58,665 bases of DNA. It comes from Clostridiaceae bacterium (GTDB lineage: Bacteria > Bacillota > Clostridia > DSM-8532). Shown piece by piece: positions 1 to 58,665 of the stretch. The first letter of the stretch is position 1; every line of letters starts with the position of its first letter. Below the pieces are notes generated by a model. It saw only the letters and a list, made by a program, of their open reading frames with translations, made no database searches and was not told the DNA's origin. A program made the position numbers and the translations under genes. The stretch lies in NCBI GenBank assembly GCA_012839205.1, contig DUNT01000061.1, positions 1 to 58,665 of the forward strand, written 5' to 3'.

Positions 1-1147
1 AACTTTCATTGTAGAGGTATTCCAGTTGAGGAATTCCTTCACCGTTGGGATATCCTGCCTGAGCAAGCAGTTCTTTTGCCTTTTCAAGGTTTCCTTCATA
101 GTCATAAGGATCGTAATAATCGCCGCCTACTTCACGGAATTCCTTGGTAGGATCAGCATCAGAAAGTCCTAAGGATACAAAGGCGCCCGCAGGAACCTCA
201 CCCTTTTTAGAAATTTCTTTAACGATAAATTCACGGTCAATAGCAAGAGTCAATGCCTCACGGACAAGCTTATTGTCCAGAGGAGCTTTTTGAACATTGA
301 AAGAAAGATAATATGTTCCTAATTGACCCTCAAGATGGAATTCAGGTTTGTCTCTCCATGCATCAATTTCATCATTTGGCATGTCATCAATGAAAAGAAC
401 TTCTTTCTTCTGGTATGCGTTTAACTTTGCAGTATCCTCTTCCATCAGGACAAACTTAATGTTTTCCATACCGAGCTTTTCATAATTCCAGTAATTCTTA
501 TTCTTTGACATAGTAATATGTGAACCCGGTACCCATTCTGTTATTTTGTATGGTCCATTACCGATATATGTTTTTACATCAACTGCCCATGAATCACCAT
601 GTTCCTCGACCAAATCCTGGCGAACCGGGAAGAAGGTTGGGAAAGCGGTCAGTTCCAGGAAGTAAGGAACCGGATTATAAAGAGTAACTACCAAGGTCTT
701 GTCATCGGGTGCCTGTACGTTTAAGGAGCCTTCGTTATAACCGTCAACTACTTCAAACATATATTCGTAGTCAGCTGCAGTTTCAGGGGAAATAGCACGA
801 TTCCATGAATATACGAAATCACTGGCTTTAAGGTCCTTACCATCACTCCACTTAAGACCATCGCGAAGATGGAATGTGTAAACCTTTCCGTCATCTGATA
901 CTTCATATTTCTCAGCTTGACCCGGAACAGGAACGCCGTCCCTATCAAGATTCATAAGCCCCTCGAAAGCGTGAATAATCATTGTAGCACCGTCAACTGA
1001 TGAGTTGAGTGCCGGATCAATAGTGTCAGGGTCTGGCCCGACATTAACATTAAGAGTTTCACCCGATGCGGGTTTGCCGCCGCATGCAGGCAGAATAACC
1101 ATGGCAACCATGATTATTGCAAGTAGAAGTGTAATTTTTCTCTTCAT
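1..1147 (-). CDS. oppA: Oligopeptide ABC transporter substrate-binding lipoprotein (OppA family), C-terminus cut by window edge
   Basis: I translated this from the minus strand; 382 codons are visible and the rest lies outside the window. The ATG at 1147-1145 follows GGAGG at the right distance. The N-terminus is a lipoprotein signal: a KRK start, a hydrophobic stretch, then a lipobox ending ILPAC (Cys about residue 22). After it come SBP_bac_5 features, including a DPDTIDPAL-like segment, FEGLMNLDRDG, and LRDGLKWSDGKDLKASDFVYSW. The protein should sit on the outer face of the membrane and deliver peptides to the OppBC channel. It is the last gene of oppBCDFA, separated from oppF by 116 nt that contain a stem-loop. 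The family is certain; the exact peptide specificity cannot be read. Confidence 0.93.
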   Translation of the reverse strand, partial: MKRKITLLLAIIMVAMVILPACGGKPASGETLNVNVGPDPDTIDPALNSSVDGATMIIHAFEGLMNLDRDGVPVPGQAEKYEVSDDGKVYTFHLRDGLKWSDGKDLKASDFVYSWNRAISPETAADYEYMFEVVDGYNEGSLNVQAPDDKTLVVTLYNPVPYFLELTAFPTFFPVRQDLVEEHGDSWAVDVKTYIGNGPYKITEWVPGSHITMSKNKNYWNYEKLGMENIKFVLMEEDTAKLNAYQKKEVLFIDDMPNDEIDAWRDKPEFHLEGQLGTYYLSFNVQKAPLDNKLVREALTLAIDREFIVKEISKKGEVPAGAFVSLGLSDADPTKEFREVGGDYYDPYDYEGNLEKAKELLAQAGYPNGEGIPQLEYLYNES

Positions 1148-1202
1148 TTCTAGTACCTCCATTATAAACCTAGTTATAAATTTTCTAATCTATGCTTATA
1201 AG

Positions 1203-1223
1203 CATGTAATATTAAATTACATG
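1203..1223 (-). other. Stem-loop between oppF and oppA
   Basis: CATGTAAT, a 5-nt loop, then ATTACATG: eight perfect pairs in the 116-nt oppF-oppA gap. No T-run follows it on the minus strand, so it is a poor terminator. A stem-loop upstream of a binding-protein gene could stabilise or process the mRNA, giving more binding protein than permease; that role is inference. Confidence 0.4.
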
Positions 1224-1263
1224 TAGCATGCTCCTTTAAAATAACTTTACCGTTATTATATGC

Positions 1264-2232
1264 CTATTGAACCCTATCTATATGGTGACAGGCAACAAAG
1301 TGGCCGGATGATATTTCCCTGAATTCCGGTTCCTGCTGTGCACAAAGCTCTGTTGCATATTTGCAGCGGGTCCTGAATCTGCATCCGCTTGGGGGATTCA
1401 ATGGGCTGGGCACATCGCCTTCAAGTATTATTCTTTTACTTGCCCGGCTTTGTTTTGGATCAGCAATAGGGATAGCCGAAATCAGCGATCTAGTATAAGG
1501 GTGAATGCTGTTAAATATCAATTCATAGCTGTCGGCCAATTCTACAAGTTTCCCAAGATACATTACACCGATCCTTTTACTGATATGTTTTACAATACTT
1601 AAATCATGTGCAATAAATAGATAGGTAAGACCCATTTCGGCCTGCAAATCTTCAAACATATTTACAATCTGGGCTTGAATAGAAACATCCAAAGCCGATA
1701 CAGGCTCATCGCACACTATGAACTCCGGATTAACAGCAAGCGCTCTGGCAATACCGATACGCTGCCGCTGTCCCCCTGAAAACTCATGGGGATAGCGATT
1801 TGCATGCTCGCTGTTGAGGCCGACTCTCTGCAGCATGGTAATGATTCTGTCTTGCCTGTCTTTCTTGCTTTGAGCCAATTTGTGAATATCTATGGCCTCA
1901 CCCACTATATCTGCTACAGTCATCCTGGGATTAAGGCTGGCATATGGATCCTGAAAAACAATTTGCATTCTGCGCCTGTAAGGCAACATATTTACATTGG
2001 TAATATCAGTACCGTCATATATAATTTTTCCGCCTGTTGGTTCGTATAGGCGAAGAATGGTACGCCCCAATGTGGTTTTTCCGCAACCACTCTCTCCTAC
2101 AAGGCCAAGGGTTTCTCCTTTGTTGATAAACAAGCTGACGTCATCAACAGCCTTGACATATTTAGGCTTTAACAGACTTCCGCCAACATGAAAATATTGT
2201 TTCAGGTTTTTTATTTCAAGTAGTTTACTCAT
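1264..2232 (-). CDS. oppF: Oligopeptide ABC transporter ATP-binding protein OppF
   Basis: ATPase subunit of the peptide importer, on the cytoplasmic face with OppD. Visible motifs: Walker [10 protein letters not shown] (about residues 46-54), signature SGGQRQR (152-158), Walker B with FIVCDEP (171-177) and the switch-His region FIAHDL. The C-terminus has the oligopeptide-family cysteine motif [14 protein letters not shown], which in this family can bind an iron-sulfur cluster. I start at ATG 2232 (MSKLLEI), which matches the family N-terminus and gives 322 residues. A longer reading to 2295 lies mostly inside oppD and adds a non-homologous leader. It overlaps the oppD end by 8 nt, which suggests translational coupling. 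Confidence 0.94.
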
Positions 2233-3226
2233 TTTTTTCACCGCCCAGCATTTCTTCCTTCTGCAGCAACCAACAGGCACTATAATGGTTGTCATTAATC
2301 TGAGTATATTCAGGCATGTGTTTTAAACAAACTTTCATACAGCTGTCGCACCGGGGTGCAAAAGGACAACCCTTTGGTGGGTTAAGCAAATCAACAGGTG
2401 TCCCCTCAATGGGTACCAGCCTTTTATGCTCTTTGTCAGTCAATATTGGAATACTGTTAAGTAAGCCTTTTGTATACTCATGTTTAGGGTTATAGAAAAT
2501 GTCATCCACTGTGCCAAACTCAACGATTTTCCCGGCATACATTACCGCTATTTTCTGGCATATGTTTGCAACTATGCCTAAATCATGAGTAATCATAATA
2601 ATTGACATACCTATTTTTTCTTTCAACTCTATCATAAGATCAAGGATTTGGGCCTGTATGGTAACATCCAACGCGGTAGTTGGCTCGTCAGCAATAAGCA
2701 GCTTCGGTTCACAGGCAAGGGCAATGGCAATCATCACCCGCTGTCTCATGCCACCTGAAAGCTCATGCGGATACTGTTTCAGCCTTTTTTCCGGCTCGTT
2801 TATTCCTACAAGGGTAAGAAGCTCTACTGCTCGCTCATGAGCTTCATTTTTATTTTTATTGGTGTGAAGCATAATTACTTCACGTATTTGATTACCTATG
2901 GTGTAAACAGGATTTAAGCTTGTCATTGGATCCTGAAAAATAATGCTTACCTCGTTACCACGGATTTTTTGCATTTCTTTCTCGGTCATTTCATTTATTT
3001 TATGGCCATTAAATTCAATAGTTCCACCGACAATTCTTCCTGCCCGGTCAGTCAGACCCATAATTGAGTAGGCAGTAACACTTTTACCGCTACCGCTTTC
3101 TCCAACTATGCCTAAAACATCTCCATCTTTCATTTGTATTGAAACATCGTTGAGGGCCTTTACCTCACCGGCGTCAGTAAAGAATGACAGGCGCTCGTTT
3201 TGTATATTCAATAATAATTCACTCAT
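2225..3226 (-). CDS. oppD: Oligopeptide ABC transporter ATP-binding protein OppD
   Basis: Second ATPase of the importer (333 residues, normal for OppD/DppD). Walker A GESGSGKS (about 42-49), signature LSGGMRQR (156-163), Walker B LLIADEP (176-182), then the C-terminal oligo_HPY region with [14 protein letters not shown], the cysteine motif characteristic of peptide-importer ATPases. The ATG at 3226 is preceded by GAGGTG, and the gene starts 10 nt after the oppC stop. It pairs with OppF to drive OppBC. The family assignment is secure; Opp versus Dpp naming rests on operon context only. Confidence 0.94.
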
Positions 3227-3236
3227 TCATTGCACC

Positions 3237-4286
3237 TCAATTCTTCAGTTTCGGGTCAAATGCGTCCCTGAGCCCGTCTCCCAGTAAGTTAAAGGACAAA
3301 ATAATCAAACTTATCATAATAGCCGGTGCCATTAGCCTATAGGGATAGGATTGTATCCCGCCGATAGCATCAGCAGCCATTGAACCCAGACTTGGCATTG
3401 GAGCTGCCACACCAATACCTATAAAGCTCAAAAAGCTCTCGGTAAAAATTGCCGAAGGAATCTGCAATGTAGTGGTGACAATAAGAGCTCCCATACTGTT
3501 AACCAATAAATGCTTTCTTATTATCCGACCATGACCGGCCCCCAGAGCCCTTGCAGCTGTAACAAATTCCTGCTCTTTTAAAGAAAGAACCTGGCTTCGT
3601 ACAATTCTTGCCATACCAACCCAATATAAAAGGGAGAACACAATAAAAATACAGATTAATCCCACACCGATCGTATTTATCCACTCAAAGCCCGGAACAT
3701 TGTTGGCAAGGTCTTCCAGAGGGTATTTCAGAGTTACCATAAGCAGGATTATTATGAGAATATCAGGAACAGTGTATATAATATCCACAATACGCATCAT
3801 AATCATATCAACTTTTCCGCCAAAATATCCGGCTATGGAACCATAAATGGAACCGATGATTAAGACTAAAAAACTGGCTACAAGACCAACCAAAAGTGAA
3901 ATCCTGCTTCCATACATCAATCTGACCATAGTATCCCTACCCAGGCTGTCAGTACCTAGTATATGGGGAAACACCTTGCCCCCTGCTGCCTTTAATTCCA
4001 GCTCCTGCTGGGAGTATTGCATTGGTGCAAGATTTTCACTGCCTCTAACTTGCTGTTCATAGGAATACGGATAAACACCCGGCATAATAAATGCAAAAAT
4101 AAGTACAAAAATTATAACAATTAAACTGGTCATTGCTATTTTATTTTTTTTAAAACGACGTACTCCGTCCCGCCAGAAGCTCACGCTTTCACGCATTATA
4201 ACAAGACTCTGTTTTTCTTCCTTGTCGGCAGGAAGGAAATCAGATACATCTAATTGTAAGCTGAGTTTATTATTAACTTGCTTCAT
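3237..4286 (-). CDS. oppC: Oligopeptide ABC transporter permease OppC
   Basis: Inner-membrane permease, 349 residues. An N-terminal cytoplasmic segment is followed by OppC_N and a first membrane span (about residues 51-70), then a loop ending in the family landmark HILGTDSLGRDTMVRLMYGSR. After that comes a BPD_transp_1 core with the EAA loop (AARALGAGHGRIIRKHLL), which docks on OppD/F. The start is ATG 4286 with a GGAAGG ribosome site. It lies 15 nt downstream of oppB. The substrate channel is formed with OppB. Confidence 0.94.
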   Translation of the reverse strand: MKQVNNKLSLQLDVSDFLPADKEEKQSLVIMRESVSFWRDGVRRFKKNKIAMTSLIVIIFVLIFAFIMPGVYPYSYEQQVRGSENLAPMQYSQQELELKAAGGKVFPHILGTDSLGRDTMVRLMYGSRISLLVGLVASFLVLIIGSIYGSIAGYFGGKVDMIMMRIVDIIYTVPDILIIILLMVTLKYPLEDLANNVPGFEWINTIGVGLICIFIVFSLLYWVGMARIVRSQVLSLKEQEFVTAARALGAGHGRIIRKHLLVNSMGALIVTTTLQIPSAIFTESFLSFIGIGVAAPMPSLGSMAADAIGGIQSYPYRLMAPAIMISLIILSFNLLGDGLRDAFDPKLKN

Positions 4287-4301
4287 ATTTTACCTTCCTT
4301 C

Positions 4302-5219
4302 CTACTTAAATTGAATTCTCGGGTCTACAATCTTATAAGCAATGTCTACCAGCAAGTTCATAATAATAATAAGAGCCGCCAGAAAAATTGTGGTTCCCAT
4401 TATCATAGTGTAATCCCTGTTAATAATTGAGCTGATAAACTCACTTCCAAGACCCGGAATTGTAAAGATTTTTTCCACAACAAAACTTCCTGTTAGAGTA
4501 TAGGCAAGCAGTGGCCCAAGATATGTTACAACAGGAAGTATAGCGTTTCTAAGAGCATGTTTGAAAAGCATCACAAACTGTGACAATCCTTTTGCTCTTG
4601 CAGTACGCATATAATCCTGACCCAGTACCTCAAGCATACTTGTTCGCATCAGTCGGGAGATATATGATGAAGGATATAGTGATAACGCTATAACCGGCAT
4701 AATATAATGCTTCCATGACGTTAACCCATATGTAGGCAACAAGTCCAGCTTAACGCTGAAAATCAGCATCAGCAATGTTGACACAACAAAACTGGGTACA
4801 GCTATACCTGCAGTAGAAAAAACAACAATTACATTATCAATCCATTTTCCTCTGTTTAGTGCAGCTATGCTGCCCAGAGGTATTCCAACCAAAATGGCCA
4901 GCAAAATACCCAATCCACCTACTCTGGCAGATACTTTAAAGCCGGTGGAGATAATTGAGGAAACAGTTCTTCCTCTTTGCTTTATAGAGACACCCATATC
5001 TCCCTGAACCAGTTTGACCATATAGTTTTTGTATTGAACTATTTTAGGCTGGTCCAGTCCGTATTTTTGGTTAAGTGCTTCCAGCGTTGCAGCCGAAGGC
5101 GCTTTTTCGGCAAGAAATGGTCCACCCGGGACCATAAACATTAATGTAAAAGTAAGTGTAGCCACAAGCCAAAGAGTAAATATTGACATCAATAATCTCT
5201 TTGTTATATAAGCATACAA
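4302..5219 (-). CDS. oppB: Oligopeptide ABC transporter permease OppB
   Basis: First gene of the opp operon and partner permease of OppC. There is an N-terminal span (RLLMSIFTLWLVATLTF), the conserved MFMVPGGPF segment, and the EAA loop (ARAKGLSQFVMLFKHALRNA) near residues 210-230. The C-terminus ends in VDPRIQFK, typical of OppB. Two starts compete: GTG at 5228, overlapped by its own putative ribosome site, and TTG at 5219, eight nt after GGAG. I use TTG 5219 (305 residues). Family members are close to this length. Confidence 0.92.
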   Translation of the reverse strand: MYAYITKRLLMSIFTLWLVATLTFTLMFMVPGGPFLAEKAPSAATLEALNQKYGLDQPKIVQYKNYMVKLVQGDMGVSIKQRGRTVSSIISTGFKVSARVGGLGILLAILVGIPLGSIAALNRGKWIDNVIVVFSTAGIAVPSFVVSTLLMLIFSVKLDLLPTYGLTSWKHYIMPVIALSLYPSSYISRLMRTSMLEVLGQDYMRTARAKGLSQFVMLFKHALRNAILPVVTYLGPLLAYTLTGSFVVEKIFTIPGLGSEFISSIINRDYTMIMGTTIFLAALIIIMNLLVDIAYKIVDPRIQFK

Positions 5220-5304
5220 AAATATCACTCCAATTCAAACACTCTTTTTTTAGGCGTGTTATAGTAAACTCAATCTTAATAGATTAAGTGTTTCTTTCTT
5301 TTTT

Positions 5305-5333
5305 ATTCTAATTGGCAAATATATGACGGGCAA
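5305..5333 (-). promoter_or_regulatory. Candidate SigA promoter of the opp operon
   Basis: On the minus strand TTGCCC (5333-5328), 17 nt, TAGAAT (5310-5305), about 85 nt before oppB. Both boxes differ from consensus at two positions or fewer and the spacing is optimal. It is the best match I found in the region between oppB and the divergent helicase gene. Confidence 0.45.
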
Positions 5334-5474
5334 AATCTGGACTGATGTCATTCCTATAATACCTCGGCCATAATGTGAAACGATTAAGTTAATATATTTC
5401 TATATTAATCACACCTTGCTGCCAAAATTCAAAAACCTCACTTCAGTATAAATCATTGATAAACGAATGTCAAA

Positions 5475-5503
5475 ATAATTATAAATCCAAAATTTATAAT
5501 TAT
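5475..5503. repeat. Perfect 12-bp inverted repeat in the oppB/helicase divergent region
   Basis: ATAATTATAAAT, a 5-nt spacer, then ATTTATAATTAT: twelve of twelve pairs. It sits between the divergent opp and helicase promoters. Being all A/T it could form by chance more easily than a mixed sequence. It has no T-tail that would make it a terminator, so a binding site for a dimeric regulator is the likelier reading. Confidence 0.5.
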
Positions 5504-5555
5504 CAAATCCAATAACAGCCATGGATTATATTGTGAATAACGCCGGTCTTTTATG

Positions 5556-5585
5556 TTGACCCACATACTTTATATAAAGTATACT
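5556..5585 (+). promoter_or_regulatory. SigA-type promoter of the helicase-nuclease gene
   Basis: TTGACC (5556-5561), 18 nt, TATACT (5580-5585), which places the transcription start near 5592. It lies inside the first codons of the longest open frame. This argues that translation starts further down, at TTG 5688. Confidence 0.75.
5565..5582. repeat. Perfect 18-bp palindrome within the helicase promoter spacer
   Basis: ATACTTTATATAAAGTAT reads identically on both strands and fills the space between the -35 and -10 boxes, touching the -10. It is a natural place for a repressor. It differs from the LexA box that follows it, so a second regulator is possible but unproven. Confidence 0.5.
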
Positions 5586-5591
5586 GTATGT

Positions 5592-5603
5592 GAACATATG
5601 TTC
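5592..5603. promoter_or_regulatory. LexA/DinR SOS operator
   Basis: GAACATATGTTC is a perfect palindrome matching the Gram-positive LexA (DinR) core GAAC-N4-GTTC, including the ATAT centre common in strong boxes. It covers the predicted transcription start just behind the -10 box, the standard place for repression. The downstream gene encodes a helicase-nuclease, which fits SOS control. Confidence 0.85.
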
Positions 5604-5687
5604 TTAAAGAGAAGTATTACAACAGAGACGAGTTTTGGAAACACAGTCACTCAGAATGCAAATCCATGCTTCAATAAGGAGATTGTT

Positions 5688-8114
5688 TTGTCAAAAAGAT
5701 TAAATAATAAAGAGATATCGTCTAATCAAGAGGAGGCATTGCACTTCAAGACTTCGGTACGAAACCTTGTGGCTTTTTCTGTTAAGGATGATGCGCTTTG
5801 GAGCTTCTCCTCATATCGTCTTGCCAATGAAGGCTCGCTGGCTCATTCTCAGCTTCAGGCAATAAACAAAGCTAAAGGGAATTATGCTTCGGAGGTTCAT
5901 CTGTCATACACCTTTGAAATAATGAATTGTATTCTGGAAGTGAACGGAAGGTCAGATGGTATATGGAGACTTAAAGATAAAATTATTGTTCAGGAGATTA
6001 AAACCTCTGCTGCTCCATTATCTGAAATTCATGAAAATTTTAGTGAAGCTCACTGGGCACAGGGTAAGTGTTACGCCTATCTGATATCTTTACTTGAAGA
6101 TATCGATGAAGTTACTGTACGTCTTACCTATTATGACCGGGAGAAAAATGAGGAAAAATCTTTTGACAAATGCTATAGCCGGAACAAACTTCAGCGGTTT
6201 TTTAAAACACTGGTTTACCCTTATCTCACCTGGGCAATTTCACAGGAAAAATGGAAGGAAATCCGGAACCTGTCTATTAAAGACATAATCTTTCCATATC
6301 CCTCATACAGAAAAGGCCAGAAACTCCTGGCGTATAATACCTATAAATGCATGGAGGATAATAAGCGGCTTTTTGTGCAGGCTCCTACAGGCATAGGGAA
6401 AACAATGGGGGTTCTTTATCCGGCAATTAAGGCTCTGGGCGAAGGAAAAGTAGACAGACTTTTTTACGCAACTGCCAAAACCACCACCAGAGGGATAGCC
6501 GAAACGGCATATAATATCCTTGCTGAACAAGGACTGCGTCTAAAAGTGCTAACCCTTACAGCAAAAGAAAAGATTTGTCTTAACGATGAAAAGGACTGCA
6601 ACCCTGATAAATGCCCTTTTATTTTAGGTTATATGTCACGTTGCCGTAAGGTAGTTAAGGAACTTCTCAAAAAGCATGACTTCTTCCCCAGGGAAATTAT
6701 TGCCCAAGCCGGCTTGCGTCATGGTATCTGCCCGTTCGAGCTTAGTCTTGACCTGGCTCTGAGCTGCGACCTTATAATATGTGACTATAATTATATTTTT
6801 GATCCCAGAGTATATTTAAGACGTTTTTTTGAGCAAAAAGGAAGGGAAAACTACCTTATAATGATAGACGAAGCCCATAACCTCTTTGACCGTGCCAGAG
6901 GAATGTATTCGGCAGAATTAAACGTCAGATTGCTTCTGGATATATCAAAAGAAATAAAGAAGGATTTGCCCGTAATAACCAAAGCATTATTAAAGCTCAG
7001 AAAAGAGCTTGCTGCTTTGGAAAATCAGGCAGGAGAACCTGCTTTTGAGGCTGGTGGCGTAAAATACAACATGGACTGTAATGCCCCTTATAGCCTTAAA
7101 GCTCCCCTTGGAGAATTTATAACAGCTACTGAAGGCTGGATAGCCGGAGAAAAAGAAGATGAACCTTACACCGATAAGCTGGTAAATGTATTCTTTGAAA
7201 TTCTGCATTTTAAAAACATTCTTGAAATTTACTCAGATAATTACCGTACTCTGATGACCGGAAAAAAGACCAGGTTTTGTCTGAAGCTGGTGTGTCTCGA
7301 TCCGAGTACCATGTTAGACAGCAAAATGTGTTCGGCAAAAAGCGCAGTTCTCTTTTCTGCGACTTTGTCTCCGCTTTGGTATTTTAAGAGTATTCTGGGA
7401 GGAAGGGGCGAAGATATTACCCTGAGGCTTCCCTCACCCTTCCCGCGAAAAAATCTTCTGGTTCTTAATGAAGATTGTATTGAAACCCGGTACAGCCACC
7501 GGGAACAGTATCTGGAATCAACTGCCAGGGCTATATATGACTGGTCGGTTTCCCACAAAGGAAATATTATGGTCTTCTTCCCGTCCTACAAATATCTGCT
7601 TGATGTATTGGAGTTTTTTAAGGCTTTGGCTCCTGATTTTGATATACTCTGTCAGAACCGGGAAATGGACGAACCTGCCAGAGAGGACTTTTTAAGAAAA
7701 TTTAATGATTTCGGAGACAAAAACCGTATTGCTTTCTGTGTCTTGGGAGGTGTTTTTGGCGAAGGCATAGACTTGACGGGAGAAAAACTTACCGGAGTCA
7801 TTATTGTAGGCGTAGGCCTGCCCCAGGTCTCCCCGGAACTCGAAATCATGCGTAATTATTATCAGAATAAAGGGGTATCGGGTTTTGCATTTGCCTATAC
7901 CTATCCTGGTATCAACAAGGTGCTGCAGGCCGCCGGAAGACTAATCAGGTCTGAAAATGACCGTGGAGCCCTATTATTGATAGATTCAAGGTTTGCTGCA
8001 TCTGAATATTTAAGTCTTCTTCCGGAGGAATGGCATCCTATCCCGAAAACTTCGCAGGGAACATCGGCTTACGGGGTTGCTTCAGGTTTTTGGAATAAGA
8101 ATAAAGAGGCTTAG
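5688..8114 (+). CDS. SOS-controlled Rad3/XPD (DinG-like) DNA helicase with N-terminal PD-(D/E)XK nuclease-like domain
   Basis: 808 residues from TTG 5688, which follows AAGGAG by six nt. Upstream starts at 5553 and 5598 lie in the promoter and operator and lack a ribosome site. Residues about 60-200 look like a PD-(D/E)XK (Cas4/RecB-like) nuclease: GRSDGIW supplies the Asp, VQEIKTS supplies E-x-K, and AQGKCYAY the following Gln/Tyr helix. The helicase has Walker A APTGIGKT (232-239), clustered cysteines (KICLN, DCNPDKCPF, GICPFE) placed like the XPD/DinG iron-sulfur cluster, a DEAH box (IDEAHN, near 394), and motif VI QAAGRLIRSENDRG. It should unwind damaged or structured DNA 5' to 3'. Its 3' end overlaps the opposing DUF5711 gene by 4 bp, with no terminator between. 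Confidence 0.88.
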   Translation: MSKRLNNKEISSNQEEALHFKTSVRNLVAFSVKDDALWSFSSYRLANEGSLAHSQLQAINKAKGNYASEVHLSYTFEIMNCILEVNGRSDGIWRLKDKIIVQEIKTSAAPLSEIHENFSEAHWAQGKCYAYLISLLEDIDEVTVRLTYYDREKNEEKSFDKCYSRNKLQRFFKTLVYPYLTWAISQEKWKEIRNLSIKDIIFPYPSYRKGQKLLAYNTYKCMEDNKRLFVQAPTGIGKTMGVLYPAIKALGEGKVDRLFYATAKTTTRGIAETAYNILAEQGLRLKVLTLTAKEKICLNDEKDCNPDKCPFILGYMSRCRKVVKELLKKHDFFPREIIAQAGLRHGICPFELSLDLALSCDLIICDYNYIFDPRVYLRRFFEQKGRENYLIMIDEAHNLFDRARGMYSAELNVRLLLDISKEIKKDLPVITKALLKLRKELAALENQAGEPAFEAGGVKYNMDCNAPYSLKAPLGEFITATEGWIAGEKEDEPYTDKLVNVFFEILHFKNILEIYSDNYRTLMTGKKTRFCLKLVCLDPSTMLDSKMCSAKSAVLFSATLSPLWYFKSILGGRGEDITLRLPSPFPRKNLLVLNEDCIETRYSHREQYLESTARAIYDWSVSHKGNIMVFFPSYKYLLDVLEFFKALAPDFDILCQNREMDEPAREDFLRKFNDFGDKNRIAFCVLGGVFGEGIDLTGEKLTGVIIVGVGLPQVSPELEIMRNYYQNKGVSGFAFAYTYPGINKVLQAAGRLIRSENDRGALLLIDSRFAASEYLSLLPEEWHPIPKTSQGTSAYGVASGFWNKNKEA

Positions 8115-9346
8115 AATATACCCAAGAATTTTTGTTTTACCTTAATTTTGACACGGCTAATAGCATCTGATGAAACAACATATGCCAGATCATCTTTTGC
8201 AAGATATACACCGGAAATATATGATTTCGCGGTATAACGATCCATAATCTCACCATCCTCGTTAATAAAAAGCACTTCAGATTCAGCTATTACAGCCGCA
8301 GTTTTCTTTTTAGTGGCTATCCCTGTCACCTTTGCATCTATATCAAATTTTGTTTTTTCGGTTCCGTTATTATTATAAATCTGTATGGTGGTCTGATAGC
8401 GCCTGTCCCTTGAAAATGCTTCGTTATCCAAAAGCGCCGCTATTGGAAATTTATTTTGTATAGCATTCGCTGCTGTTACCGTGTATCCCTCATAATTCTT
8501 TTCCCATACAGTATTGAAGGCATTATCAATTGTCATTATGCTTTTTTCTCCATAAATCAGGAGCCTTTCTTCCATTAACGGAAAGCATCCTCCAATTATC
8601 TCATTTTCTCCTTTTATACTTGCTTTCTGGTTCATTGCAGGATCTAGTATTTCAAAAATCCCGTTGGCCTCAAGGCCGGATGCCTCAAGGCTGCTTACAG
8701 CAAAGAAGGCTTTATTATATCCGGGATAGTTTACAACTGAAAAAGGATAATAATTTGAAACATTTCTGAAAGAAACCTCCTGGCCATCTCTGGAATAAGC
8801 CCGGATTGTCCGTTTGTAGCCGGATTGTTTACTTTCGGTTATTAATAGAATCCATGTGTCTGAAATACTTGCGTTCACAATAAGCTCATCAATATTTTTT
8901 TCCCAGGCTATCCTGTTATTATTTATCAAAGCAAAATATTGCCCCGCTAAATCTGCTACCAATGTTTCATCAGCATATGATATAACAAAAGGTTCTTTTA
9001 AGGTTACTGGAATGTATGCTTTCTCCATTCCGTCGGGATCAATAATTTTAACATAACTCACCGTAGCCACTGCAAGATTGTTGGAAACAGCGGAACAATG
9101 AACATTTTCATTTTCATCAAATGTCAGAACGGTTTTTACAGTTTCTTTAAGTGTATCAATTTCACTGGTACTGACGGTAAAAACACGGTTATATAACCCC
9201 GTTACCCCATCGGAGAGTACAACAAAAGGGTTTATGTCCAAGAAAGCATATAATACTACTCCCGACACTATAATCAATATTAACAGAAAGAGGGCCAGCT
9301 TTAACAAACTGAAACCCTTTGTGTTCTTAGTGTTATCTGATTCCAT
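8111..9346 (-). CDS. DUF5711-type membrane-anchored beta-propeller-like protein
   Basis: 411 residues. A short cytoplasmic N-terminus is followed by one membrane span (about 13-34, LLKLALFLLILIIVSGVVLY). The rest is an extracytoplasmic region of repeated beta-strand pairs (WEKNIDELIVNASISDTWILLITE, IRAYSRDGQEVSF, WEKNYEGYTVTAANAI), the style of a WD40/PQQ-like propeller. I recall the DUF5711 family for such clostridial proteins; no function is known to me. It is the last gene of a four-gene operon (gap 22 nt from the S41 protease). The ATG at 9346 follows AAAGGAG. No catalytic motif is apparent, so a binding or scaffold role outside the membrane is inferred. Confidence 0.72.
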   Translation of the reverse strand: MESDNTKNTKGFSLLKLALFLLILIIVSGVVLYAFLDINPFVVLSDGVTGLYNRVFTVSTSEIDTLKETVKTVLTFDENENVHCSAVSNNLAVATVSYVKIIDPDGMEKAYIPVTLKEPFVISYADETLVADLAGQYFALINNNRIAWEKNIDELIVNASISDTWILLITESKQSGYKRTIRAYSRDGQEVSFRNVSNYYPFSVVNYPGYNKAFFAVSSLEASGLEANGIFEILDPAMNQKASIKGENEIIGGCFPLMEERLLIYGEKSIMTIDNAFNTVWEKNYEGYTVTAANAIQNKFPIAALLDNEAFSRDRRYQTTIQIYNNNGTEKTKFDIDAKVTGIATKKKTAAVIAESEVLFINEDGEIMDRYTAKSYISGVYLAKDDLAYVVSSDAISRVKIKVKQKFLGIF

Positions 9347-9368
9347 GTATAAAAAAGACTCTCCTTTG

Positions 9369-10838
9369 TTAATCGTTAAATAAACTCAGTGCTTCCAGTG
9401 CTTTTGCATATTGCTTGTCATTGCTGTTTCTCAGCTGGCTTAATGTCTGGTTGAGCATATCCCTTGTTGCGTTATCAATTATACCAGTTACAGGGATGTT
9501 GTTAACAGCCTGATATTTTTTTACTGCCTCTGAAGTTATATTGTCAAAAAGCCTGTCTGCCAAAGTGTCCAGATATCCGGCAGCTTTTAATATTTTTTCT
9601 GCGTTTAATACATCATTATTATAGGCATTAAGCTCTGCGTTTTCTTCAACGGGTGCTATCTTTGATAAATTAACACCACCGGGATATATTGGATTAGGTT
9701 CAATTAATAGAGGTTTAAGTCCCACCCCGTTAATGGACCTGCCTTTAGGGGTAAGGTAATGGCCGGTTGTGAGTTTAACCATGCCTATAACTTCATCTTC
9801 ACCGGGAAAAACTCCGTGATATGTCATCCACTCGACATCAGTGACATATTTTTCGCCGTAGATTTGGCTATATTTATTATATGCCCTAGGAGTCAGAACT
9901 GAAAAGATGTTTTGGAAAACACCTTTGCCAAAGGTTTTTTGTCCTACCAAAAATCCGATTCCTGAATCTTCAATTGCACCTGCCAGTATTTCGGAAGCAC
10001 TTGCCGTATTTTCGTCAACTAAAACAGCTATTATATATTTCGGATGATTTCCGTATGAATAATAAACCTGATCACTGAACTTTTCTGACTTATAATCCAG
10101 TGTGGTTACAATTCCTCTAGGAATCAATTTTCTGGCAACTGCAACAGCCTCATCAACATAGCCGCCGGAATTTCCCCGTATGTCCAGAATAATCTTTTTT
10201 ATCCCGGCTTTGTTTATTTCCTCGATTGCTTCGTTAAACTCTTTGGATGTTCCCCTGTCAAAGCTATTAATTGATATATAGCCAATACGCCCTTCAATCC
10301 TATAATTTACGGTCTTATTTATGATTGATCCTCTTATAATGGACAGTTCTTTTTTTAAGCCGTTGCGTGTAATAGTAAGTCTTACTTCGGTTCCGGCCTC
10401 ACCTCTGATAAGTACCGCTACAGATGCGGCATCCATACCAACAACGGTTTTATCATCAACTTCAATAACTATATCACCTGCCTGTAATCCGTATTTCTCG
10501 GCCGGTGAATCTTCAAAAATATCAACTATCAGAATTCCGTTATCATGGGTTTCAAGTGTTGCTCCAATTCCCTGATACGTATTGTTTAAACTGTTTAAAT
10601 AAACTTGGGTTTCTTCCTTATCATAATATACCGAATAATCATCCAGTTGAGAAAACATACCTTTTAAAGCCGCAGTAAGAGCTTCTTCTTCAGTTATACC
10701 TTCATAGTACATTTCGGTCATAAAATCCAGCATTGCCTCAAGGTATGAACCATATTCCAGGGCATTTGCTATGGGAGAAACTGCGAAGATAACGGATATA
10801 ACTAAAACAAGGCATACAAGTCCTTTAAGTTTTTTCAT
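9369..10838 (-). CDS. Exported S41 (C-terminal processing) serine protease with peptidoglycan-binding domain
   Basis: 489 residues: signal peptide (1 to about 26, ending ANA), a short helical region, a PDZ domain (about 85-165, LQAGDIVIEVDDKTVVGM), the S41 catalytic domain, then a C-terminal PG_binding_1 repeat (about 413-468, SEAVKKYQAVNNIPVTGIID). The catalytic dyad is visible: Ser280 in ENTASASEILAGA, and Lys305 with Gln309 in GQKTFGKGVFQ, the same 25-residue spacing as in CtpA/CtpB. It should cleave C-termini of exported proteins at the cell wall. It sits between an SLH protein and a DUF5711 protein, with gaps of 28 and 22 nt, so its target may be an envelope protein of the operon. Confidence 0.9.
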   Translation of the reverse strand: MKKLKGLVCLVLVISVIFAVSPIANALEYGSYLEAMLDFMTEMYYEGITEEEALTAALKGMFSQLDDYSVYYDKEETQVYLNSLNNTYQGIGATLETHDNGILIVDIFEDSPAEKYGLQAGDIVIEVDDKTVVGMDAASVAVLIRGEAGTEVRLTITRNGLKKELSIIRGSIINKTVNYRIEGRIGYISINSFDRGTSKEFNEAIEEINKAGIKKIILDIRGNSGGYVDEAVAVARKLIPRGIVTTLDYKSEKFSDQVYYSYGNHPKYIIAVLVDENTASASEILAGAIEDSGIGFLVGQKTFGKGVFQNIFSVLTPRAYNKYSQIYGEKYVTDVEWMTYHGVFPGEDEVIGMVKLTTGHYLTPKGRSINGVGLKPLLIEPNPIYPGGVNLSKIAPVEENAELNAYNNDVLNAEKILKAAGYLDTLADRLFDNITSEAVKKYQAVNNIPVTGIIDNATRDMLNQTLSQLRNSNDKQYAKALEALSLFND

Positions 10839-10866
10839 ATAAATATATCCCTCTCAATACTTAAAG

Positions 10867-12402
10867 TCAAAAATCAATTATTCTGTCTCTGTAATCTTTT
10901 ATCAATTCTTTACCCATATAATTAATTAAATCATACATCAAATTGGCTGCATTTTCACTTGTCAAACGATTTGATGGATTAAACCTGCCCATGTAATCAG
11001 GCTCAATTATTCCTAGAATTGCAGCCACCGATGCTGCGTTCCGGGCATAAGCAGGGATACTGTCATTATCGGTGAATGGTGTTGTTGCGGCCGGGTAAGG
11101 GGCCAGGTTTTCCAATCCCAAAGCCGAAACAATCATTTTTATTGCTTCTGCATTGGTGATATATATATTCGGTCCAAAATTTCCATTTCCGTTTCCACTG
11201 GTTATACCTTTTTGATAGGCTTTTTTAATTTCATTATAGTATAAATCTCCCGGTTCAACATCTTTAAAGGGTGATATTTCAGGGACATTTTTATTTGAAG
11301 TTCTTCTTGAGTTGGTGGTAGATGAAACTCTTACATCTGTATCGGCAGGAATTTCCTTTAGAGCATTCATTAGTATTCCTACAAATTCTCTTCTTGTTAA
11401 GTATTTGCCAACCCTAAAATTTTCTCCTGTTCCCGGAAGGATTTCAAGGCCAAATAATATACTGATGGGTTCCTCGGCCCAGTGGCCATTCAGATGTTTT
11501 ATATCCGGAACCATTAATCTCGACAGTTCAATTTGTGTGCTCAAGCTCTCTGTACTGTTATAGGTCTTTAACACATCAGTTGGAAGGCCGTTCTTATCAA
11601 ACTCCGGAAACCGTGCAGTATAATCCAGGGTAGACTCCATCCACTGCTTTTTAACATATCCGCCATCAAAGCTGATGTAAGTCGGCTCATTTTCTGAATA
11701 ATTCACCTGATGAAGAGTGGCGCTTGATACAACTATTTCGGCTGCACCGCCCCATTGAACCGGGGGATTGGTGCTTCTTAAATCTGTTTCGACCATCATG
11801 TTAATTCTTTGGGTTTCGGTACTGCTCCAATACTGGTCATAAGCATAAGTTCTTCCCGAAAGAGTAACTGTAACGGTATCTCTGGTGGTACCTGTTCCGA
11901 TTGCATATACCTTTTTTTCACTGAATTCACCGGTATGATAATTGATAGCAGCCTTGGGATCAGTAATCATGGATTGGGTAAAGGAAGCATCAATCAACCT
12001 GTAAGCTGTTCCTCCGATATTAATAACTTCGGTAGGCACACGGCTGAGTTTGGTAGATTCTGTTACCTGTCCATTTGCTTTGGTTTCTCTTGTTGTGGTA
12101 TATATTAACACCCTGTTCATTGTTACGTCAGCTTCAGCGTTATTAAGTCTATAGGTATATGTAGCCGTTACCACATCGTTTTTATCGGTTTTCTTTATAG
12201 TCAGAGTTCCACTTAACTTAATGGGAACCCCGGTTAGAAAGCACATCTCTGAATACTGATATTCACTTTTCTCTATAGGATTTACAACTGAGATTCCGGC
12301 TGAATACCCCATGGTCCCTTCAACAGCCAGTGCGTCAAGCGGAGCCATAGTAAGAATAATAACCAGGATAATTGTAAATATTTTATAGCTAAGTTTTCTC
12401 AT
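10867..12402 (-). CDS. Exported protein with three C-terminal S-layer homology (SLH) domains
   Basis: 511 residues with a signal peptide (cleavage near ALA, about residue 26). Residues 40-290 form an unrecognised beta-rich region; no known enzyme motif is visible. Three SLH modules follow: about 300-350 (HWAEEPISILFGLEIL), 377-431 (FKDVEPGDLYYNEIKKAYQKGI) and 441-496 (FTDNDSIPAYARNAASVAAILGI). SLH triplets bind pyruvylated secondary cell-wall polymer, so the protein is displayed at the wall. It is the second gene of the operon, 21 nt after the 556-residue secreted protein. The N-terminal region may be a new surface domain. Confidence 0.87.
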   Translation of the reverse strand: MRKLSYKIFTIILVIILTMAPLDALAVEGTMGYSAGISVVNPIEKSEYQYSEMCFLTGVPIKLSGTLTIKKTDKNDVVTATYTYRLNNAEADVTMNRVLIYTTTRETKANGQVTESTKLSRVPTEVINIGGTAYRLIDASFTQSMITDPKAAINYHTGEFSEKKVYAIGTGTTRDTVTVTLSGRTYAYDQYWSSTETQRINMMVETDLRSTNPPVQWGGAAEIVVSSATLHQVNYSENEPTYISFDGGYVKKQWMESTLDYTARFPEFDKNGLPTDVLKTYNSTESLSTQIELSRLMVPDIKHLNGHWAEEPISILFGLEILPGTGENFRVGKYLTRREFVGILMNALKEIPADTDVRVSSTTNSRRTSNKNVPEISPFKDVEPGDLYYNEIKKAYQKGITSGNGNGNFGPNIYITNAEAIKMIVSALGLENLAPYPAATTPFTDNDSIPAYARNAASVAAILGIIEPDYMGRFNPSNRLTSENAANLMYDLINYMGKELIKDYRDRIIDF

Positions 12403-12423
12403 GTCTCAAACCTCCGTAACCTC

Positions 12424-14094
12424 TTATTGGCACAATACAATAATACCCTCACCGCTTTGGCTGTGTCGCATAATCCTGACTTCATCCCCGGGTTTAATCA
12501 GGGAAATATCCCCCACCCGCCCATTTTTTATAACGATGGAATTATAAGGTATGGTTATGTTTAAGTTAGGGCTTACATCCCAAACATGGCTTTCATCATA
12601 TATTTTGACCTCGGTCAGACCCAAAACTGAAGGAATAATTATTTCTGTGTTATCGTTGTCGCCCTCATCATTGTCTTCGCTATTGCTCCTTGTGATGCTG
12701 GCAACACGTCCCCTAACCGGTTCATCAACATAGGGAGCAGTACTCATCAGCACAATTTTACTTCCCTCTGCCACTATGTAAACACTCTGGTTAACATACG
12801 ATGAATCCAGGTAACGCATATTCCCTACTCCGTCAGTTTCAATCAGACGGCTGACAGAAAGATCAATATCAAATGTTTTCGGAGTATTAGTGAATCTCCA
12901 GCTTACTCCGTCTAATTCAACAAATGATTCAACTGTTATACTCTTTAACGGATCAACATTCTTAATACGGCCTCTGTATAAAACAAGACCATTTTGAACA
13001 ATAGATTCACTGACTATTACACTGGCAATATATTTAGTGTCGTACAGAGATTTTTCCATTGAGATTTTTAACGGGTCTAAGGTGTTTAAAGCACTTATAT
13101 CCACCAGTCTTCCGTCTTTAATTGCAATGGTGTTCTTGTCAAAGCTGATTATATCGGAACTGTTTTCCAGGTAAAGTATTCCTCCGTCAGTCATGCTGAG
13201 AAGATTATCTCTGGTGGTTTTACTATATCCGGATAAAGTTCTGAAGGATGCCTTGACGATCTTATCAATTCCGTCATATTCCTTCTTCGTGGCAAAATAG
13301 ACTGTTCCTCCGAATCTTTTAGGAGGCAGTTCCTTATATTCGCTACTGTACTTAAAGTTTTGTATTCCTATACCGGGAGTATATTCCCATCTTCCGTTAA
13401 TGAACTCCTGCACTCCTGATACAGCAAGTGAAGTGTTAATACTGTCGAAAAACTCAATTTTCCCTCTATATATTCCGCCGATGGGTCTGGTCTGCTTTTC
13501 TATATCAATACCTGCTATATGGATGTTGGGGCCGTTTGTCTGTGCCAGAACCCGTATCCTGTCCCCCACCACAATCTCAGAAATTGTGCAAGGCCGGTTG
13601 TTTTTATAAATGGGAATGGTTCCTGATAAAGTATAATTTACAAAGCTACCATCATCCTTTTTTAAAATCAGCCAAGCTGCCCCTTTTAAATGGACTGTAC
13701 CGTACACAGATGTATAATAGCTTTTTGTGCTGATTTTTTCTATATATCCTTCCCTGTCCAGCTTTATAAATGCCATATCTCCCGGCTGAATATCATCGAC
13801 ACTAACCTCATATCCGTCCCTCAAAACCGGTATATCATACCCGTACGTAAAACTGCGAAGGGTAATCAGCCTGTCGGTTGTGTCGGGATTCATTCCTGAA
13901 CCATCTTCGAAATAGAGAGTGATATACCCCAGTGAGGGGTTATTCTCCTTGACAACACCGCTGATAAGCCCATCTTCCTCTGTCTGTCCGGGAGCATAGG
14001 TTTGTGCAAAAATATAATTACCTGAACCATAGGTTGATAAAACGGCTATTGTTAGTATGAGAACGAAAACAACAACTGCTTTTTTAAACTGCAT
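12424..14094 (-). CDS. Exported repeat protein of unknown function, first gene of envelope operon
   Basis: 556 residues with a signal peptide (hydrophobic core 6-24, likely cleavage after IFA). I do not recognise a named family with certainty. The mature chain appears to contain about six beta-rich repeats of roughly 75-90 residues. The clearest shared end is of the type I-x-x-N-x-R-x-x-x-I-S-x-I-x-x-G-D-x-x-R-V: IYKNNRPCTISEIVVGDRIRV, IAIKDGRLVDISALNTLDPL and VIKNGRVGDISLIKPGDEVRI. This resembles small OB/S1-like barrels such as DUF5666-type repeats (an impression, not a search). An acidic linker (NSEDNDEGDNDN) precedes the last repeat. The ATG follows TTGGAGG. The operon partners point to the cell surface. 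Confidence 0.75.
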   Translation of the reverse strand: MQFKKAVVVFVLILTIAVLSTYGSGNYIFAQTYAPGQTEEDGLISGVVKENNPSLGYITLYFEDGSGMNPDTTDRLITLRSFTYGYDIPVLRDGYEVSVDDIQPGDMAFIKLDREGYIEKISTKSYYTSVYGTVHLKGAAWLILKKDDGSFVNYTLSGTIPIYKNNRPCTISEIVVGDRIRVLAQTNGPNIHIAGIDIEKQTRPIGGIYRGKIEFFDSINTSLAVSGVQEFINGRWEYTPGIGIQNFKYSSEYKELPPKRFGGTVYFATKKEYDGIDKIVKASFRTLSGYSKTTRDNLLSMTDGGILYLENSSDIISFDKNTIAIKDGRLVDISALNTLDPLKISMEKSLYDTKYIASVIVSESIVQNGLVLYRGRIKNVDPLKSITVESFVELDGVSWRFTNTPKTFDIDLSVSRLIETDGVGNMRYLDSSYVNQSVYIVAEGSKIVLMSTAPYVDEPVRGRVASITRSNSEDNDEGDNDNTEIIIPSVLGLTEVKIYDESHVWDVSPNLNITIPYNSIVIKNGRVGDISLIKPGDEVRIMRHSQSGEGIIVLCQ

Positions 14095-14225
14095 CTATAG
14101 CCTCCAAAAAGATTTATTCTAAAAGATTTATCGGCAATTAGAGCAAAAGTGTAAATAAAATATACTTTACGCTTTTATGACAAATGATTTTGTCATCCTG
14201 AGAGTACGGTGTCAAATGATCTTTA

Positions 14226-15116
14226 TTAAAGAATATTTTTCCGAAATTTTAGCTCGGTAATGACCATTCCCGATAATATAAGAAGGCTGCCAATAATAGT
14301 TTGAATTGTTAGAACCTCAGTATTCCCATGAATATCCGGCACAATTAAGGCAAAGATTGCACCGAAAACCGGCTCACAGGTCAGAATCAGAGCTGTTCTG
14401 GTGGGGGTTGTGTATTTCTGGGCTATGGTCTGAACACTATAACCAAATGCTGTTCCCAATGCTCCTGTATAAAGGATGGTAAGAATAACTTTGGAATCAA
14501 AAGCGATAGGATCCGGATTATCAGATGTAAAAGCAACTCCTGCCCAGGTTATAAGGTAGAATACGGCTGTTGCCGCAACTTGAATAAATGCCAGATGATA
14601 TATATTCATATCTGATGCAAACTTGTCAATAAAAATTATCTGTAGTGCAAAACATATTGCACAAATAAGAGTTAAGGTATCACCTTTTACCCAATTTCCC
14701 TGGAAACCTGTAAGAAAAAAAAGCCCCACTGCTGCCAGAAAAACTCCTATAACTGCGTTCACAGGCGGTCTCTTTTTTAATAGAAATACCGATATTATAG
14801 GAACCATAATCACACAGAGCCCGGTTATAAAGGCTGAATTGGAAGCCGTTGTGGTTTTAAGTCCCAGAACCTGAAGCATCATGCCGGCATACAGCAGAAC
14901 AGCAATTAAAGAACCCCGCATTATATCGCCCAGATTTATTCCCTTAAGTCTTTTATTAAAAACAATTGCCAATATAATTGAAGCCACCAGAAATCTCATG
15001 GCAAGGTAAGCGTAAGCGGGAATGTCATCAGATATGTTTTTCATTACAATAAAAGATGAACCCCATATAATAGTTATACTAAAAATTGATAAGTCGGCCT
15101 TAAGTTGCTTGCTCAT
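14226..15116 (-). CDS. EamA-family (drug/metabolite transporter) permease
   Basis: 296 residues with ten predicted membrane spans arranged as two EamA halves. Landmarks are IWGSSFIVMKNISDDIPAYAYLAMRFLVA at the start of the first half and GALGTAFGYSVQTIAQKYTTPTRTALILTCEPVFGAI in the second, which is the classic DMT signature. Substrate unknown; relatives export amino acids or metabolites. It stands alone on the minus strand, between the CvpA gene and the four-gene envelope operon. Confidence 0.9.
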   Translation of the reverse strand: MSKQLKADLSIFSITIIWGSSFIVMKNISDDIPAYAYLAMRFLVASIILAIVFNKRLKGINLGDIMRGSLIAVLLYAGMMLQVLGLKTTTASNSAFITGLCVIMVPIISVFLLKKRPPVNAVIGVFLAAVGLFFLTGFQGNWVKGDTLTLICAICFALQIIFIDKFASDMNIYHLAFIQVAATAVFYLITWAGVAFTSDNPDPIAFDSKVILTILYTGALGTAFGYSVQTIAQKYTTPTRTALILTCEPVFGAIFALIVPDIHGNTEVLTIQTIIGSLLILSGMVITELKFRKNIL

Positions 15117-15155
15117 ATGTTAATCCCTTCAATCACTACTGTAATCAGCAAAATT

Positions 15156-15181
15156 TTAACCACCGGCTATCCGGTGGTTAA
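15156..15181 (-). terminator. Intrinsic terminator after cvpA
   Basis: TTAACCACCGG, a 4-nt loop and CCGGTGGTTAA pair over 11 bp. On the minus strand AATTTTGC follows, a short T tract. It lies about 80 nt after the CvpA stop and just before the EamA start, so it separates the two units. Confidence 0.65.
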
Positions 15182-15263
15182 TCCTGTTCAACAGGGTAGT
15201 TGCTATTTCTTTTTTAGATTATACACTTTAAAAGAATAATCCGCAATAATCTGACTGCCAGGA

Positions 15264-16094
15264 TCATTTAATTCTCAGCATAATGAGTTTGTTAAACCAG
15301 GACAGTGCTATTGATTCTGTATATGTTTCGGGAACCTTAATAATATGTATTGAACCTAAGATAGGAATAGCAATAACAAAAACTATATAACAGATGAGTA
15401 TCCCTACTGCAAAACCTGTTACCATACCTGTAATCCGGTTTGCAGTTCCTAATATTGAGCTGCTGCTTAAAACTCCGGATATAAGTTTACCTATTATTAC
15501 AACCAGCAATTTTATCAGAATAAACAGAACAATAAAAGCAATGACCTTTAATATACTGAAGGCAATAAAATCATTTACAGTTACCACAGTTTCGGAATAT
15601 AAATCTCCTGTTTCAACAGCTGCATTAGTAACAGACATTAGCTGTTTCAGCATAGTATTTTCTGCAATAGCATTCTCCAGCTCGGGTATTTTATCTGCTA
15701 TGCTCAATGCAGATTCAGATTGAGTATCAGTAATTTTCATGTTTCCTATTAAAGAAACAGCAGGTACTACCTCATTTAACTTATTGGCTATGCTCTCTCC
15801 CAGTTTAGTTTTTTGCATAGCTATCAGGGTAAGTTTTGGAGAAAGCAAATAAGCTGCAAGCATTCCCACCAGATATCCAGCAAGGCTGAAAATAGTATTT
15901 ATTAATCCTTTTATGTAGCCTTTTAGTCCAAAGAGAGCTATAATGATAACTATTACATAGTCTACCCAGTTAAAGTCAAAACCAAGAAGTAAATCAGCAA
16001 CTATAAAGAGAGCCACCGCCAATAGAAGAAGAACTAACGGCAGACGATTCATAGTTGCTGCAATGGGTTTTGGCCTACCATAACTGTGACGCAA
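15264..16094 (-). CDS. CvpA family membrane protein
   Basis: 276 residues. After a basic N-terminus and one extra span (about 18-36) comes the CvpA core, FNWVDYVIVIIIALFGLKGYIKGLINTIFSLAGYLVGMLAAYLLSPK, then a long loop and two or three further spans. The start is TTG 16094, seven nt after AGGGGGTG. CvpA relatives are linked to colicin V production in E. coli and to envelope homeostasis elsewhere; no biochemical activity can be inferred. A putative 26-residue peptide gene lies 68 nt upstream on the same strand. Confidence 0.85.
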   Translation of the reverse strand: MRHSYGRPKPIAATMNRLPLVLLLLAVALFIVADLLLGFDFNWVDYVIVIIIALFGLKGYIKGLINTIFSLAGYLVGMLAAYLLSPKLTLIAMQKTKLGESIANKLNEVVPAVSLIGNMKITDTQSESALSIADKIPELENAIAENTMLKQLMSVTNAAVETGDLYSETVVTVNDFIAFSILKVIAFIVLFILIKLLVVIIGKLISGVLSSSSILGTANRITGMVTGFAVGILICYIVFVIAIPILGSIHIIKVPETYTESIALSWFNKLIMLRIK

Positions 16095-16162
16095 AGATTA
16101 CACCCCCTAAAAAGGTTAATGTATCGGGAAATTATTAATCGAGGTGGAAATAATTATCTGCA

Positions 16163-16243
16163 TTAGAATAGATTGATACCAAGAAACAGAAGAATACATA
16201 CAATTAGAATGCCTATTTTTGCATGTTTCTTACTAAACAACAA
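16163..16243 (-). CDS. Candidate 26-residue single-span membrane peptide
   Basis: The TTG at 16243-16241 follows a perfect AAGGAGG (16258-16252) by eight nt. The frame reads a basic start (LFSKKHAK), a 14-residue hydrophobic run (IGILIVCILLFLGI) and NLF, then TAA. A second TTG directly follows the first. This is a strong ribosome site in an otherwise empty gap, and the peptide looks like a small membrane protein. It lies upstream of cvpA on the same strand and may share its transcript. No homologue is known to me, so expression is unproven. Confidence 0.5.
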   Translation of the reverse strand: MLFSKKHAKIGILIVCILLFLGINLF

Positions 16244-16351
16244 TGTAAAATCCTCCTTTAATAATACCCTCCATTTGCTAGATGTTATTATATCATTATG
16301 ACAAATATTTGTAAAACGATTTTAAACTTTCTGTAATAAAGAGGTGATCAA

Positions 16352-18085
16352 ATGCCTTTTGATGGCGTATTATCAAATAGAATTGCTAAAGAACTAAATA
16401 TTACCCTTGCAGGAGGCCGGATAGGGAAAATACATCAAATCGGGCGGGATGCTATTGTACTGCAAGTACGTGCAGCAGGCGAGAACCACAAGCTCCTGCT
16501 TTCATGCAATGCATCATCTGCCAGAATTCATCTGACCCAAAGACAATTTGAAAACCCGGATACTCCTCCGGTCTTTTGCATGCTGCTTCGAAAGCATTTT
16601 TCGGGAGGAATAATAAAGGACATCCGTACAAACGGATTTGAGCGTATTATTACAATAGAAACTGAGGTTACCGATGATTTAGGTGACCGCAGTATTAAAA
16701 AACTTATTATTGAGATTATGGGACGCCACAGCAATATTATTATTCTCAACAAGGATAATTATATTATTGATGCCTTAAAGCATGTTGGCAGCGATGTAAA
16801 TCGTGTCCGTGAACTGCTCCCGGCCAGGGCTTATGTGCTTCCGCCTCCACAGGACAAACTTGATCCTGCATCAGACAATACATTGGATGTGTTATTGAAC
16901 TCGGCTTCACAATGTGGGAAAAAGGTTGAATCCTTCCTGCTTGACAAACTAAAAGGTTTTTCACCTGTTTTGTGCAGGGAAATATGTTTTCGGGCGCAAA
17001 TAGATGAATCTACACCTGCTAATAAGCTGGCTTTTCGTGAGCTACTGAGAATTACTGAAACTATAAAGAATATTATGGATGAACTGACAAGGGATATAGT
17101 ATTTCCAACAGTTATATTTGATAATACAGGAAAACCTGTTGATTTCCATTGTATTGGGCTTCTTCAGTATTCTTCTTCCAAAGGCTTTGGCTCCATAAGT
17201 GATGCTGTTGAAGAGTATTTTGCTTTAAAAAATAAGAATGAGTTTAATACTCAAAAAGCAAAAAATCTTCAGACTAAAGTGTCCAGGCTGCTGGAAAAAA
17301 GCGAAAAGCGGTTAGCAATAAATTTACAGACCTGTGAAGAAAACAAGGATTATGATAAATACAGACTATTCGGGGAACTCATAACCGCAAATATCTATTC
17401 TCTTTCAAAAGGGATGGATACAGCAAGGGTTACAAACTATTACAGTGATAATAATGAGAGTGTCGATATCCCTCTTGACAAGGATAAGTCTCCTCAGCAA
17501 AACGCCCAAAATTATTTTAAGAAGTATAATAAGGCCAGAACTGCATTTTTATATGCTCAAAATGAATTGTCCGTTATTAAGAATGAAATATCTTATCTTG
17601 AGAGTATTCTTTTTGCAATAGAAAACTCAAAAGACACACAGCAGCTGTCTGAGATACAAATGGAGCTATTAGAACAAGGTTATATCAAGCATTTGGATAA
17701 AAAAACCAGAAAAAGCCCACCGGCTAAAATCCTGCCTAAAAAGATTATCTCAAAGGATGGGTTTGAAATTCTGATAGGACAGAATAATAAACAAAATGAT
17801 AAGCTAACACTGAAAATGGCAAGGCATGAGGACATCTGGCTTCACATCAAAAACTTTGCCGGCGCTCATGTGGTAATAAAAACTGAAGGAAAAGATGTTC
17901 CCGATTCTACATTAATCGAGGCTGCCGAATATGCAGCCTGGTTCAGTAAGGCCAGGTCATCCTCCAAAGCTGAGGTTGACTATACCCGGATAAGAAATGT
18001 TAGAAAGCCTTCGGGTGCAAAACCGGGTATGGTGAATTACGTTAATTACTCCACAGTTGTTGTAATACCAAAAGAGCCTGTGTGA
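16352..18085 (+). CDS. rqcH: RqcH / NFACT-family ribosome quality control factor (fibronectin-binding-like protein)
   Basis: 577 residues, normal for RqcH. The order is NFACT-N (MPFDGVLSNRIAKEL, GGRIGKIHQIGRDAIVLQ), helix-hairpin-helix, a long coiled-coil region (about 285-445) and the NFACT-R (DUF814) domain near 470-560 (ARHEDIWLHIKNFAGAHVVIK). It binds the 50S subunit carrying obstructed nascent chains with tRNA-Ala and adds C-terminal alanine tails. The conserved D-R pair of B. subtilis RqcH (97-98) is E97-R98 here (NGFERI). The start is ATG 16352 with GAGGTG. It is transcribed alone. Confidence 0.93.
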   Translation: MPFDGVLSNRIAKELNITLAGGRIGKIHQIGRDAIVLQVRAAGENHKLLLSCNASSARIHLTQRQFENPDTPPVFCMLLRKHFSGGIIKDIRTNGFERIITIETEVTDDLGDRSIKKLIIEIMGRHSNIIILNKDNYIIDALKHVGSDVNRVRELLPARAYVLPPPQDKLDPASDNTLDVLLNSASQCGKKVESFLLDKLKGFSPVLCREICFRAQIDESTPANKLAFRELLRITETIKNIMDELTRDIVFPTVIFDNTGKPVDFHCIGLLQYSSSKGFGSISDAVEEYFALKNKNEFNTQKAKNLQTKVSRLLEKSEKRLAINLQTCEENKDYDKYRLFGELITANIYSLSKGMDTARVTNYYSDNNESVDIPLDKDKSPQQNAQNYFKKYNKARTAFLYAQNELSVIKNEISYLESILFAIENSKDTQQLSEIQMELLEQGYIKHLDKKTRKSPPAKILPKKIISKDGFEILIGQNNKQNDKLTLKMARHEDIWLHIKNFAGAHVVIKTEGKDVPDSTLIEAAEYAAWFSKARSSSKAEVDYTRIRNVRKPSGAKPGMVNYVNYSTVVVIPKEPV

Positions 18086-18111
18086 AACATCAAATGTAAA
18101 AATCATATAGT

Positions 18112-18226
18112 TTAAGCGGCACGACCTGCTACAATTTAAAGCGCAGCAAGGATTGCGTGGCGAGCACGACTAGAAAACTGATGTTGGAGATGGAGTGCTA
18201 AATTGTTGCAGGATATCGCCGCTTAA
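18112..18226. other. 115-nt branched inverted-repeat element, possible structured RNA or small mobile element
   Basis: Outer arms TTAAGCGGC (18112-18120) and GCCGCTTAA (18218-18226) pair perfectly. A second layer, 18125-18138 with 18199-18212, pairs 13 of 14. Between them two inner helices can form: GCGCA with TGCGT, and GCAC (18163-18166) with GTGC (18195-18198). The result is a long stem opening into a multibranch loop. No frame inside looks coding. It lies 26 nt after rqcH and 42 nt before the opposing amidohydrolase end. I cannot match it to a known RNA family. Confidence 0.5.
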
Positions 18227-18268
18227 TAAGAATTCGATAAAAAATTTCACAGTAAAAGAGTTTTCTCA

Positions 18269-19561
18269 TCAGAATAGTCTCTCATAGCATTTTTTTATAC
18301 CATGGCTGACCTTCTCTTTGTCAATGGTCTTGAATTCACCATTCTCATAGAGTATTTCACCGTCAACCATTGTCAGGCACACATCGGAGGCCTGAACCGA
18401 ATATGCCAGCGCCGAAACCACATTATGAACCGGCATCAGATGGGGTTTATCCATATCTATCATTATAATATCTGCTTTTGCCCCTTCTTTAATAACCCCC
18501 AGATTATCCATGCCAATGGCTATGGCACCGTTAACGGTGGCCATTTTTAATGATTCCATAGCAGTTATAAGCAATGGATCCTGATTTGCTCCCTTATGTA
18601 TAAGAGCCGCCAGATTTATTTCTTCAAACATATTAAGGTTATTATTGCTTGATGCGCCATCGGTTCCCAAAGCCACATTGACTCCTATGTTTAAAGCATT
18701 TGGAACAGGTGCAATTCCGCTGGCAAGTTTAAGATTACTTGATGGATTATGTGTCATGGTGACTTTATTATCGGCTAGAATTCTTGCATCATCTTCTGTT
18801 ATCCATACACAATGGGCTGCTACAGTTTTTTGCTCAAAGACTCCAAGATCATATAAATGTTTTGCAGGTGTTTTGCCGTACTTTTTCAGACAATCTTCAT
18901 GCTCAACCAGGGTTTCATCCAAATGCACATGGATGGGTGCTCCGTACTTTTGTGCAGTTTCAACTATTGCCCTTATATAGGCAGGAGAGCAGGTATAAAT
19001 AGCATGAGGGGCAAAAGCTCCGGTAATTCTGCCATTGGCAGCTCCGTTCCACCTTTTGTAAAAATCAATAGTTTCATTTAAACGGGTATCATCGGAAAAA
19101 TCAGGCCCCTCGCCTGTATTTATCATTCCTCTGGAGAGCTGTGCACGAATTCCTGATTCCTCAACAGCCCGGGCTAAGTCATTCATATGATCATACATAT
19201 CTATAAAGCATGTGGTACCTGATGCAATCATTTCCATGATTCCCAGAAGCGACCCGTAATAAATATCCTCCCCCTGAAGTTTTTCTTCAACAGGAAAAAT
19301 ATGATCAAAAAGCCAGGTCTGTAAACTCATATCATCAGCATAATTTCGTAGGAGAGTCATTGGAACATGACAGTGACCATTAATAAGCCCCGGCATCAGA
19401 AGTTTTCCAGATGCATCAATTACCCTCGCATTATTTTTCTGTTCATCATTAAGACTACCAATGGCACTGATTACATCATCCTCTACAAGAACATCGCAGG
19501 ATTCTGATATTTCTTGGTTATTCATGGTCAGTACCATAGCATTCTTAAAAATATATTTCAT
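18269..19561 (-). CDS. mtaD: MTA/SAH deaminase-like amidohydrolase
   Basis: 430 residues from ATG 19561, which follows GGAGG; a longer frame to 19645 would run into cdaR. The fold is a metal-dependent amidohydrolase: N-HCHVPM (first His pair), HAIYTCSP, PIHVHLDET (metal His), AAHCVW (His) and LGTDGASSNNNLNMFEE (metal Asp). These match the 5-methylthioadenosine/S-adenosylhomocysteine deaminase group, which turns adenosyl thioethers into inosyl forms in methyl-cycle salvage. Related chlorohydrolase/guanine deaminase-like enzymes share the motifs, so the substrate is likely rather than proven. It ends opposite rqcH and follows cdaR by 61 nt. Confidence 0.87.
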   Translation of the reverse strand: MKYIFKNAMVLTMNNQEISESCDVLVEDDVISAIGSLNDEQKNNARVIDASGKLLMPGLINGHCHVPMTLLRNYADDMSLQTWLFDHIFPVEEKLQGEDIYYGSLLGIMEMIASGTTCFIDMYDHMNDLARAVEESGIRAQLSRGMINTGEGPDFSDDTRLNETIDFYKRWNGAANGRITGAFAPHAIYTCSPAYIRAIVETAQKYGAPIHVHLDETLVEHEDCLKKYGKTPAKHLYDLGVFEQKTVAAHCVWITEDDARILADNKVTMTHNPSSNLKLASGIAPVPNALNIGVNVALGTDGASSNNNLNMFEEINLAALIHKGANQDPLLITAMESLKMATVNGAIAIGMDNLGVIKEGAKADIIMIDMDKPHLMPVHNVVSALAYSVQASDVCLTMVDGEILYENGEFKTIDKEKVSHGIKKCYERLF

Positions 19562-19622
19562 GAAAATTTCCTCCGGCATTAGTCTGTCTACTATTTCGGT
19601 TATATCATCCGGTTTATTTCTG

Positions 19623-20867
19623 TCATCCTCCCAGGTCATTATCATCGTTTGGAGTAATAATTATATTTACACTGTACTCTCCTATCAGAGTTACATTATT
19701 GGGGACAGTAACTGTAAGCGGAACTTCATGTTCTCCGGGCAAAAGATCGCTCACATTTATTGACAGTCTTATATCAGTGGCTTTTATAGCATTTACATCT
19801 TCACTCTTACCTTTTACAGTGATAGGTATTGCATCATTAGTAACCCTATAACTCATATTTCCCGTGTTATCCCCGTGGAAAATCGAAACATGACCAGGGG
19901 ACATATTAATATTGCGGGTTATATATTTCTCAATAATTACCTCGGCTGTTAGACGTTCTGCATCCTCTTCCAATATAGTGGCACCTTTCGGAAGGTTTGT
20001 TACCAGCGGCGTTATAAATGTTTCTGATTTATCAGTTATATCAATTACCTCGGTGCTGACACTTTTAATGCCGTCAAGTACGTTTCTGCTGCCCAAAACT
20101 CGTACATTTGGCATAGAAAACTTAATTTCCTTCACATAATAATCATCCAGAGGTTTGCCTTTGGTACTTGCAAAAACCGGTACATTTTTTGCAAGATTAT
20201 AGGAAACAATAATGGGAATTTTCCCTTCAAATTGCCTTAAAATTTCACCTTTGTCATCCAGTACCGTTCCCCGCATAACAATTTCTTTTTTATCATCAAC
20301 TTCGTCCAGATTTACCAGTACAACTACCTTACTTACCTTTGATATGCTGCTTTCCTTTTCCTCGAGAATAACATTGCTTGGCTCAACCTTTAAATTAATA
20401 AGCTCGTAACCGGTTGGAAGGGAACCTGTAAATTCTACTTCAACAGGGTACTGCTTGCCAATAACGCGCTCAAAATTAAGGTTCACAGACGTAGGGTTAA
20501 TTCCCATTATTATAATATCTTGATCTCCTATATACTCAGGAGCATTAATATTAACCGTCTGGCGTCCTGAAGAAGCAATCTCTGATAAATCAATGGAAAC
20601 AATAAAATCATTGACAGTAACTTTTGATATCTTTTCTCTGCGTCCTTTTATCTTGACATCAACACTTGTAGGAAGTTGCGACCCAACAATCTGAAAATTA
20701 TTGCTATGAAGCACATCCACATTACTGGTTAAAGGAACAGCAATGGTCCTCTCTTCAAAAGGGTTCTCCAAATCCAATACTACAAACCAAATCAATATAG
20801 CGGCGAGTATGGAGACAACTTTTACAACCAAATCCTTTTCAAATAAATTATTTATTAGCTTGTTCAT
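19623..20867 (-). CDS. cdaR: YbbR-domain protein CdaR, regulator of CdaA
   Basis: 414 residues: one N-terminal span (about 15-31, VVKVVSILAAILIWFVVL), then extracytoplasmic YbbR repeats. At least four beta-rich units of about 80 residues are visible, each opening with a V-V-V-type strand and ending with motifs such as GSLPTGYELINLKVEPSNVILE and GATILEEDAERLTAEVIIEKY. CdaR binds and modulates the membrane diadenylate cyclase CdaA. The gene overlaps cdaA by 20 nt, indicating coupling. The usual third gene, glmM, does not follow; an amidohydrolase does. Confidence 0.9.
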   Translation of the reverse strand: MNKLINNLFEKDLVVKVVSILAAILIWFVVLDLENPFEERTIAVPLTSNVDVLHSNNFQIVGSQLPTSVDVKIKGRREKISKVTVNDFIVSIDLSEIASSGRQTVNINAPEYIGDQDIIIMGINPTSVNLNFERVIGKQYPVEVEFTGSLPTGYELINLKVEPSNVILEEKESSISKVSKVVVLVNLDEVDDKKEIVMRGTVLDDKGEILRQFEGKIPIIVSYNLAKNVPVFASTKGKPLDDYYVKEIKFSMPNVRVLGSRNVLDGIKSVSTEVIDITDKSETFITPLVTNLPKGATILEEDAERLTAEVIIEKYITRNINMSPGHVSIFHGDNTGNMSYRVTNDAIPITVKGKSEDVNAIKATDIRLSINVSDLLPGEHEVPLTVTVPNNVTLIGEYSVNIIITPNDDNDLGG

Positions 20868-21732
20868 CCTGTTTCACCTTTCTGAATGTAAAAAGCTTTC
20901 TGTCAGTATCACTGTCTAGCAAGAATTTGGTTAATGCTCTTCTGAGCATATCAGGGGTCAGGTTCCTGGTAAGACCACCGCTGTGGGCATATGATATTTT
21001 ACCCGATTCCTCCGACACCACAACAGCAATGGCATCTGATACCTCAGTTATACCCAGGGCAGCACGATGGCGGGTTCCTAATTCCCTGCTCAGCCCAGGA
21101 TTCTGGGTAAGTGGCAGATAACACGCCGCAGCTTTAATTTTATCATTGCGAATGATAACGGCTCCGTCATGCAGTGGTGTTTTTGGGGTGAAAATATTAA
21201 GCAGAAGCTCACTTGATAACATTGCGTCCATCTGAGTGCCTGTGTTAACTATGTCCCCTATTTTGGTAGTTCTTTCGATTATTATCAAGGCACCAATATA
21301 TTCCTGAGATAAAGCAGTACATGCTTTGACAACCGATTCGATGGCTGATATTGTTCTGAATCTGTCTTCATCGGTTTTCCTCAGCATAATATCCTGGAAA
21401 CCGCTGCTGCCGAGTTTTTCAAGCGCTCTCCTAAGTTCAGGCTGAAAAATGACAATCAAGCTGAATCCAAAAAGCTGTATTGTTCCTTTCAAAAGATAGG
21501 CAATAGTCTTTAGGCCTAATACTTCAGATATTTTTGAGAATATCAGGATGAAAAACAAACCTTTGACCAACTGGAGGGCACGGGTTTCTCTTACAAGCTG
21601 AATACTCTTATAGACTACATATGAAATTAAAGATATTTCAATTATTAGCCTGATAATATCTAATGGACCATTCAGACCCAAAAAATTCGTAATATAACTA
21701 AAAACATCTCCTATTGTCATACTTCCGGGCAC
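20848..21732 (-). CDS. cdaA: Diadenylate cyclase CdaA (c-di-AMP synthase)
   Basis: 294 residues: three N-terminal membrane spans (about 20-100), a linker with the FQPELRRALEKLG landmark, and the DAC catalytic domain. The two catalytic motifs are intact: DGA (PLHDGAVIIRND) and RHR (GTRHRAALG). It condenses two ATP to c-di-AMP, which controls potassium and osmolyte balance and wall stress. The start is GTG 21732, seven nt after AGGAG; ATG four codons later is an alternative. It is the first gene of cdaA-cdaR and has its own good promoter. Confidence 0.95.
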   Translation of the reverse strand: MPGSMTIGDVFSYITNFLGLNGPLDIIRLIIEISLISYVVYKSIQLVRETRALQLVKGLFFILIFSKISEVLGLKTIAYLLKGTIQLFGFSLIVIFQPELRRALEKLGSSGFQDIMLRKTDEDRFRTISAIESVVKACTALSQEYIGALIIIERTTKIGDIVNTGTQMDAMLSSELLLNIFTPKTPLHDGAVIIRNDKIKAAACYLPLTQNPGLSRELGTRHRAALGITEVSDAIAVVVSEESGKISYAHSGGLTRNLTPDMLRRALTKFLLDSDTDRKLFTFRKVKQDEQANK

Positions 21733-21802
21733 ACAACTGCTCCTATCTTTTATTATTGATTCAAGCTATGAAAATCCCAAATAACTAATCTTCTTACAAT
21801 AA

Positions 21803-21831
21803 ATTATATCTTCTTGTATAAATAATTGCAA
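21803..21831 (-). promoter_or_regulatory. SigA promoter of cdaA-cdaR
   Basis: Minus strand TTGCAA (21831-21826), 17 nt, TATAAT (21808-21803), about 70 nt before the cdaA GTG. The -10 is consensus and the -35 matches four of six. It separates cdaA from the upstream holA unit. Confidence 0.75.
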
Positions 21832-21913
21832 TAAAGCGATTATCATATATCAGCTGTATAAAACCTGTATCCCATCTGTATTATTAGATAATCAGGAAGT
21901 TGTTAAACCCCTG

Positions 21914-23044
21914 TTAAAGGCTTATTTTTTCTAATAAGAGTTCTAACGCTAATTTGGGCTCTATAAGCCCCTTTTTATATTTTTCCTCTGCTTCCATACA
22001 GTTTTCTAACATATTTTTTAAGAACTCAACGCTCATCCCGCGAGCCTGCTGGGTCATTATTTTCAAAGCATAAGGGTGTTTCCCCTGAAAATACTGGTTT
22101 ATTTGTGCTTGCGTAGCCCCATCATCCATCAATAGCTTTAGTTTTAATATTTCACCCATCTGTTTTGAAAGCATAGCCAGAATCTTTTGTTCAGGTTCCT
22201 TTAGAGCTATAATCTCATTCAGGATATTTAATGCCTCTGGTATATCTTTTTTCGCCACAGCATCCAAAAGATCAAATATAATGCTCTTTATGGTGGGGAT
22301 TGCCATGAGCTTAACATCTTCTAATGTAATATCTTTTCGATCTCCGGCATAATCAGCAAGTTTAAATATTTCATTTCTCAAGGTATACATATCTGGTTCA
22401 CTGACTGCCACAAGATGCTGAGCCGCCTCATATTCAATATTCTTTTTTAATGATTTCATTCCCTTTATGACCCAGGGTACAAGTTCTGAAGGCTTATTTC
22501 GGTTAAACTCCAGGGAAAGTCCATATGCCGCAACCTGTTTATATATTTTGAGCCTTTTATCAGCTTGGCTTTCTATAAATATAAGGCATGTGGTGTCTGG
22601 TATATCGGAGATATAGTCAATTAATGCGTCCTGAGGTTTGTTTTTATGTCGGGATTCTGTCTTCGGCTTTACATCGTCTTCTTCAGGTAAATATTCGTCA
22701 TTTGAAGAAACAGCGCTTTTCTTTGATTTGCTGTAGAATAAACCTGAGTACTTAACTATCACCAGTTTTCGCTGGGCAAAAACCGGGAAGGTATCACAGG
22801 CATCAATAATATCATCAATATTAATATTAGCCTCAAATATAGACAGGTTAAGACTTTCATTTTCGCCTTCAAGAATCAGTCCTTTTAAAGCTCCAACATA
22901 GTAATCTATTAAAAACGGTTCATTGCCATGAAAAAGATAAACTTTGGCAGGATTTTTAGTCTTAAGCTGTTGCTTAAGTTTGTCCAAATTCTGCTTATTG
23001 CTATCTTTTCCATAGCTTCTTGCGGCATAATTGTTTCCGCCCAT
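21914..23044 (-). CDS. holA: DNA polymerase III delta subunit HolA
   Basis: 376 residues. The N-terminal AAA+-like domain begins VYLFHGNEPFLIDYYV, the family landmark (degenerate P-loop). Residues about 105-145 are a charged, low-complexity insert (SNDEYLPEEDDVKPK). The C-terminal helical collar follows (IFDLLDAVAKKDIPEALNILNEI, then MLSKQMGEILKLKLLM). Delta opens the beta clamp in the clamp loader. The ATG at 23044 follows GGGGGTT. Transcription probably starts from the extended -10 at the end of the repeat element just upstream. Confidence 0.92.
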   Translation of the reverse strand: MGGNNYAARSYGKDSNKQNLDKLKQQLKTKNPAKVYLFHGNEPFLIDYYVGALKGLILEGENESLNLSIFEANINIDDIIDACDTFPVFAQRKLVIVKYSGLFYSKSKKSAVSSNDEYLPEEDDVKPKTESRHKNKPQDALIDYISDIPDTTCLIFIESQADKRLKIYKQVAAYGLSLEFNRNKPSELVPWVIKGMKSLKKNIEYEAAQHLVAVSEPDMYTLRNEIFKLADYAGDRKDITLEDVKLMAIPTIKSIIFDLLDAVAKKDIPEALNILNEIIALKEPEQKILAMLSKQMGEILKLKLLMDDGATQAQINQYFQGKHPYALKIMTQQARGMSVEFLKNMLENCMEAEEKYKKGLIEPKLALELLLEKISL

Positions 23045-23076
23045 AAAAAATAAACCCCCAATATACTATCAGGATT

Positions 23077-23320
23077 TTATTATATCATAAGTTCAGCAAA
23101 GCAATTTATTGCTTTGAGCCGTCGTCAGACGGCGCTACCGCATGCTGTGCATGCGGTAGCTGCTTAATGATTCAATGTTCCCGGGCACCCCATTGTCATC
23201 TTGAGTCCCCGTGTCATTCTGAGCGCTAGCGAAGAATCTTATGCGTTGACGTGAAAGATCCTTCGACTCCGCTGTGCTACGCTCAGGATGACACCTTCGG
23301 TAACGGGTGGGGTTCTTATG
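23077..23320 (+). repeat. Composite structured repeat, copy 1
   Basis: About 240 nt shared with 29286-29526, which is in opposite orientation. In order: an outward promoter end (TTATTATATCATAAGTTCAG), hairpin H1 23097-23116 (nine pairs), H2 23118-23133 (six pairs), H3 23134-23160 (twelve pairs), a conserved block (TTCAATGTTC, CGGGCACCC), and a long imperfect palindrome H4 23212-23293 bounded by TGTCATTCTGAGCG and CGCTCAGGATGACA. The tail GGTAACGGG-GGTT follows and runs into the thrS stop codon. Loops and some stems differ between copies while pairing is kept. No coding frame is apparent. It fills the thrS-holA gap. Confidence 0.8.
23079..23087 (-). promoter_or_regulatory. Extended -10 promoter of holA at repeat end
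   Basis: On the minus strand TGATATAAT (23087-23079) forms TG-N-TATAAT, an extended -10 that needs little -35. The predicted start is near 23072, about 28 nt before the holA ATG. The same end in copy 2 of the repeat gives TGTTATAAT before the penicillin-binding protein. Confidence 0.6.
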
Positions 23321-25226
23321 CCCGTGTTCTTATTTCCTCTACAATTTTTTCTACAAATTCATCAACGGTCATTGTGCCTAAGTCTCCATCTTTTCTGGAT
23401 CTAACCGCAACCGATTCCCGTTCTAACTCCTTATCACCAATAACAAGCATATAAGGAACTTTCTCAAGCTGAGCCTCACGTATCTTGAACCCTATCTTTT
23501 CATTGCGATCATCTACTTCAACATAAACATCCTGGTCTCTGAGCTTATCTGCAACTTTCCTGGCAAAGTCATGATGCTTGTCCAAAATGGGTATTATCTT
23601 TGCCTGTACCGGAGCAAGCCATACCGGGAATGCTCCGGCATAGTGTTCAATAAGTATTCCAAAGAATCTTTCAATTGAACCCAGCAGTGCTCTGTGAATC
23701 ATATAGGGTCGTTTCTTGCTCCCGTCTGAGGCGATATAGGTCATGTCAAAACGCTCAGGCTCATTAAAGTCAAATTGTATTGTGGAGCATTGCCATTCAC
23801 GGTTAAGGGCGTCCTTTATCTTAATATCAATTTTAGGTCCGTAGAATGCCCCGCCTCCTTCGTCCATATCACAATCCAGGCCTTCGGCTGCAACAGCTTC
23901 CTTCAAGGCCTTGGTAGCTGCTTCCCACATGCTGTCATCCCCAACATATTTATCTTTGGGTTTTGTTGAGACATATATTTTATAATCCTTAAAGCCGAAA
24001 GCATTGAGCATGGAAAGGCAGAACCTTAATACTCTGCGGATTTCATCAGGCATTTGTTCGGGAGCGCAGAAAATATGGGCGTCATCCTGGGTAAATCCCC
24101 TTACTCTCAAAAGACCATGCAGAGTTCCGCTTTTTTCATAGCGGTATACTGTTCCCAATTCAGCCCATCTGTATGGCAAATCACGATAAGAGTGCATCCT
24201 GCTATTATAAATGGCAATATGGAATGGGCAGTTCATGGGCTTAGCATAAAAATCCTGTCCGTCTACATCCATGGCAGAATACATGCCTTCCTTATAGAAT
24301 CCAAGATGCCCTGATGTCTCCCACAGCTGTCCTCTGCCTATATGGGGAGTATTAACCAAATCGTATCCATTGCGAATATGCTGTTTTTTCCAGAAATCCT
24401 CAATATGCATTCTGACGCGGGCACCCTTTGGATGCCATAATACAAGACCGGGGCCAACTTCTTCATCAAAAGAAAATAGCTCCAACTCCTTGCCGAGACG
24501 TCTGTGGTCACGTTTTTCTGCTTCTTCCAGCATCTTGAGATACTCGTCTAATTGGCTGGCTTTAGGAAACGCAGTGCCGTATATTCTCTGGAGCATCTTA
24601 TTCTTCTCGTCACCTCTCCAGTAGGCACCCGCCAGCTGCATGAGCTTTACAGCCTTCAACTTTCCTGTTGACATCAAATGGGGACCTGCACAGAGATCTG
24701 TAAAATCTCCCTGCTTATAGAAGGATATCTCCGAGTCTCCTGGAAGTTCTTTAATAAGCTCAATCTTATAAGGCTCATCCTTCATAAGCTCAAGAGCTTC
24801 ATTTCTGGGAAGAGAAAACCTTTCTATGGCAATATCTTCTTTTATTATTTTCTTCATTTCTTTCTCTATTGCAGCCATGTCCTCGGGAGTAAAGTTCTTG
24901 TCCAAGTCGAAATCATAGTAGAAGCCGGTATCAATAGCCGGACCGATGGCCAGCTTTGTACCCGGGAATAACCTTAAGACAGCCTGTGCCATTATGTGGG
25001 ATGCAGTATGCCAATAGGCATGCTTGCCTCCTTCATCATCAAAAGTAAGAATGCTTAACTCGCAGTCTTCATACAAAGGTGTTCGTAAATCCTTCAGCTC
25101 ACCATTTACTTCTGCTGCCAAAGCAACCCGGGCAAGACCCTGGCTGATATCCTTTGCTATATCCCAAATGGTGATTCCACTCTCATAGGATTTGGTGCTT
25201 CCGTCTTTTAATTTAATATTTATCAT
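23316..25226 (-). CDS. thrS: Threonyl-tRNA synthetase
   Basis: 636 residues, full length. It has a TGS domain (1-62), an editing domain with HTASH (HxxxH) near 73-77, and the class II core. Core motifs: zinc ligand Cys in KPMNCPFHI, motif 2 RYEKSGTLHGLLRVRGFTQDD, motif 3 MIHRALLGSIERFFGILIEHYAG. The C-terminal anticodon-binding domain follows (PVWLAPVQAKIIPI). It charges tRNA-Thr and edits misactivated serine. The ATG follows AAAGGAGTGG. Expression is controlled by the upstream T-box leader. Its stop codon lies at the very edge of the composite repeat. Confidence 0.97.
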   Translation of the reverse strand: MINIKLKDGSTKSYESGITIWDIAKDISQGLARVALAAEVNGELKDLRTPLYEDCELSILTFDDEGGKHAYWHTASHIMAQAVLRLFPGTKLAIGPAIDTGFYYDFDLDKNFTPEDMAAIEKEMKKIIKEDIAIERFSLPRNEALELMKDEPYKIELIKELPGDSEISFYKQGDFTDLCAGPHLMSTGKLKAVKLMQLAGAYWRGDEKNKMLQRIYGTAFPKASQLDEYLKMLEEAEKRDHRRLGKELELFSFDEEVGPGLVLWHPKGARVRMHIEDFWKKQHIRNGYDLVNTPHIGRGQLWETSGHLGFYKEGMYSAMDVDGQDFYAKPMNCPFHIAIYNSRMHSYRDLPYRWAELGTVYRYEKSGTLHGLLRVRGFTQDDAHIFCAPEQMPDEIRRVLRFCLSMLNAFGFKDYKIYVSTKPKDKYVGDDSMWEAATKALKEAVAAEGLDCDMDEGGGAFYGPKIDIKIKDALNREWQCSTIQFDFNEPERFDMTYIASDGSKKRPYMIHRALLGSIERFFGILIEHYAGAFPVWLAPVQAKIIPILDKHHDFARKVADKLRDQDVYVEVDDRNEKIGFKIREAQLEKVPYMLVIGDKELERESVAVRSRKDGDLGTMTVDEFVEKIVEEIRTRA

Positions 25227-25291
25227 ATTAGGTCCACTCCTTTAAAATATTCTATAGTATCACCTGTCACCGTGTTCAATCCGGGTATACA

Positions 25292-25554
25292 GTAAAAAAC
25301 TCTCACCCAAATGCAATTACATTTAAGGGTGAGAGCTAATACTCACACGGTTCCACCTTAATTACAGAAATAGTTCTGTCACTCAACAGATTATAACGTA
25401 ATCAACGTGATAGCTTACTATTATTTCGGCTATCAAGCTCCAGGGCGGTTCAAAACTGTGATTCGCAGGACGGATTTCAGCCGGGTCCTTCCCTCTCTTA
25501 AGCGTTTGCATCAGTTTTGCATGTCCCCTTCAAAGCATTTTTTATATTAAAGAT
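25292..25554 (-). promoter_or_regulatory. T-box riboswitch leader of thrS
   Basis: About 260 nt of leader between the promoter and thrS. The T-box core reads TAAGGTGGAACCGTG on the minus strand (25360-25346), nearly identical to the family consensus. It is followed by a terminator with eight T. Upstream is the long stem I region (25400-25545), including GAGAGGG and CCCTGGAGC strands. An ACC triplet at 25449-25447, in TTTGAACCG, would fit a Thr specifier; its exact placement in the loop is my inference. Uncharged tRNA-Thr should pair with GGAACC and prevent termination. Confidence 0.9.
25300..25335 (-). terminator. T-box regulated terminator
   Basis: CTCTCACCC (25300-25308) pairs with GGGTGAGAG (25327-25335). 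On the minus strand the hairpin is followed by TTTTTTAC. It is the terminator half of the thrS T-box switch; the antiterminator would form from the T-box sequence just upstream. Confidence 0.85.
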
Positions 25555-25560
25555 AAATTC

Positions 25561-25589
25561 ATAATACAATATCAGGTTTTCCTTGTCAA
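25561..25589 (-). promoter_or_regulatory. SigA promoter of the thrS T-box leader
   Basis: Minus strand TTGACA (25589-25584), exactly 17 nt, TATTAT (25566-25561). The -35 is consensus and the -10 matches five of six. It gives a start near 25554. Confidence 0.85.
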
Positions 25590-25615
25590 ACCCAATGTTT
25601 ATATATCATATATTA

Positions 25616-26413
25616 CTATTCTGAAATAAACTTATGTATTACATGAGCTACACCATCTTCTTCGTTGGATAGTGTAATATAATCCGCTTTTTCTTTAATT
25701 TCATCGGGGGAATTTGCCATTGCCACACCTAATCCGGCATATTCAATCATGGATAAATCATTAAACCCATCTCCTACAGCTATCATTTCACTTTGCTTTA
25801 TACCGTAATACTGCCCCAGTTTCTCCATTGCAATTGCTTTTGAAGCGTTTTTATCGACAAATTCCATGAAATATGGCCTTGAGGGATGGAAATTGATATT
25901 GTCGCCTAAATATCTTCCAATTTCTTTTTGGTATTGCTCTATTTTTTCAACTTCATCATACCAGATTATTTTGGTCACGCCGTTTTCAATAAGCTGTTCC
26001 ATATTATCTATGACGACAGGCTCCACCCCTATTGCCATCTTGTAGTTATTTACTCTCTCATTAAGTTCAGGTACATAAACCCTGTTATCATTCCATATGA
26101 TGATGGTTACATTGTATTTTTCACCTAACCTGATAATATCTCTTGAATCATTTCGGGACAACTTTTGCTCATATAGTACCTTTTTTGACTTTCCCAGAAC
26201 AACCATAGCCCCATTATATGTAATGAAGGGCACATCAAGATTCAGTATTTCGTTCAGTTTCTCGACACCCTGTATGGGTCTGCCTGATGCAATGGTAAAT
26301 ATGAGACCTTTGTCAACCCATTGCCTGATTGCATTTTTATTATTCTCGGTAAGCTGGCCATTATTATTTAATAGAGTGCCGTCTATATCTACCGCCATAA
26401 GTTTGTAAGCCAT
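25616..26413 (-). CDS. Cof-type HAD-superfamily phosphatase
   Basis: 265 residues with all four HAD motifs: DIDGTLL (residues 9-15, nucleophile Asp9), TIASGRP (motif II Ser), a lysine in NASKAIAMEKL (motif III), and GDGFNDLSMI (motif IV). The C2-type cap between motifs II and III makes it Cof/YidA-like. Such enzymes dephosphorylate sugar phosphates or related small molecules; the substrate cannot be told. The ATG follows AAAGGAG. It lies between the thrS leader and the nif3 gene, on the minus strand. Confidence 0.9.
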   Translation of the reverse strand: MAYKLMAVDIDGTLLNNNGQLTENNKNAIRQWVDKGLIFTIASGRPIQGVEKLNEILNLDVPFITYNGAMVVLGKSKKVLYEQKLSRNDSRDIIRLGEKYNVTIIIWNDNRVYVPELNERVNNYKMAIGVEPVVIDNMEQLIENGVTKIIWYDEVEKIEQYQKEIGRYLGDNINFHPSRPYFMEFVDKNASKAIAMEKLGQYYGIKQSEMIAVGDGFNDLSMIEYAGLGVAMANSPDEIKEKADYITLSNEEDGVAHVIHKFISE

Positions 26414-26480
26414 TTGTTAACTCCTTTTTGTTGCTTTTTGTTATATAAAAATGTCTGTTCATATTTGTGATTTAAGTATA

Positions 26481-27266
26481 TTAATAATAAGTAAAAACAT
26501 CTTTTCCTTTGTATCGTATTACATTTATATTTGAAAAGCGCTCCTCAATAATATCCGCCATCACGTCCACAAAAATTATCTCCGTTCCGTAATGCCCTGC
26601 ATCAATTGTGAATATCCCGTTATATAAAAGCTCCTGGGCATCGTGATATTTTAAATCTCCTGTAATCAGAACAACAGGACTAATACCGATAAGATTATCC
26701 AGGATATCTCTGTCATATGAACCATTATAAACAGCTACCTTCGTTATTGTCTGGGGAATATCCCCTACATACCTGATACTATCAAGAGACAGCTTTGATT
26801 TTACCCTGCTGATAAACTCCATTCCTCCAGTGGACCTGATTTCTCCATATCTTCCGGCACCATATTCAGCTGAATCAAAGGATGTAGTTTTTAAGACTTT
26901 TATATTCTTCAGTCCCAGCTTATCACACAACAAATCACTAAGGCCACCGTCAGCTGAGTCAAAATTTGTATGGCTGCTGTAGAGTGCTAAATCATTCTTT
27001 ATTGCTTTAATCAAAATACCGCTTTCTTTAGTTGTTCCGGTAAAATTCTTCAATCCTTTAAATATTGTAGGATGATGAGATAAAACCAGTTGGCAATTAT
27101 CCGAAATTGCATGGTCAATGGCCTCATTATCAACATCAAGACATACCAGCACTTTAGATATCTCTGTGTCGGGATTTCCAAGAACCAAACCGCTGTTGTC
27201 ATAGACCTCCTGAAGTGAGATGGGGGCCATCTCCTCTATATAGTTTATTAGGTTTCTTAACTTCAT
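26481..27266 (-). CDS. Nif3-like dinuclear metal centre protein
   Basis: 261 residues. Conserved metal-binding pieces are visible: the SHHPTIFKG pair of histidines (about 64-72), HTNFDSADGG, and near the C-terminus GHYGTE. It opens with the family start LRNLINYIEEMAPISLQEVYDNSGLVLG. The family forms hexamers with two metals per subunit, and its molecular role is still debated (annotated as GTP cyclohydrolase I type 2 homologue). It starts 4 nt after trmK, the usual pairing in Firmicutes. Confidence 0.92.
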   Translation of the reverse strand: MKLRNLINYIEEMAPISLQEVYDNSGLVLGNPDTEISKVLVCLDVDNEAIDHAISDNCQLVLSHHPTIFKGLKNFTGTTKESGILIKAIKNDLALYSSHTNFDSADGGLSDLLCDKLGLKNIKVLKTTSFDSAEYGAGRYGEIRSTGGMEFISRVKSKLSLDSIRYVGDIPQTITKVAVYNGSYDRDILDNLIGISPVVLITGDLKYHDAQELLYNGIFTIDAGHYGTEIIFVDVMADIIEERFSNINVIRYKGKDVFTYY

Positions 27267-27270
27267 TTAT

Positions 27271-27972
27271 TCAGCCTCCTAAGGAATTAAAAAGTAACAT
27301 CAGCTCTTTTAAAAGCCTTTCCTCCATATTAATTTTTTCAGCATTATACGTGGTCTTGGCACGCTTTAAACCGCTGACGGCCTTTTTCTGTTTTCTTATA
27401 TGTTCTTTTACCCAATCCTTTAACAAGGGATCTTTTTTATTGAGTAATACATCACCAATAACTTCCTGGATTCTATTCCAGTTTTCCTTTCGCTTTCCGG
27501 TATATTTGGTTGAGATTACCAGATAGATTCTGCTGCCTTCACATGCCAGACATTCATCGATAATCTCAAAACCATTTTCCCATAAAAACGGGCGGATTAG
27601 TTCCTTGTTAGTCATTGGCTGAATTAGGATACAACTTGCCTTTTGAGCTATATCCATTGACTCATAAATCAGTTCGGTAATCAAAGCGCCTCCCATTCCT
27701 GCCATGACTATAACATCTGCTTCTTGCTCCCGAATGGGTTCCAGACCGCTCCCCACACGTAATTCCATACTATTCATCAACATATATTTCTTGCGGGTTC
27801 TTTCTGCCCTTTCCAACGGGCCGGACTTTATATCACTGGCTATTGCTCTTTTACAGCGGCCACTAAGAAGAGCAAATGCCGGAATTAATGCATGGTCAGT
27901 TCCGATATCCGAAAGAATATCGCAAGGAGGAATCATATCATATATAAGTTTTAGTCTTCCTTTAAGAACCAT
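27271..27972 (-). CDS. trmK: tRNA (adenine-22-N1) methyltransferase TrmK
   Basis: 233 residues from ATG 27972 (MVLKGRLKLIYDMIP, the family N-terminus). A TTG five codons upstream is possible but has no better ribosome site. The Rossmann methyltransferase motif is DIGTDHALIPAFALLSGRCKRAIASDI, and the catalytic loop region is VIVMAGMGGALITELI. A C-terminal coiled-coil helix follows. It methylates N1 of A22 in the tRNA D-loop. It forms an operon with the nif3 gene, without the rpoD neighbour often seen upstream. Confidence 0.92.
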   Translation of the reverse strand: MVLKGRLKLIYDMIPPCDILSDIGTDHALIPAFALLSGRCKRAIASDIKSGPLERAERTRKKYMLMNSMELRVGSGLEPIREQEADVIVMAGMGGALITELIYESMDIAQKASCILIQPMTNKELIRPFLWENGFEIIDECLACEGSRIYLVISTKYTGKRKENWNRIQEVIGDVLLNKKDPLLKDWVKEHIRKQKKAVSGLKRAKTTYNAEKINMEERLLKELMLLFNSLGG

Positions 27973-28128
27973 AAATGCCCCCGTCAATTTATCCGGATAG
28001 TATGACGTATTTTTTAATCCTTAATTTATTACGAAATCCGGGTTGTTGAGAACAGCGAATTTTTCTGACCACATTACAGTATGGTGCCAGACAATGCCGT
28101 CAGTATTTAACTCCGGCTAAACTTTAAA

Positions 28129-28155
28129 AAGGATGATTGCTCTGCAATCATCCTT
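28129..28155 (-). terminator. Terminator of the tRNA operon
   Basis: AAGGATGATTGC, a 3-nt loop and GCAATCATCCTT pair over 12 bp. TTTTTAAA follows on the minus strand. It begins about 10 nt after the second tRNA. Confidence 0.88.
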
Positions 28156-28164
28156 CCTATTTAT

Positions 28165-28241
28165 TGGTGGGCCTTCAGGGACTCGAACCCCGGACCAACC
28201 GGTTATGAGCCGGTGGCTCTGACCAACTGAGCTAAAGGCCC
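28165..28241 (-). tRNA. tRNA with CAU anticodon, probably tRNA-Ile2 (else elongator Met)
   Basis: 77 nt including encoded CCA. The acceptor is GGGCCTT with AAGGCCC, the anticodon loop CTCATAA gives CAU, and the T arm is GGGGTTCGAGTCCC. Pairs C4-G69 and C5-G68 are the TilS-recognised features of tRNA-Ile2, whose C34 becomes lysidine to read AUA. This favours Ile2 over methionine, but anticodon alone cannot decide. Confidence 0.93.
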
Positions 28242-28246
28242 GCATA

Positions 28247-28322
28247 TGGCTCCTCAAGTTGGACTCGAACCAACGACCCTTCGGTTAACAGCCGAATGCT
28301 CTACCGACTGAGCTATTGAGGA
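28247..28322 (-). tRNA. tRNA-Asn (GUU)
   Basis: 76 nt including encoded CCA. The acceptor is TCCTCAA with TTGAGGA, the anticodon loop CTGTTAA gives GUU, and the T arm is GTTGGTTCGAGTCCAAC. It is the first gene of a two-tRNA operon, five nt before the CAU tRNA. Confidence 0.97.
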
Positions 28323-28360
28323 AAGTTATTGCACTTTACTACAAGCGCAGAACAAGATAT

Positions 28361-28389
28361 ATTATACTGATAAAGCAGCTATCGGTCAA
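28361..28389 (-). promoter_or_regulatory. SigA promoter of the tRNA operon
   Basis: Minus strand TTGACC (28389-28384), 17 nt, TATAAT (28366-28361), about 40 nt before tRNA-Asn. It is near consensus, as expected for stable RNA. Confidence 0.85.
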
Positions 28390-28478
28390 GATTAATTTTA
28401 AATCTTTATTTGAATTTTGATTTACCCTCATTTGAACTAGTAAATTCCACTCTAAAACAGGTGATACAAAAGTTACTC

Positions 28479-28946
28479 TTAAAATCTGTCATTATTTACA
28501 ATCAGATACCGGAGAGCCATATATCTCTTTAAAGTATTCTCTGTCTGGATTAATACGTCTTCTAAAAACAGACTGTATAATTCCGGGCTTTCTAAAATAT
28601 ATTTTGCCTCCAGGACACGATCAGAGAAAGTACTGATTTTTCTGACTACATCCGGATCAGACAGAGTTTTTAGATTTCTCTCCTTAGCCAGCGTCAGCTT
28701 AAGCAGTGACGGGATTCGTGAAAGGTAGCTATCCTCGGTGGATTCAATGCCCAAAAGCATCTCAATATCTATATCGAGTTCGTGTATTATCCTTAATATG
28801 ATTTCTAGTTTAGGATTGGTTCGTCTGCCGTTTTCTATCTGCGAGAGGTACCCGGGTGATATCTCTATTAACTTAGCAAATTCGCTTAAGTTATACCCTT
28901 TTTCTTCGCGTTTGGTTTTAATTATTTCGCCAATACTTATTTCCAT
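28479..28946 (-). CDS. XRE-family transcriptional regulator
   Basis: 155 residues from ATG 28946, six nt after AGAGGA; an ATG eight codons earlier has no ribosome site. Residues 1-60 are a lambda-repressor-type HTH: IGEIIKTKREEKGYNLSEFAKLIEISPGYLSQIENGRR. The C-terminal 90 residues are helical and unrecognised, perhaps for dimerisation or ligand sensing. It is monocistronic, next to the tRNA operon and facing away from the penicillin-binding protein gene. Targets unknown. Confidence 0.87.
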   Translation of the reverse strand: MEISIGEIIKTKREEKGYNLSEFAKLIEISPGYLSQIENGRRTNPKLEIILRIIHELDIDIEMLLGIESTEDSYLSRIPSLLKLTLAKERNLKTLSDPDVVRKISTFSDRVLEAKYILESPELYSLFLEDVLIQTENTLKRYMALRYLIVNNDRF

Positions 28947-29220
28947 ATGAGTTCCTCTATTCTGATTCATATATAATAGTCTTATTTCTTTTGAAAATTG
29001 ATTTCATTTCCCCATACATTACCAGGTAAAGGTCTGTATTTCCTTAATTGTATAACGTTCTAAAACTGGTGTTGTCAATATTCTTAACTATGCTGTGCTA
29101 TGTTTTTGAAACAGAATTGTATTTATAATATCTTACTTTAGAATAATATTATATTATATATATCAGCTAGTAGTCAAAGATACCCAGTAACTTTTACCGA
29201 CAGATAATATGTGTTATAAT

Positions 29221-29307
29221 AATAACCTCTCCCGTTACCGAAATCGGAGATTTCGAACGGGTGCCCGAGAGCATTGATACTGCGTATGAATAACCTCTCC
29301 CGTTACC
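29221..29307. repeat. Extra duplicated module at the outer end of repeat copy 2
   Basis: AATAACCTCTCCCGTTACC occurs at 29221-29239 and again at 29289-29307. Between them lie a 7-bp hairpin (CGAAATC, GGA, GATTTCG) and GAACGGGTGCCCGAGAGCAT, which reappears nearly identically at 29412-29431 inside the main element. So this end has been extended by duplication of element parts. Confidence 0.65.
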
Positions 29308-29526
29308 TGTGCTGTCATCCTGAGCATAGCGCAGCGGAGTCGAAGGATCTTACACGTCAACATAAAAGATTCTTCGCTGTCGCTCAGAATGACACGGGAA
29401 TTCAAAATGGCAACGGGTGCCCGAGAACATTGAAACACTAAGCAGATTAGCCTGCTTTGCAGGCTACACCGTCTTGCGACGGCCCACAGCAAATAAATTG
29501 CTGTGTCTGAACTTGTGTTATAATAA
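29286..29526 (-). repeat. Composite structured repeat, copy 2
   Basis: Read on the minus strand it aligns with 23077-23320 over its full length. H1 is 29485-29505, H2 29468-29483, H3 29448-29466 and H4 29313-29394, in the same order and spacing. H1 has a compensated A-T to C-G change, H2 a new GCAA loop with a G-T closing pair, and H3 a different stem sequence that still pairs over 8 bp. The H4 arms and the internal GTTGACGTG block are kept. With the duplicated module it fills most of the 620-nt gap before the penicillin-binding protein. Confidence 0.8.
29516..29524 (+). promoter_or_regulatory. Extended -10 promoter of the penicillin-binding protein gene
   Basis: TGTTATAAT gives TG-N-TATAAT at the very end of repeat copy 2, about 45 nt before the ATG at 29570. 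No good -35 is seen, as usual for extended -10 promoters. A second identical TGTGTTATAATAA lies at 29210-29222 beyond the other end of the element. Confidence 0.6.
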
Positions 29527-29569
29527 CTTTTGTGAATTATTTTTTGTCCTTAAACGAGGAGGATACTAT

Positions 29570-32137
29570 ATGAATAAAAACTTTGGAAGCCGCAAGAAAT
29601 CAGATGTTACACCCGCTGCTTCAAAGAAAAATTCAAGTCTTGGTTTGATTATACTGGCATTGTTTTTGAAGGCCTTTTTATTGTCCCTTACTATTGTTTT
29701 TTCACTGCTGCTTGTAGTGGGAAGTGCAGCAGGTGGCCTGCTGGGCGGCGGCGTTTACGGCATTATTAAAACAACTCCCATGGTTGAGGCCGAATTGTTT
29801 AAAACCATGGGTTTTAATTCCTATGTATATGACGCTGACGGAAACATTATTGCCGAACTAAAAAGAGAAGAAAACCGTGTCTGGATTAATTATGAAGAAA
29901 TACCGAAAATGCTGATCGATGCTTATATAGCTGTTGAAGATAAGCGTTTTGAAGAACACAAAGGAATTGATTTCAGACGCATAGGCAGTGCCGTTATTAC
30001 TTATGGTAAAAAGCTGTTAGGTGCTGATGTTGAGATGGAGGGCGGAAGTACAATTACTCAGCAGCTGATAAAAAACCTTACAAAACGTGATGATGTAACC
30101 GTACCCCGTAAACTTCAGGAGCAATGGCAGGCCTTACAGCTGGAAAAAGTATTAACGAAAGAAGAGATTTTAACATATTATCTTAACAATATACCTATGG
30201 GTGGCAATTTCTACGGAATTGAAACAGCCGCCAAGGGTTATTTTGGTAAAGACGTCCGGGATTTATCTCTGGCCGAATGTGCCAGTCTTGCCGGAATAAC
30301 CAATTGGCCTACCAAATATATGCCCATTAATGAAGACAACATAGAAGCAAATATGGCCAGAACAAAGACAATCTTAGGACTAATGCTGGAGCAGGAAAAA
30401 ATAACACAAAGTGAATATGAGGAAGCTCTTAACGAAAAGATATCATTCCGGTATAATCCGGAAGCAGGAAAAGTTATGAGGACCAGCAATCAGTCCTATT
30501 TTGTAGATGAGGTAATAAAAAACCTTAAAAACTATCTGATGCAGACAGGCGATTATACTGAGCAGGCAGCGTTAGACATCATTTACAATAATGGTCTCCA
30601 TATCTATTCCACCATGGATCCAAAGGTGCAAAGGGCTTTGGATGAGGTTTTTACAGATCCTGAATATTTTTCATTTGATAATAAATACACCGATGAAAAG
30701 CCTCAGGCGGCTATGGTTGTCTTGGGAAGAGACGGTTTTGTAAAAGGTGTTTATGGTGGACGAGGTGCCAAAGAAGGCAGTGTGTTCAATCGCGCAACTC
30801 AAGCCGAGCGTCCGCCGGGATCCGCAATAAAGCCTATTCTGATATATGGACCCGGTATTGACAGCAGAGCTATAACTGCAGCTACAGTAGTCGACGATGT
30901 AAAACAGTATCTGCTGCACGATAAACCTGAGGAGGAATGGCCCAGAAATGTTGAAAGAGCAAATTATGGCTTAACAACCGCACGGATAGGTGTGTTTAAG
31001 TCCCGGAATGTTGTGGCAACATTGCTGTTGAAAGATCATGTAGGTATACCAACAGCCCTCGATTACCTAAACAAACTTGGTATTGACAGACGGGAAGAAC
31101 AGTATTTATCCATAGCCATGGGCGGATTCAACAAAGGTATGACGCCCCTCGAAATGGCCGCGGCCTTTTCCCCCTTTGCCAATAAAGGAATATATACAAC
31201 ACCCATGTTCTTTACCGAGGTAAAGGATAGCAACGGAAAAACCATTATATCTATAAAACCTGAAAGAGAACAGGTGTTTTCAGAACAAACTGTATTCATT
31301 ATGGATGATATGCTGCAAGATGTTGTTACAAAGGGAACTGCTTATCCCGAAGGTATAATTGAATACACGGATGCAGAAGACAAAAAAGTGGTCATACCTT
31401 CAGCAGGAAAAACTGGAACCACAGATTCCAACAAGGATAAATGGTTCTGCGGATTTACCCCGTATTATGTAGGGGTTAGCTGGTACGGTTATGATAAAGC
31501 TGTAGAGATAGAAAGAGAAGAAAGGGATAATGCATTACTCATATGGAATGCCGTTATGAACAAAGTTCATGAAGGATTACCGTCTGTCCCGTTTTTTGAC
31601 ACCGTACCACCAAATATAGTAAAACGAACAATTTGTATTGACTCGGGCAAGATTGCCACCGAACTTTGCAGAAGGGATCCCCGGGGCGGCAGAGTTCGTG
31701 AGGAATACTTCATAGAAGGAACTGAGCCTTCTTATAGCGATACGTGTAAGGTTCATGTCGAATATGATGCTTGTACTGCCTCAAAAGATGCTCAAAACAG
31801 AGATCTTCTCGCAACCGAATACTGTCCTTTTGAAACAATAGTGAAAAAGGTGGGCATAAAAAGACCGGTAGAGTACAAGCCTGCATTCCCAAATGATCCT
31901 TACCCAGCAGACAGTATTTATGAAATGCCTGAAGGAGAATACTGTACTGTTCATGGGCATGGTACACTGATTCCTCCCATAGTGGAAGATTATCTCCCAC
32001 CTGAATCTATAATCGATGATGAAGGTCCGCCTGAAGGCTTACCGGGCGGTCCCTGGGCAGAGGATATTGGTGATCCGTACGCTGAGGAGAACTGGGAAGG
32101 TATAGACTGGGGAAACGATCCCAGAAGATGGGATTAG
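29570..32137 (+). CDS. Class A penicillin-binding protein (PBP1A-type, transglycosylase/transpeptidase)
   Basis: 855 residues from ATG 29570, after GAGGAGG; frames starting further up run through the repeat. There is a cytoplasmic tail and one span (about 23-60). The GT51 glycosyltransferase domain has catalytic Glu123 (AVEDKRF) and EGGSTITQQL. The transpeptidase domain has SxxK (PGSAIKP), SxN (KSRNVV) and KTGT (GKTGTTDS). It polymerises and crosslinks peptidoglycan. The C-terminal 200 residues contain several cysteines (CRRDPRGG, CKVHVEYDACTA, YCPFE) and end in a Pro/Gly/Asp-rich tail (PPEGLPGGPWAEDIGDPYAEE), an unusual extracytoplasmic extension. Confidence 0.95.
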   Translation: MNKNFGSRKKSDVTPAASKKNSSLGLIILALFLKAFLLSLTIVFSLLLVVGSAAGGLLGGGVYGIIKTTPMVEAELFKTMGFNSYVYDADGNIIAELKREENRVWINYEEIPKMLIDAYIAVEDKRFEEHKGIDFRRIGSAVITYGKKLLGADVEMEGGSTITQQLIKNLTKRDDVTVPRKLQEQWQALQLEKVLTKEEILTYYLNNIPMGGNFYGIETAAKGYFGKDVRDLSLAECASLAGITNWPTKYMPINEDNIEANMARTKTILGLMLEQEKITQSEYEEALNEKISFRYNPEAGKVMRTSNQSYFVDEVIKNLKNYLMQTGDYTEQAALDIIYNNGLHIYSTMDPKVQRALDEVFTDPEYFSFDNKYTDEKPQAAMVVLGRDGFVKGVYGGRGAKEGSVFNRATQAERPPGSAIKPILIYGPGIDSRAITAATVVDDVKQYLLHDKPEEEWPRNVERANYGLTTARIGVFKSRNVVATLLLKDHVGIPTALDYLNKLGIDRREEQYLSIAMGGFNKGMTPLEMAAAFSPFANKGIYTTPMFFTEVKDSNGKTIISIKPEREQVFSEQTVFIMDDMLQDVVTKGTAYPEGIIEYTDAEDKKVVIPSAGKTGTTDSNKDKWFCGFTPYYVGVSWYGYDKAVEIEREERDNALLIWNAVMNKVHEGLPSVPFFDTVPPNIVKRTICIDSGKIATELCRRDPRGGRVREEYFIEGTEPSYSDTCKVHVEYDACTASKDAQNRDLLATEYCPFETIVKKVGIKRPVEYKPAFPNDPYPADSIYEMPEGEYCTVHGHGTLIPPIVEDYLPPESIIDDEGPPEGLPGGPWAEDIGDPYAEENWEGIDWGNDPRRWD

Positions 32138-32162
32138 AAATCGAGTTGAAATATAGGAAAAG

Positions 32163-32195
32163 GTGCCGTGCGTAAGCAGTCATGACGCACGGCAC
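32163..32195. terminator. Bidirectional terminator between PBP and RNA methyltransferase genes
   Basis: GTGCCGTGCGT pairs with ACGCACGGCAC over 11 bp. TTTATTCTTT follows on the plus strand and CCTTTTCC on the minus strand. It is 26 nt after the PBP stop and 9 nt from the opposing gene end. Confidence 0.78.
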
Positions 32196-32203
32196 TTTAT
32201 TCT

Positions 32204-33337
32204 TTATTTCTCTGGTTTAGGACCAAAATATTGATAATAATAGCTTAAGAGCCCTCCGTTATATAGTTTGCGGTTTTTATCGGCCTTTCTTCCAAATGCC
32301 TTTTCAAATTCAGGATCAGAATTCATTATATAATAAGACCAGGTAGGAAGCCTTTTAAAACTCTCACCCATAGTTTGATAAAGCAGGGCATTTTCCTTCT
32401 TTTCGCCTAATCTCTGGCCATATGGTGGGTTTGTAATGATAAAACCGTATTTGGCTTTTGAAGAAATATCTTTTACATCCCTCACCTGAAAATGTACCGC
32501 TTCCGATACACCGGCCTGTCTGGCATGATAATTAGCCATACTCACAGCTTCGGGGTTTATATCATATCCTTGAATTAGCTTCTCTGTAACCGGCTTAATC
32601 AGGCTTCTTGCCTCCTCCAGAGCACTGTACCAGATTTTTTTGGGTACTATCGGCCACTCCTGGCAGTCAAATTCTCTGTCCAGTCCGGGTGCTTTATTCA
32701 TTGCCATCAGTGCGGCTTCAATAGGAATTGTACCAGACCCGCAAAAAGGGTCGATAAGGTTTTTCCCCGGTGACCATCGGCTTATTCTAAGCATGACGGC
32801 TGCAAGAGTTTCTTTAATGGGTGCAGAATATGCAAGACTTCTGTAACCTCTCTTATGCAAGCCATCACCGGTACTGTCCAGGGCAACTATTACACTGTCC
32901 TTGGTTATGCTGAAGTTAATATGAAACCTTGGGCCTGTCTCGGGGAAGGTTTCAAGTTTATATGCCTTTTTTAACCTTTCAACAACTGCCTTTTTAATTA
33001 TGGACTGACAATCAGATATACTCATAAGGGTTGACTTGACACATTTTCCGGTAACCGGAAATTCAGCATCCTTCGGAAGCCATTCTTCCCAGGGTATTGC
33101 AAGAACCGATTCAAAAAGATCGTTAAAAGTTGTAGCGGTGAATTCACCCATTAAAACATAGATACGCTCTGCCGAGCGAAGCCACAGGTTTGTCCGGCAT
33201 AGTGCCTCAAAATCACCATCAAAAAAAATCTTTCCATTATCAGTAAAAGTATCTTTATATCCTAGGTGTTTAATTTCACGTGTCACAACAGATTCTGTAC
33301 CAAACGCTGCAGTAGCGTATAGCCGTAAATTTTTCAT
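32204..33337 (-). CDS. THUMP-domain class I RNA methyltransferase (RlmL/YpsC-like)
   Basis: 377 residues. The N-terminus (LRLYATAAFGTESVVTREIKHLGY) and a THUMP domain (about 45-160) precede a UPF0020 methyltransferase domain. That domain has LIDPFCGSGTIPIEAALMA (SAM site, near 195-212) and the catalytic ITNPPYGQRLGE (NPPY for N-methylation of a base). RlmL relatives make m2G in 23S rRNA. The start is ATG 33337 with AAAGGAG. It is transcribed alone and converges on the PBP gene. Confidence 0.9.
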   Translation of the reverse strand: MKNLRLYATAAFGTESVVTREIKHLGYKDTFTDNGKIFFDGDFEALCRTNLWLRSAERIYVLMGEFTATTFNDLFESVLAIPWEEWLPKDAEFPVTGKCVKSTLMSISDCQSIIKKAVVERLKKAYKLETFPETGPRFHINFSITKDSVIVALDSTGDGLHKRGYRSLAYSAPIKETLAAVMLRISRWSPGKNLIDPFCGSGTIPIEAALMAMNKAPGLDREFDCQEWPIVPKKIWYSALEEARSLIKPVTEKLIQGYDINPEAVSMANYHARQAGVSEAVHFQVRDVKDISSKAKYGFIITNPPYGQRLGEKKENALLYQTMGESFKRLPTWSYYIMNSDPEFEKAFGRKADKNRKLYNGGLLSYYYQYFGPKPEK

Positions 33338-33416
33338 ATTGCTCCTTTATAGAACGAATTGTATCCTCACTAGTTTTAAAATGCTAATTATTAGCGTTCT
33401 TATTTATAATGCGGTT

Positions 33417-35075
33417 TTATTCCCTGAATAACGATCCTCCAATAAACTCACGTAAAATTGAATTTGCCGGTACAAGATCAGAGGGTGCTGATACAAAATA
33501 ACTTAAAAACTCAATTAACCTGCGTGCCTCTGCATATTGCGGCATATCTTTGGTTATCTCTTTCAGTAATGGAAGTACCAAAGGCTTTAGCATCGGAAGG
33601 TCATAAATCAGCGAGGAGTTAAACATTGCGTCTGCTTCTTCCTGGAACGGGAATATGTTTTTCTCTTCACCCTTTCTGACACTGGGCCACATATCAATTG
33701 TTTTAGGTGCAGGAGTGCCTCTGTACCTGTTATCCCTTACCATACGTCTGATAAGTCTTAAATCGGTAGTTGGGATTCGATTATGTCTGTCAATTCGCAT
33801 AGAGGTAATGGCACTGATATATATATTAAACTTATTCTCATGTTTTACTTCACTGGTGAGCCCGGGGTTCAGGCAATGAATGCCCTCAATCACCAATACC
33901 TCTCCCTCAGTCATTTTCAATTTTTTGCCGCGATACTCCCTGGTTCCTGTTTGAAAATTATAACTGGGGATTTCAACCTCGCCACCATTGATTAATGTGT
34001 TTATATCCCTGTTAAAAAGATACAGATCAACTGCCTCCAGGGCTTCATAGTCAGGCTTCCCCTCTTCGTCCAAAGGGGTATTGGTCTTTTCTACAAAATA
34101 ATCATCTACTGATATATTGAGTGGTTTTAAACCATTCACCCTTAGCTGAATAGATAGCCTTTGAGCAAAAGTTGTTTTTCCCGAAGAAGAGGGGCCTGCA
34201 ATCATAATTAACCTTTTTTGAGGTTGTTGATGCTTTATTAAATCAGCAATCTGTGCAATTTTTTTCTCGTGCAAAGCTTCGGCTATAAGCACAAGATCTT
34301 TAAGACCGCCGTTTTCTATCACATCATTGAGTTTTCCTACATCCTCCACCCCGAGTATGTTAATCCATTCGCCATACTCGCTAAAAATATTAAAGAGTTT
34401 CCTGGGAATTGGCACATCAGGTAATTTATTCGGATTCTCTTTCTTCGGCAGAATCAATACAATGCCGCCATTATCAGCCTCTACAGTAAAAAGTTTAAGA
34501 TAACCGGAGCTTGGTACCATGTAACCATAGAAATAGTCTTCTATATCATCAAACCTGTAAAGTGTAACATAATCTTTTTCACGGTTTTCTATAGCTCTGA
34601 ACCGGTCAACGCGCCCGCTTTTCAGGAATATTTTTCTGGCTGCATCAATGGAAACAGTCACTTTTGTAAAAGGTATGTCCATTTCCACCAGTTCCCTCAT
34701 CCGCTTTTCAATCTTACTTGCATCTTCCGGAGTTACCTGATAATTCAGAATTTCAAAAAAGACACCACGACTTACCGAGTGACGAATCTGCATTTCATAT
34801 CCAGGAAACAGATCCTTCACCGCCTTGATTAATAGAAATTTCAGACCCCGTTCATATATTCTTATTCCATCTTCACAAGCTAAGTCTACAAAGCTGATAT
34901 CGCAATCATTTTCTATGCGATATGTCAGCTCTCTTATTACATTGTTTATCAAAACAGCTACAATAACAGAATCCTTTTTCCCCTTTAATCCTTTAACTAG
35001 GTCTTCTATTCTTATGCCCTTTTTAATAAGCATATCTTTACCGTTTAATTTTATGCGTAATTCGTTATCAACCAT
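33417..35075 (-). CDS. TGS-domain nucleoside kinase (uridine kinase-like, ThrRS-like N-terminus)
   Basis: 552 residues. Residues 1-60 are a TGS-like beta-grasp domain. About 70-260 resemble the second ThrRS additional (editing-type) domain: IRHSVSRGVFFEI occupies the position of the editing HxxxH but only one His is kept. The C-terminal half is a PRK/uridine-kinase domain with P-loop AGPSSSGKTTFAQRL (near 292-306) and VIEGIHCLNPGLT. Proteins of this layout are common in Clostridia; the nucleoside substrate is not established. The ATG follows GGGAGG. Confidence 0.85.
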   Translation of the reverse strand: MVDNELRIKLNGKDMLIKKGIRIEDLVKGLKGKKDSVIVAVLINNVIRELTYRIENDCDISFVDLACEDGIRIYERGLKFLLIKAVKDLFPGYEMQIRHSVSRGVFFEILNYQVTPEDASKIEKRMRELVEMDIPFTKVTVSIDAARKIFLKSGRVDRFRAIENREKDYVTLYRFDDIEDYFYGYMVPSSGYLKLFTVEADNGGIVLILPKKENPNKLPDVPIPRKLFNIFSEYGEWINILGVEDVGKLNDVIENGGLKDLVLIAEALHEKKIAQIADLIKHQQPQKRLIMIAGPSSSGKTTFAQRLSIQLRVNGLKPLNISVDDYFVEKTNTPLDEEGKPDYEALEAVDLYLFNRDINTLINGGEVEIPSYNFQTGTREYRGKKLKMTEGEVLVIEGIHCLNPGLTSEVKHENKFNIYISAITSMRIDRHNRIPTTDLRLIRRMVRDNRYRGTPAPKTIDMWPSVRKGEEKNIFPFQEEADAMFNSSLIYDLPMLKPLVLPLLKEITKDMPQYAEARRLIEFLSYFVSAPSDLVPANSILREFIGGSLFRE

Positions 35076-35309
35076 AGACTACCTCCCATGTTTTAGCTAG
35101 TTTCATTATCCTATATTTACCCACATTCATCAAGTTTAAGGCTTTTGTATCATTTAGTATAACCAAATATGTGCCGCCTCTCTTGCAATCAGATCTTATA
35201 ATTAAGTTTTCTTTTAAGTATATTATTAATTCTCACGGTTCTATGTCCTCACAAGTTACTACGCTTGTACATATTATGTAAAAGAAACAAGCATGGAGGC
35301 AATATTGAA

Positions 35310-35498
35310 ATGGATAATCTCAACATAGCAACAGTATATACGGGAAACAACTGTACCGGTGAACCTATTATGATACCGGTTATGCCTATACGACCCGAAC
35401 TGGCTCGAGCTTATGTACCATACCAACTCTATAATAAGATTTTTTCACCACAAGAAAGCTTGAAGAAAGGAACTGTTTTCCCTGAACTTGTTAAATAA
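35310..35498 (+). CDS. cotJA: Spore coat-associated protein CotJA
   Basis: 62 residues from ATG 35310, ten nt after GGAGG; an upstream frame to 35265 lacks a ribosome site. The sequence PVMPIRPELARAYVPYQLYNKIFSPQESLKKGTVFPEL is the CotJA core. It is the first gene of cotJABC, which in B. subtilis is expressed in the mother cell under SigE and contributes to the inner spore coat. I see no convincing SigE promoter in the 230 nt upstream. Confidence 0.93.
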   Translation: MDNLNIATVYTGNNCTGEPIMIPVMPIRPELARAYVPYQLYNKIFSPQESLKKGTVFPELVK

Positions 35499-35519
35499 TT
35501 CATTTGGAGGTGTTTTTGC

Positions 35520-35774
35520 GTGGATGAACAAACAACGCTTTTAGAGCAAATTATGGCTTACGATTTTGCTCTGTACGATCTACAACTTTTTCTAAATACA
35601 CATCCTTCAGATACGAATGCACTTCGGGACTATAAAATGGCCTTGGAACAATCAGAAAACTTAAGACGTCAGTATCAAAGTAAATACGGCCCTCTGACAG
35701 CTCGATATCTGCCGAATACAACCTGCTGGCAGTGGATTAACGATCCTTGGCCATGGAATAATAAGGAGGTATAG
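35520..35774 (+). CDS. cotJB: Spore coat protein CotJB
   Basis: 84 residues starting at GTG 35520, after TGGAGGTG. The core LLEQIMAYDFALYDLQLFLNTHPSD and the C-terminal motif YGPLTARYLPNTTCWQWINDPWPWN identify CotJB. It lies 21 nt after cotJA and 2 nt before cotJC. It is a structural coat component made during sporulation. Confidence 0.95.
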   Translation: MDEQTTLLEQIMAYDFALYDLQLFLNTHPSDTNALRDYKMALEQSENLRRQYQSKYGPLTARYLPNTTCWQWINDPWPWNNKEV

Positions 35775-35776
35775 AA

Positions 35777-36349
35777 ATGTGGTTTTATGATAAGAAAACT
35801 CAGTACCCTATTAAGATAACAAAACCAGACCCCAGAATGGCTATTGCAATACTAACTCAATACGGCGGCCCCAACGGTGAGCTGGCCGCATCGTTGCGCT
35901 ATCTGAGCCAGAGATTCTCAATGCCTACCAAGGAAGCAAAAGCTACATTGAATGATATCGGTACCGAAGAGCTTGCTCATTTAGAAATGATAGGCACAAT
36001 GGTTCATCAGCTGATGGATAAAGTTCCTCCAAAAGAGCTTGAAAAGCTCCATGTTGATACAAATTATGTTATTCACGGCAGAGCTGTTTATCCTTCCGAT
36101 TCTAATGGTGTTCCATTTACCGCAGCATATATTGAATCAATGGAAGACCCTATTGCAAACCTTAATGAGGATCTTGCGGCGGAAGAAAAAGCCCGTGCCA
36201 CATATGACTACCTTATAAACATAGCAGATGATCCTGATGTCATAGACCCCCTCCGCTTTTTAAGAGAGCGCGAGGTGGTTCATTATCAACGATTTGGTGA
36301 AACCCTGAGAATAGTTCAAGAAACTATGGGCAGGAAAAAATTTTACTAA
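35777..36349 (+). CDS. cotJC: Spore coat manganese-catalase-like protein CotJC
   Basis: 190 residues. It has a ferritin-like four-helix fold of the manganese catalase family. Metal ligands visible: Glu/His in DIGTEELAHLEMIG (near 62-75), Glu in LAAEEKARATYDYLI, and Glu/His in REREVVHYQRFGE. It ends GRKKFY. It may break down peroxide in the developing coat. It is the last gene of the operon, starting 2 nt after cotJB with AAGGAGG inside the cotJB end. Confidence 0.95.
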   Translation: MWFYDKKTQYPIKITKPDPRMAIAILTQYGGPNGELAASLRYLSQRFSMPTKEAKATLNDIGTEELAHLEMIGTMVHQLMDKVPPKELEKLHVDTNYVIHGRAVYPSDSNGVPFTAAYIESMEDPIANLNEDLAAEEKARATYDYLINIADDPDVIDPLRFLREREVVHYQRFGETLRIVQETMGRKKFY

Positions 36350-36398
36350 TGAGTATTACTTATGTTGTGTACTTATACCTCCATATTTTTCCCCTTCA

Positions 36399-36436
36399 CA
36401 TAGAGTAAACCAGTATTTAAACTGGTTTATTCTATG
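36399..36436. terminator. Probable shared terminator between cotJC and the YgjP-like gene
   Basis: CATAGAGTAAACCAGT and ACTGGTTTATTCTATG pair at 15 of 16 positions around a 6-nt loop. It lies between converging genes. The T-tracts on both sides are short, so termination strength is uncertain. Confidence 0.5.
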
Positions 36437-36443
36437 TAACTCT

Positions 36444-37205
36444 TTAAATTGGGCTCTTAAAGATGTTCATATCAAGGCACAGCTTGTATCCATACGCTTT
36501 TAGCCATTTACGTTTTTCCTTGTAGCATGGCAGGACAGACTCTACAAGTGACCAAAAGTCTTTTGAGTGGTTCATTATCTTTAAGTGGCATAATTCGTGT
36601 ACAACCACATAATCAATAATATCAATCGGAGCCATAACCAATCTCCAGTTTAAGTTTATATTGCCCTTTACACTGCAACTTCCCCATCTGGTTTTCTGGT
36701 CTTTAATAAAGACTTTACGGGGAGTTGCATTTAGCTTCAAAGAATACTTTTCTATTTGGTCCTTTACAGCTTCAGAGAAGTGCTGTCTGTACCATTTTAT
36801 TAATGTTTCTTTTACTGTTTGCTTCCTTGATTCTTCTGATAGCCTTACAGGTATGTACACTGATATTGTATCATTCTTCATACACACTTCAGGCTTGGTT
36901 AAATCCCTGTCCACGACTTTCAGGGTATATTCTTTACCAAGATATAATATTTTTTCACCACTCACAAAATTCCTGGGTACAATATCTGAGCTCATTTCTG
37001 TTACTTTATTTACTTTATTAATGATCCAGTCGGCTTTTCCCCGTATTATTTCCTCAATCTGTTTTTTACCAAGGCGCAAAGGGGCTGATACCTTTACTTC
37101 ACCGTTCTTATCTATTCTTATCCCTATTGTTTTTCGCTTGCTTTTAATCAAAGTATAAAAAATCTTAGTATCTTTGTATTCAATAAAATATTTTTCAGAT
37201 TCCAT
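36444..37205 (-). CDS. YgjP-like (SprT/WLM-type, DUF45) metallopeptidase
   Basis: 253 residues. The zinc-protease motif HELCH is clear in YVVVHELCHLKIMNHSKDFW (near 203-222), with the downstream His of the family. Upstream is the conserved KTRWGSCSVKGNINLNWRLVMAP. The N-terminal 100 residues are beta-rich. Physiological substrates of YgjP proteins are unknown. It starts 4 nt after the rtcB stop and probably shares its transcript. Confidence 0.88.
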   Translation of the reverse strand: MESEKYFIEYKDTKIFYTLIKSKRKTIGIRIDKNGEVKVSAPLRLGKKQIEEIIRGKADWIINKVNKVTEMSSDIVPRNFVSGEKILYLGKEYTLKVVDRDLTKPEVCMKNDTISVYIPVRLSEESRKQTVKETLIKWYRQHFSEAVKDQIEKYSLKLNATPRKVFIKDQKTRWGSCSVKGNINLNWRLVMAPIDIIDYVVVHELCHLKIMNHSKDFWSLVESVLPCYKEKRKWLKAYGYKLCLDMNIFKSPI

Positions 37206-37209
37206 ATTA

Positions 37210-38334
37210 TCACTCGCTGGCTTTAAAATTGTAAACAGGTTTTATAATATCAAGTATCTCAACTGTATCCTGAATGTTTTCAATAATCTCTTCCATTGGT
37301 TTATAAGCCAGGGCACATTCATCCAGTGTAGCCCTGCTGACAGTAGTGGTGTATATACCTTCCATAGTTTTTTCAAACTCTTTAAAACTTATAGTTTTCT
37401 TAGCTTTTGTTCTGCTCATAATTCTTCCGGCACCGTGAGGAGCAGAATAATTCCAGTCATTATTTCCTTTTCCTTTACAAATCAGACTTCCATCCCTCAT
37501 ATTCATGGGAATTAGTACTTTTTCGCCTTTTCGGGCAGAAATAGCACCTTTTCTTAAAATCATGGTTTCCAAATCAATATAGTTATGTATGGTTGTGAAA
37601 TGTTCCAGTACTTCAAACCCCATTCGGTTTACAATCTCGTCAACAATAGCCTTTCGGTTATACACGGCATATTGCTGAACTATTTTCATATCACGAAGGT
37701 AGTTGTCAAAACTTTCTCCCTGTAAATAGGCCAATGGTTTACTGATTCTAACGGGATTTTCTTTCTTAGATTCAGCCTGAGTAAGTTCTTTATAGGCTTT
37801 ATTCTGATAATATTCTGCCACCTGCTTTCCTAAATGTCTGCTGCCTGTGTGTACGACCAGATACAGTGTTCCGCTCTTGTCTTTGTTAACTTCTATAAAA
37901 TGATTCCCGCCTCCTAAGGTGCCAATACTCAGTCTTGCTCTTTCAAGATTAACGTGTTTTTTGCAGAATAAACTGTCCAACGGGATTCTTTCTTCATATT
38001 TATGTATTATATTTCTAATACTAAACTTTGAAGGGATAAAGTCATAGATCACCTGGTCCAGTTTCTTAAAGTCAATATTTTTCTGTTTTAGCTTTATGGT
38101 TTCCATTCCACATCCAATATCCACACCAACCAGATTGGGAACGACTTTATCGGATATAGTCATGGTTGTACCAATGGTACAGCCTGCACCAGCATGAGCA
38201 TCAGGCATAATCCTGATTACGCTGTCTTTTACAAACTCCTGATCACATAATTCCAGGATCTGTGACTTTGCTTCACCTTCCAAATTGCCAGTAAAAACTT
38301 TCGCAATATTGTATTTGCCTTTTATTACAATCAT
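37210..38334 (-). CDS. rtcB: RtcB-family RNA ligase
   Basis: 374 residues, a compact RtcB. Active-site landmarks: MPDAHAGAGCTIG (Asp/His), VGVDIGCGME (metal Cys), GGGNHFIEV, HTGSRHLGK and the guanylylated-His motif SAPHGAGR. RtcB joins 2',3'-cyclic phosphate (or 3'-phosphate) RNA ends to 5'-OH ends using GTP and Mn, in tRNA or damage repair. No archease or RtcR gene is adjacent. It is followed 4 nt later by the YgjP-like protease gene; the ATG is 45 nt after the amidohydrolase end. Confidence 0.93.
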   Translation of the reverse strand: MIVIKGKYNIAKVFTGNLEGEAKSQILELCDQEFVKDSVIRIMPDAHAGAGCTIGTTMTISDKVVPNLVGVDIGCGMETIKLKQKNIDFKKLDQVIYDFIPSKFSIRNIIHKYEERIPLDSLFCKKHVNLERARLSIGTLGGGNHFIEVNKDKSGTLYLVVHTGSRHLGKQVAEYYQNKAYKELTQAESKKENPVRISKPLAYLQGESFDNYLRDMKIVQQYAVYNRKAIVDEIVNRMGFEVLEHFTTIHNYIDLETMILRKGAISARKGEKVLIPMNMRDGSLICKGKGNNDWNYSAPHGAGRIMSRTKAKKTISFKEFEKTMEGIYTTTVSRATLDECALAYKPMEEIIENIQDTVEILDIIKPVYNFKASE

Positions 38335-38379
38335 GTTCCCATCTAAATAGATTCCTTCCTTTAACTTATTAATCTTCTA

Positions 38380-39168
38380 TTATAGTTTCAAAAGCTCAGC
38401 GGCATTATTATATAATATGGCTTCCTCAGCGTCTTTTTCCAAGCAAAGTGCTTTAATTCTCTGCACTTCCTCCCCTTGGTTTTTCCATGGAGAATCTGAG
38501 CCAAAAACTATTTTTTTATATCCATGGCTCTGTATAATCCTTTGTTTCTGCTCTTTCGTCATATAACCCAGGCAAAACGAAGTATCAAAATATATATCCT
38601 TGCCAACCAGATATTTTTCCACATCGTCCCAATACCTGAATCCTCCCATATGAGCAGCAACAAGGGTTCCACCCTTAAAATTTCTGACTAATTTATCAAG
38701 TCTGTCCGGTGTACAGTGAACAGGTGGTTTATATCCAAGATCCACCCCGGCATGGAATACAACTATGAGACCTAATTCAAACGCCTTCTCATATATCGGA
38801 TACATGGCTTCATCGTCTACATAAAACGCCTGGTACTCGGGGTGAAATTTAATACCCTTTAAGCCAAGTCCTTTAATTCTCATAAGCTCATTTTCCCAAT
38901 TTTTGTATTTGGGATGAATACTTCCAAATGCTATTATGCTATCCTTTTGAATCTCAGCTGCCCAATTGTTTATTGTTTCGGTCTGGGATGGTTTTGTTGC
39001 GATATTCAGTACCACCGAAAAAGTAATGTTATATTTTTTCATAGACTCTTTTAAAGCACTTACAGTCCCATTTGCAAATGCAGGAATATTCGCCTTTTGA
39101 GCTAAAACCGGAATAGCACTACTGGCAAGCTCATCGGTAAAACAATGGGTATGAAAATCTATAATCAA
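38380..39168 (-). CDS. Amidohydrolase-2 family metal-dependent hydrolase
   Basis: 262 residues, TIM-barrel amidohydrolase: FHTHCF (residues 5-10, HxH), FHPEYQAF (His), FHAGVD (His), AAHMGG (His) and FGSDSPW (metal Asp). The set matches amidohydrolase 2/TatD-like enzymes; the substrate is not evident. The start is TTG 39168 after GGGAGAT. It is upstream of rtcB by 45 nt on the same strand. Confidence 0.87.
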   Translation of the reverse strand: MIIDFHTHCFTDELASSAIPVLAQKANIPAFANGTVSALKESMKKYNITFSVVLNIATKPSQTETINNWAAEIQKDSIIAFGSIHPKYKNWENELMRIKGLGLKGIKFHPEYQAFYVDDEAMYPIYEKAFELGLIVVFHAGVDLGYKPPVHCTPDRLDKLVRNFKGGTLVAAHMGGFRYWDDVEKYLVGKDIYFDTSFCLGYMTKEQKQRIIQSHGYKKIVFGSDSPWKNQGEEVQRIKALCLEKDAEEAILYNNAAELLKL

Positions 39169-39258
39169 CGAAATCTCCCTCTCTTTTTATTAGTTCTATA
39201 ATAGCATAAAGAATCATTGTTTGTGGACAATAATACTGGCATTAATAAATAACAGGAT

Positions 39259-39999
39259 GTGAAAACCAATTTGAATGAAGGCCTTGTTGTTTTGGTAAGA
39301 TCAATTATCGCATTTTTTTCCCTTTTAATTTTCACAAGAATAATTGGAAAGGAACAAATAAGCCAGCTTACATTCTTTGATTATGTATTGGGTATTACCA
39401 TCGGCTCTATTGCAGCATCACTGACAACTGATTTATCAAGCAGCGCATGGCCTCATTGGGTAGGACTTATAACCTGGGCTGCTCTGGGCTATTTAATGGA
39501 GATTGTCACTCTGAAATGGAGATATGCTGCAAAGGTTCTTGAAGGTGAGCCGGTTATTGTGATTATGAACGGTAAAATAATGGAGAATGCATTAAAAAAA
39601 GCAAAATATAGAATTTCGGATATTCTTGAACTTATGAGAAACCAGGGCGTATTTGACCCCAATGAAGTGGATTTTGCCATAATTGAGTCTAACGGCCAGC
39701 TCTCAATATTAAAAAAGGCCGAGCACTTACCGGTGACACCCAAGGACATGAATATACCGGTTAAGAACTCAGGTATAAGTACTGAATTAATCTATGACGG
39801 CATACTGATAGAAGAAAATCTAAGGCAGCTTAATAAGGACAAAAACTGGCTTATAAATGAATTAAAGGCACATGGCATAAACGACATTTCTGAGGTTTTT
39901 TTAGTAACTCTAAACCCCGAAGGCAGTATTTATATTGACAAATATGATGACCGCATTACAAAAATTACGGATATAGGCGATTATAAAGGGCCTTTTTAG
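39259..39999 (+). CDS. DUF421 (YetF/YcaP-like) membrane protein
   Basis: 246 residues. Three N-terminal spans include the family pattern LLIFTRIIGKEQISQLTFFDYVLGITIGSIAASLTTD. A cytoplasmic domain follows with GEPVIVIMNGKIMENALKKAKYRISDILELMRNQGVFDPNEVDFAIIESNGQLSIL. Function is unknown; relatives are sporulation-associated in Clostridia and Bacilli. The start is GTG 39259 or TTG 39271, since the ribosome site AGGAT is weak. It pairs with the DUF4363 gene 11 nt downstream. Confidence 0.9.
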   Translation: MKTNLNEGLVVLVRSIIAFFSLLIFTRIIGKEQISQLTFFDYVLGITIGSIAASLTTDLSSSAWPHWVGLITWAALGYLMEIVTLKWRYAAKVLEGEPVIVIMNGKIMENALKKAKYRISDILELMRNQGVFDPNEVDFAIIESNGQLSILKKAEHLPVTPKDMNIPVKNSGISTELIYDGILIEENLRQLNKDKNWLINELKAHGINDISEVFLVTLNPEGSIYIDKYDDRITKITDIGDYKGPF

Positions 40000-40010
40000 G
40001 AGGAGATTAA

Positions 40011-40376
40011 TTGAGAAGATTCTTAGTAATTGCAATACCTTTAGCCACAATAATTCTTTTTTTGGCAGTGATGCTAAGCGGAAATTATTTAAAACAGCCG
40101 TTGGGAAATAATGACGACATACCCGGATTGATTGATGCCTTGATCAGAGACATCCAGAATGAACAATGGGAAATAGTAGGCCAAAAAGCTGATGAACTAA
40201 ATAAGGCATGGGAAAAAGTAGTGTCCAGGGTTCAGTTCAGCGCTGAAAGAAATGAAATAAACAATTTCAACATTACTTTAGCGCGTCTTCAGGGAGCTAT
40301 CCTTGAGAAAGACAGGTTGTCGGCAATTATAGAGCTAAAGGAAGCCTATGAGCATTGGAGCCAGTTATGTCGCTAA
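40011..40376 (+). CDS. DUF4363 family protein
   Basis: 121 residues starting at TTG 40011, after AGGAGG. One N-terminal span or signal anchor (residues 3-24) is followed by an extracytoplasmic helical domain (LIDALIRDIQNEQWEIVGQKADELNKAWEKV) typical of DUF4363. This family is commonly found directly after DUF421 genes in Clostridia, so the two probably act together at the membrane. No activity is known. Confidence 0.85.
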   Translation: MRRFLVIAIPLATIILFLAVMLSGNYLKQPLGNNDDIPGLIDALIRDIQNEQWEIVGQKADELNKAWEKVVSRVQFSAERNEINNFNITLARLQGAILEKDRLSAIIELKEAYEHWSQLCR

Positions 40377-40465
40377 TAAATCCACCTGGCCGCTGATATG
40401 CCTTTTAATAAATATCTACTTTCTATTGTTGACTTACAAAAAGGGTTTTCCGCCTTTATAAGTAA

Positions 40466-40500
40466 AACTGGCAGACAATCTAATAGACCATCTGCCAGTT
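40466..40500 (-). terminator. Terminator of the PFOR gene
   Basis: AACTGGCAGA and TCTGCCAGTT pair over 10 bp. TTTTACTT follows on the minus strand. It lies 66 nt after the PFOR stop. Confidence 0.7.
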
Positions 40501-40566
40501 ACATACAACTATTTCATTTTGCTTTGTTCCACCCCGACAATTGGTGCAGAACTATAATCTTATTTT

Positions 40567-44169
<3,603 letters not shown>

Positions 44170-44292
44170 TTAAGCTAGCAGTCCAGAGTTTATTATACCA
44201 TATTTTTATCTGCTAACAAGTAAAAAACCGGTAATATATTTAAACAATTTTATTCACTATTTATGAAACAATAATAACTTCGGATTATTGAT

Positions 44293-45198
44293 TCAAAAAA
44301 ACTTTTTATATTGCCTGAGTTTCTTTTTATAGTTCTCAATATTCGAAACAGTAAGTGAATTTAACGGAATTCGTACGCTATTGATAGCCAGCATGTTGCT
44401 TATTCCTTTTTCCAGACGACTCAGCAATTCATCGAGGTTATCCCCGTCGTCCGGAAATGTGGCTCCATACAGACAAAACTCTTTATGTATGCCCATTTTC
44501 TTTGACTCATTTTTGAATGCATTCCTGAATTTTTCCTCCAGCAACGGGACATTTGCTTTCTCAACAAAGTGGAAAGCTCCAATAAAGGTATCTTCATCAA
44601 TTAATAATAACTTGTCGGTATCTCTGATAAATCTTTTGCTGGTATTGATTATTGATTTAATAACCTCAGGCTCTTGCCCGTTTAAATGCACCAGAATAAA
44701 CGAAATGGAATAGTTCCCTCTTATGGCGCGTTTAAGTTCTAGATTTAAAGACTCCTTAACGCTGACATTTTCATGAATCGACTCTGATAAATCAGTTTCT
44801 TCTTCCTGTTTGTTAATGATTTCATAGTATTTAACCATCTTGTTTTGGATGGTTTTAACATAGTTTTCGGAATTTTTAGTGAGGAACAGTATATCTTTAA
44901 TACCCAGTTTAATGGCAGTATTCACTATTTCATATGTATCCCTATAAACCAGAGCTAAAACTGGAATCGATGGATAACCGTTCCTGATACGGCCCACAAC
45001 ATCATCTACAACAAGATTATTATCATCGACAATTTCGGTAACAAAAAGAACAATGGAATTCCCATAAGCATCGAGCTTTATGGTCAAGTCATCCGAATCC
45101 ATAATCTCCATTACACCTATTCCGGCTTTAGCAATAGATTTCAACAGAATATTCCTGACAAAACGATTATTGACATGAAGAAATATATATTTATCCAT
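44293..45198 (-). CDS. Degenerate receiver plus degenerate GGDEF protein
   Basis: 301 residues from ATG 45198 (a TTG at 45234 is possible; neither ribosome site is strong). Residues 1-120 have a CheY-like alternating alpha/beta pattern, but the phospho-acceptor Asp position reads VLFVTEI. Residues 155-270 have the spacing of a GGDEF domain (ISFILVHLNG, FIRDTDKLLLIDEDTFIGAFHF), but the GGDEF motif itself is lost. So it is probably a non-enzymatic, non-phosphorylated signalling or scaffold protein. It lies alone between PFOR and PPi-PFK, divergent from the latter. Confidence 0.6.
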   Translation of the reverse strand: MDKYIFLHVNNRFVRNILLKSIAKAGIGVMEIMDSDDLTIKLDAYGNSIVLFVTEIVDDNNLVVDDVVGRIRNGYPSIPVLALVYRDTYEIVNTAIKLGIKDILFLTKNSENYVKTIQNKMVKYYEIINKQEEETDLSESIHENVSVKESLNLELKRAIRGNYSISFILVHLNGQEPEVIKSIINTSKRFIRDTDKLLLIDEDTFIGAFHFVEKANVPLLEEKFRNAFKNESKKMGIHKEFCLYGATFPDDGDNLDELLSRLEKGISNMLAINSVRIPLNSLTVSNIENYKKKLRQYKKFF

Positions 45199-45356
45199 GT
45201 TCGGTAAGCCATCCTTTGCTTTACTCCAAAACAATCCATTAGCATTATAAGTATATCATTTAACGATATTTCTTACAAATATCTACACGGAAAATTTAGC
45301 ATTTTCCCGCTTTTTATTGAATTATGGCGTAAAAAATTTAAAGTCCTTCTGCATTG

Positions 45357-45365
45357 TGTTATAAT
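45357..45365 (+). promoter_or_regulatory. Extended -10 promoter of the PFK gene
   Basis: TGTTATAAT matches TG-N-TATAAT, about 95 nt before the PFK ATG. It is the same TTGTGTTATAAT string found before the penicillin-binding protein, which suggests a favoured promoter type in this genome. Confidence 0.55.
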
Positions 45366-45459
45366 TCTCTTTATAATATAATGGTTTCTGTTAAACATAA
45401 TAACACGATTAATCTTAAATATATATTTAGCTTGATAATATAAAACAGGAGGTAATAAT

Positions 45460-46713
45460 ATGTCAAAATTAATCGGTAATCTAATATTCGGTCAATCAGG
45501 AGGACCAACATCTGTTATTAATGCCAGTGCAGCAGGTGTTTTTACTGAAGCTCTAAAAAATGATTGCATCCCCAAAGTTTATGGAGCTGCATATGGTATC
45601 CGCGGGATACTCGAAGAGAAATTCTATGACATGACAATGGAGGATCCCAAAGAGCTGGAGCTTTTAAAAACAACACCTTCTTCAGCATTAGGTTCAGTCA
45701 GATATAAGTTAGCTGATCCCGATGTAGATGATACTGATTACAGAAGGATCCTTGAAGTCTTTAAGAAATATGATATCCGTTATTTCTTCTACAATGGCGG
45801 TAATGACTCAATGGATACATGCAATAAGATAAGTAAATTTATGCAGAAAGCCGGATATGAATGCCGTGTTATGGGCGTTCCCAAGACCATTGATAACGAC
45901 CTTTACGGTACCGATCACTGCCCGGGTTATGCCAGCGCAGCAAAATATGTAGCAACCTCAACTATGGAAGTTTATCACGATGCTCGTGTTTATGATACTC
46001 CCATGGTATGTGTTCTTGAAGTTATGGGAAGAAATGGCGGCTGGCTTACAGCTGCTACCGCTCTTGCCGCTTACAAAGGTGCAGGACCAGACCTTATCTA
46101 TCTTCCTGAATTAGTGTTTGATATGGACAAATTCATTGAAGATTCTAAAAGGATTTATGAAAAAAATAACCATAAGCTCATCGTTGCTGTATCAGAAGGA
46201 GTTAAGGATAAGAATGGTAAGTATATTTCAGAATATGCCTCTGATTTAGCTCTTACCAAGGATTCCTTTGGCCACGCACAATTAGGCGGAACCGGAGCAG
46301 TACTTGCTGACGTATTAAAAAGAGAACTCGGATGCAAAACTCGCGCTATTGAATTTTCATTGCTGCAAAGATGTGCCGCTCACTGGGCCTCTAAAACAGA
46401 TGTAGAAGAAGCATTCACCGCTGGTCAAAAGGCTGTTCAATATGCCGTAGAAGGAACAACTGACCACATGGTAGCTTATGAGAGATCCGAAAAGAACGGT
46501 AAATATTTCTGTAATTATGTGCTTGTAAATCTTTCAGATGTTGCTAATACAGAAAAGAAAATCCCAAGAGAGTGGATTACACCTGATGGCACAGGATTAA
46601 CTCAAGACTTTATTGATTATGCTCTTCCTCTTATTGAAGGCGAATCCAGCCCTCCTATCGTGGATGGACTGCCCAGATTTGCCAAACTTAAAAAGGTCTT
46701 AGCAACAAAGTAA
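45460..46713 (+). CDS. pfp: 6-phosphofructokinase, probably pyrophosphate-dependent
   Basis: 417 residues. The PFK signature opens LIFGQSGGPTSVINASAAGV. The phosphoryl-donor site reads GGNDSMDT rather than the ATP-type GGDGS, and PKTIDNDL carries Lys where ATP enzymes have Gly (PGTIDND). Both point to PPi as donor, giving reversible fructose 6-phosphate / fructose 1,6-bisphosphate conversion. VCVLEVMGRNGGWLTA is the sugar-phosphate site. The ATG follows AGGAGG. The GGNDS Asn differs from the usual Asp-Asp of PPi enzymes, so donor specificity is likely but not certain. Confidence 0.9.
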   Translation: MSKLIGNLIFGQSGGPTSVINASAAGVFTEALKNDCIPKVYGAAYGIRGILEEKFYDMTMEDPKELELLKTTPSSALGSVRYKLADPDVDDTDYRRILEVFKKYDIRYFFYNGGNDSMDTCNKISKFMQKAGYECRVMGVPKTIDNDLYGTDHCPGYASAAKYVATSTMEVYHDARVYDTPMVCVLEVMGRNGGWLTAATALAAYKGAGPDLIYLPELVFDMDKFIEDSKRIYEKNNHKLIVAVSEGVKDKNGKYISEYASDLALTKDSFGHAQLGGTGAVLADVLKRELGCKTRAIEFSLLQRCAAHWASKTDVEEAFTAGQKAVQYAVEGTTDHMVAYERSEKNGKYFCNYVLVNLSDVANTEKKIPREWITPDGTGLTQDFIDYALPLIEGESSPPIVDGLPRFAKLKKVLATK

Positions 46714-46736
46714 ATCCGTGTTGACTGTATAAAACA

Positions 46737-46760
46737 GGGGTTGTCATAAACGACAACCCC
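46737..46760 (+). terminator. Terminator of the PFK gene
   Basis: GGGGTTGTC, a 6-nt loop and GACAACCCC pair over 9 bp, then TTTAATTTC. It lies 24 nt after the PFK stop and before the opposing TPR gene. Confidence 0.8.
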
Positions 46761-46777
46761 TTTAATTTCATTATTTT

Positions 46778-47974
46778 CTAGTGTTTTATAGCTTTTCCAT
46801 TCTCAATATCGTTAATTCTTCCCCAGGCATAGGATGCCAATTCTGATCCGGGCGCCACCTCGGTTACGACATTGAAACAATGCAATGCTTCTTTTTCAGC
46901 CTCTTCCTTGGAAGGGTGTTGGGATAATGCTATTGCTTTACCACCATAATAATAGACATTTGTCAATATATTGGGTTTTAAATCCAACTCCTCTATTATA
47001 CTGATAGCCATTCTGTATTCATTTGCAGCTTCCTGATAAACCTCCACCGACCTGGCATTTGCATTTGATCTGTAGATTTCCCGCCCCATCTCGTAGAATT
47101 GAGATACTGCTTTTGGCTTGCATTCATAATTTAGGGCGTCTATTTCTGCCTCAATATCCTCAGGTTTTTCAAGCCCTGACAGGTCCCTTTCAATCTGTAT
47201 TACTACATCCCTGTATTTGCCTTCTTGCTCCAGCTTTTGCAAACCTCTTAAGATTTCGCTCCAATATGCGTATTGCTCTAATTGGGTCTGCAATTTCTTC
47301 TCATTTTCTGTAGCTTTTCTGAGGGCTTCATTTGCATCTTTTAATCTGTCAGCCAGCTCATTTTTTTCTTTTTCCAGCCTTTCAACTTGAGGAGACACGC
47401 TTTCAGTTTTCTTGAAAATACTGCCGAAATCAATTCTTATAGGGCTGCTTGCTGGTACTATTATCCAAACAAGAATTAATGCAAACACTCCCAATAAAAA
47501 GCCCAATATATACTTTATGTAATATGGGCTGTTCCGCTCCGGGGAAAGACCACTTTTTAACCATGACACAGTTTCTACGGCAGCCTTTTTATATTTCTTT
47601 TGCCTTGTATTATTGCTGCTTTCTCCATCCGGAAACTTACCGTCCAGTTTGTCTAAATATTCTGATGCCCGTAAGCTGTTATCATCCATTTTAATTACTT
47701 TGCTAAACATACGCCGGGCATTGCTTTCGTCTCCCAAAACTAAATAGCAAAGTCCCATAAGATTCATGGCCTCATAAAACGCAGGATATATTGCTATAGC
47801 CTTTTTTAATGCAATGATTGCAATGTCTTCATTATCGCTTTTTAAATCATCTAATGCTTTATTGTAAAGGTCAATGGCATTCTTCATATCATCTGGTATT
47901 ATGCCGATTTTTTCTTCAACACTCTTTATATCAATTAGTTCATATTTTGATAACTCTTCTTTAATGTTCAGCAT
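46778..47974 (-). CDS. TPR-containing single-span membrane protein with coiled coil
   Basis: 398 residues from ATG 47974 after GGAGGG. Residues 25-120 hold TPR-like repeats (ALKKAIAIYPAFYEAMNLMGLCYLVLGDESNARRMFSKVI). A membrane span follows (about 157-180, YILGFLLGVFALILVWIIV), then a coiled coil (VERLEKEKNELADRLKDANEALRKATENEKKLQTQL). The C-terminal domain is a second TPR-like array (YEMGREIYRSNANARSVEVYQEAANEYRMAI). The design suggests a scaffold linking cytoplasmic and outer domains; partner proteins are unknown. Confidence 0.8.
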   Translation of the reverse strand: MLNIKEELSKYELIDIKSVEEKIGIIPDDMKNAIDLYNKALDDLKSDNEDIAIIALKKAIAIYPAFYEAMNLMGLCYLVLGDESNARRMFSKVIKMDDNSLRASEYLDKLDGKFPDGESSNNTRQKKYKKAAVETVSWLKSGLSPERNSPYYIKYILGFLLGVFALILVWIIVPASSPIRIDFGSIFKKTESVSPQVERLEKEKNELADRLKDANEALRKATENEKKLQTQLEQYAYWSEILRGLQKLEQEGKYRDVVIQIERDLSGLEKPEDIEAEIDALNYECKPKAVSQFYEMGREIYRSNANARSVEVYQEAANEYRMAISIIEELDLKPNILTNVYYYGGKAIALSQHPSKEEAEKEALHCFNVVTEVAPGSELASYAWGRINDIENGKAIKH

Positions 47975-48109
47975 AATTTCCCTCCAAGACCCTATTTTTT
48001 GAAGAAACATCACCAGATAATATTTTTACGATATCATTGTAACATTACTATTGTCTGTACTTCAAGTAATCATTACTATATATGCCACTCATTTTATCTA
48101 AATACCAGA

Positions 48110-48133
48110 AAAACCCGGCAGATACCGGGTTTT
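48110..48133 (-). terminator. Terminator of yerC-secA
   Basis: AAAACCCGG and CCGGGTTTT pair over 9 bp around a 6-nt loop. On the minus strand the hairpin ends GGGTTTTTCTGG. It lies 17 nt after the secA stop. Confidence 0.82.
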
Positions 48134-48149
48134 CTGATTGCATTGCTGA

Positions 48150-50876
48150 TTAGCTTCCACAGCATTTTTTGTATTTTTTGCCGCTGCCGCAGGGACAGGG
48201 CTCATTTCTTCCTACCTTGGCAATATCTCGTTTTTTAGGTTTTCTTACCCCGTCATCACCATGGGAAGCCATTGTTGGCTTAGCCACCTGCTCTCTCTTA
48301 ACTACAATATTCTCCTTCTTAACGTGAAGAATCATTTTAACTGTGTCTTGCTGAATATTCCGAATCATTTCTTCGAACATATCAAAGCCTTCACGTTTAT
48401 ATTCAATTACCGGATCATGCTGGCCATAAGCTCTAAGACCGATACCATATTTTAATTGATCCATGGCATCTATATGATCCATCCATTTTTCGTCTACGCT
48501 TCTGAGTAAAGCTCTTCTTTCAATCTCACGTATAAGTTCTTCGCCGAATTCGACTTCCTTTGCTTCATATATACTATGAACCTTTTGTATTATTATATCT
48601 TTGATTTCATTTGCCGTAACAGTCTCAAGATCTACAAAGCTTAAGTCCAGCGTACCAGCTGGCAAAAGAACACTTTCGGCATAAGAGGCAAGCCCTTTTA
48701 AATCCCAATTGTCAGGAATGTCACTTTCTCCGCAATACATGTCCACTATATATCCGGCAATATTTTCTATCATTTTTAGGATATAACTCTTTAGATTCTC
48801 TCCATTCAGTACCTTTGCGCGTTCAGAATAGATTATCTCCCGCTGTTGATTCATAACATCATCATATTCCAGTACGCTTTTACGTCTTTGGAAATTGATT
48901 CCCTCAATCTTTTTCTGAGCGCTTTCTATGGCATTGGATAACAATTTTGCCTCAATAGGCTGGTTCTCATCCAACCCCAGTGCATCTACCATTCGTTCCA
49001 TACGCCCAGATCCGAAAAGGCGCATCAAATCGTCTTCCAATGAAATGTAGAAACGGCTTTCCCCCGGGTCACCCTGACGGCCTGAACGTCCTCTGAGCTG
49101 ATTGTCTATTCGTCTGGATTCGTGCCTCTCGGTACCTATAATCTTGAGACCACCAGCCTTGATAACCAGTTCTTTTTCTTTATCTGTTTCTTTCTTAAAC
49201 TCTTCATATAATTCCTTATATATTTGACGGGCCTTTAGAATCTGGGGGTCATCGGTTTCATCAAAGCTGCTGGACGCAAGAATCAGAGACTCTTCCATAC
49301 CCTGTTTTCGCATTTCCTGCTTGGCAAGAAATTCGGGATTACCGCCTAACATTATATCGGTACCACGGCCAGCCATGTTAGTGGAAATAGTTACTGCACC
49401 AAGTTTACCAGCCTGAGCTACAATTTCGGCTTCTTTATCGTGATATTTGGCATTTAAAACATTGTGTTTTATGCCATATTTTTTTAGCATACCACTAAGC
49501 ATTTCTGAGGTTTCTATGGATATTGTACCTACCAAAACCGGCTGCCCTTTTTTATGACTTTCCTCTATATCACGGACTACAGCTGCAAATTTACCGTTTT
49601 TTGTTTTATAGACTACATCATCATGATCTGTTCGTATAACAGGCAAATTTGTTGGGATGGGTATAACATCCAGATTATATATGGCCCTGAATTCCTGCTC
49701 CTCGGTAAGAGCGGTACCTGTCATACCGGCAAGTTTTTTATACATTCTGAAATAATTCTGAAAGGTTATAGTGGCAAGAGTCTTACTCTCACGTTCTACC
49801 TTAACCCCTTCTTTTGCTTCGATTGCCTGGTGCAGGCCATCTGAATAACGGCGTCCATACATTAACCGGCCTGTAAATTCATCAACGATAATAACCTCAT
49901 CATCTTTAACCACATAATCAACATCATTCTTCATCAGGCCGTGGGCTTTCAACGCCTGGTTAATATGATGGGATATGGTCATATTCTCGATATCTGAAAG
50001 GTTTTCTATCCCGAAAAACTTTTCGGCTTTTTCTATACCTCTTTGAGTTAAAGTAGCCGTATGGGCCTTTTCGTCCACTATATAATCGTATTCTCTGTCA
50101 TCAAGCTGTTGTTTGTCATCTGTTTCTTTGACAACCAGTTTAGTAAGCCGTCTTGCAAATGAATCGGCCTGCCTGTATAAGTCGGTGGATTTTTCACCTT
50201 GTCCGGAGATAATAAGTGGTGTTCTTGCTTCATCTATTAAAATGGAGTCTACTTCGTCCACAATTGCATAGTTTAAATCCCGCTGAACCATGTTTTCCTT
50301 GTATACAACCATGTTATCCCGCAGATAATCAAATCCGAATTCATTGTTGGTTCCATAGGTAATATCGGAATTATAAGCCTGTCTTCTTTCGTCATTGTCC
50401 ATATCATGAACTATTACACCTACAGAAAGACCGAGGAAATTATAAATCTTTCCCATCAGCTCAGATTGATACTTGGCCAGATAGTCATTAACAGTAATTA
50501 AATGGGCACCCTTACCAGTAAGAGCATTGAGGTAAAGCGGCAAGGTAGCAACTAAAGTTTTACCTTCACCGGTTTTCATTTCGGCAATACGCCCCTGATG
50601 AAGTATAATTCCGCCCATAAGCTGAACCCTGAAGTGTCTCATAGCCAGCACTCTGACAGATGCTTCTCTGACAACTGCAAAGGCCTCGGGAAGAATATCA
50701 TCAAGGGTTTCTCCGTTGGCCAGACGATTCTTAAATTCCTGCGTTTTGCCTTTTAATTGAGCATCGGATAATTTTTTTATTTCAGGCTCCATAGCCTCTA
50801 TTTCGTCAACGATAGGTTTTATTCTCTTTAGCTCTTTCTCTGAATAACTGCCAAAGATTTTTTCTAATATTCCCAT
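48150..50876 (-). CDS. secA: Preprotein translocase ATPase SecA
   Basis: 908 residues. It begins [15 protein letters not shown], with Walker [15 protein letters not shown] (near 102-112), the [13 protein letters not shown] Walker B region, a preprotein-binding domain (about 225-370), motif [13 protein letters not shown], and [13 protein letters not shown]-type motif VI. The C-terminal zinc finger [13 protein letters not shown] is complete, so SecB-like or lipid contacts are possible. SecA pushes unfolded preproteins through SecYEG. It starts 1 nt after yerC and is preceded by AAGGAG. Confidence 0.97.
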
Positions 50877-50877
50877 T

Positions 50878-51174
50878 TTACAACTCCTTCTTAGCTAATC
50901 GGTCAAGAACGAGGCGATATCCATCAGCTCCATAATGAAGAGATCTGCTGACTCTGCTTATCGTTGCCTCACTTGCACCTGTTATTTCATGTATTTCTCT
51001 ATATGTTTTTTTCTCTGTCAACATTCCTGCAACGGCAAAACGCTGAGCAAAGGCTTTAATTTCTGTGATTGTCCCGAGATCCTCAAAGAAATTGTAGCAT
51101 TCATCGATAGTTTCAAGCATTAAAATTGCTTCAAATAATCTGTCAGTATATTCATCTTTGAGCTTACTTTTCAT
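50878..51174 (-). CDS. YerC/YecD family TrpR-related DNA-binding protein
   Basis: 98 residues, full length for the family. The TrpR-type helix-turn-helix is visible at about 45-80 ([35 protein letters not shown]). It is a small predicted transcription factor; in other Firmicutes it is adjacent to unrelated genes and its ligand is unknown. Here it is 1 nt upstream of secA and shares its promoter, so it could be an autoregulator of secA expression (inference). Confidence 0.9.
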
Positions 51175-51213
51175 ACCTTCAACTCCAGTACATATATAAT
51201 CACTTATTTATTG

Positions 51214-51242
51214 ATTATCTCATTTGCAACTGTCATTTGCAA
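51214..51242 (-). promoter_or_regulatory. Candidate promoter of yerC-secA
   Basis: Minus strand TTGCAA (51242-51237), 17 nt, GATAAT (51219-51214), about 40 nt before the yerC ATG. A second TTGCAA lies between the boxes, making a short direct repeat TTGCAAATGA that could bind a regulator. Confidence 0.55.
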
Positions 51243-51261
51243 GAAATCGCTGTTGCATGTA

Positions 51262-51750
51262 TCATAAAATTACCTTTTTACCCATAATCTTTTTTCCTTC
51301 CAGACACAGAAGCTGTTTTTTGATGTCCAATCCTCCACCATAGCCTACAAGCTCACCTTTTGAACCAATTACTCTATGACATGGAATAACTATGGATAAC
51401 GGATTACGATTATTGGCCATTCCTACAGCCCGGCATGCTTTGGCTTTTCCAATTTGAATTGCAATATCTTTATAGCTCCTGGTTTCTCCATAAGGTATGG
51501 TTTTTAGCGCCTCCCAAACCAGCAGCTGGAAAGGTGTTCCTTTGGCGAAAACAGGCAGGTCAAATCTTTTTCTACGCCCCTCTAAATACTCGTCAAGCTG
51601 CTGTGAGGCTTCCTTTATTATAGCTGTCTCCTGTATCGTTACAGTATCGGGCATAGAATAATCTCCGAAGAAAACATCTGTGATTACTCCATTTTCTTCA
51701 CCTATGCCAATTTTCCCAACGCTTTTATGATAATAAAAAATTTTTTTCAA
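51262..51750 (-). CDS. ogt: Methylated-DNA-protein cysteine methyltransferase
   Basis: 162 residues. The active-site IVIPCHRVIGSKGELVGYGGGLDIKKQLL motif is complete, with the PCHRV cysteine as methyl acceptor. Before it, the helix-turn-helix region reads FQLLVWEALKTIPYGETRSYKDIA. It repairs O6-methylguanine in a suicide reaction. The start is TTG 51750 after GGAGG. It is monocistronic and divergent from argJ. Confidence 0.95.
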   Translation of the reverse strand: MKKIFYYHKSVGKIGIGEENGVITDVFFGDYSMPDTVTIQETAIIKEASQQLDEYLEGRRKRFDLPVFAKGTPFQLLVWEALKTIPYGETRSYKDIAIQIGKAKACRAVGMANNRNPLSIVIPCHRVIGSKGELVGYGGGLDIKKQLLCLEGKKIMGKKVIL

Positions 51751-51792
51751 GGGAATACCTCCATCCTGATAGGAAAGTAAAACAGCATTTAA

Positions 51793-51821
51793 AGAATATC
51801 ACACAAATAATGTCATCTCAA
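51793..51821 (-). promoter_or_regulatory. Promoter of ogt
   Basis: Minus strand TTGAGA (51821-51816), 17 nt, TATTCT (51798-51793), about 40 nt before the ogt start. Each box matches four or more of six positions. Confidence 0.55.
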
Positions 51822-51885
51822 CGAAAATACCTAAATATGTATTATAGGCACAATCATCAAATAATAAAAGAAAAAATTCAAATTA

Positions 51886-51914
51886 TTGCCTAAGTTATTT
51901 AATTCAGTTACAAT
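51886..51914 (+). promoter_or_regulatory. Promoter of argJ
   Basis: TTGCCT (51886-51891), exactly 17 nt, TACAAT (51909-51914), 23 nt before the argJ ATG. Its position shows that the longer frame beginning at 51886 is not the translated one. No clear ARG operator is visible. Confidence 0.7.
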
Positions 51915-51936
51915 AAGACAATATGGAGGAAATGTT

Positions 51937-53133
51937 ATGAATAATAACGGAATAACTGCACCCAGAGGTTTTTTGGCATCGGGTGTAGCATGTGGCTTAA
52001 AGAATAATAAAGGTAAGGATCTGGCAATGGTTGTATCAGAAAACCTCGCCGTTGCTGCAGGTATTTTTACCACAAATGTTGTAAAAGGGCATTCTCTATT
52101 GTGGACCAAAAATAAAATAAAAAATGGCCACGCCAGAGCCATAGTCATAAACAGTGGTTGTGCCAATGCCTGCTTAGGTGCAAGAGGAGATAAAGATGCG
52201 CAAGATATGGCACTATATGCCTCTTCATTAATAGGCTGTGAGCCAGACAATGTTATGTTAGGCTCTACCGGGGTTATCGGATTCCCGCTTGATATGGATA
52301 AAATTAAAAAAGGAATTAAATCTGCCTTTGATTCTTTGTCCAGCCAAGGCGGCGCCCGTGCAGCAGAAGCCATAATGACCACTGATACTTTTCCCAAAGA
52401 AACATCAAAAACCATTGAAATAGATGATAAAACAATTACCCTAGGTGGCATGTGCAAAGGCTCAGGTATGATTCATCCCAATATGGCAACAATGATCTGT
52501 CTTATTACCACTGATGCAGCCATATCCCAGGAAATGCTGGATAAAGCATTAAGGTCTGTTGCCGAAAAATCTTTTAACCGTGTTTCAGTAGATGGCGATA
52601 CCAGCGTTTGCGATCAGCTGGTGATTATGGCAAACGGTCAGGGTGGAAATACTCCCATTATCTCCGAGGGCTCAGACTATGAAGCCTTTGTCTCTGCTTT
52701 GCTGGATGTTTCAGTAAGTCTGTCGAAAATGCTGGCCAAGGACGGAGAAGGTGCAACAAAGCTAATCGAGATACAGGTAAAGGGCTGTAAGGATATTGAA
52801 TCGGCACACCTTATACTTAATGCTATCGCAAAGTCTCCATTGGTAAAGACTGCTTTTTTCGGGCAGGATGCCAATTGGGGAAGAATCTTTACCGCTGCGG
52901 GTTATTCCGGAGCCGATTTTGATCCTGATTCAGTTGATATTTATCTGGGGGATCTTATGGTATGTAATAACGGCATCGGACTAAACTTTGACGAAGAAAA
53001 AGCCTTAGAAATTTTAAAAAAAGATGAGATTATCGTAACTCTTGATTTTAAAAGCGGTCAGGTTAATGACAGAATATGGACTTGCGATCTTTCCTATGAT
53101 TATGTAAAAATAAATGGCTCTTATAGAAGCTAA
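51937..53133 (+). CDS. argJ: Bifunctional glutamate N-acetyltransferase / ornithine acetyltransferase ArgJ
   Basis: 398 residues from ATG 51937 after GGAGGA. The autocleavage site is visible in MIHPNMATMICLITTDA, where the Ala-Thr bond is cut and the new N-terminal Thr is the nucleophile. Other landmarks are INSGCANACLGARGD and the C-terminal end SYDYVKINGSYRS. It moves the acetyl group from N-acetylornithine to glutamate in arginine synthesis. The rest of an arg operon (argB, argC, argD) is not in the window, so it is isolated here. Confidence 0.95.
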   Translation: MNNNGITAPRGFLASGVACGLKNNKGKDLAMVVSENLAVAAGIFTTNVVKGHSLLWTKNKIKNGHARAIVINSGCANACLGARGDKDAQDMALYASSLIGCEPDNVMLGSTGVIGFPLDMDKIKKGIKSAFDSLSSQGGARAAEAIMTTDTFPKETSKTIEIDDKTITLGGMCKGSGMIHPNMATMICLITTDAAISQEMLDKALRSVAEKSFNRVSVDGDTSVCDQLVIMANGQGGNTPIISEGSDYEAFVSALLDVSVSLSKMLAKDGEGATKLIEIQVKGCKDIESAHLILNAIAKSPLVKTAFFGQDANWGRIFTAAGYSGADFDPDSVDIYLGDLMVCNNGIGLNFDEEKALEILKKDEIIVTLDFKSGQVNDRIWTCDLSYDYVKINGSYRS

Positions 53134-53142
53134 AACATTGTT

Positions 53143-53170
53143 TTGCCGAAAATATAGTGGGTAATATTAT
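53143..53170 (+). promoter_or_regulatory. Candidate promoter of the CheW-like gene
   Basis: TTGCCG, 16 nt, TATTAT, 23 nt before the CheW-like ATG and just after the argJ stop. Spacing is one nt short of ideal. Confidence 0.45.
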
Positions 53171-53193
53171 AGTATTAAATTGGAGGGATTTTC

Positions 53194-53673
53194 ATGGCTA
53201 TTCAGCAACTTGTAAAATTTCATATTGCGGATGAAGCCTTTGGAATAGGTATCAAAGACATTTTCCAAATAATAAGGCCGCAGGAGGTATTCAAAGTTCC
53301 CAATACCCCCCCCTATATTGAAGGGCTTATAAACCTTCGCGGTAAGGTTATGACAGTGGTGAACTTAAGAAAACGATTTAATTTGCCTGAAAAGGAAAAT
53401 GATAATGATACCAAGATTCTTATTATAAGAATGGATGATTATCTATTGGGTTTCACCGTAGACAATGTGTCTGAAATTGTACGGGTCCAGGACGAAGAAA
53501 TAGTTGAGACACCGCCGGCATTAACTAGTTTTGACAGGCGATTTCTGACTGGTGTAGCCAAAGTAGGCGAAAAACTTATTCTTTTGTTGGATTTGGAAAA
53601 GATTTTAACACCTGATGAAGAGAGTCAAGTTAAAGAACTCCTGGAAGAAAACGAAGCAAAGATAATCGGTTAA
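53194..53673 (+). CDS. cheW: CheW-domain protein
   Basis: 159 residues, the length of a stand-alone CheW. The sequence VKFHIADEAFGIGIKDIFQIIRPQEVFKVPNTPPYIEGLINLRGKVMTVVNLRKRF is the CheW N-terminal fold; VDNVSEIVRV and ILLLDLEKIL follow. CheW bridges chemoreceptors to CheA. No other chemotaxis gene is near, so it may serve chemotaxis or another signalling array. The ATG follows TTGGAGG. Confidence 0.92.
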   Translation: MAIQQLVKFHIADEAFGIGIKDIFQIIRPQEVFKVPNTPPYIEGLINLRGKVMTVVNLRKRFNLPEKENDNDTKILIIRMDDYLLGFTVDNVSEIVRVQDEEIVETPPALTSFDRRFLTGVAKVGEKLILLLDLEKILTPDEESQVKELLEENEAKIIG

Positions 53674-53698
53674 GATTAATAACAATTGTTTAATACTT

Positions 53699-55432
53699 TC
53701 ATTTATTTCTTACTTTGGCAACACGGACTAGATTCCTGCCGGTACGCTTTGCCTCATAAAGAGCATCGTCTGCTGTACTAATCAGCTCTTGAGGCTTTCC
53801 TGCCGTTTCAGGATAAGTTGATACTCCTACACTTATTGTAATGGATGCCGTAACCACCCTGTCGGTAATACTAAGCTGAGAGACACCTATTCTAAGATCC
53901 TCAGCTTTTTCTCTGGCTTGTTCTAAAGAGGTATACGGCATCAATATTACAAATTCTTCTCCGCCGTATCTGGCAAATACATCTTCTTTTCTGAGTGTTT
54001 TCTTGATAAAGCCCGAAAGGGTTTTAAGGACTAAATCTCCAAAAAGATGACCATATGTATCGTTAAACTTCTTGAAATGATCAATGTCAAATATAATAAA
54101 GGATAAATCATGTCCTCCTTCCTGAGCTCTATTATATTCTTCCTGAAGCTTATCATTGAAATACAGACGATTATATGCTCCGGTAAGTCCGTCCAGTGTG
54201 GCCAGGTCATGCATCTGTTGGTATAATCTTGCGTTTTCTATGGCAATACTGACCTGCTGTGATATGACTTCCAGCAGCCTCATATTCTCACTATCAAACG
54301 CATCTTTAAGGCTATGCTCAATCAGGACAATACCAAGGGCTTTGCCTTTTGCCAAAAGCGGCACACAAATCATGGCTTTTATGTTACGGCCTTTAGTAAA
54401 AGGATATTCTTCTTCATTCACATCGTTGTCAATCATTGAACTGCCTTTCTCTATAGAGGGTTTAAGAATATCACAGTTTATATAATCCGAAACAATTGCC
54501 AGATTTTTTTTATCAAAAATACTTGATACCTGAACCTTAAGTTTGTTCTGGGAACCATAGCACAAAGCAATTGTCGAGTGGGAAACGCCCATAACACCTA
54601 TAATAACATCGTTTACAAACTTTAATAGTTCATTCATATCAAAAATTGAGGTTATTGCTTGTGATATCTGCTGGAGTGTATAAAGTTCGGCCAGACTTGA
54701 TGTCAGTCTGCGGTTAGCTTCCTCAAGCTGATTATTAGTCTCCATCAGTTTGTCATAATGACTCTGAATCTCTTTTTTAGCCTGTTCCAGCTGAACATAT
54801 TTATCGCCTAAACGATCAATTAATATGTTGTTTTCTTCTTTGCTTCTGGCATACTCATTATATATTCCGCTCCATATGTAGCAAAAAAGAGTAAAGAGCA
54901 TGTACTGTATTATAGAGATTATAATCAGATATTTTATATCACTGATGAGATTCCCCGTGCCGCCTTTATTAAACCATGCCAATGCTATATATTGAGACAG
55001 AATTTGAACTATAAGACTTAATAATATGTAAGGAACTGTCTTTTTAAACCCTTTTGTTAAACTTATAAAAGTAATAGGCAATAAAGCTGTAAAATAGAAG
55101 AAGACACTGTGGTACATTGTACTTACCATAACGGCAATAACAATTATCTCCAGCGACTTAATCAAATCAAATATTATCACTTTGCTCTTTGCGGTCAAAG
55201 TTTTTGCCTGGCAAACTTTAAATATACTTAAGGCAATAAATATGCTAAGTAACAGGCCTTGTGTTATAATTGCACTCAAAACAATGGGCTGATCCAACAA
55301 GGTCCTTTTTGCAAACACATCTTCTAAAATCAGAAACACTAATATAACCCACCCAATTTTAGTGATGTTGTGCTCGTATCTCATATAATTTGTATACGTT
55401 GTTTCATTAATGTCCTGATTAATTGATTCCAA
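53699..55432 (-). CDS. Membrane diguanylate cyclase with GAF domain
   Basis: 577 residues from TTG 55432, six nt after GGAGG; earlier starts at 55447 and 55474 have no good ribosome site. Five or six N-terminal spans (about 25-200) and a coiled coil (about 205-255) precede a GAF domain (about 265-405). The C-terminal GGDEF domain has active-site RYGGEEFVILMPYT and FDIDHFKKFNDTYGHLFGD. It should make c-di-GMP in response to membrane or GAF signals. It is the last gene of the glgA-nth-FtsA-like operon, 29 nt after the FtsA-like gene. Confidence 0.9.
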   Translation of the reverse strand: MESINQDINETTYTNYMRYEHNITKIGWVILVFLILEDVFAKRTLLDQPIVLSAIITQGLLLSIFIALSIFKVCQAKTLTAKSKVIIFDLIKSLEIIVIAVMVSTMYHSVFFYFTALLPITFISLTKGFKKTVPYILLSLIVQILSQYIALAWFNKGGTGNLISDIKYLIIISIIQYMLFTLFCYIWSGIYNEYARSKEENNILIDRLGDKYVQLEQAKKEIQSHYDKLMETNNQLEEANRRLTSSLAELYTLQQISQAITSIFDMNELLKFVNDVIIGVMGVSHSTIALCYGSQNKLKVQVSSIFDKKNLAIVSDYINCDILKPSIEKGSSMIDNDVNEEEYPFTKGRNIKAMICVPLLAKGKALGIVLIEHSLKDAFDSENMRLLEVISQQVSIAIENARLYQQMHDLATLDGLTGAYNRLYFNDKLQEEYNRAQEGGHDLSFIIFDIDHFKKFNDTYGHLFGDLVLKTLSGFIKKTLRKEDVFARYGGEEFVILMPYTSLEQAREKAEDLRIGVSQLSITDRVVTASITISVGVSTYPETAGKPQELISTADDALYEAKRTGRNLVRVAKVRNK

Positions 55433-55461
55433 GTGTTTCCTCCACATAGTTTTTAATACTG

Positions 55462-57582
55462 CTACTCCTGCCAATATATTTTAATTCTGTCACCGGATCT
55501 GATTTTATCAGTGTAGTTGGCATCATTCTCATTAAGTTTTAGCATAAGAATTCCTTTGGGCATTGTAAGATCGAAATCAATAAAATTAAACAGGTCTATG
55601 AACAAATAATCGGTATTTTTTGGCGGTAAGTTAATAGATTTTTCGTTAACAAATACAATTATTCCTTTTTTTTCTGCAAATTTTTGTTCTTTTCCCTTAA
55701 TAACGTCCTTTTCCCATTCATATTCCGGATTATCCTCTATATTCTGGAATCTCTCTTTTTCATCACTATTATGTGATTCTTCGTCAGTGTTAACAGTATT
55801 CTGGTATTTCCTTGGAACAACCAATATCTCATCTCCCGGCTTTAAAACTGTTTCCATCCCGGCAGAACTGCCGTTTAGCATGAATTCTGAAACCAGTGGG
55901 TTAAATTCTAAAAGCCGCGCTACATCGTCAAGACTATAATCGTTAATAATATCAACCCTGTCCCCCTGCTGAACTGGAGTATCCAAAGAAGACTCTATTC
56001 CGTTAATCAAAACTTTTGGTTTTATAGTATAAGTCTGATCATTAAATTTGACATATACAGGCTCAGATTTTTCTGCCAAATCCCCTGCAGAAATTGCAGC
56101 GTCCTTACCATTTTTGGCCGGTACCACAGTAATTTTGTCACCCGGCTCTATAGGTTTATTAAGACTGGATACTTTACCGTTCAGATATATTTCAGCAGGC
56201 TTGCCCATACTTCCCCGTATGGTTCTATCTTTATTATTAAACTTAAACTTTAAACTTTTACCTGACCTGCATATAAGCTGATCCGGATTGAATCCTGCCA
56301 GTATCAGCGCATCGGATACAAGCATTTTTCTGGCATTATACATACGTATCTTTTTATCATTTACAAAAACATAGTAAAAGTCCTGCCCTTTTGTCAGAGC
56401 AGTTGTAACCAATATACCCAAAGGCGTAATTGAATCAGGCCCGTCAAGCATGGACACATCGGTATCAATATTTTTGGCTATGCTTCGGTTTCTTATAGCA
56501 ACTCTCTCTCTGGGTAAACCTATAGAGTCGGATATTGCCTCACATAAACCGCTGGACTGGCTTCCACCACCAACTAAAAAAACAGCATTTGGAGCTTTTC
56601 CGCCATTGAGTTCCAATATTCTTTCAGCAATTGTTTTTGCAAGATTCTCCACTACAGGGTTTGTTACTCTGATAATCTCATCTGCTTTGGCAGTAACTTC
56701 ATTATCAAGTATATCAGTAAAAACTATGTCCTTTTCTTCACCTGAAAGTGTAGTTTTAATCTTTTCTGCGGTTTCAAAATCCACAAGATAGCTTTGGGCA
56801 ATGGCTTCGCTTACTTCGTCCCCCGCAATGGGAACCATAGCATATGCAGTAATTGTGCCGGATTTTGTAATTGCAATGTCGGATGTGCCTGCTCCGATAT
56901 CCACCAGGGCAAGGTTAAGAAGACGCAGATCCTTGGGTATGGCCAGATTAAGTGCTGCAATAGGCTCTAAAGTTATAAAATTTACTTCCAGATTAATTCT
57001 TTCCATAACAGTATAAAGACTGTCTACTACAGTTTGAGGAAGAAAAGTCGCCAGAACTTCAACACCGGCTCTGTGCCCTTTATGCCCCACCAGGTTTGAA
57101 ATAACATAATTATTTAAATAATATGTAACCACACTATATCCTACACAATAATACTGATCTTTTTCAGAAGAAGAAAGACTGTTCTCTATCTCTGATTGAG
57201 CCTTCTGGACACCTTCCATCTCAAGGGCACTGATAAGTTGCTGATCAATTTCTTTGCCATCTTCAATATCACGTTCAACCTTAATCTGACAGGTTTTTAA
57301 AACTCGCCCCGCAGCAGCAATTGATACTCTGGTAAGGTTATGCCCGATTTTTTTCTCCAGGGCATCCTTTACCTTGGCAGCACCCTGAGCAACCTTGGCA
57401 ATATCATGAATCTGCCCATCAAGCATAGCACGGCTTTCATGAACTATCATTTCGGCGGCCTGTACAAAAAAGCGCTCTTCCTTTTGAACACCTACTACAC
57501 CTATAATGGTACGGGTGCCTATATCCAGAGCAAAAATTACATCATCAGGCATAGGACTAGAAACTTCTTTTTTTACTTGCAT
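55462..57582 (-). CDS. FtsA/PilM-like ATPase with C-terminal beta-grasp-like repeats
   Basis: 706 residues, far longer than FtsA (about 420). Residues 12-405 are an actin-fold ATPase: phosphate 1 FALDIGTRTIIGVVG, phosphate 2 LALVDIGAGTSDIAI, adenosine motif VFLVGGGSQSSGL. Then come about four repeats ending alike: IYLNGKVSSLNKPIEPGDKITVV, VLINGIESSLDTPVQQGDRVDII, FMLNGSSAGMETVLKPGDEILVV and a terminal RSGDRIKIYWQ. These look like ThiS/MoaD-type beta-grasp units (inference). An acidic linker lies near 597-615. It lacks the C-terminal amphipathic membrane helix of FtsA. The ATG follows GGGGG. A division or envelope role is likely but undefined. Confidence 0.82.
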   Translation of the reverse strand: MQVKKEVSSPMPDDVIFALDIGTRTIIGVVGVQKEERFFVQAAEMIVHESRAMLDGQIHDIAKVAQGAAKVKDALEKKIGHNLTRVSIAAAGRVLKTCQIKVERDIEDGKEIDQQLISALEMEGVQKAQSEIENSLSSSEKDQYYCVGYSVVTYYLNNYVISNLVGHKGHRAGVEVLATFLPQTVVDSLYTVMERINLEVNFITLEPIAALNLAIPKDLRLLNLALVDIGAGTSDIAITKSGTITAYAMVPIAGDEVSEAIAQSYLVDFETAEKIKTTLSGEEKDIVFTDILDNEVTAKADEIIRVTNPVVENLAKTIAERILELNGGKAPNAVFLVGGGSQSSGLCEAISDSIGLPRERVAIRNRSIAKNIDTDVSMLDGPDSITPLGILVTTALTKGQDFYYVFVNDKKIRMYNARKMLVSDALILAGFNPDQLICRSGKSLKFKFNNKDRTIRGSMGKPAEIYLNGKVSSLNKPIEPGDKITVVPAKNGKDAAISAGDLAEKSEPVYVKFNDQTYTIKPKVLINGIESSLDTPVQQGDRVDIINDYSLDDVARLLEFNPLVSEFMLNGSSAGMETVLKPGDEILVVPRKYQNTVNTDEESHNSDEKERFQNIEDNPEYEWEKDVIKGKEQKFAEKKGIIVFVNEKSINLPPKNTDYLFIDLFNFIDFDLTMPKGILMLKLNENDANYTDKIRSGDRIKIYWQE

Positions 57583-57607
57583 TTATAGCCCCCATCTTTT
57601 GTTACTA

Positions 57608-58246
57608 TTATTGTATATTTTTATTTGCATATACGCAATATGGCATAATGCTACAAATTTCGCATTTTGGCCTTCTGGCCTGACAAATTGCACGCCCATG
57701 GTAAACAAGATAATGAGAAAAGTTAGCCCATTCACTTTCTGGCAGAATCTTCATAAGATCCCGTTCTACAATATCAGGATTTTTTGACTTTGTCAGACCC
57801 AGGCGGTTGGCAAGTCTCATACAATGAGTATCCACAATAACGCCTGGCTTTGAGAAAACCGTTGATAAGACCACATTGGCAGTCTTTCTTCCTACACCGG
57901 GCAGACTTAGCAAATCCTCCATATTATCGGGAACTTTGCCCCCGTAATCCCTCAATAGTTTAATACAGCACTCTTTTATATTCCTGGCTTTATTTCGGAA
58001 AAAACCCGTCGATTTAATATCCTGTTCCAGCTCTGATAAATCAGCACCTGCAAAATCCTCGGCATTTCGATATTTTTTAAAAAGCTCCTTCGTTACAATA
58101 TTAACCCTTGCATCGGTACATTGTGCCGCTAATTGAGTTGCTATAAGTAATTCCAGAGGTGTTTTATAGTCCAGAGTACATGTTGCATCGGGGTATAAGG
58201 ATTTTAATTCTTTTAGTATAATTAAAGCCTTTTCTTTTTTTCTCAA
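57608..58246 (-). CDS. nth: Endonuclease III (DNA glycosylase/AP lyase)
   Basis: 212 residues. Helix-hairpin-helix LPGVGRKTANVVL contains the catalytic Lys, VDTHCMRLANRLGL the catalytic Asp, and the iron-sulfur motif C-x6-C-x2-C-x5-C is exact (CQARRPKCEICSIMPYC). It removes oxidised pyrimidines. The start is TTG 58246, 1 nt after the glgA stop, with AAGGA inside the glgA end. It precedes the FtsA-like gene by 25 nt. Confidence 0.96.
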   Translation of the reverse strand: MRKKEKALIILKELKSLYPDATCTLDYKTPLELLIATQLAAQCTDARVNIVTKELFKKYRNAEDFAGADLSELEQDIKSTGFFRNKARNIKECCIKLLRDYGGKVPDNMEDLLSLPGVGRKTANVVLSTVFSKPGVIVDTHCMRLANRLGLTKSKNPDIVERDLMKILPESEWANFSHYLVYHGRAICQARRPKCEICSIMPYCVYANKNIQ

Positions 58247-58247
58247 A

Positions 58248-58665
58248 TCATGTCCTTCCTTTGTTCTTCCGTTTAAGATTTACAGACTTCGCTTCACGGT
58301 AAAGTGAGAGATATTCCAAAGCGGAGCTTTCCCATGAATACTCTATTGTCATAGCTCTTCTTACGAGCTGCGACCATATATCCCGGTCATTATACTGATT
58401 AATTACCCTCTTTATTGCTCTGATAAAAGAGTCTTTTGAGTATGTGTTAAATACAAATCCCGTTCCTGAACCCTTATTGGTGGATTCGTCAATAACAGTA
58501 TCTGCCAGTCCACCGGTTTTGTGCACCACCGGAACAGTACCATACCGCATTGCAATTATTTGGCTTAAGCCGCAGGGTTCATATCGTGAAGGCATAAGGA
58601 AAACATCGCTTCCGGCGTAGATTTTTCTGGCCTTTTCTTCATTGAACTCAAGATTCAGAGAAACC
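58248..58665 (-). CDS. glgA: Glycogen synthase, C-terminal fragment cut by window edge
   Basis: The visible 138 residues contain the GT5 signature LMPSRYEPCGLSQIIAMRYGTVPVVHKTGGLADTV. Then follow GTGFVFNTYSKDSFIRAIKRVI and the C-terminal SWESSALEYLSLYREA, which is typical of GlgA. It transfers glucose from ADP-glucose to glycogen. The frame is open to the window edge, so the start is outside. Confidence 0.92.
   Translation of the reverse strand, partial: VSLNLEFNEEKARKIYAGSDVFLMPSRYEPCGLSQIIAMRYGTVPVVHKTGGLADTVIDESTNKGSGTGFVFNTYSKDSFIRAIKRVINQYNDRDIWSQLVRRAMTIEYSWESSALEYLSLYREAKSVNLKRKNKGRT

Follow-up and report, generated by a model that had tools for sequence, protein, structure and literature searches.

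On the comparative sequence evidence assembled here, the four minus-strand genes g1 to g4 (Table 1) are judged to be one conserved operon and no chance cluster. Its core, which consists of g1, g2 and the S41 protease gene, is kept together across many lineages behind a predicted motility-type switch, and for this reason we regard it as a genuine part of the bacterial surface. Our best reading of the block is a surface module that is driven by sigma-28, anchored to a wall polymer and supplied with a protease of its own, a reading to which we give about an even chance of being right. The genes lie in a window of 58,665 nt (the whole stretch of DNA that was analyzed), which is contig C26 of a genome of 2.31 Mb that is 99.7% complete. 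The kinds of element found in it are already known, namely an SLH protein, a CTP protease, DUF5711 and a SigD-type promoter. In the literature searched, we found no description of the operon, of the g1 family, of the g2 N-terminal family or of the promoter link, no paper on the function of DUF5711, and no experimental work on any member of the operon.

Table 1. Positions of the operon genes, their domains, the predicted promoter and the upstream neighbors in the window.
Feature	Position	Strand	Description
g1 (REP)	12424-14094	minus	secreted, six OB-like domains, 556 aa; short form without SLH repeats
g1 OB-like domain array	12427-13977	minus	residues 40-556; AlphaFold2 mean pLDDT 83
g2	10867-12402	minus	barrel-like N-terminal domain and C-terminal SLH trimer, 511 aa
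g2 N-terminal barrel-like domain	11518-12297	minus	residues 36-295, long antiparallel strands
g2 SLH trimer	10909-11508	minus	residues 299-498; Pfam SLH 70 bits
g3	9369-10838	minus	CtpB-type S41 protease, PDZ and PG_binding_1, Ser280-Lys305-Gln309, 489 aa
g3 peptidoglycan-binding domain	9453-9620	minus	residues 407-462; PF01471 E 8.7e-14
g4	8111-9346	minus	DUF5711, N-terminal membrane anchor and beta-propeller, 411 aa
Predicted sigma-28/SigD-type promoter	14128-14155	minus	TTTA (14155-14152), N16, GCCGATAA (14135-14128)
EamA transporter gene	14226-15116	minus	upstream neighbor; outside the core, missing from most relatives
CvpA (colicin V production) gene	15264-16094	minus	upstream neighbor, conserved in the window's family

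Operon layout and conservation of the linkage

A preliminary description of this DNA had set out four minus-strand genes in this order, separated by 21-28 nt and all encoding exported products. The open reading frames, the strand and the gaps (12403-12423, 21 nt; 10839-10866, 28 nt; 9347-9368, 22 nt) are as it claimed. Export is predicted for all four products, as hydropathy gave signal-peptide-like N-termini for g1, g2 and g3 and an N-terminal transmembrane stretch for g4, in which the hydrophobic residues begin at position 14. The domains that it had assigned to g2 (SLH), g3 (S41, PDZ and PG_binding_1) and g4 (DUF5711) all scored above the Pfam cut-offs, and the six repeats that it had seen in g1 are visible in the predicted structure. 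The description was accurate as far as it went. It overlooked the sigma-28-type promoter, the barrel-like fold of g2 and the long g1 form that bears SLH repeats. At its end, g4 shares 4 nt with the convergent helicase gene, and a terminator-like hairpin (15181-15156) lies between the CvpA gene and the operon side.

Loci of relatives were collected with g2 as the query, g1 being too poor in conserved stretches for a wide profile scan. In all 45 scanned loci where both genes were readable, g1 adjoins g2, and the neighborhood maps mostly show gaps or overlaps of less than about 60 nt between them. The S41 gene comes directly after g2 in 39 loci; elsewhere, six contigs end too soon to judge, one S41 gene lies 3.6 kb off, and two cases are losses. 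The core is kept across the Thermoclostridium-like, Pseudobacteroides and Anaerobacterium lineages, covering many genera and several families. The nearest relatives in the scan are Clostridiaceae MAGs, and the named ones include Thermoclostridium caenicola, Pseudobacteroides cellulosolvens and Anaerobacterium chartisolvens. Within the order, 32 of 33 genomes were found to have g1, as were a minority of the other families of the class, and two distant MAGs (L155, L156) carry g2 and the S41 gene without g1. Since the core linkage is kept over many genera, the scattering of genes in relatives that was named beforehand as evidence against a unit does not apply to the core. DUF5711, however, follows the core only in the family of the window; in other families it is unlinked, often beside CvpA.

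In Anaerobacterium-like lineages the core is flanked by DUF1934 or argS upstream and by pyrG downstream, whereas in the window it is accompanied by CvpA-EamA. The core is thus found in different genome contexts, which argues that the linkage is more than mere synteny. These data also bear on the view that the block is a loose neighborhood of independent surface genes, merely co-transcribed and with no joint function. Such a neighborhood would agree with the loss of the protease alone on two occasions and with the addition of DUF5711 in one family only, yet it sits poorly with g1 and g2 being unseparated in 45 loci and with a gene order kept next to pyrG as well as next to CvpA-EamA; we hold it to be decidedly unlikely.

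A predicted sigma-28/SigD-type promoter

The region before g1 contains a box that looks like a sigma-28/SigD-type promoter (predicted), with a clear ribosome-binding site downstream of it. Among relatives, the pattern of this box is T[AT][ACT]A-N16-[GAT]CCGATA[AT]. Of 42 loci, 31 have its [GAT]CCGATA[AT] part at most 150 nt from the g1 start, where shuffled sequences would give 0.7. For g2, S41, DUF5711, CvpA, EamA, NFACT, the helicase and another neighbor, the count is 0-2 loci per gene. Flagellar flgF-flgG genes are present in the genome, and this operon is itself preceded by TAAA-N16-GCCGATAA. The SigD consensus is TAAA-N15-GCCGATAT, and SigD has been linked to autolysins in Bacillus (PMC5200910).

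The g1 box is therefore close to the SigD consensus and common to the genome's own flgF operon, but it departs from the SigD regulon in a spacer of 16, in a target that is an undescribed surface operon, and in a -35 element that drifts from TAAA to TTTA or TTCA. At near-equal spacing, Anaerobacterium-like loci have TAAA here, Thermoclostridium-like MAGs have TTCA, and the genus of the window has TTTA. A search of 1.03 of the 2.31 Mb of the genome gave no FliA, the one strong sigma match there being SigG.

The surface proteins g1 and g2

Structure prediction, which had been suggested for the first two proteins, gave a barrel-like domain and an SLH trimer for g2 and six small beta domains for g1. 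In the AlphaFold2 model of the whole g2 protein (mean pLDDT 87), the barrel domain is folded together with the SLH part. Two SLH repeats score above the Pfam threshold and three are seen in the model, where they fold as a pseudo-trimer. This part superimposes on the SLH domain of Sap (3pyw) with Z 20.0 (rmsd 2.7, 172 residues aligned), matches to Sap and SpaA ranging from Z 16 to 20. The g2 motifs are partly degenerate relative to TRAE (TRRE, TNAE, TSEN), the motif Arg being kept in SLH1 only (TRRE), and every complete g2 examined aligns through the C-terminal SLH region. The genome encodes 27 SLH repeats in all, as well as a CsaB-type pyruvyl transferase (PS_pyruv_trans matches occur in two places), so that the cell may produce the usual SLH ligand. 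The trimer fold is shared with Sap and SpaA, SLH surface proteins of monoderms; g2 differs from them by the C-terminal position of the SLH part, the barrel-like domain before it, the fixed partner genes and the degenerate TRAE motifs.

The best structural matches of the g2 barrel domain were outer-membrane barrels, namely NanC (Z 13.1, 180 residues aligned, rmsd 3.8) and CymA (Z 12.7 over 216 residues). No match to Omp85 or to a TolC-type OEP was obtained in the genome of the window, which fits a monoderm cell. Also, strongly membrane-compatible nine-residue faces accounted for 2.7% in the g2 barrel versus 12% in NanC, 11% in OmpG and 4% in OmpX, and the same measure gave 2-3% in the soluble g1 and g4. 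An outer-membrane protein was thus rejected, because Omp85 is absent and because the strand faces resemble those of soluble proteins, unlike those of NanC and OmpG. From the model, we read the domain as a probable soluble barrel of porin-like topology. The OmpM/SlpA proteins of diderm Terrabacteria likewise unite an SLH part with a beta-barrel-type fold in a single chain, the layout of OmpM being N-terminal SLH, coiled coil and C-terminal outer-membrane barrel (PMC10628300). In g2 the order is reversed (barrel-SLH) and the model has no coiled-coil stalk; with no Omp85 in the genome and faces that are not membrane-like, an OmpM-type tether was discarded. A plain Foldseek search with the g2 model returned no confident match to the barrel domain, the weak matches to pore-forming proteins being set aside for their poor alignments (TM < 0.2), and PDB sequence searches with the barrel gave nothing useful.

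For g1, the Pfam search detected no family above cut-off and the PDB sequence searches were not useful either. In structural comparisons, its domains matched OB folds (ribosomal S1, cold-shock, SSB, EF-P) with Z of about 4.5-8, mostly over single domains. In most other genera, g1 is about 1000 aa long and has about 450 additional N-terminal residues bearing SLH repeats; SLH was scored in all long forms with a readable N-terminus and in none of the short or middle forms. The long form persists in one species of the genus to which the window, with its short g1, belongs (L123), and well-supported branches of the g1 tree force at least four changes between the long and the shorter form. As SLH varies among g1 forms while every complete g2 examined keeps it, the simplest inference from the sequences is that g2 may take over the anchoring of g1.

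Long g1 proteins with N-terminal SLH repeats have a layout frequent in S-layer proteins, and the top domain-level match of g1 was the self-assembly domain of the Viridibacillus arvi S-layer protein (Z 8.0). Both observations would suit an operon for an S-layer or S-layer-like coat in which g1 and g2 form the lattice and the protease matures the coat, in line with the surface assembly proposed in the preliminary description. However, the Z of 8.0 falls in the range of unrelated matches, the short g1 itself lacks an anchor, the protease was lost in two species, and the S-layer protein Cthe_2348 of C. thermocellum was described as Ig-related (PMC3039559), whereas Pfam detected no Ig domain in g1. 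Homology of g1 to the latter protein was unsupported by the literature found. The codon usage of g1 is also unlike that of a highly expressed gene, although this test is uninformative here because ribosomal genes hardly differ from the other genes. Taken with its two supporting observations, we consider a coat operon unlikely.

The protease, DUF5711 and the proposed module

The best PDB match of g3 is CtpB (E 1e-57), and the protein scores above the TIGR00225 cut-off. It has the PDZ domain, the S41 core and the Ser-Lys-Gln triad of CTP proteases. Ser280, put forward beforehand as the residue to mutate, is indeed where the catalytic serine is expected; like Lys305 and Gln309, it is invariant in 39 of 39 proteins, and all 39 have the peptidoglycan-binding region. 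PDZ and triad are thus kept as in CtpB and CtpA, but g3 is a second copy beside surface genes, while the usual copy is found with ftsE-ftsX-M23; the one other S41 gene of the genome is in such a cluster (G000:C4), separate from g3. The g4 protein is a DUF5711 member (PF18975, 47.4 bits versus a gathering score of 26.3, E 2e-12), and its profile points to a propeller, with E 8e-7 for SconeE propeller chains and E 0.003 for a PQQ propeller.

According to the preliminary description, the protease processes one of the other products. As stated, this claim found no support, and two relatives (G002, locus L114; G012, locus L118) have lost the S41 gene yet retain the other three genes. Both genomes (99% complete) lack any S41 match above 35% identity, whereas the orthologues of congeners are at 52-78%. 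Processing of the partner gene products is possible, and the loss in two species indicates that it would be at most dispensable. A faster evolution of g1 after protease loss was hinted in G002 and absent in G012, and this idea was dropped.

CtpB acts in a sporulation pathway of Bacillus. With CtpB as the closest PDB match of g3 and a membrane-anchored propeller in g4, the operon could be pictured as a wall-stress sensing or signaling unit, in which propeller and protease relay the state of the wall in a CtpB-like manner. This seems very improbable, as no recognizable anti-sigma, kinase or rhomboid gene is present in the operon, the remaining genes are intact after protease loss, and DUF5711 is unlinked outside the family.

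Under the preferred reading of a sigma-28-driven, wall-anchored module, we infer the following biochemical role. The operon products would make up a surface module at the outer side of the monoderm cell wall, where g2 would bind the pyruvylated secondary wall polymer via its SLH trimer and hold its barrel-like domain outward. The g1 protein would be an extended rod of OB-like domains, having its own SLH anchor in relatives and being held by g2 in the short form. As a wall-bound CtpB-type protease, g3 would trim or clear proteins at the site of the module, and g4, a membrane-anchored propeller, may be its docking partner at the membrane. If the flagellar sigma factor transcribes the operon, the module would belong to the motility and cell-separation program, as autolysins do in Bacillus. 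Against this reading count the -35 TTTA of the window, FliA unseen in 1.03 Mb, the protease missing in two species, linkage of DUF5711 being limited to one family, and a codon usage of g1 that gives no hint of high expression. A bolder proposal is a machine on the surface of monoderm Clostridia that comes on together with the flagellar sigma factor and is equipped with a dedicated CTP protease. In it, the SLH-anchored soluble barrel (g2) and the OB rod (g1) would make a wall-coat element, e.g., one that crosses the outer zone of the wall as a sleeve or a pore while cells move or separate. We regard this proposal as quite improbable.

If this reading is right, a surface unit kept widely among cellulolytic and thermophilic Clostridia would be tied to the motility sigma factor, and two families without assigned function (g1 and the g2 N-terminal domain) would gain a testable context. 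That SLH was lost repeatedly from g1 while g2 keeps it can serve as a natural experiment on the ability of one surface protein to anchor another; likewise, the two species without the protease offer a natural test of the need for it. Among cultured species, T. caenicola, A. chartisolvens and P. cellulosolvens are suited to such tests.

Genes flanking the core operon

In the window, CvpA and DUF5711 flank the core operon, one on each side. Outside the window's family, DUF5711 adjoins CvpA (L090, L094, L105 and L106), and a DUF4340/ABC-type cluster is found near DUF5711 in L090.

Features in the window, its own genome and relatives
Feature	Location	Strand
Terminator-like hairpin, strong, between CvpA and EamA	window 15181-15156	minus
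g1 without SLH part, 575 aa, distant Bacillota MAG	L142:8136-9863	
OEP (TolC-type) protein, directly after g2-S41 pair	L156:10505-11653	
CsaB-type pyruvyl transferase fused to group 1 glycosyltransferase	L171:17219-19501 (own genome, C41)	
Secreted protein, 1700 aa	L245:11459-16558 (own genome, C64)	

SLH and outer-membrane markers

The SLH part of g1, the gene for the protein with OB-like domains, was lost independently in the distant Bacillota MAG. The pair formed by g2 (barrel-like and SLH) and the S41 protease gene occurs in two GWD2_32_19-like MAGs (L155 and L156); no Omp85 match was found in the L156 genome, despite the OEP protein that follows its pair. Anaerobacterium chartisolvens presented 8 OEP matches without Omp85. 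The CsaB-type fusion is a single 760-aa protein, in which the group 1 glycosyltransferase precedes the pyruvyl transferase.

A further candidate sigma-28 target

The 1700-aa secreted protein matched no Pfam family. TAAA-N15-GCCGATAA is located 54 nt upstream of its gene, which is a candidate for a further sigma-28 target.
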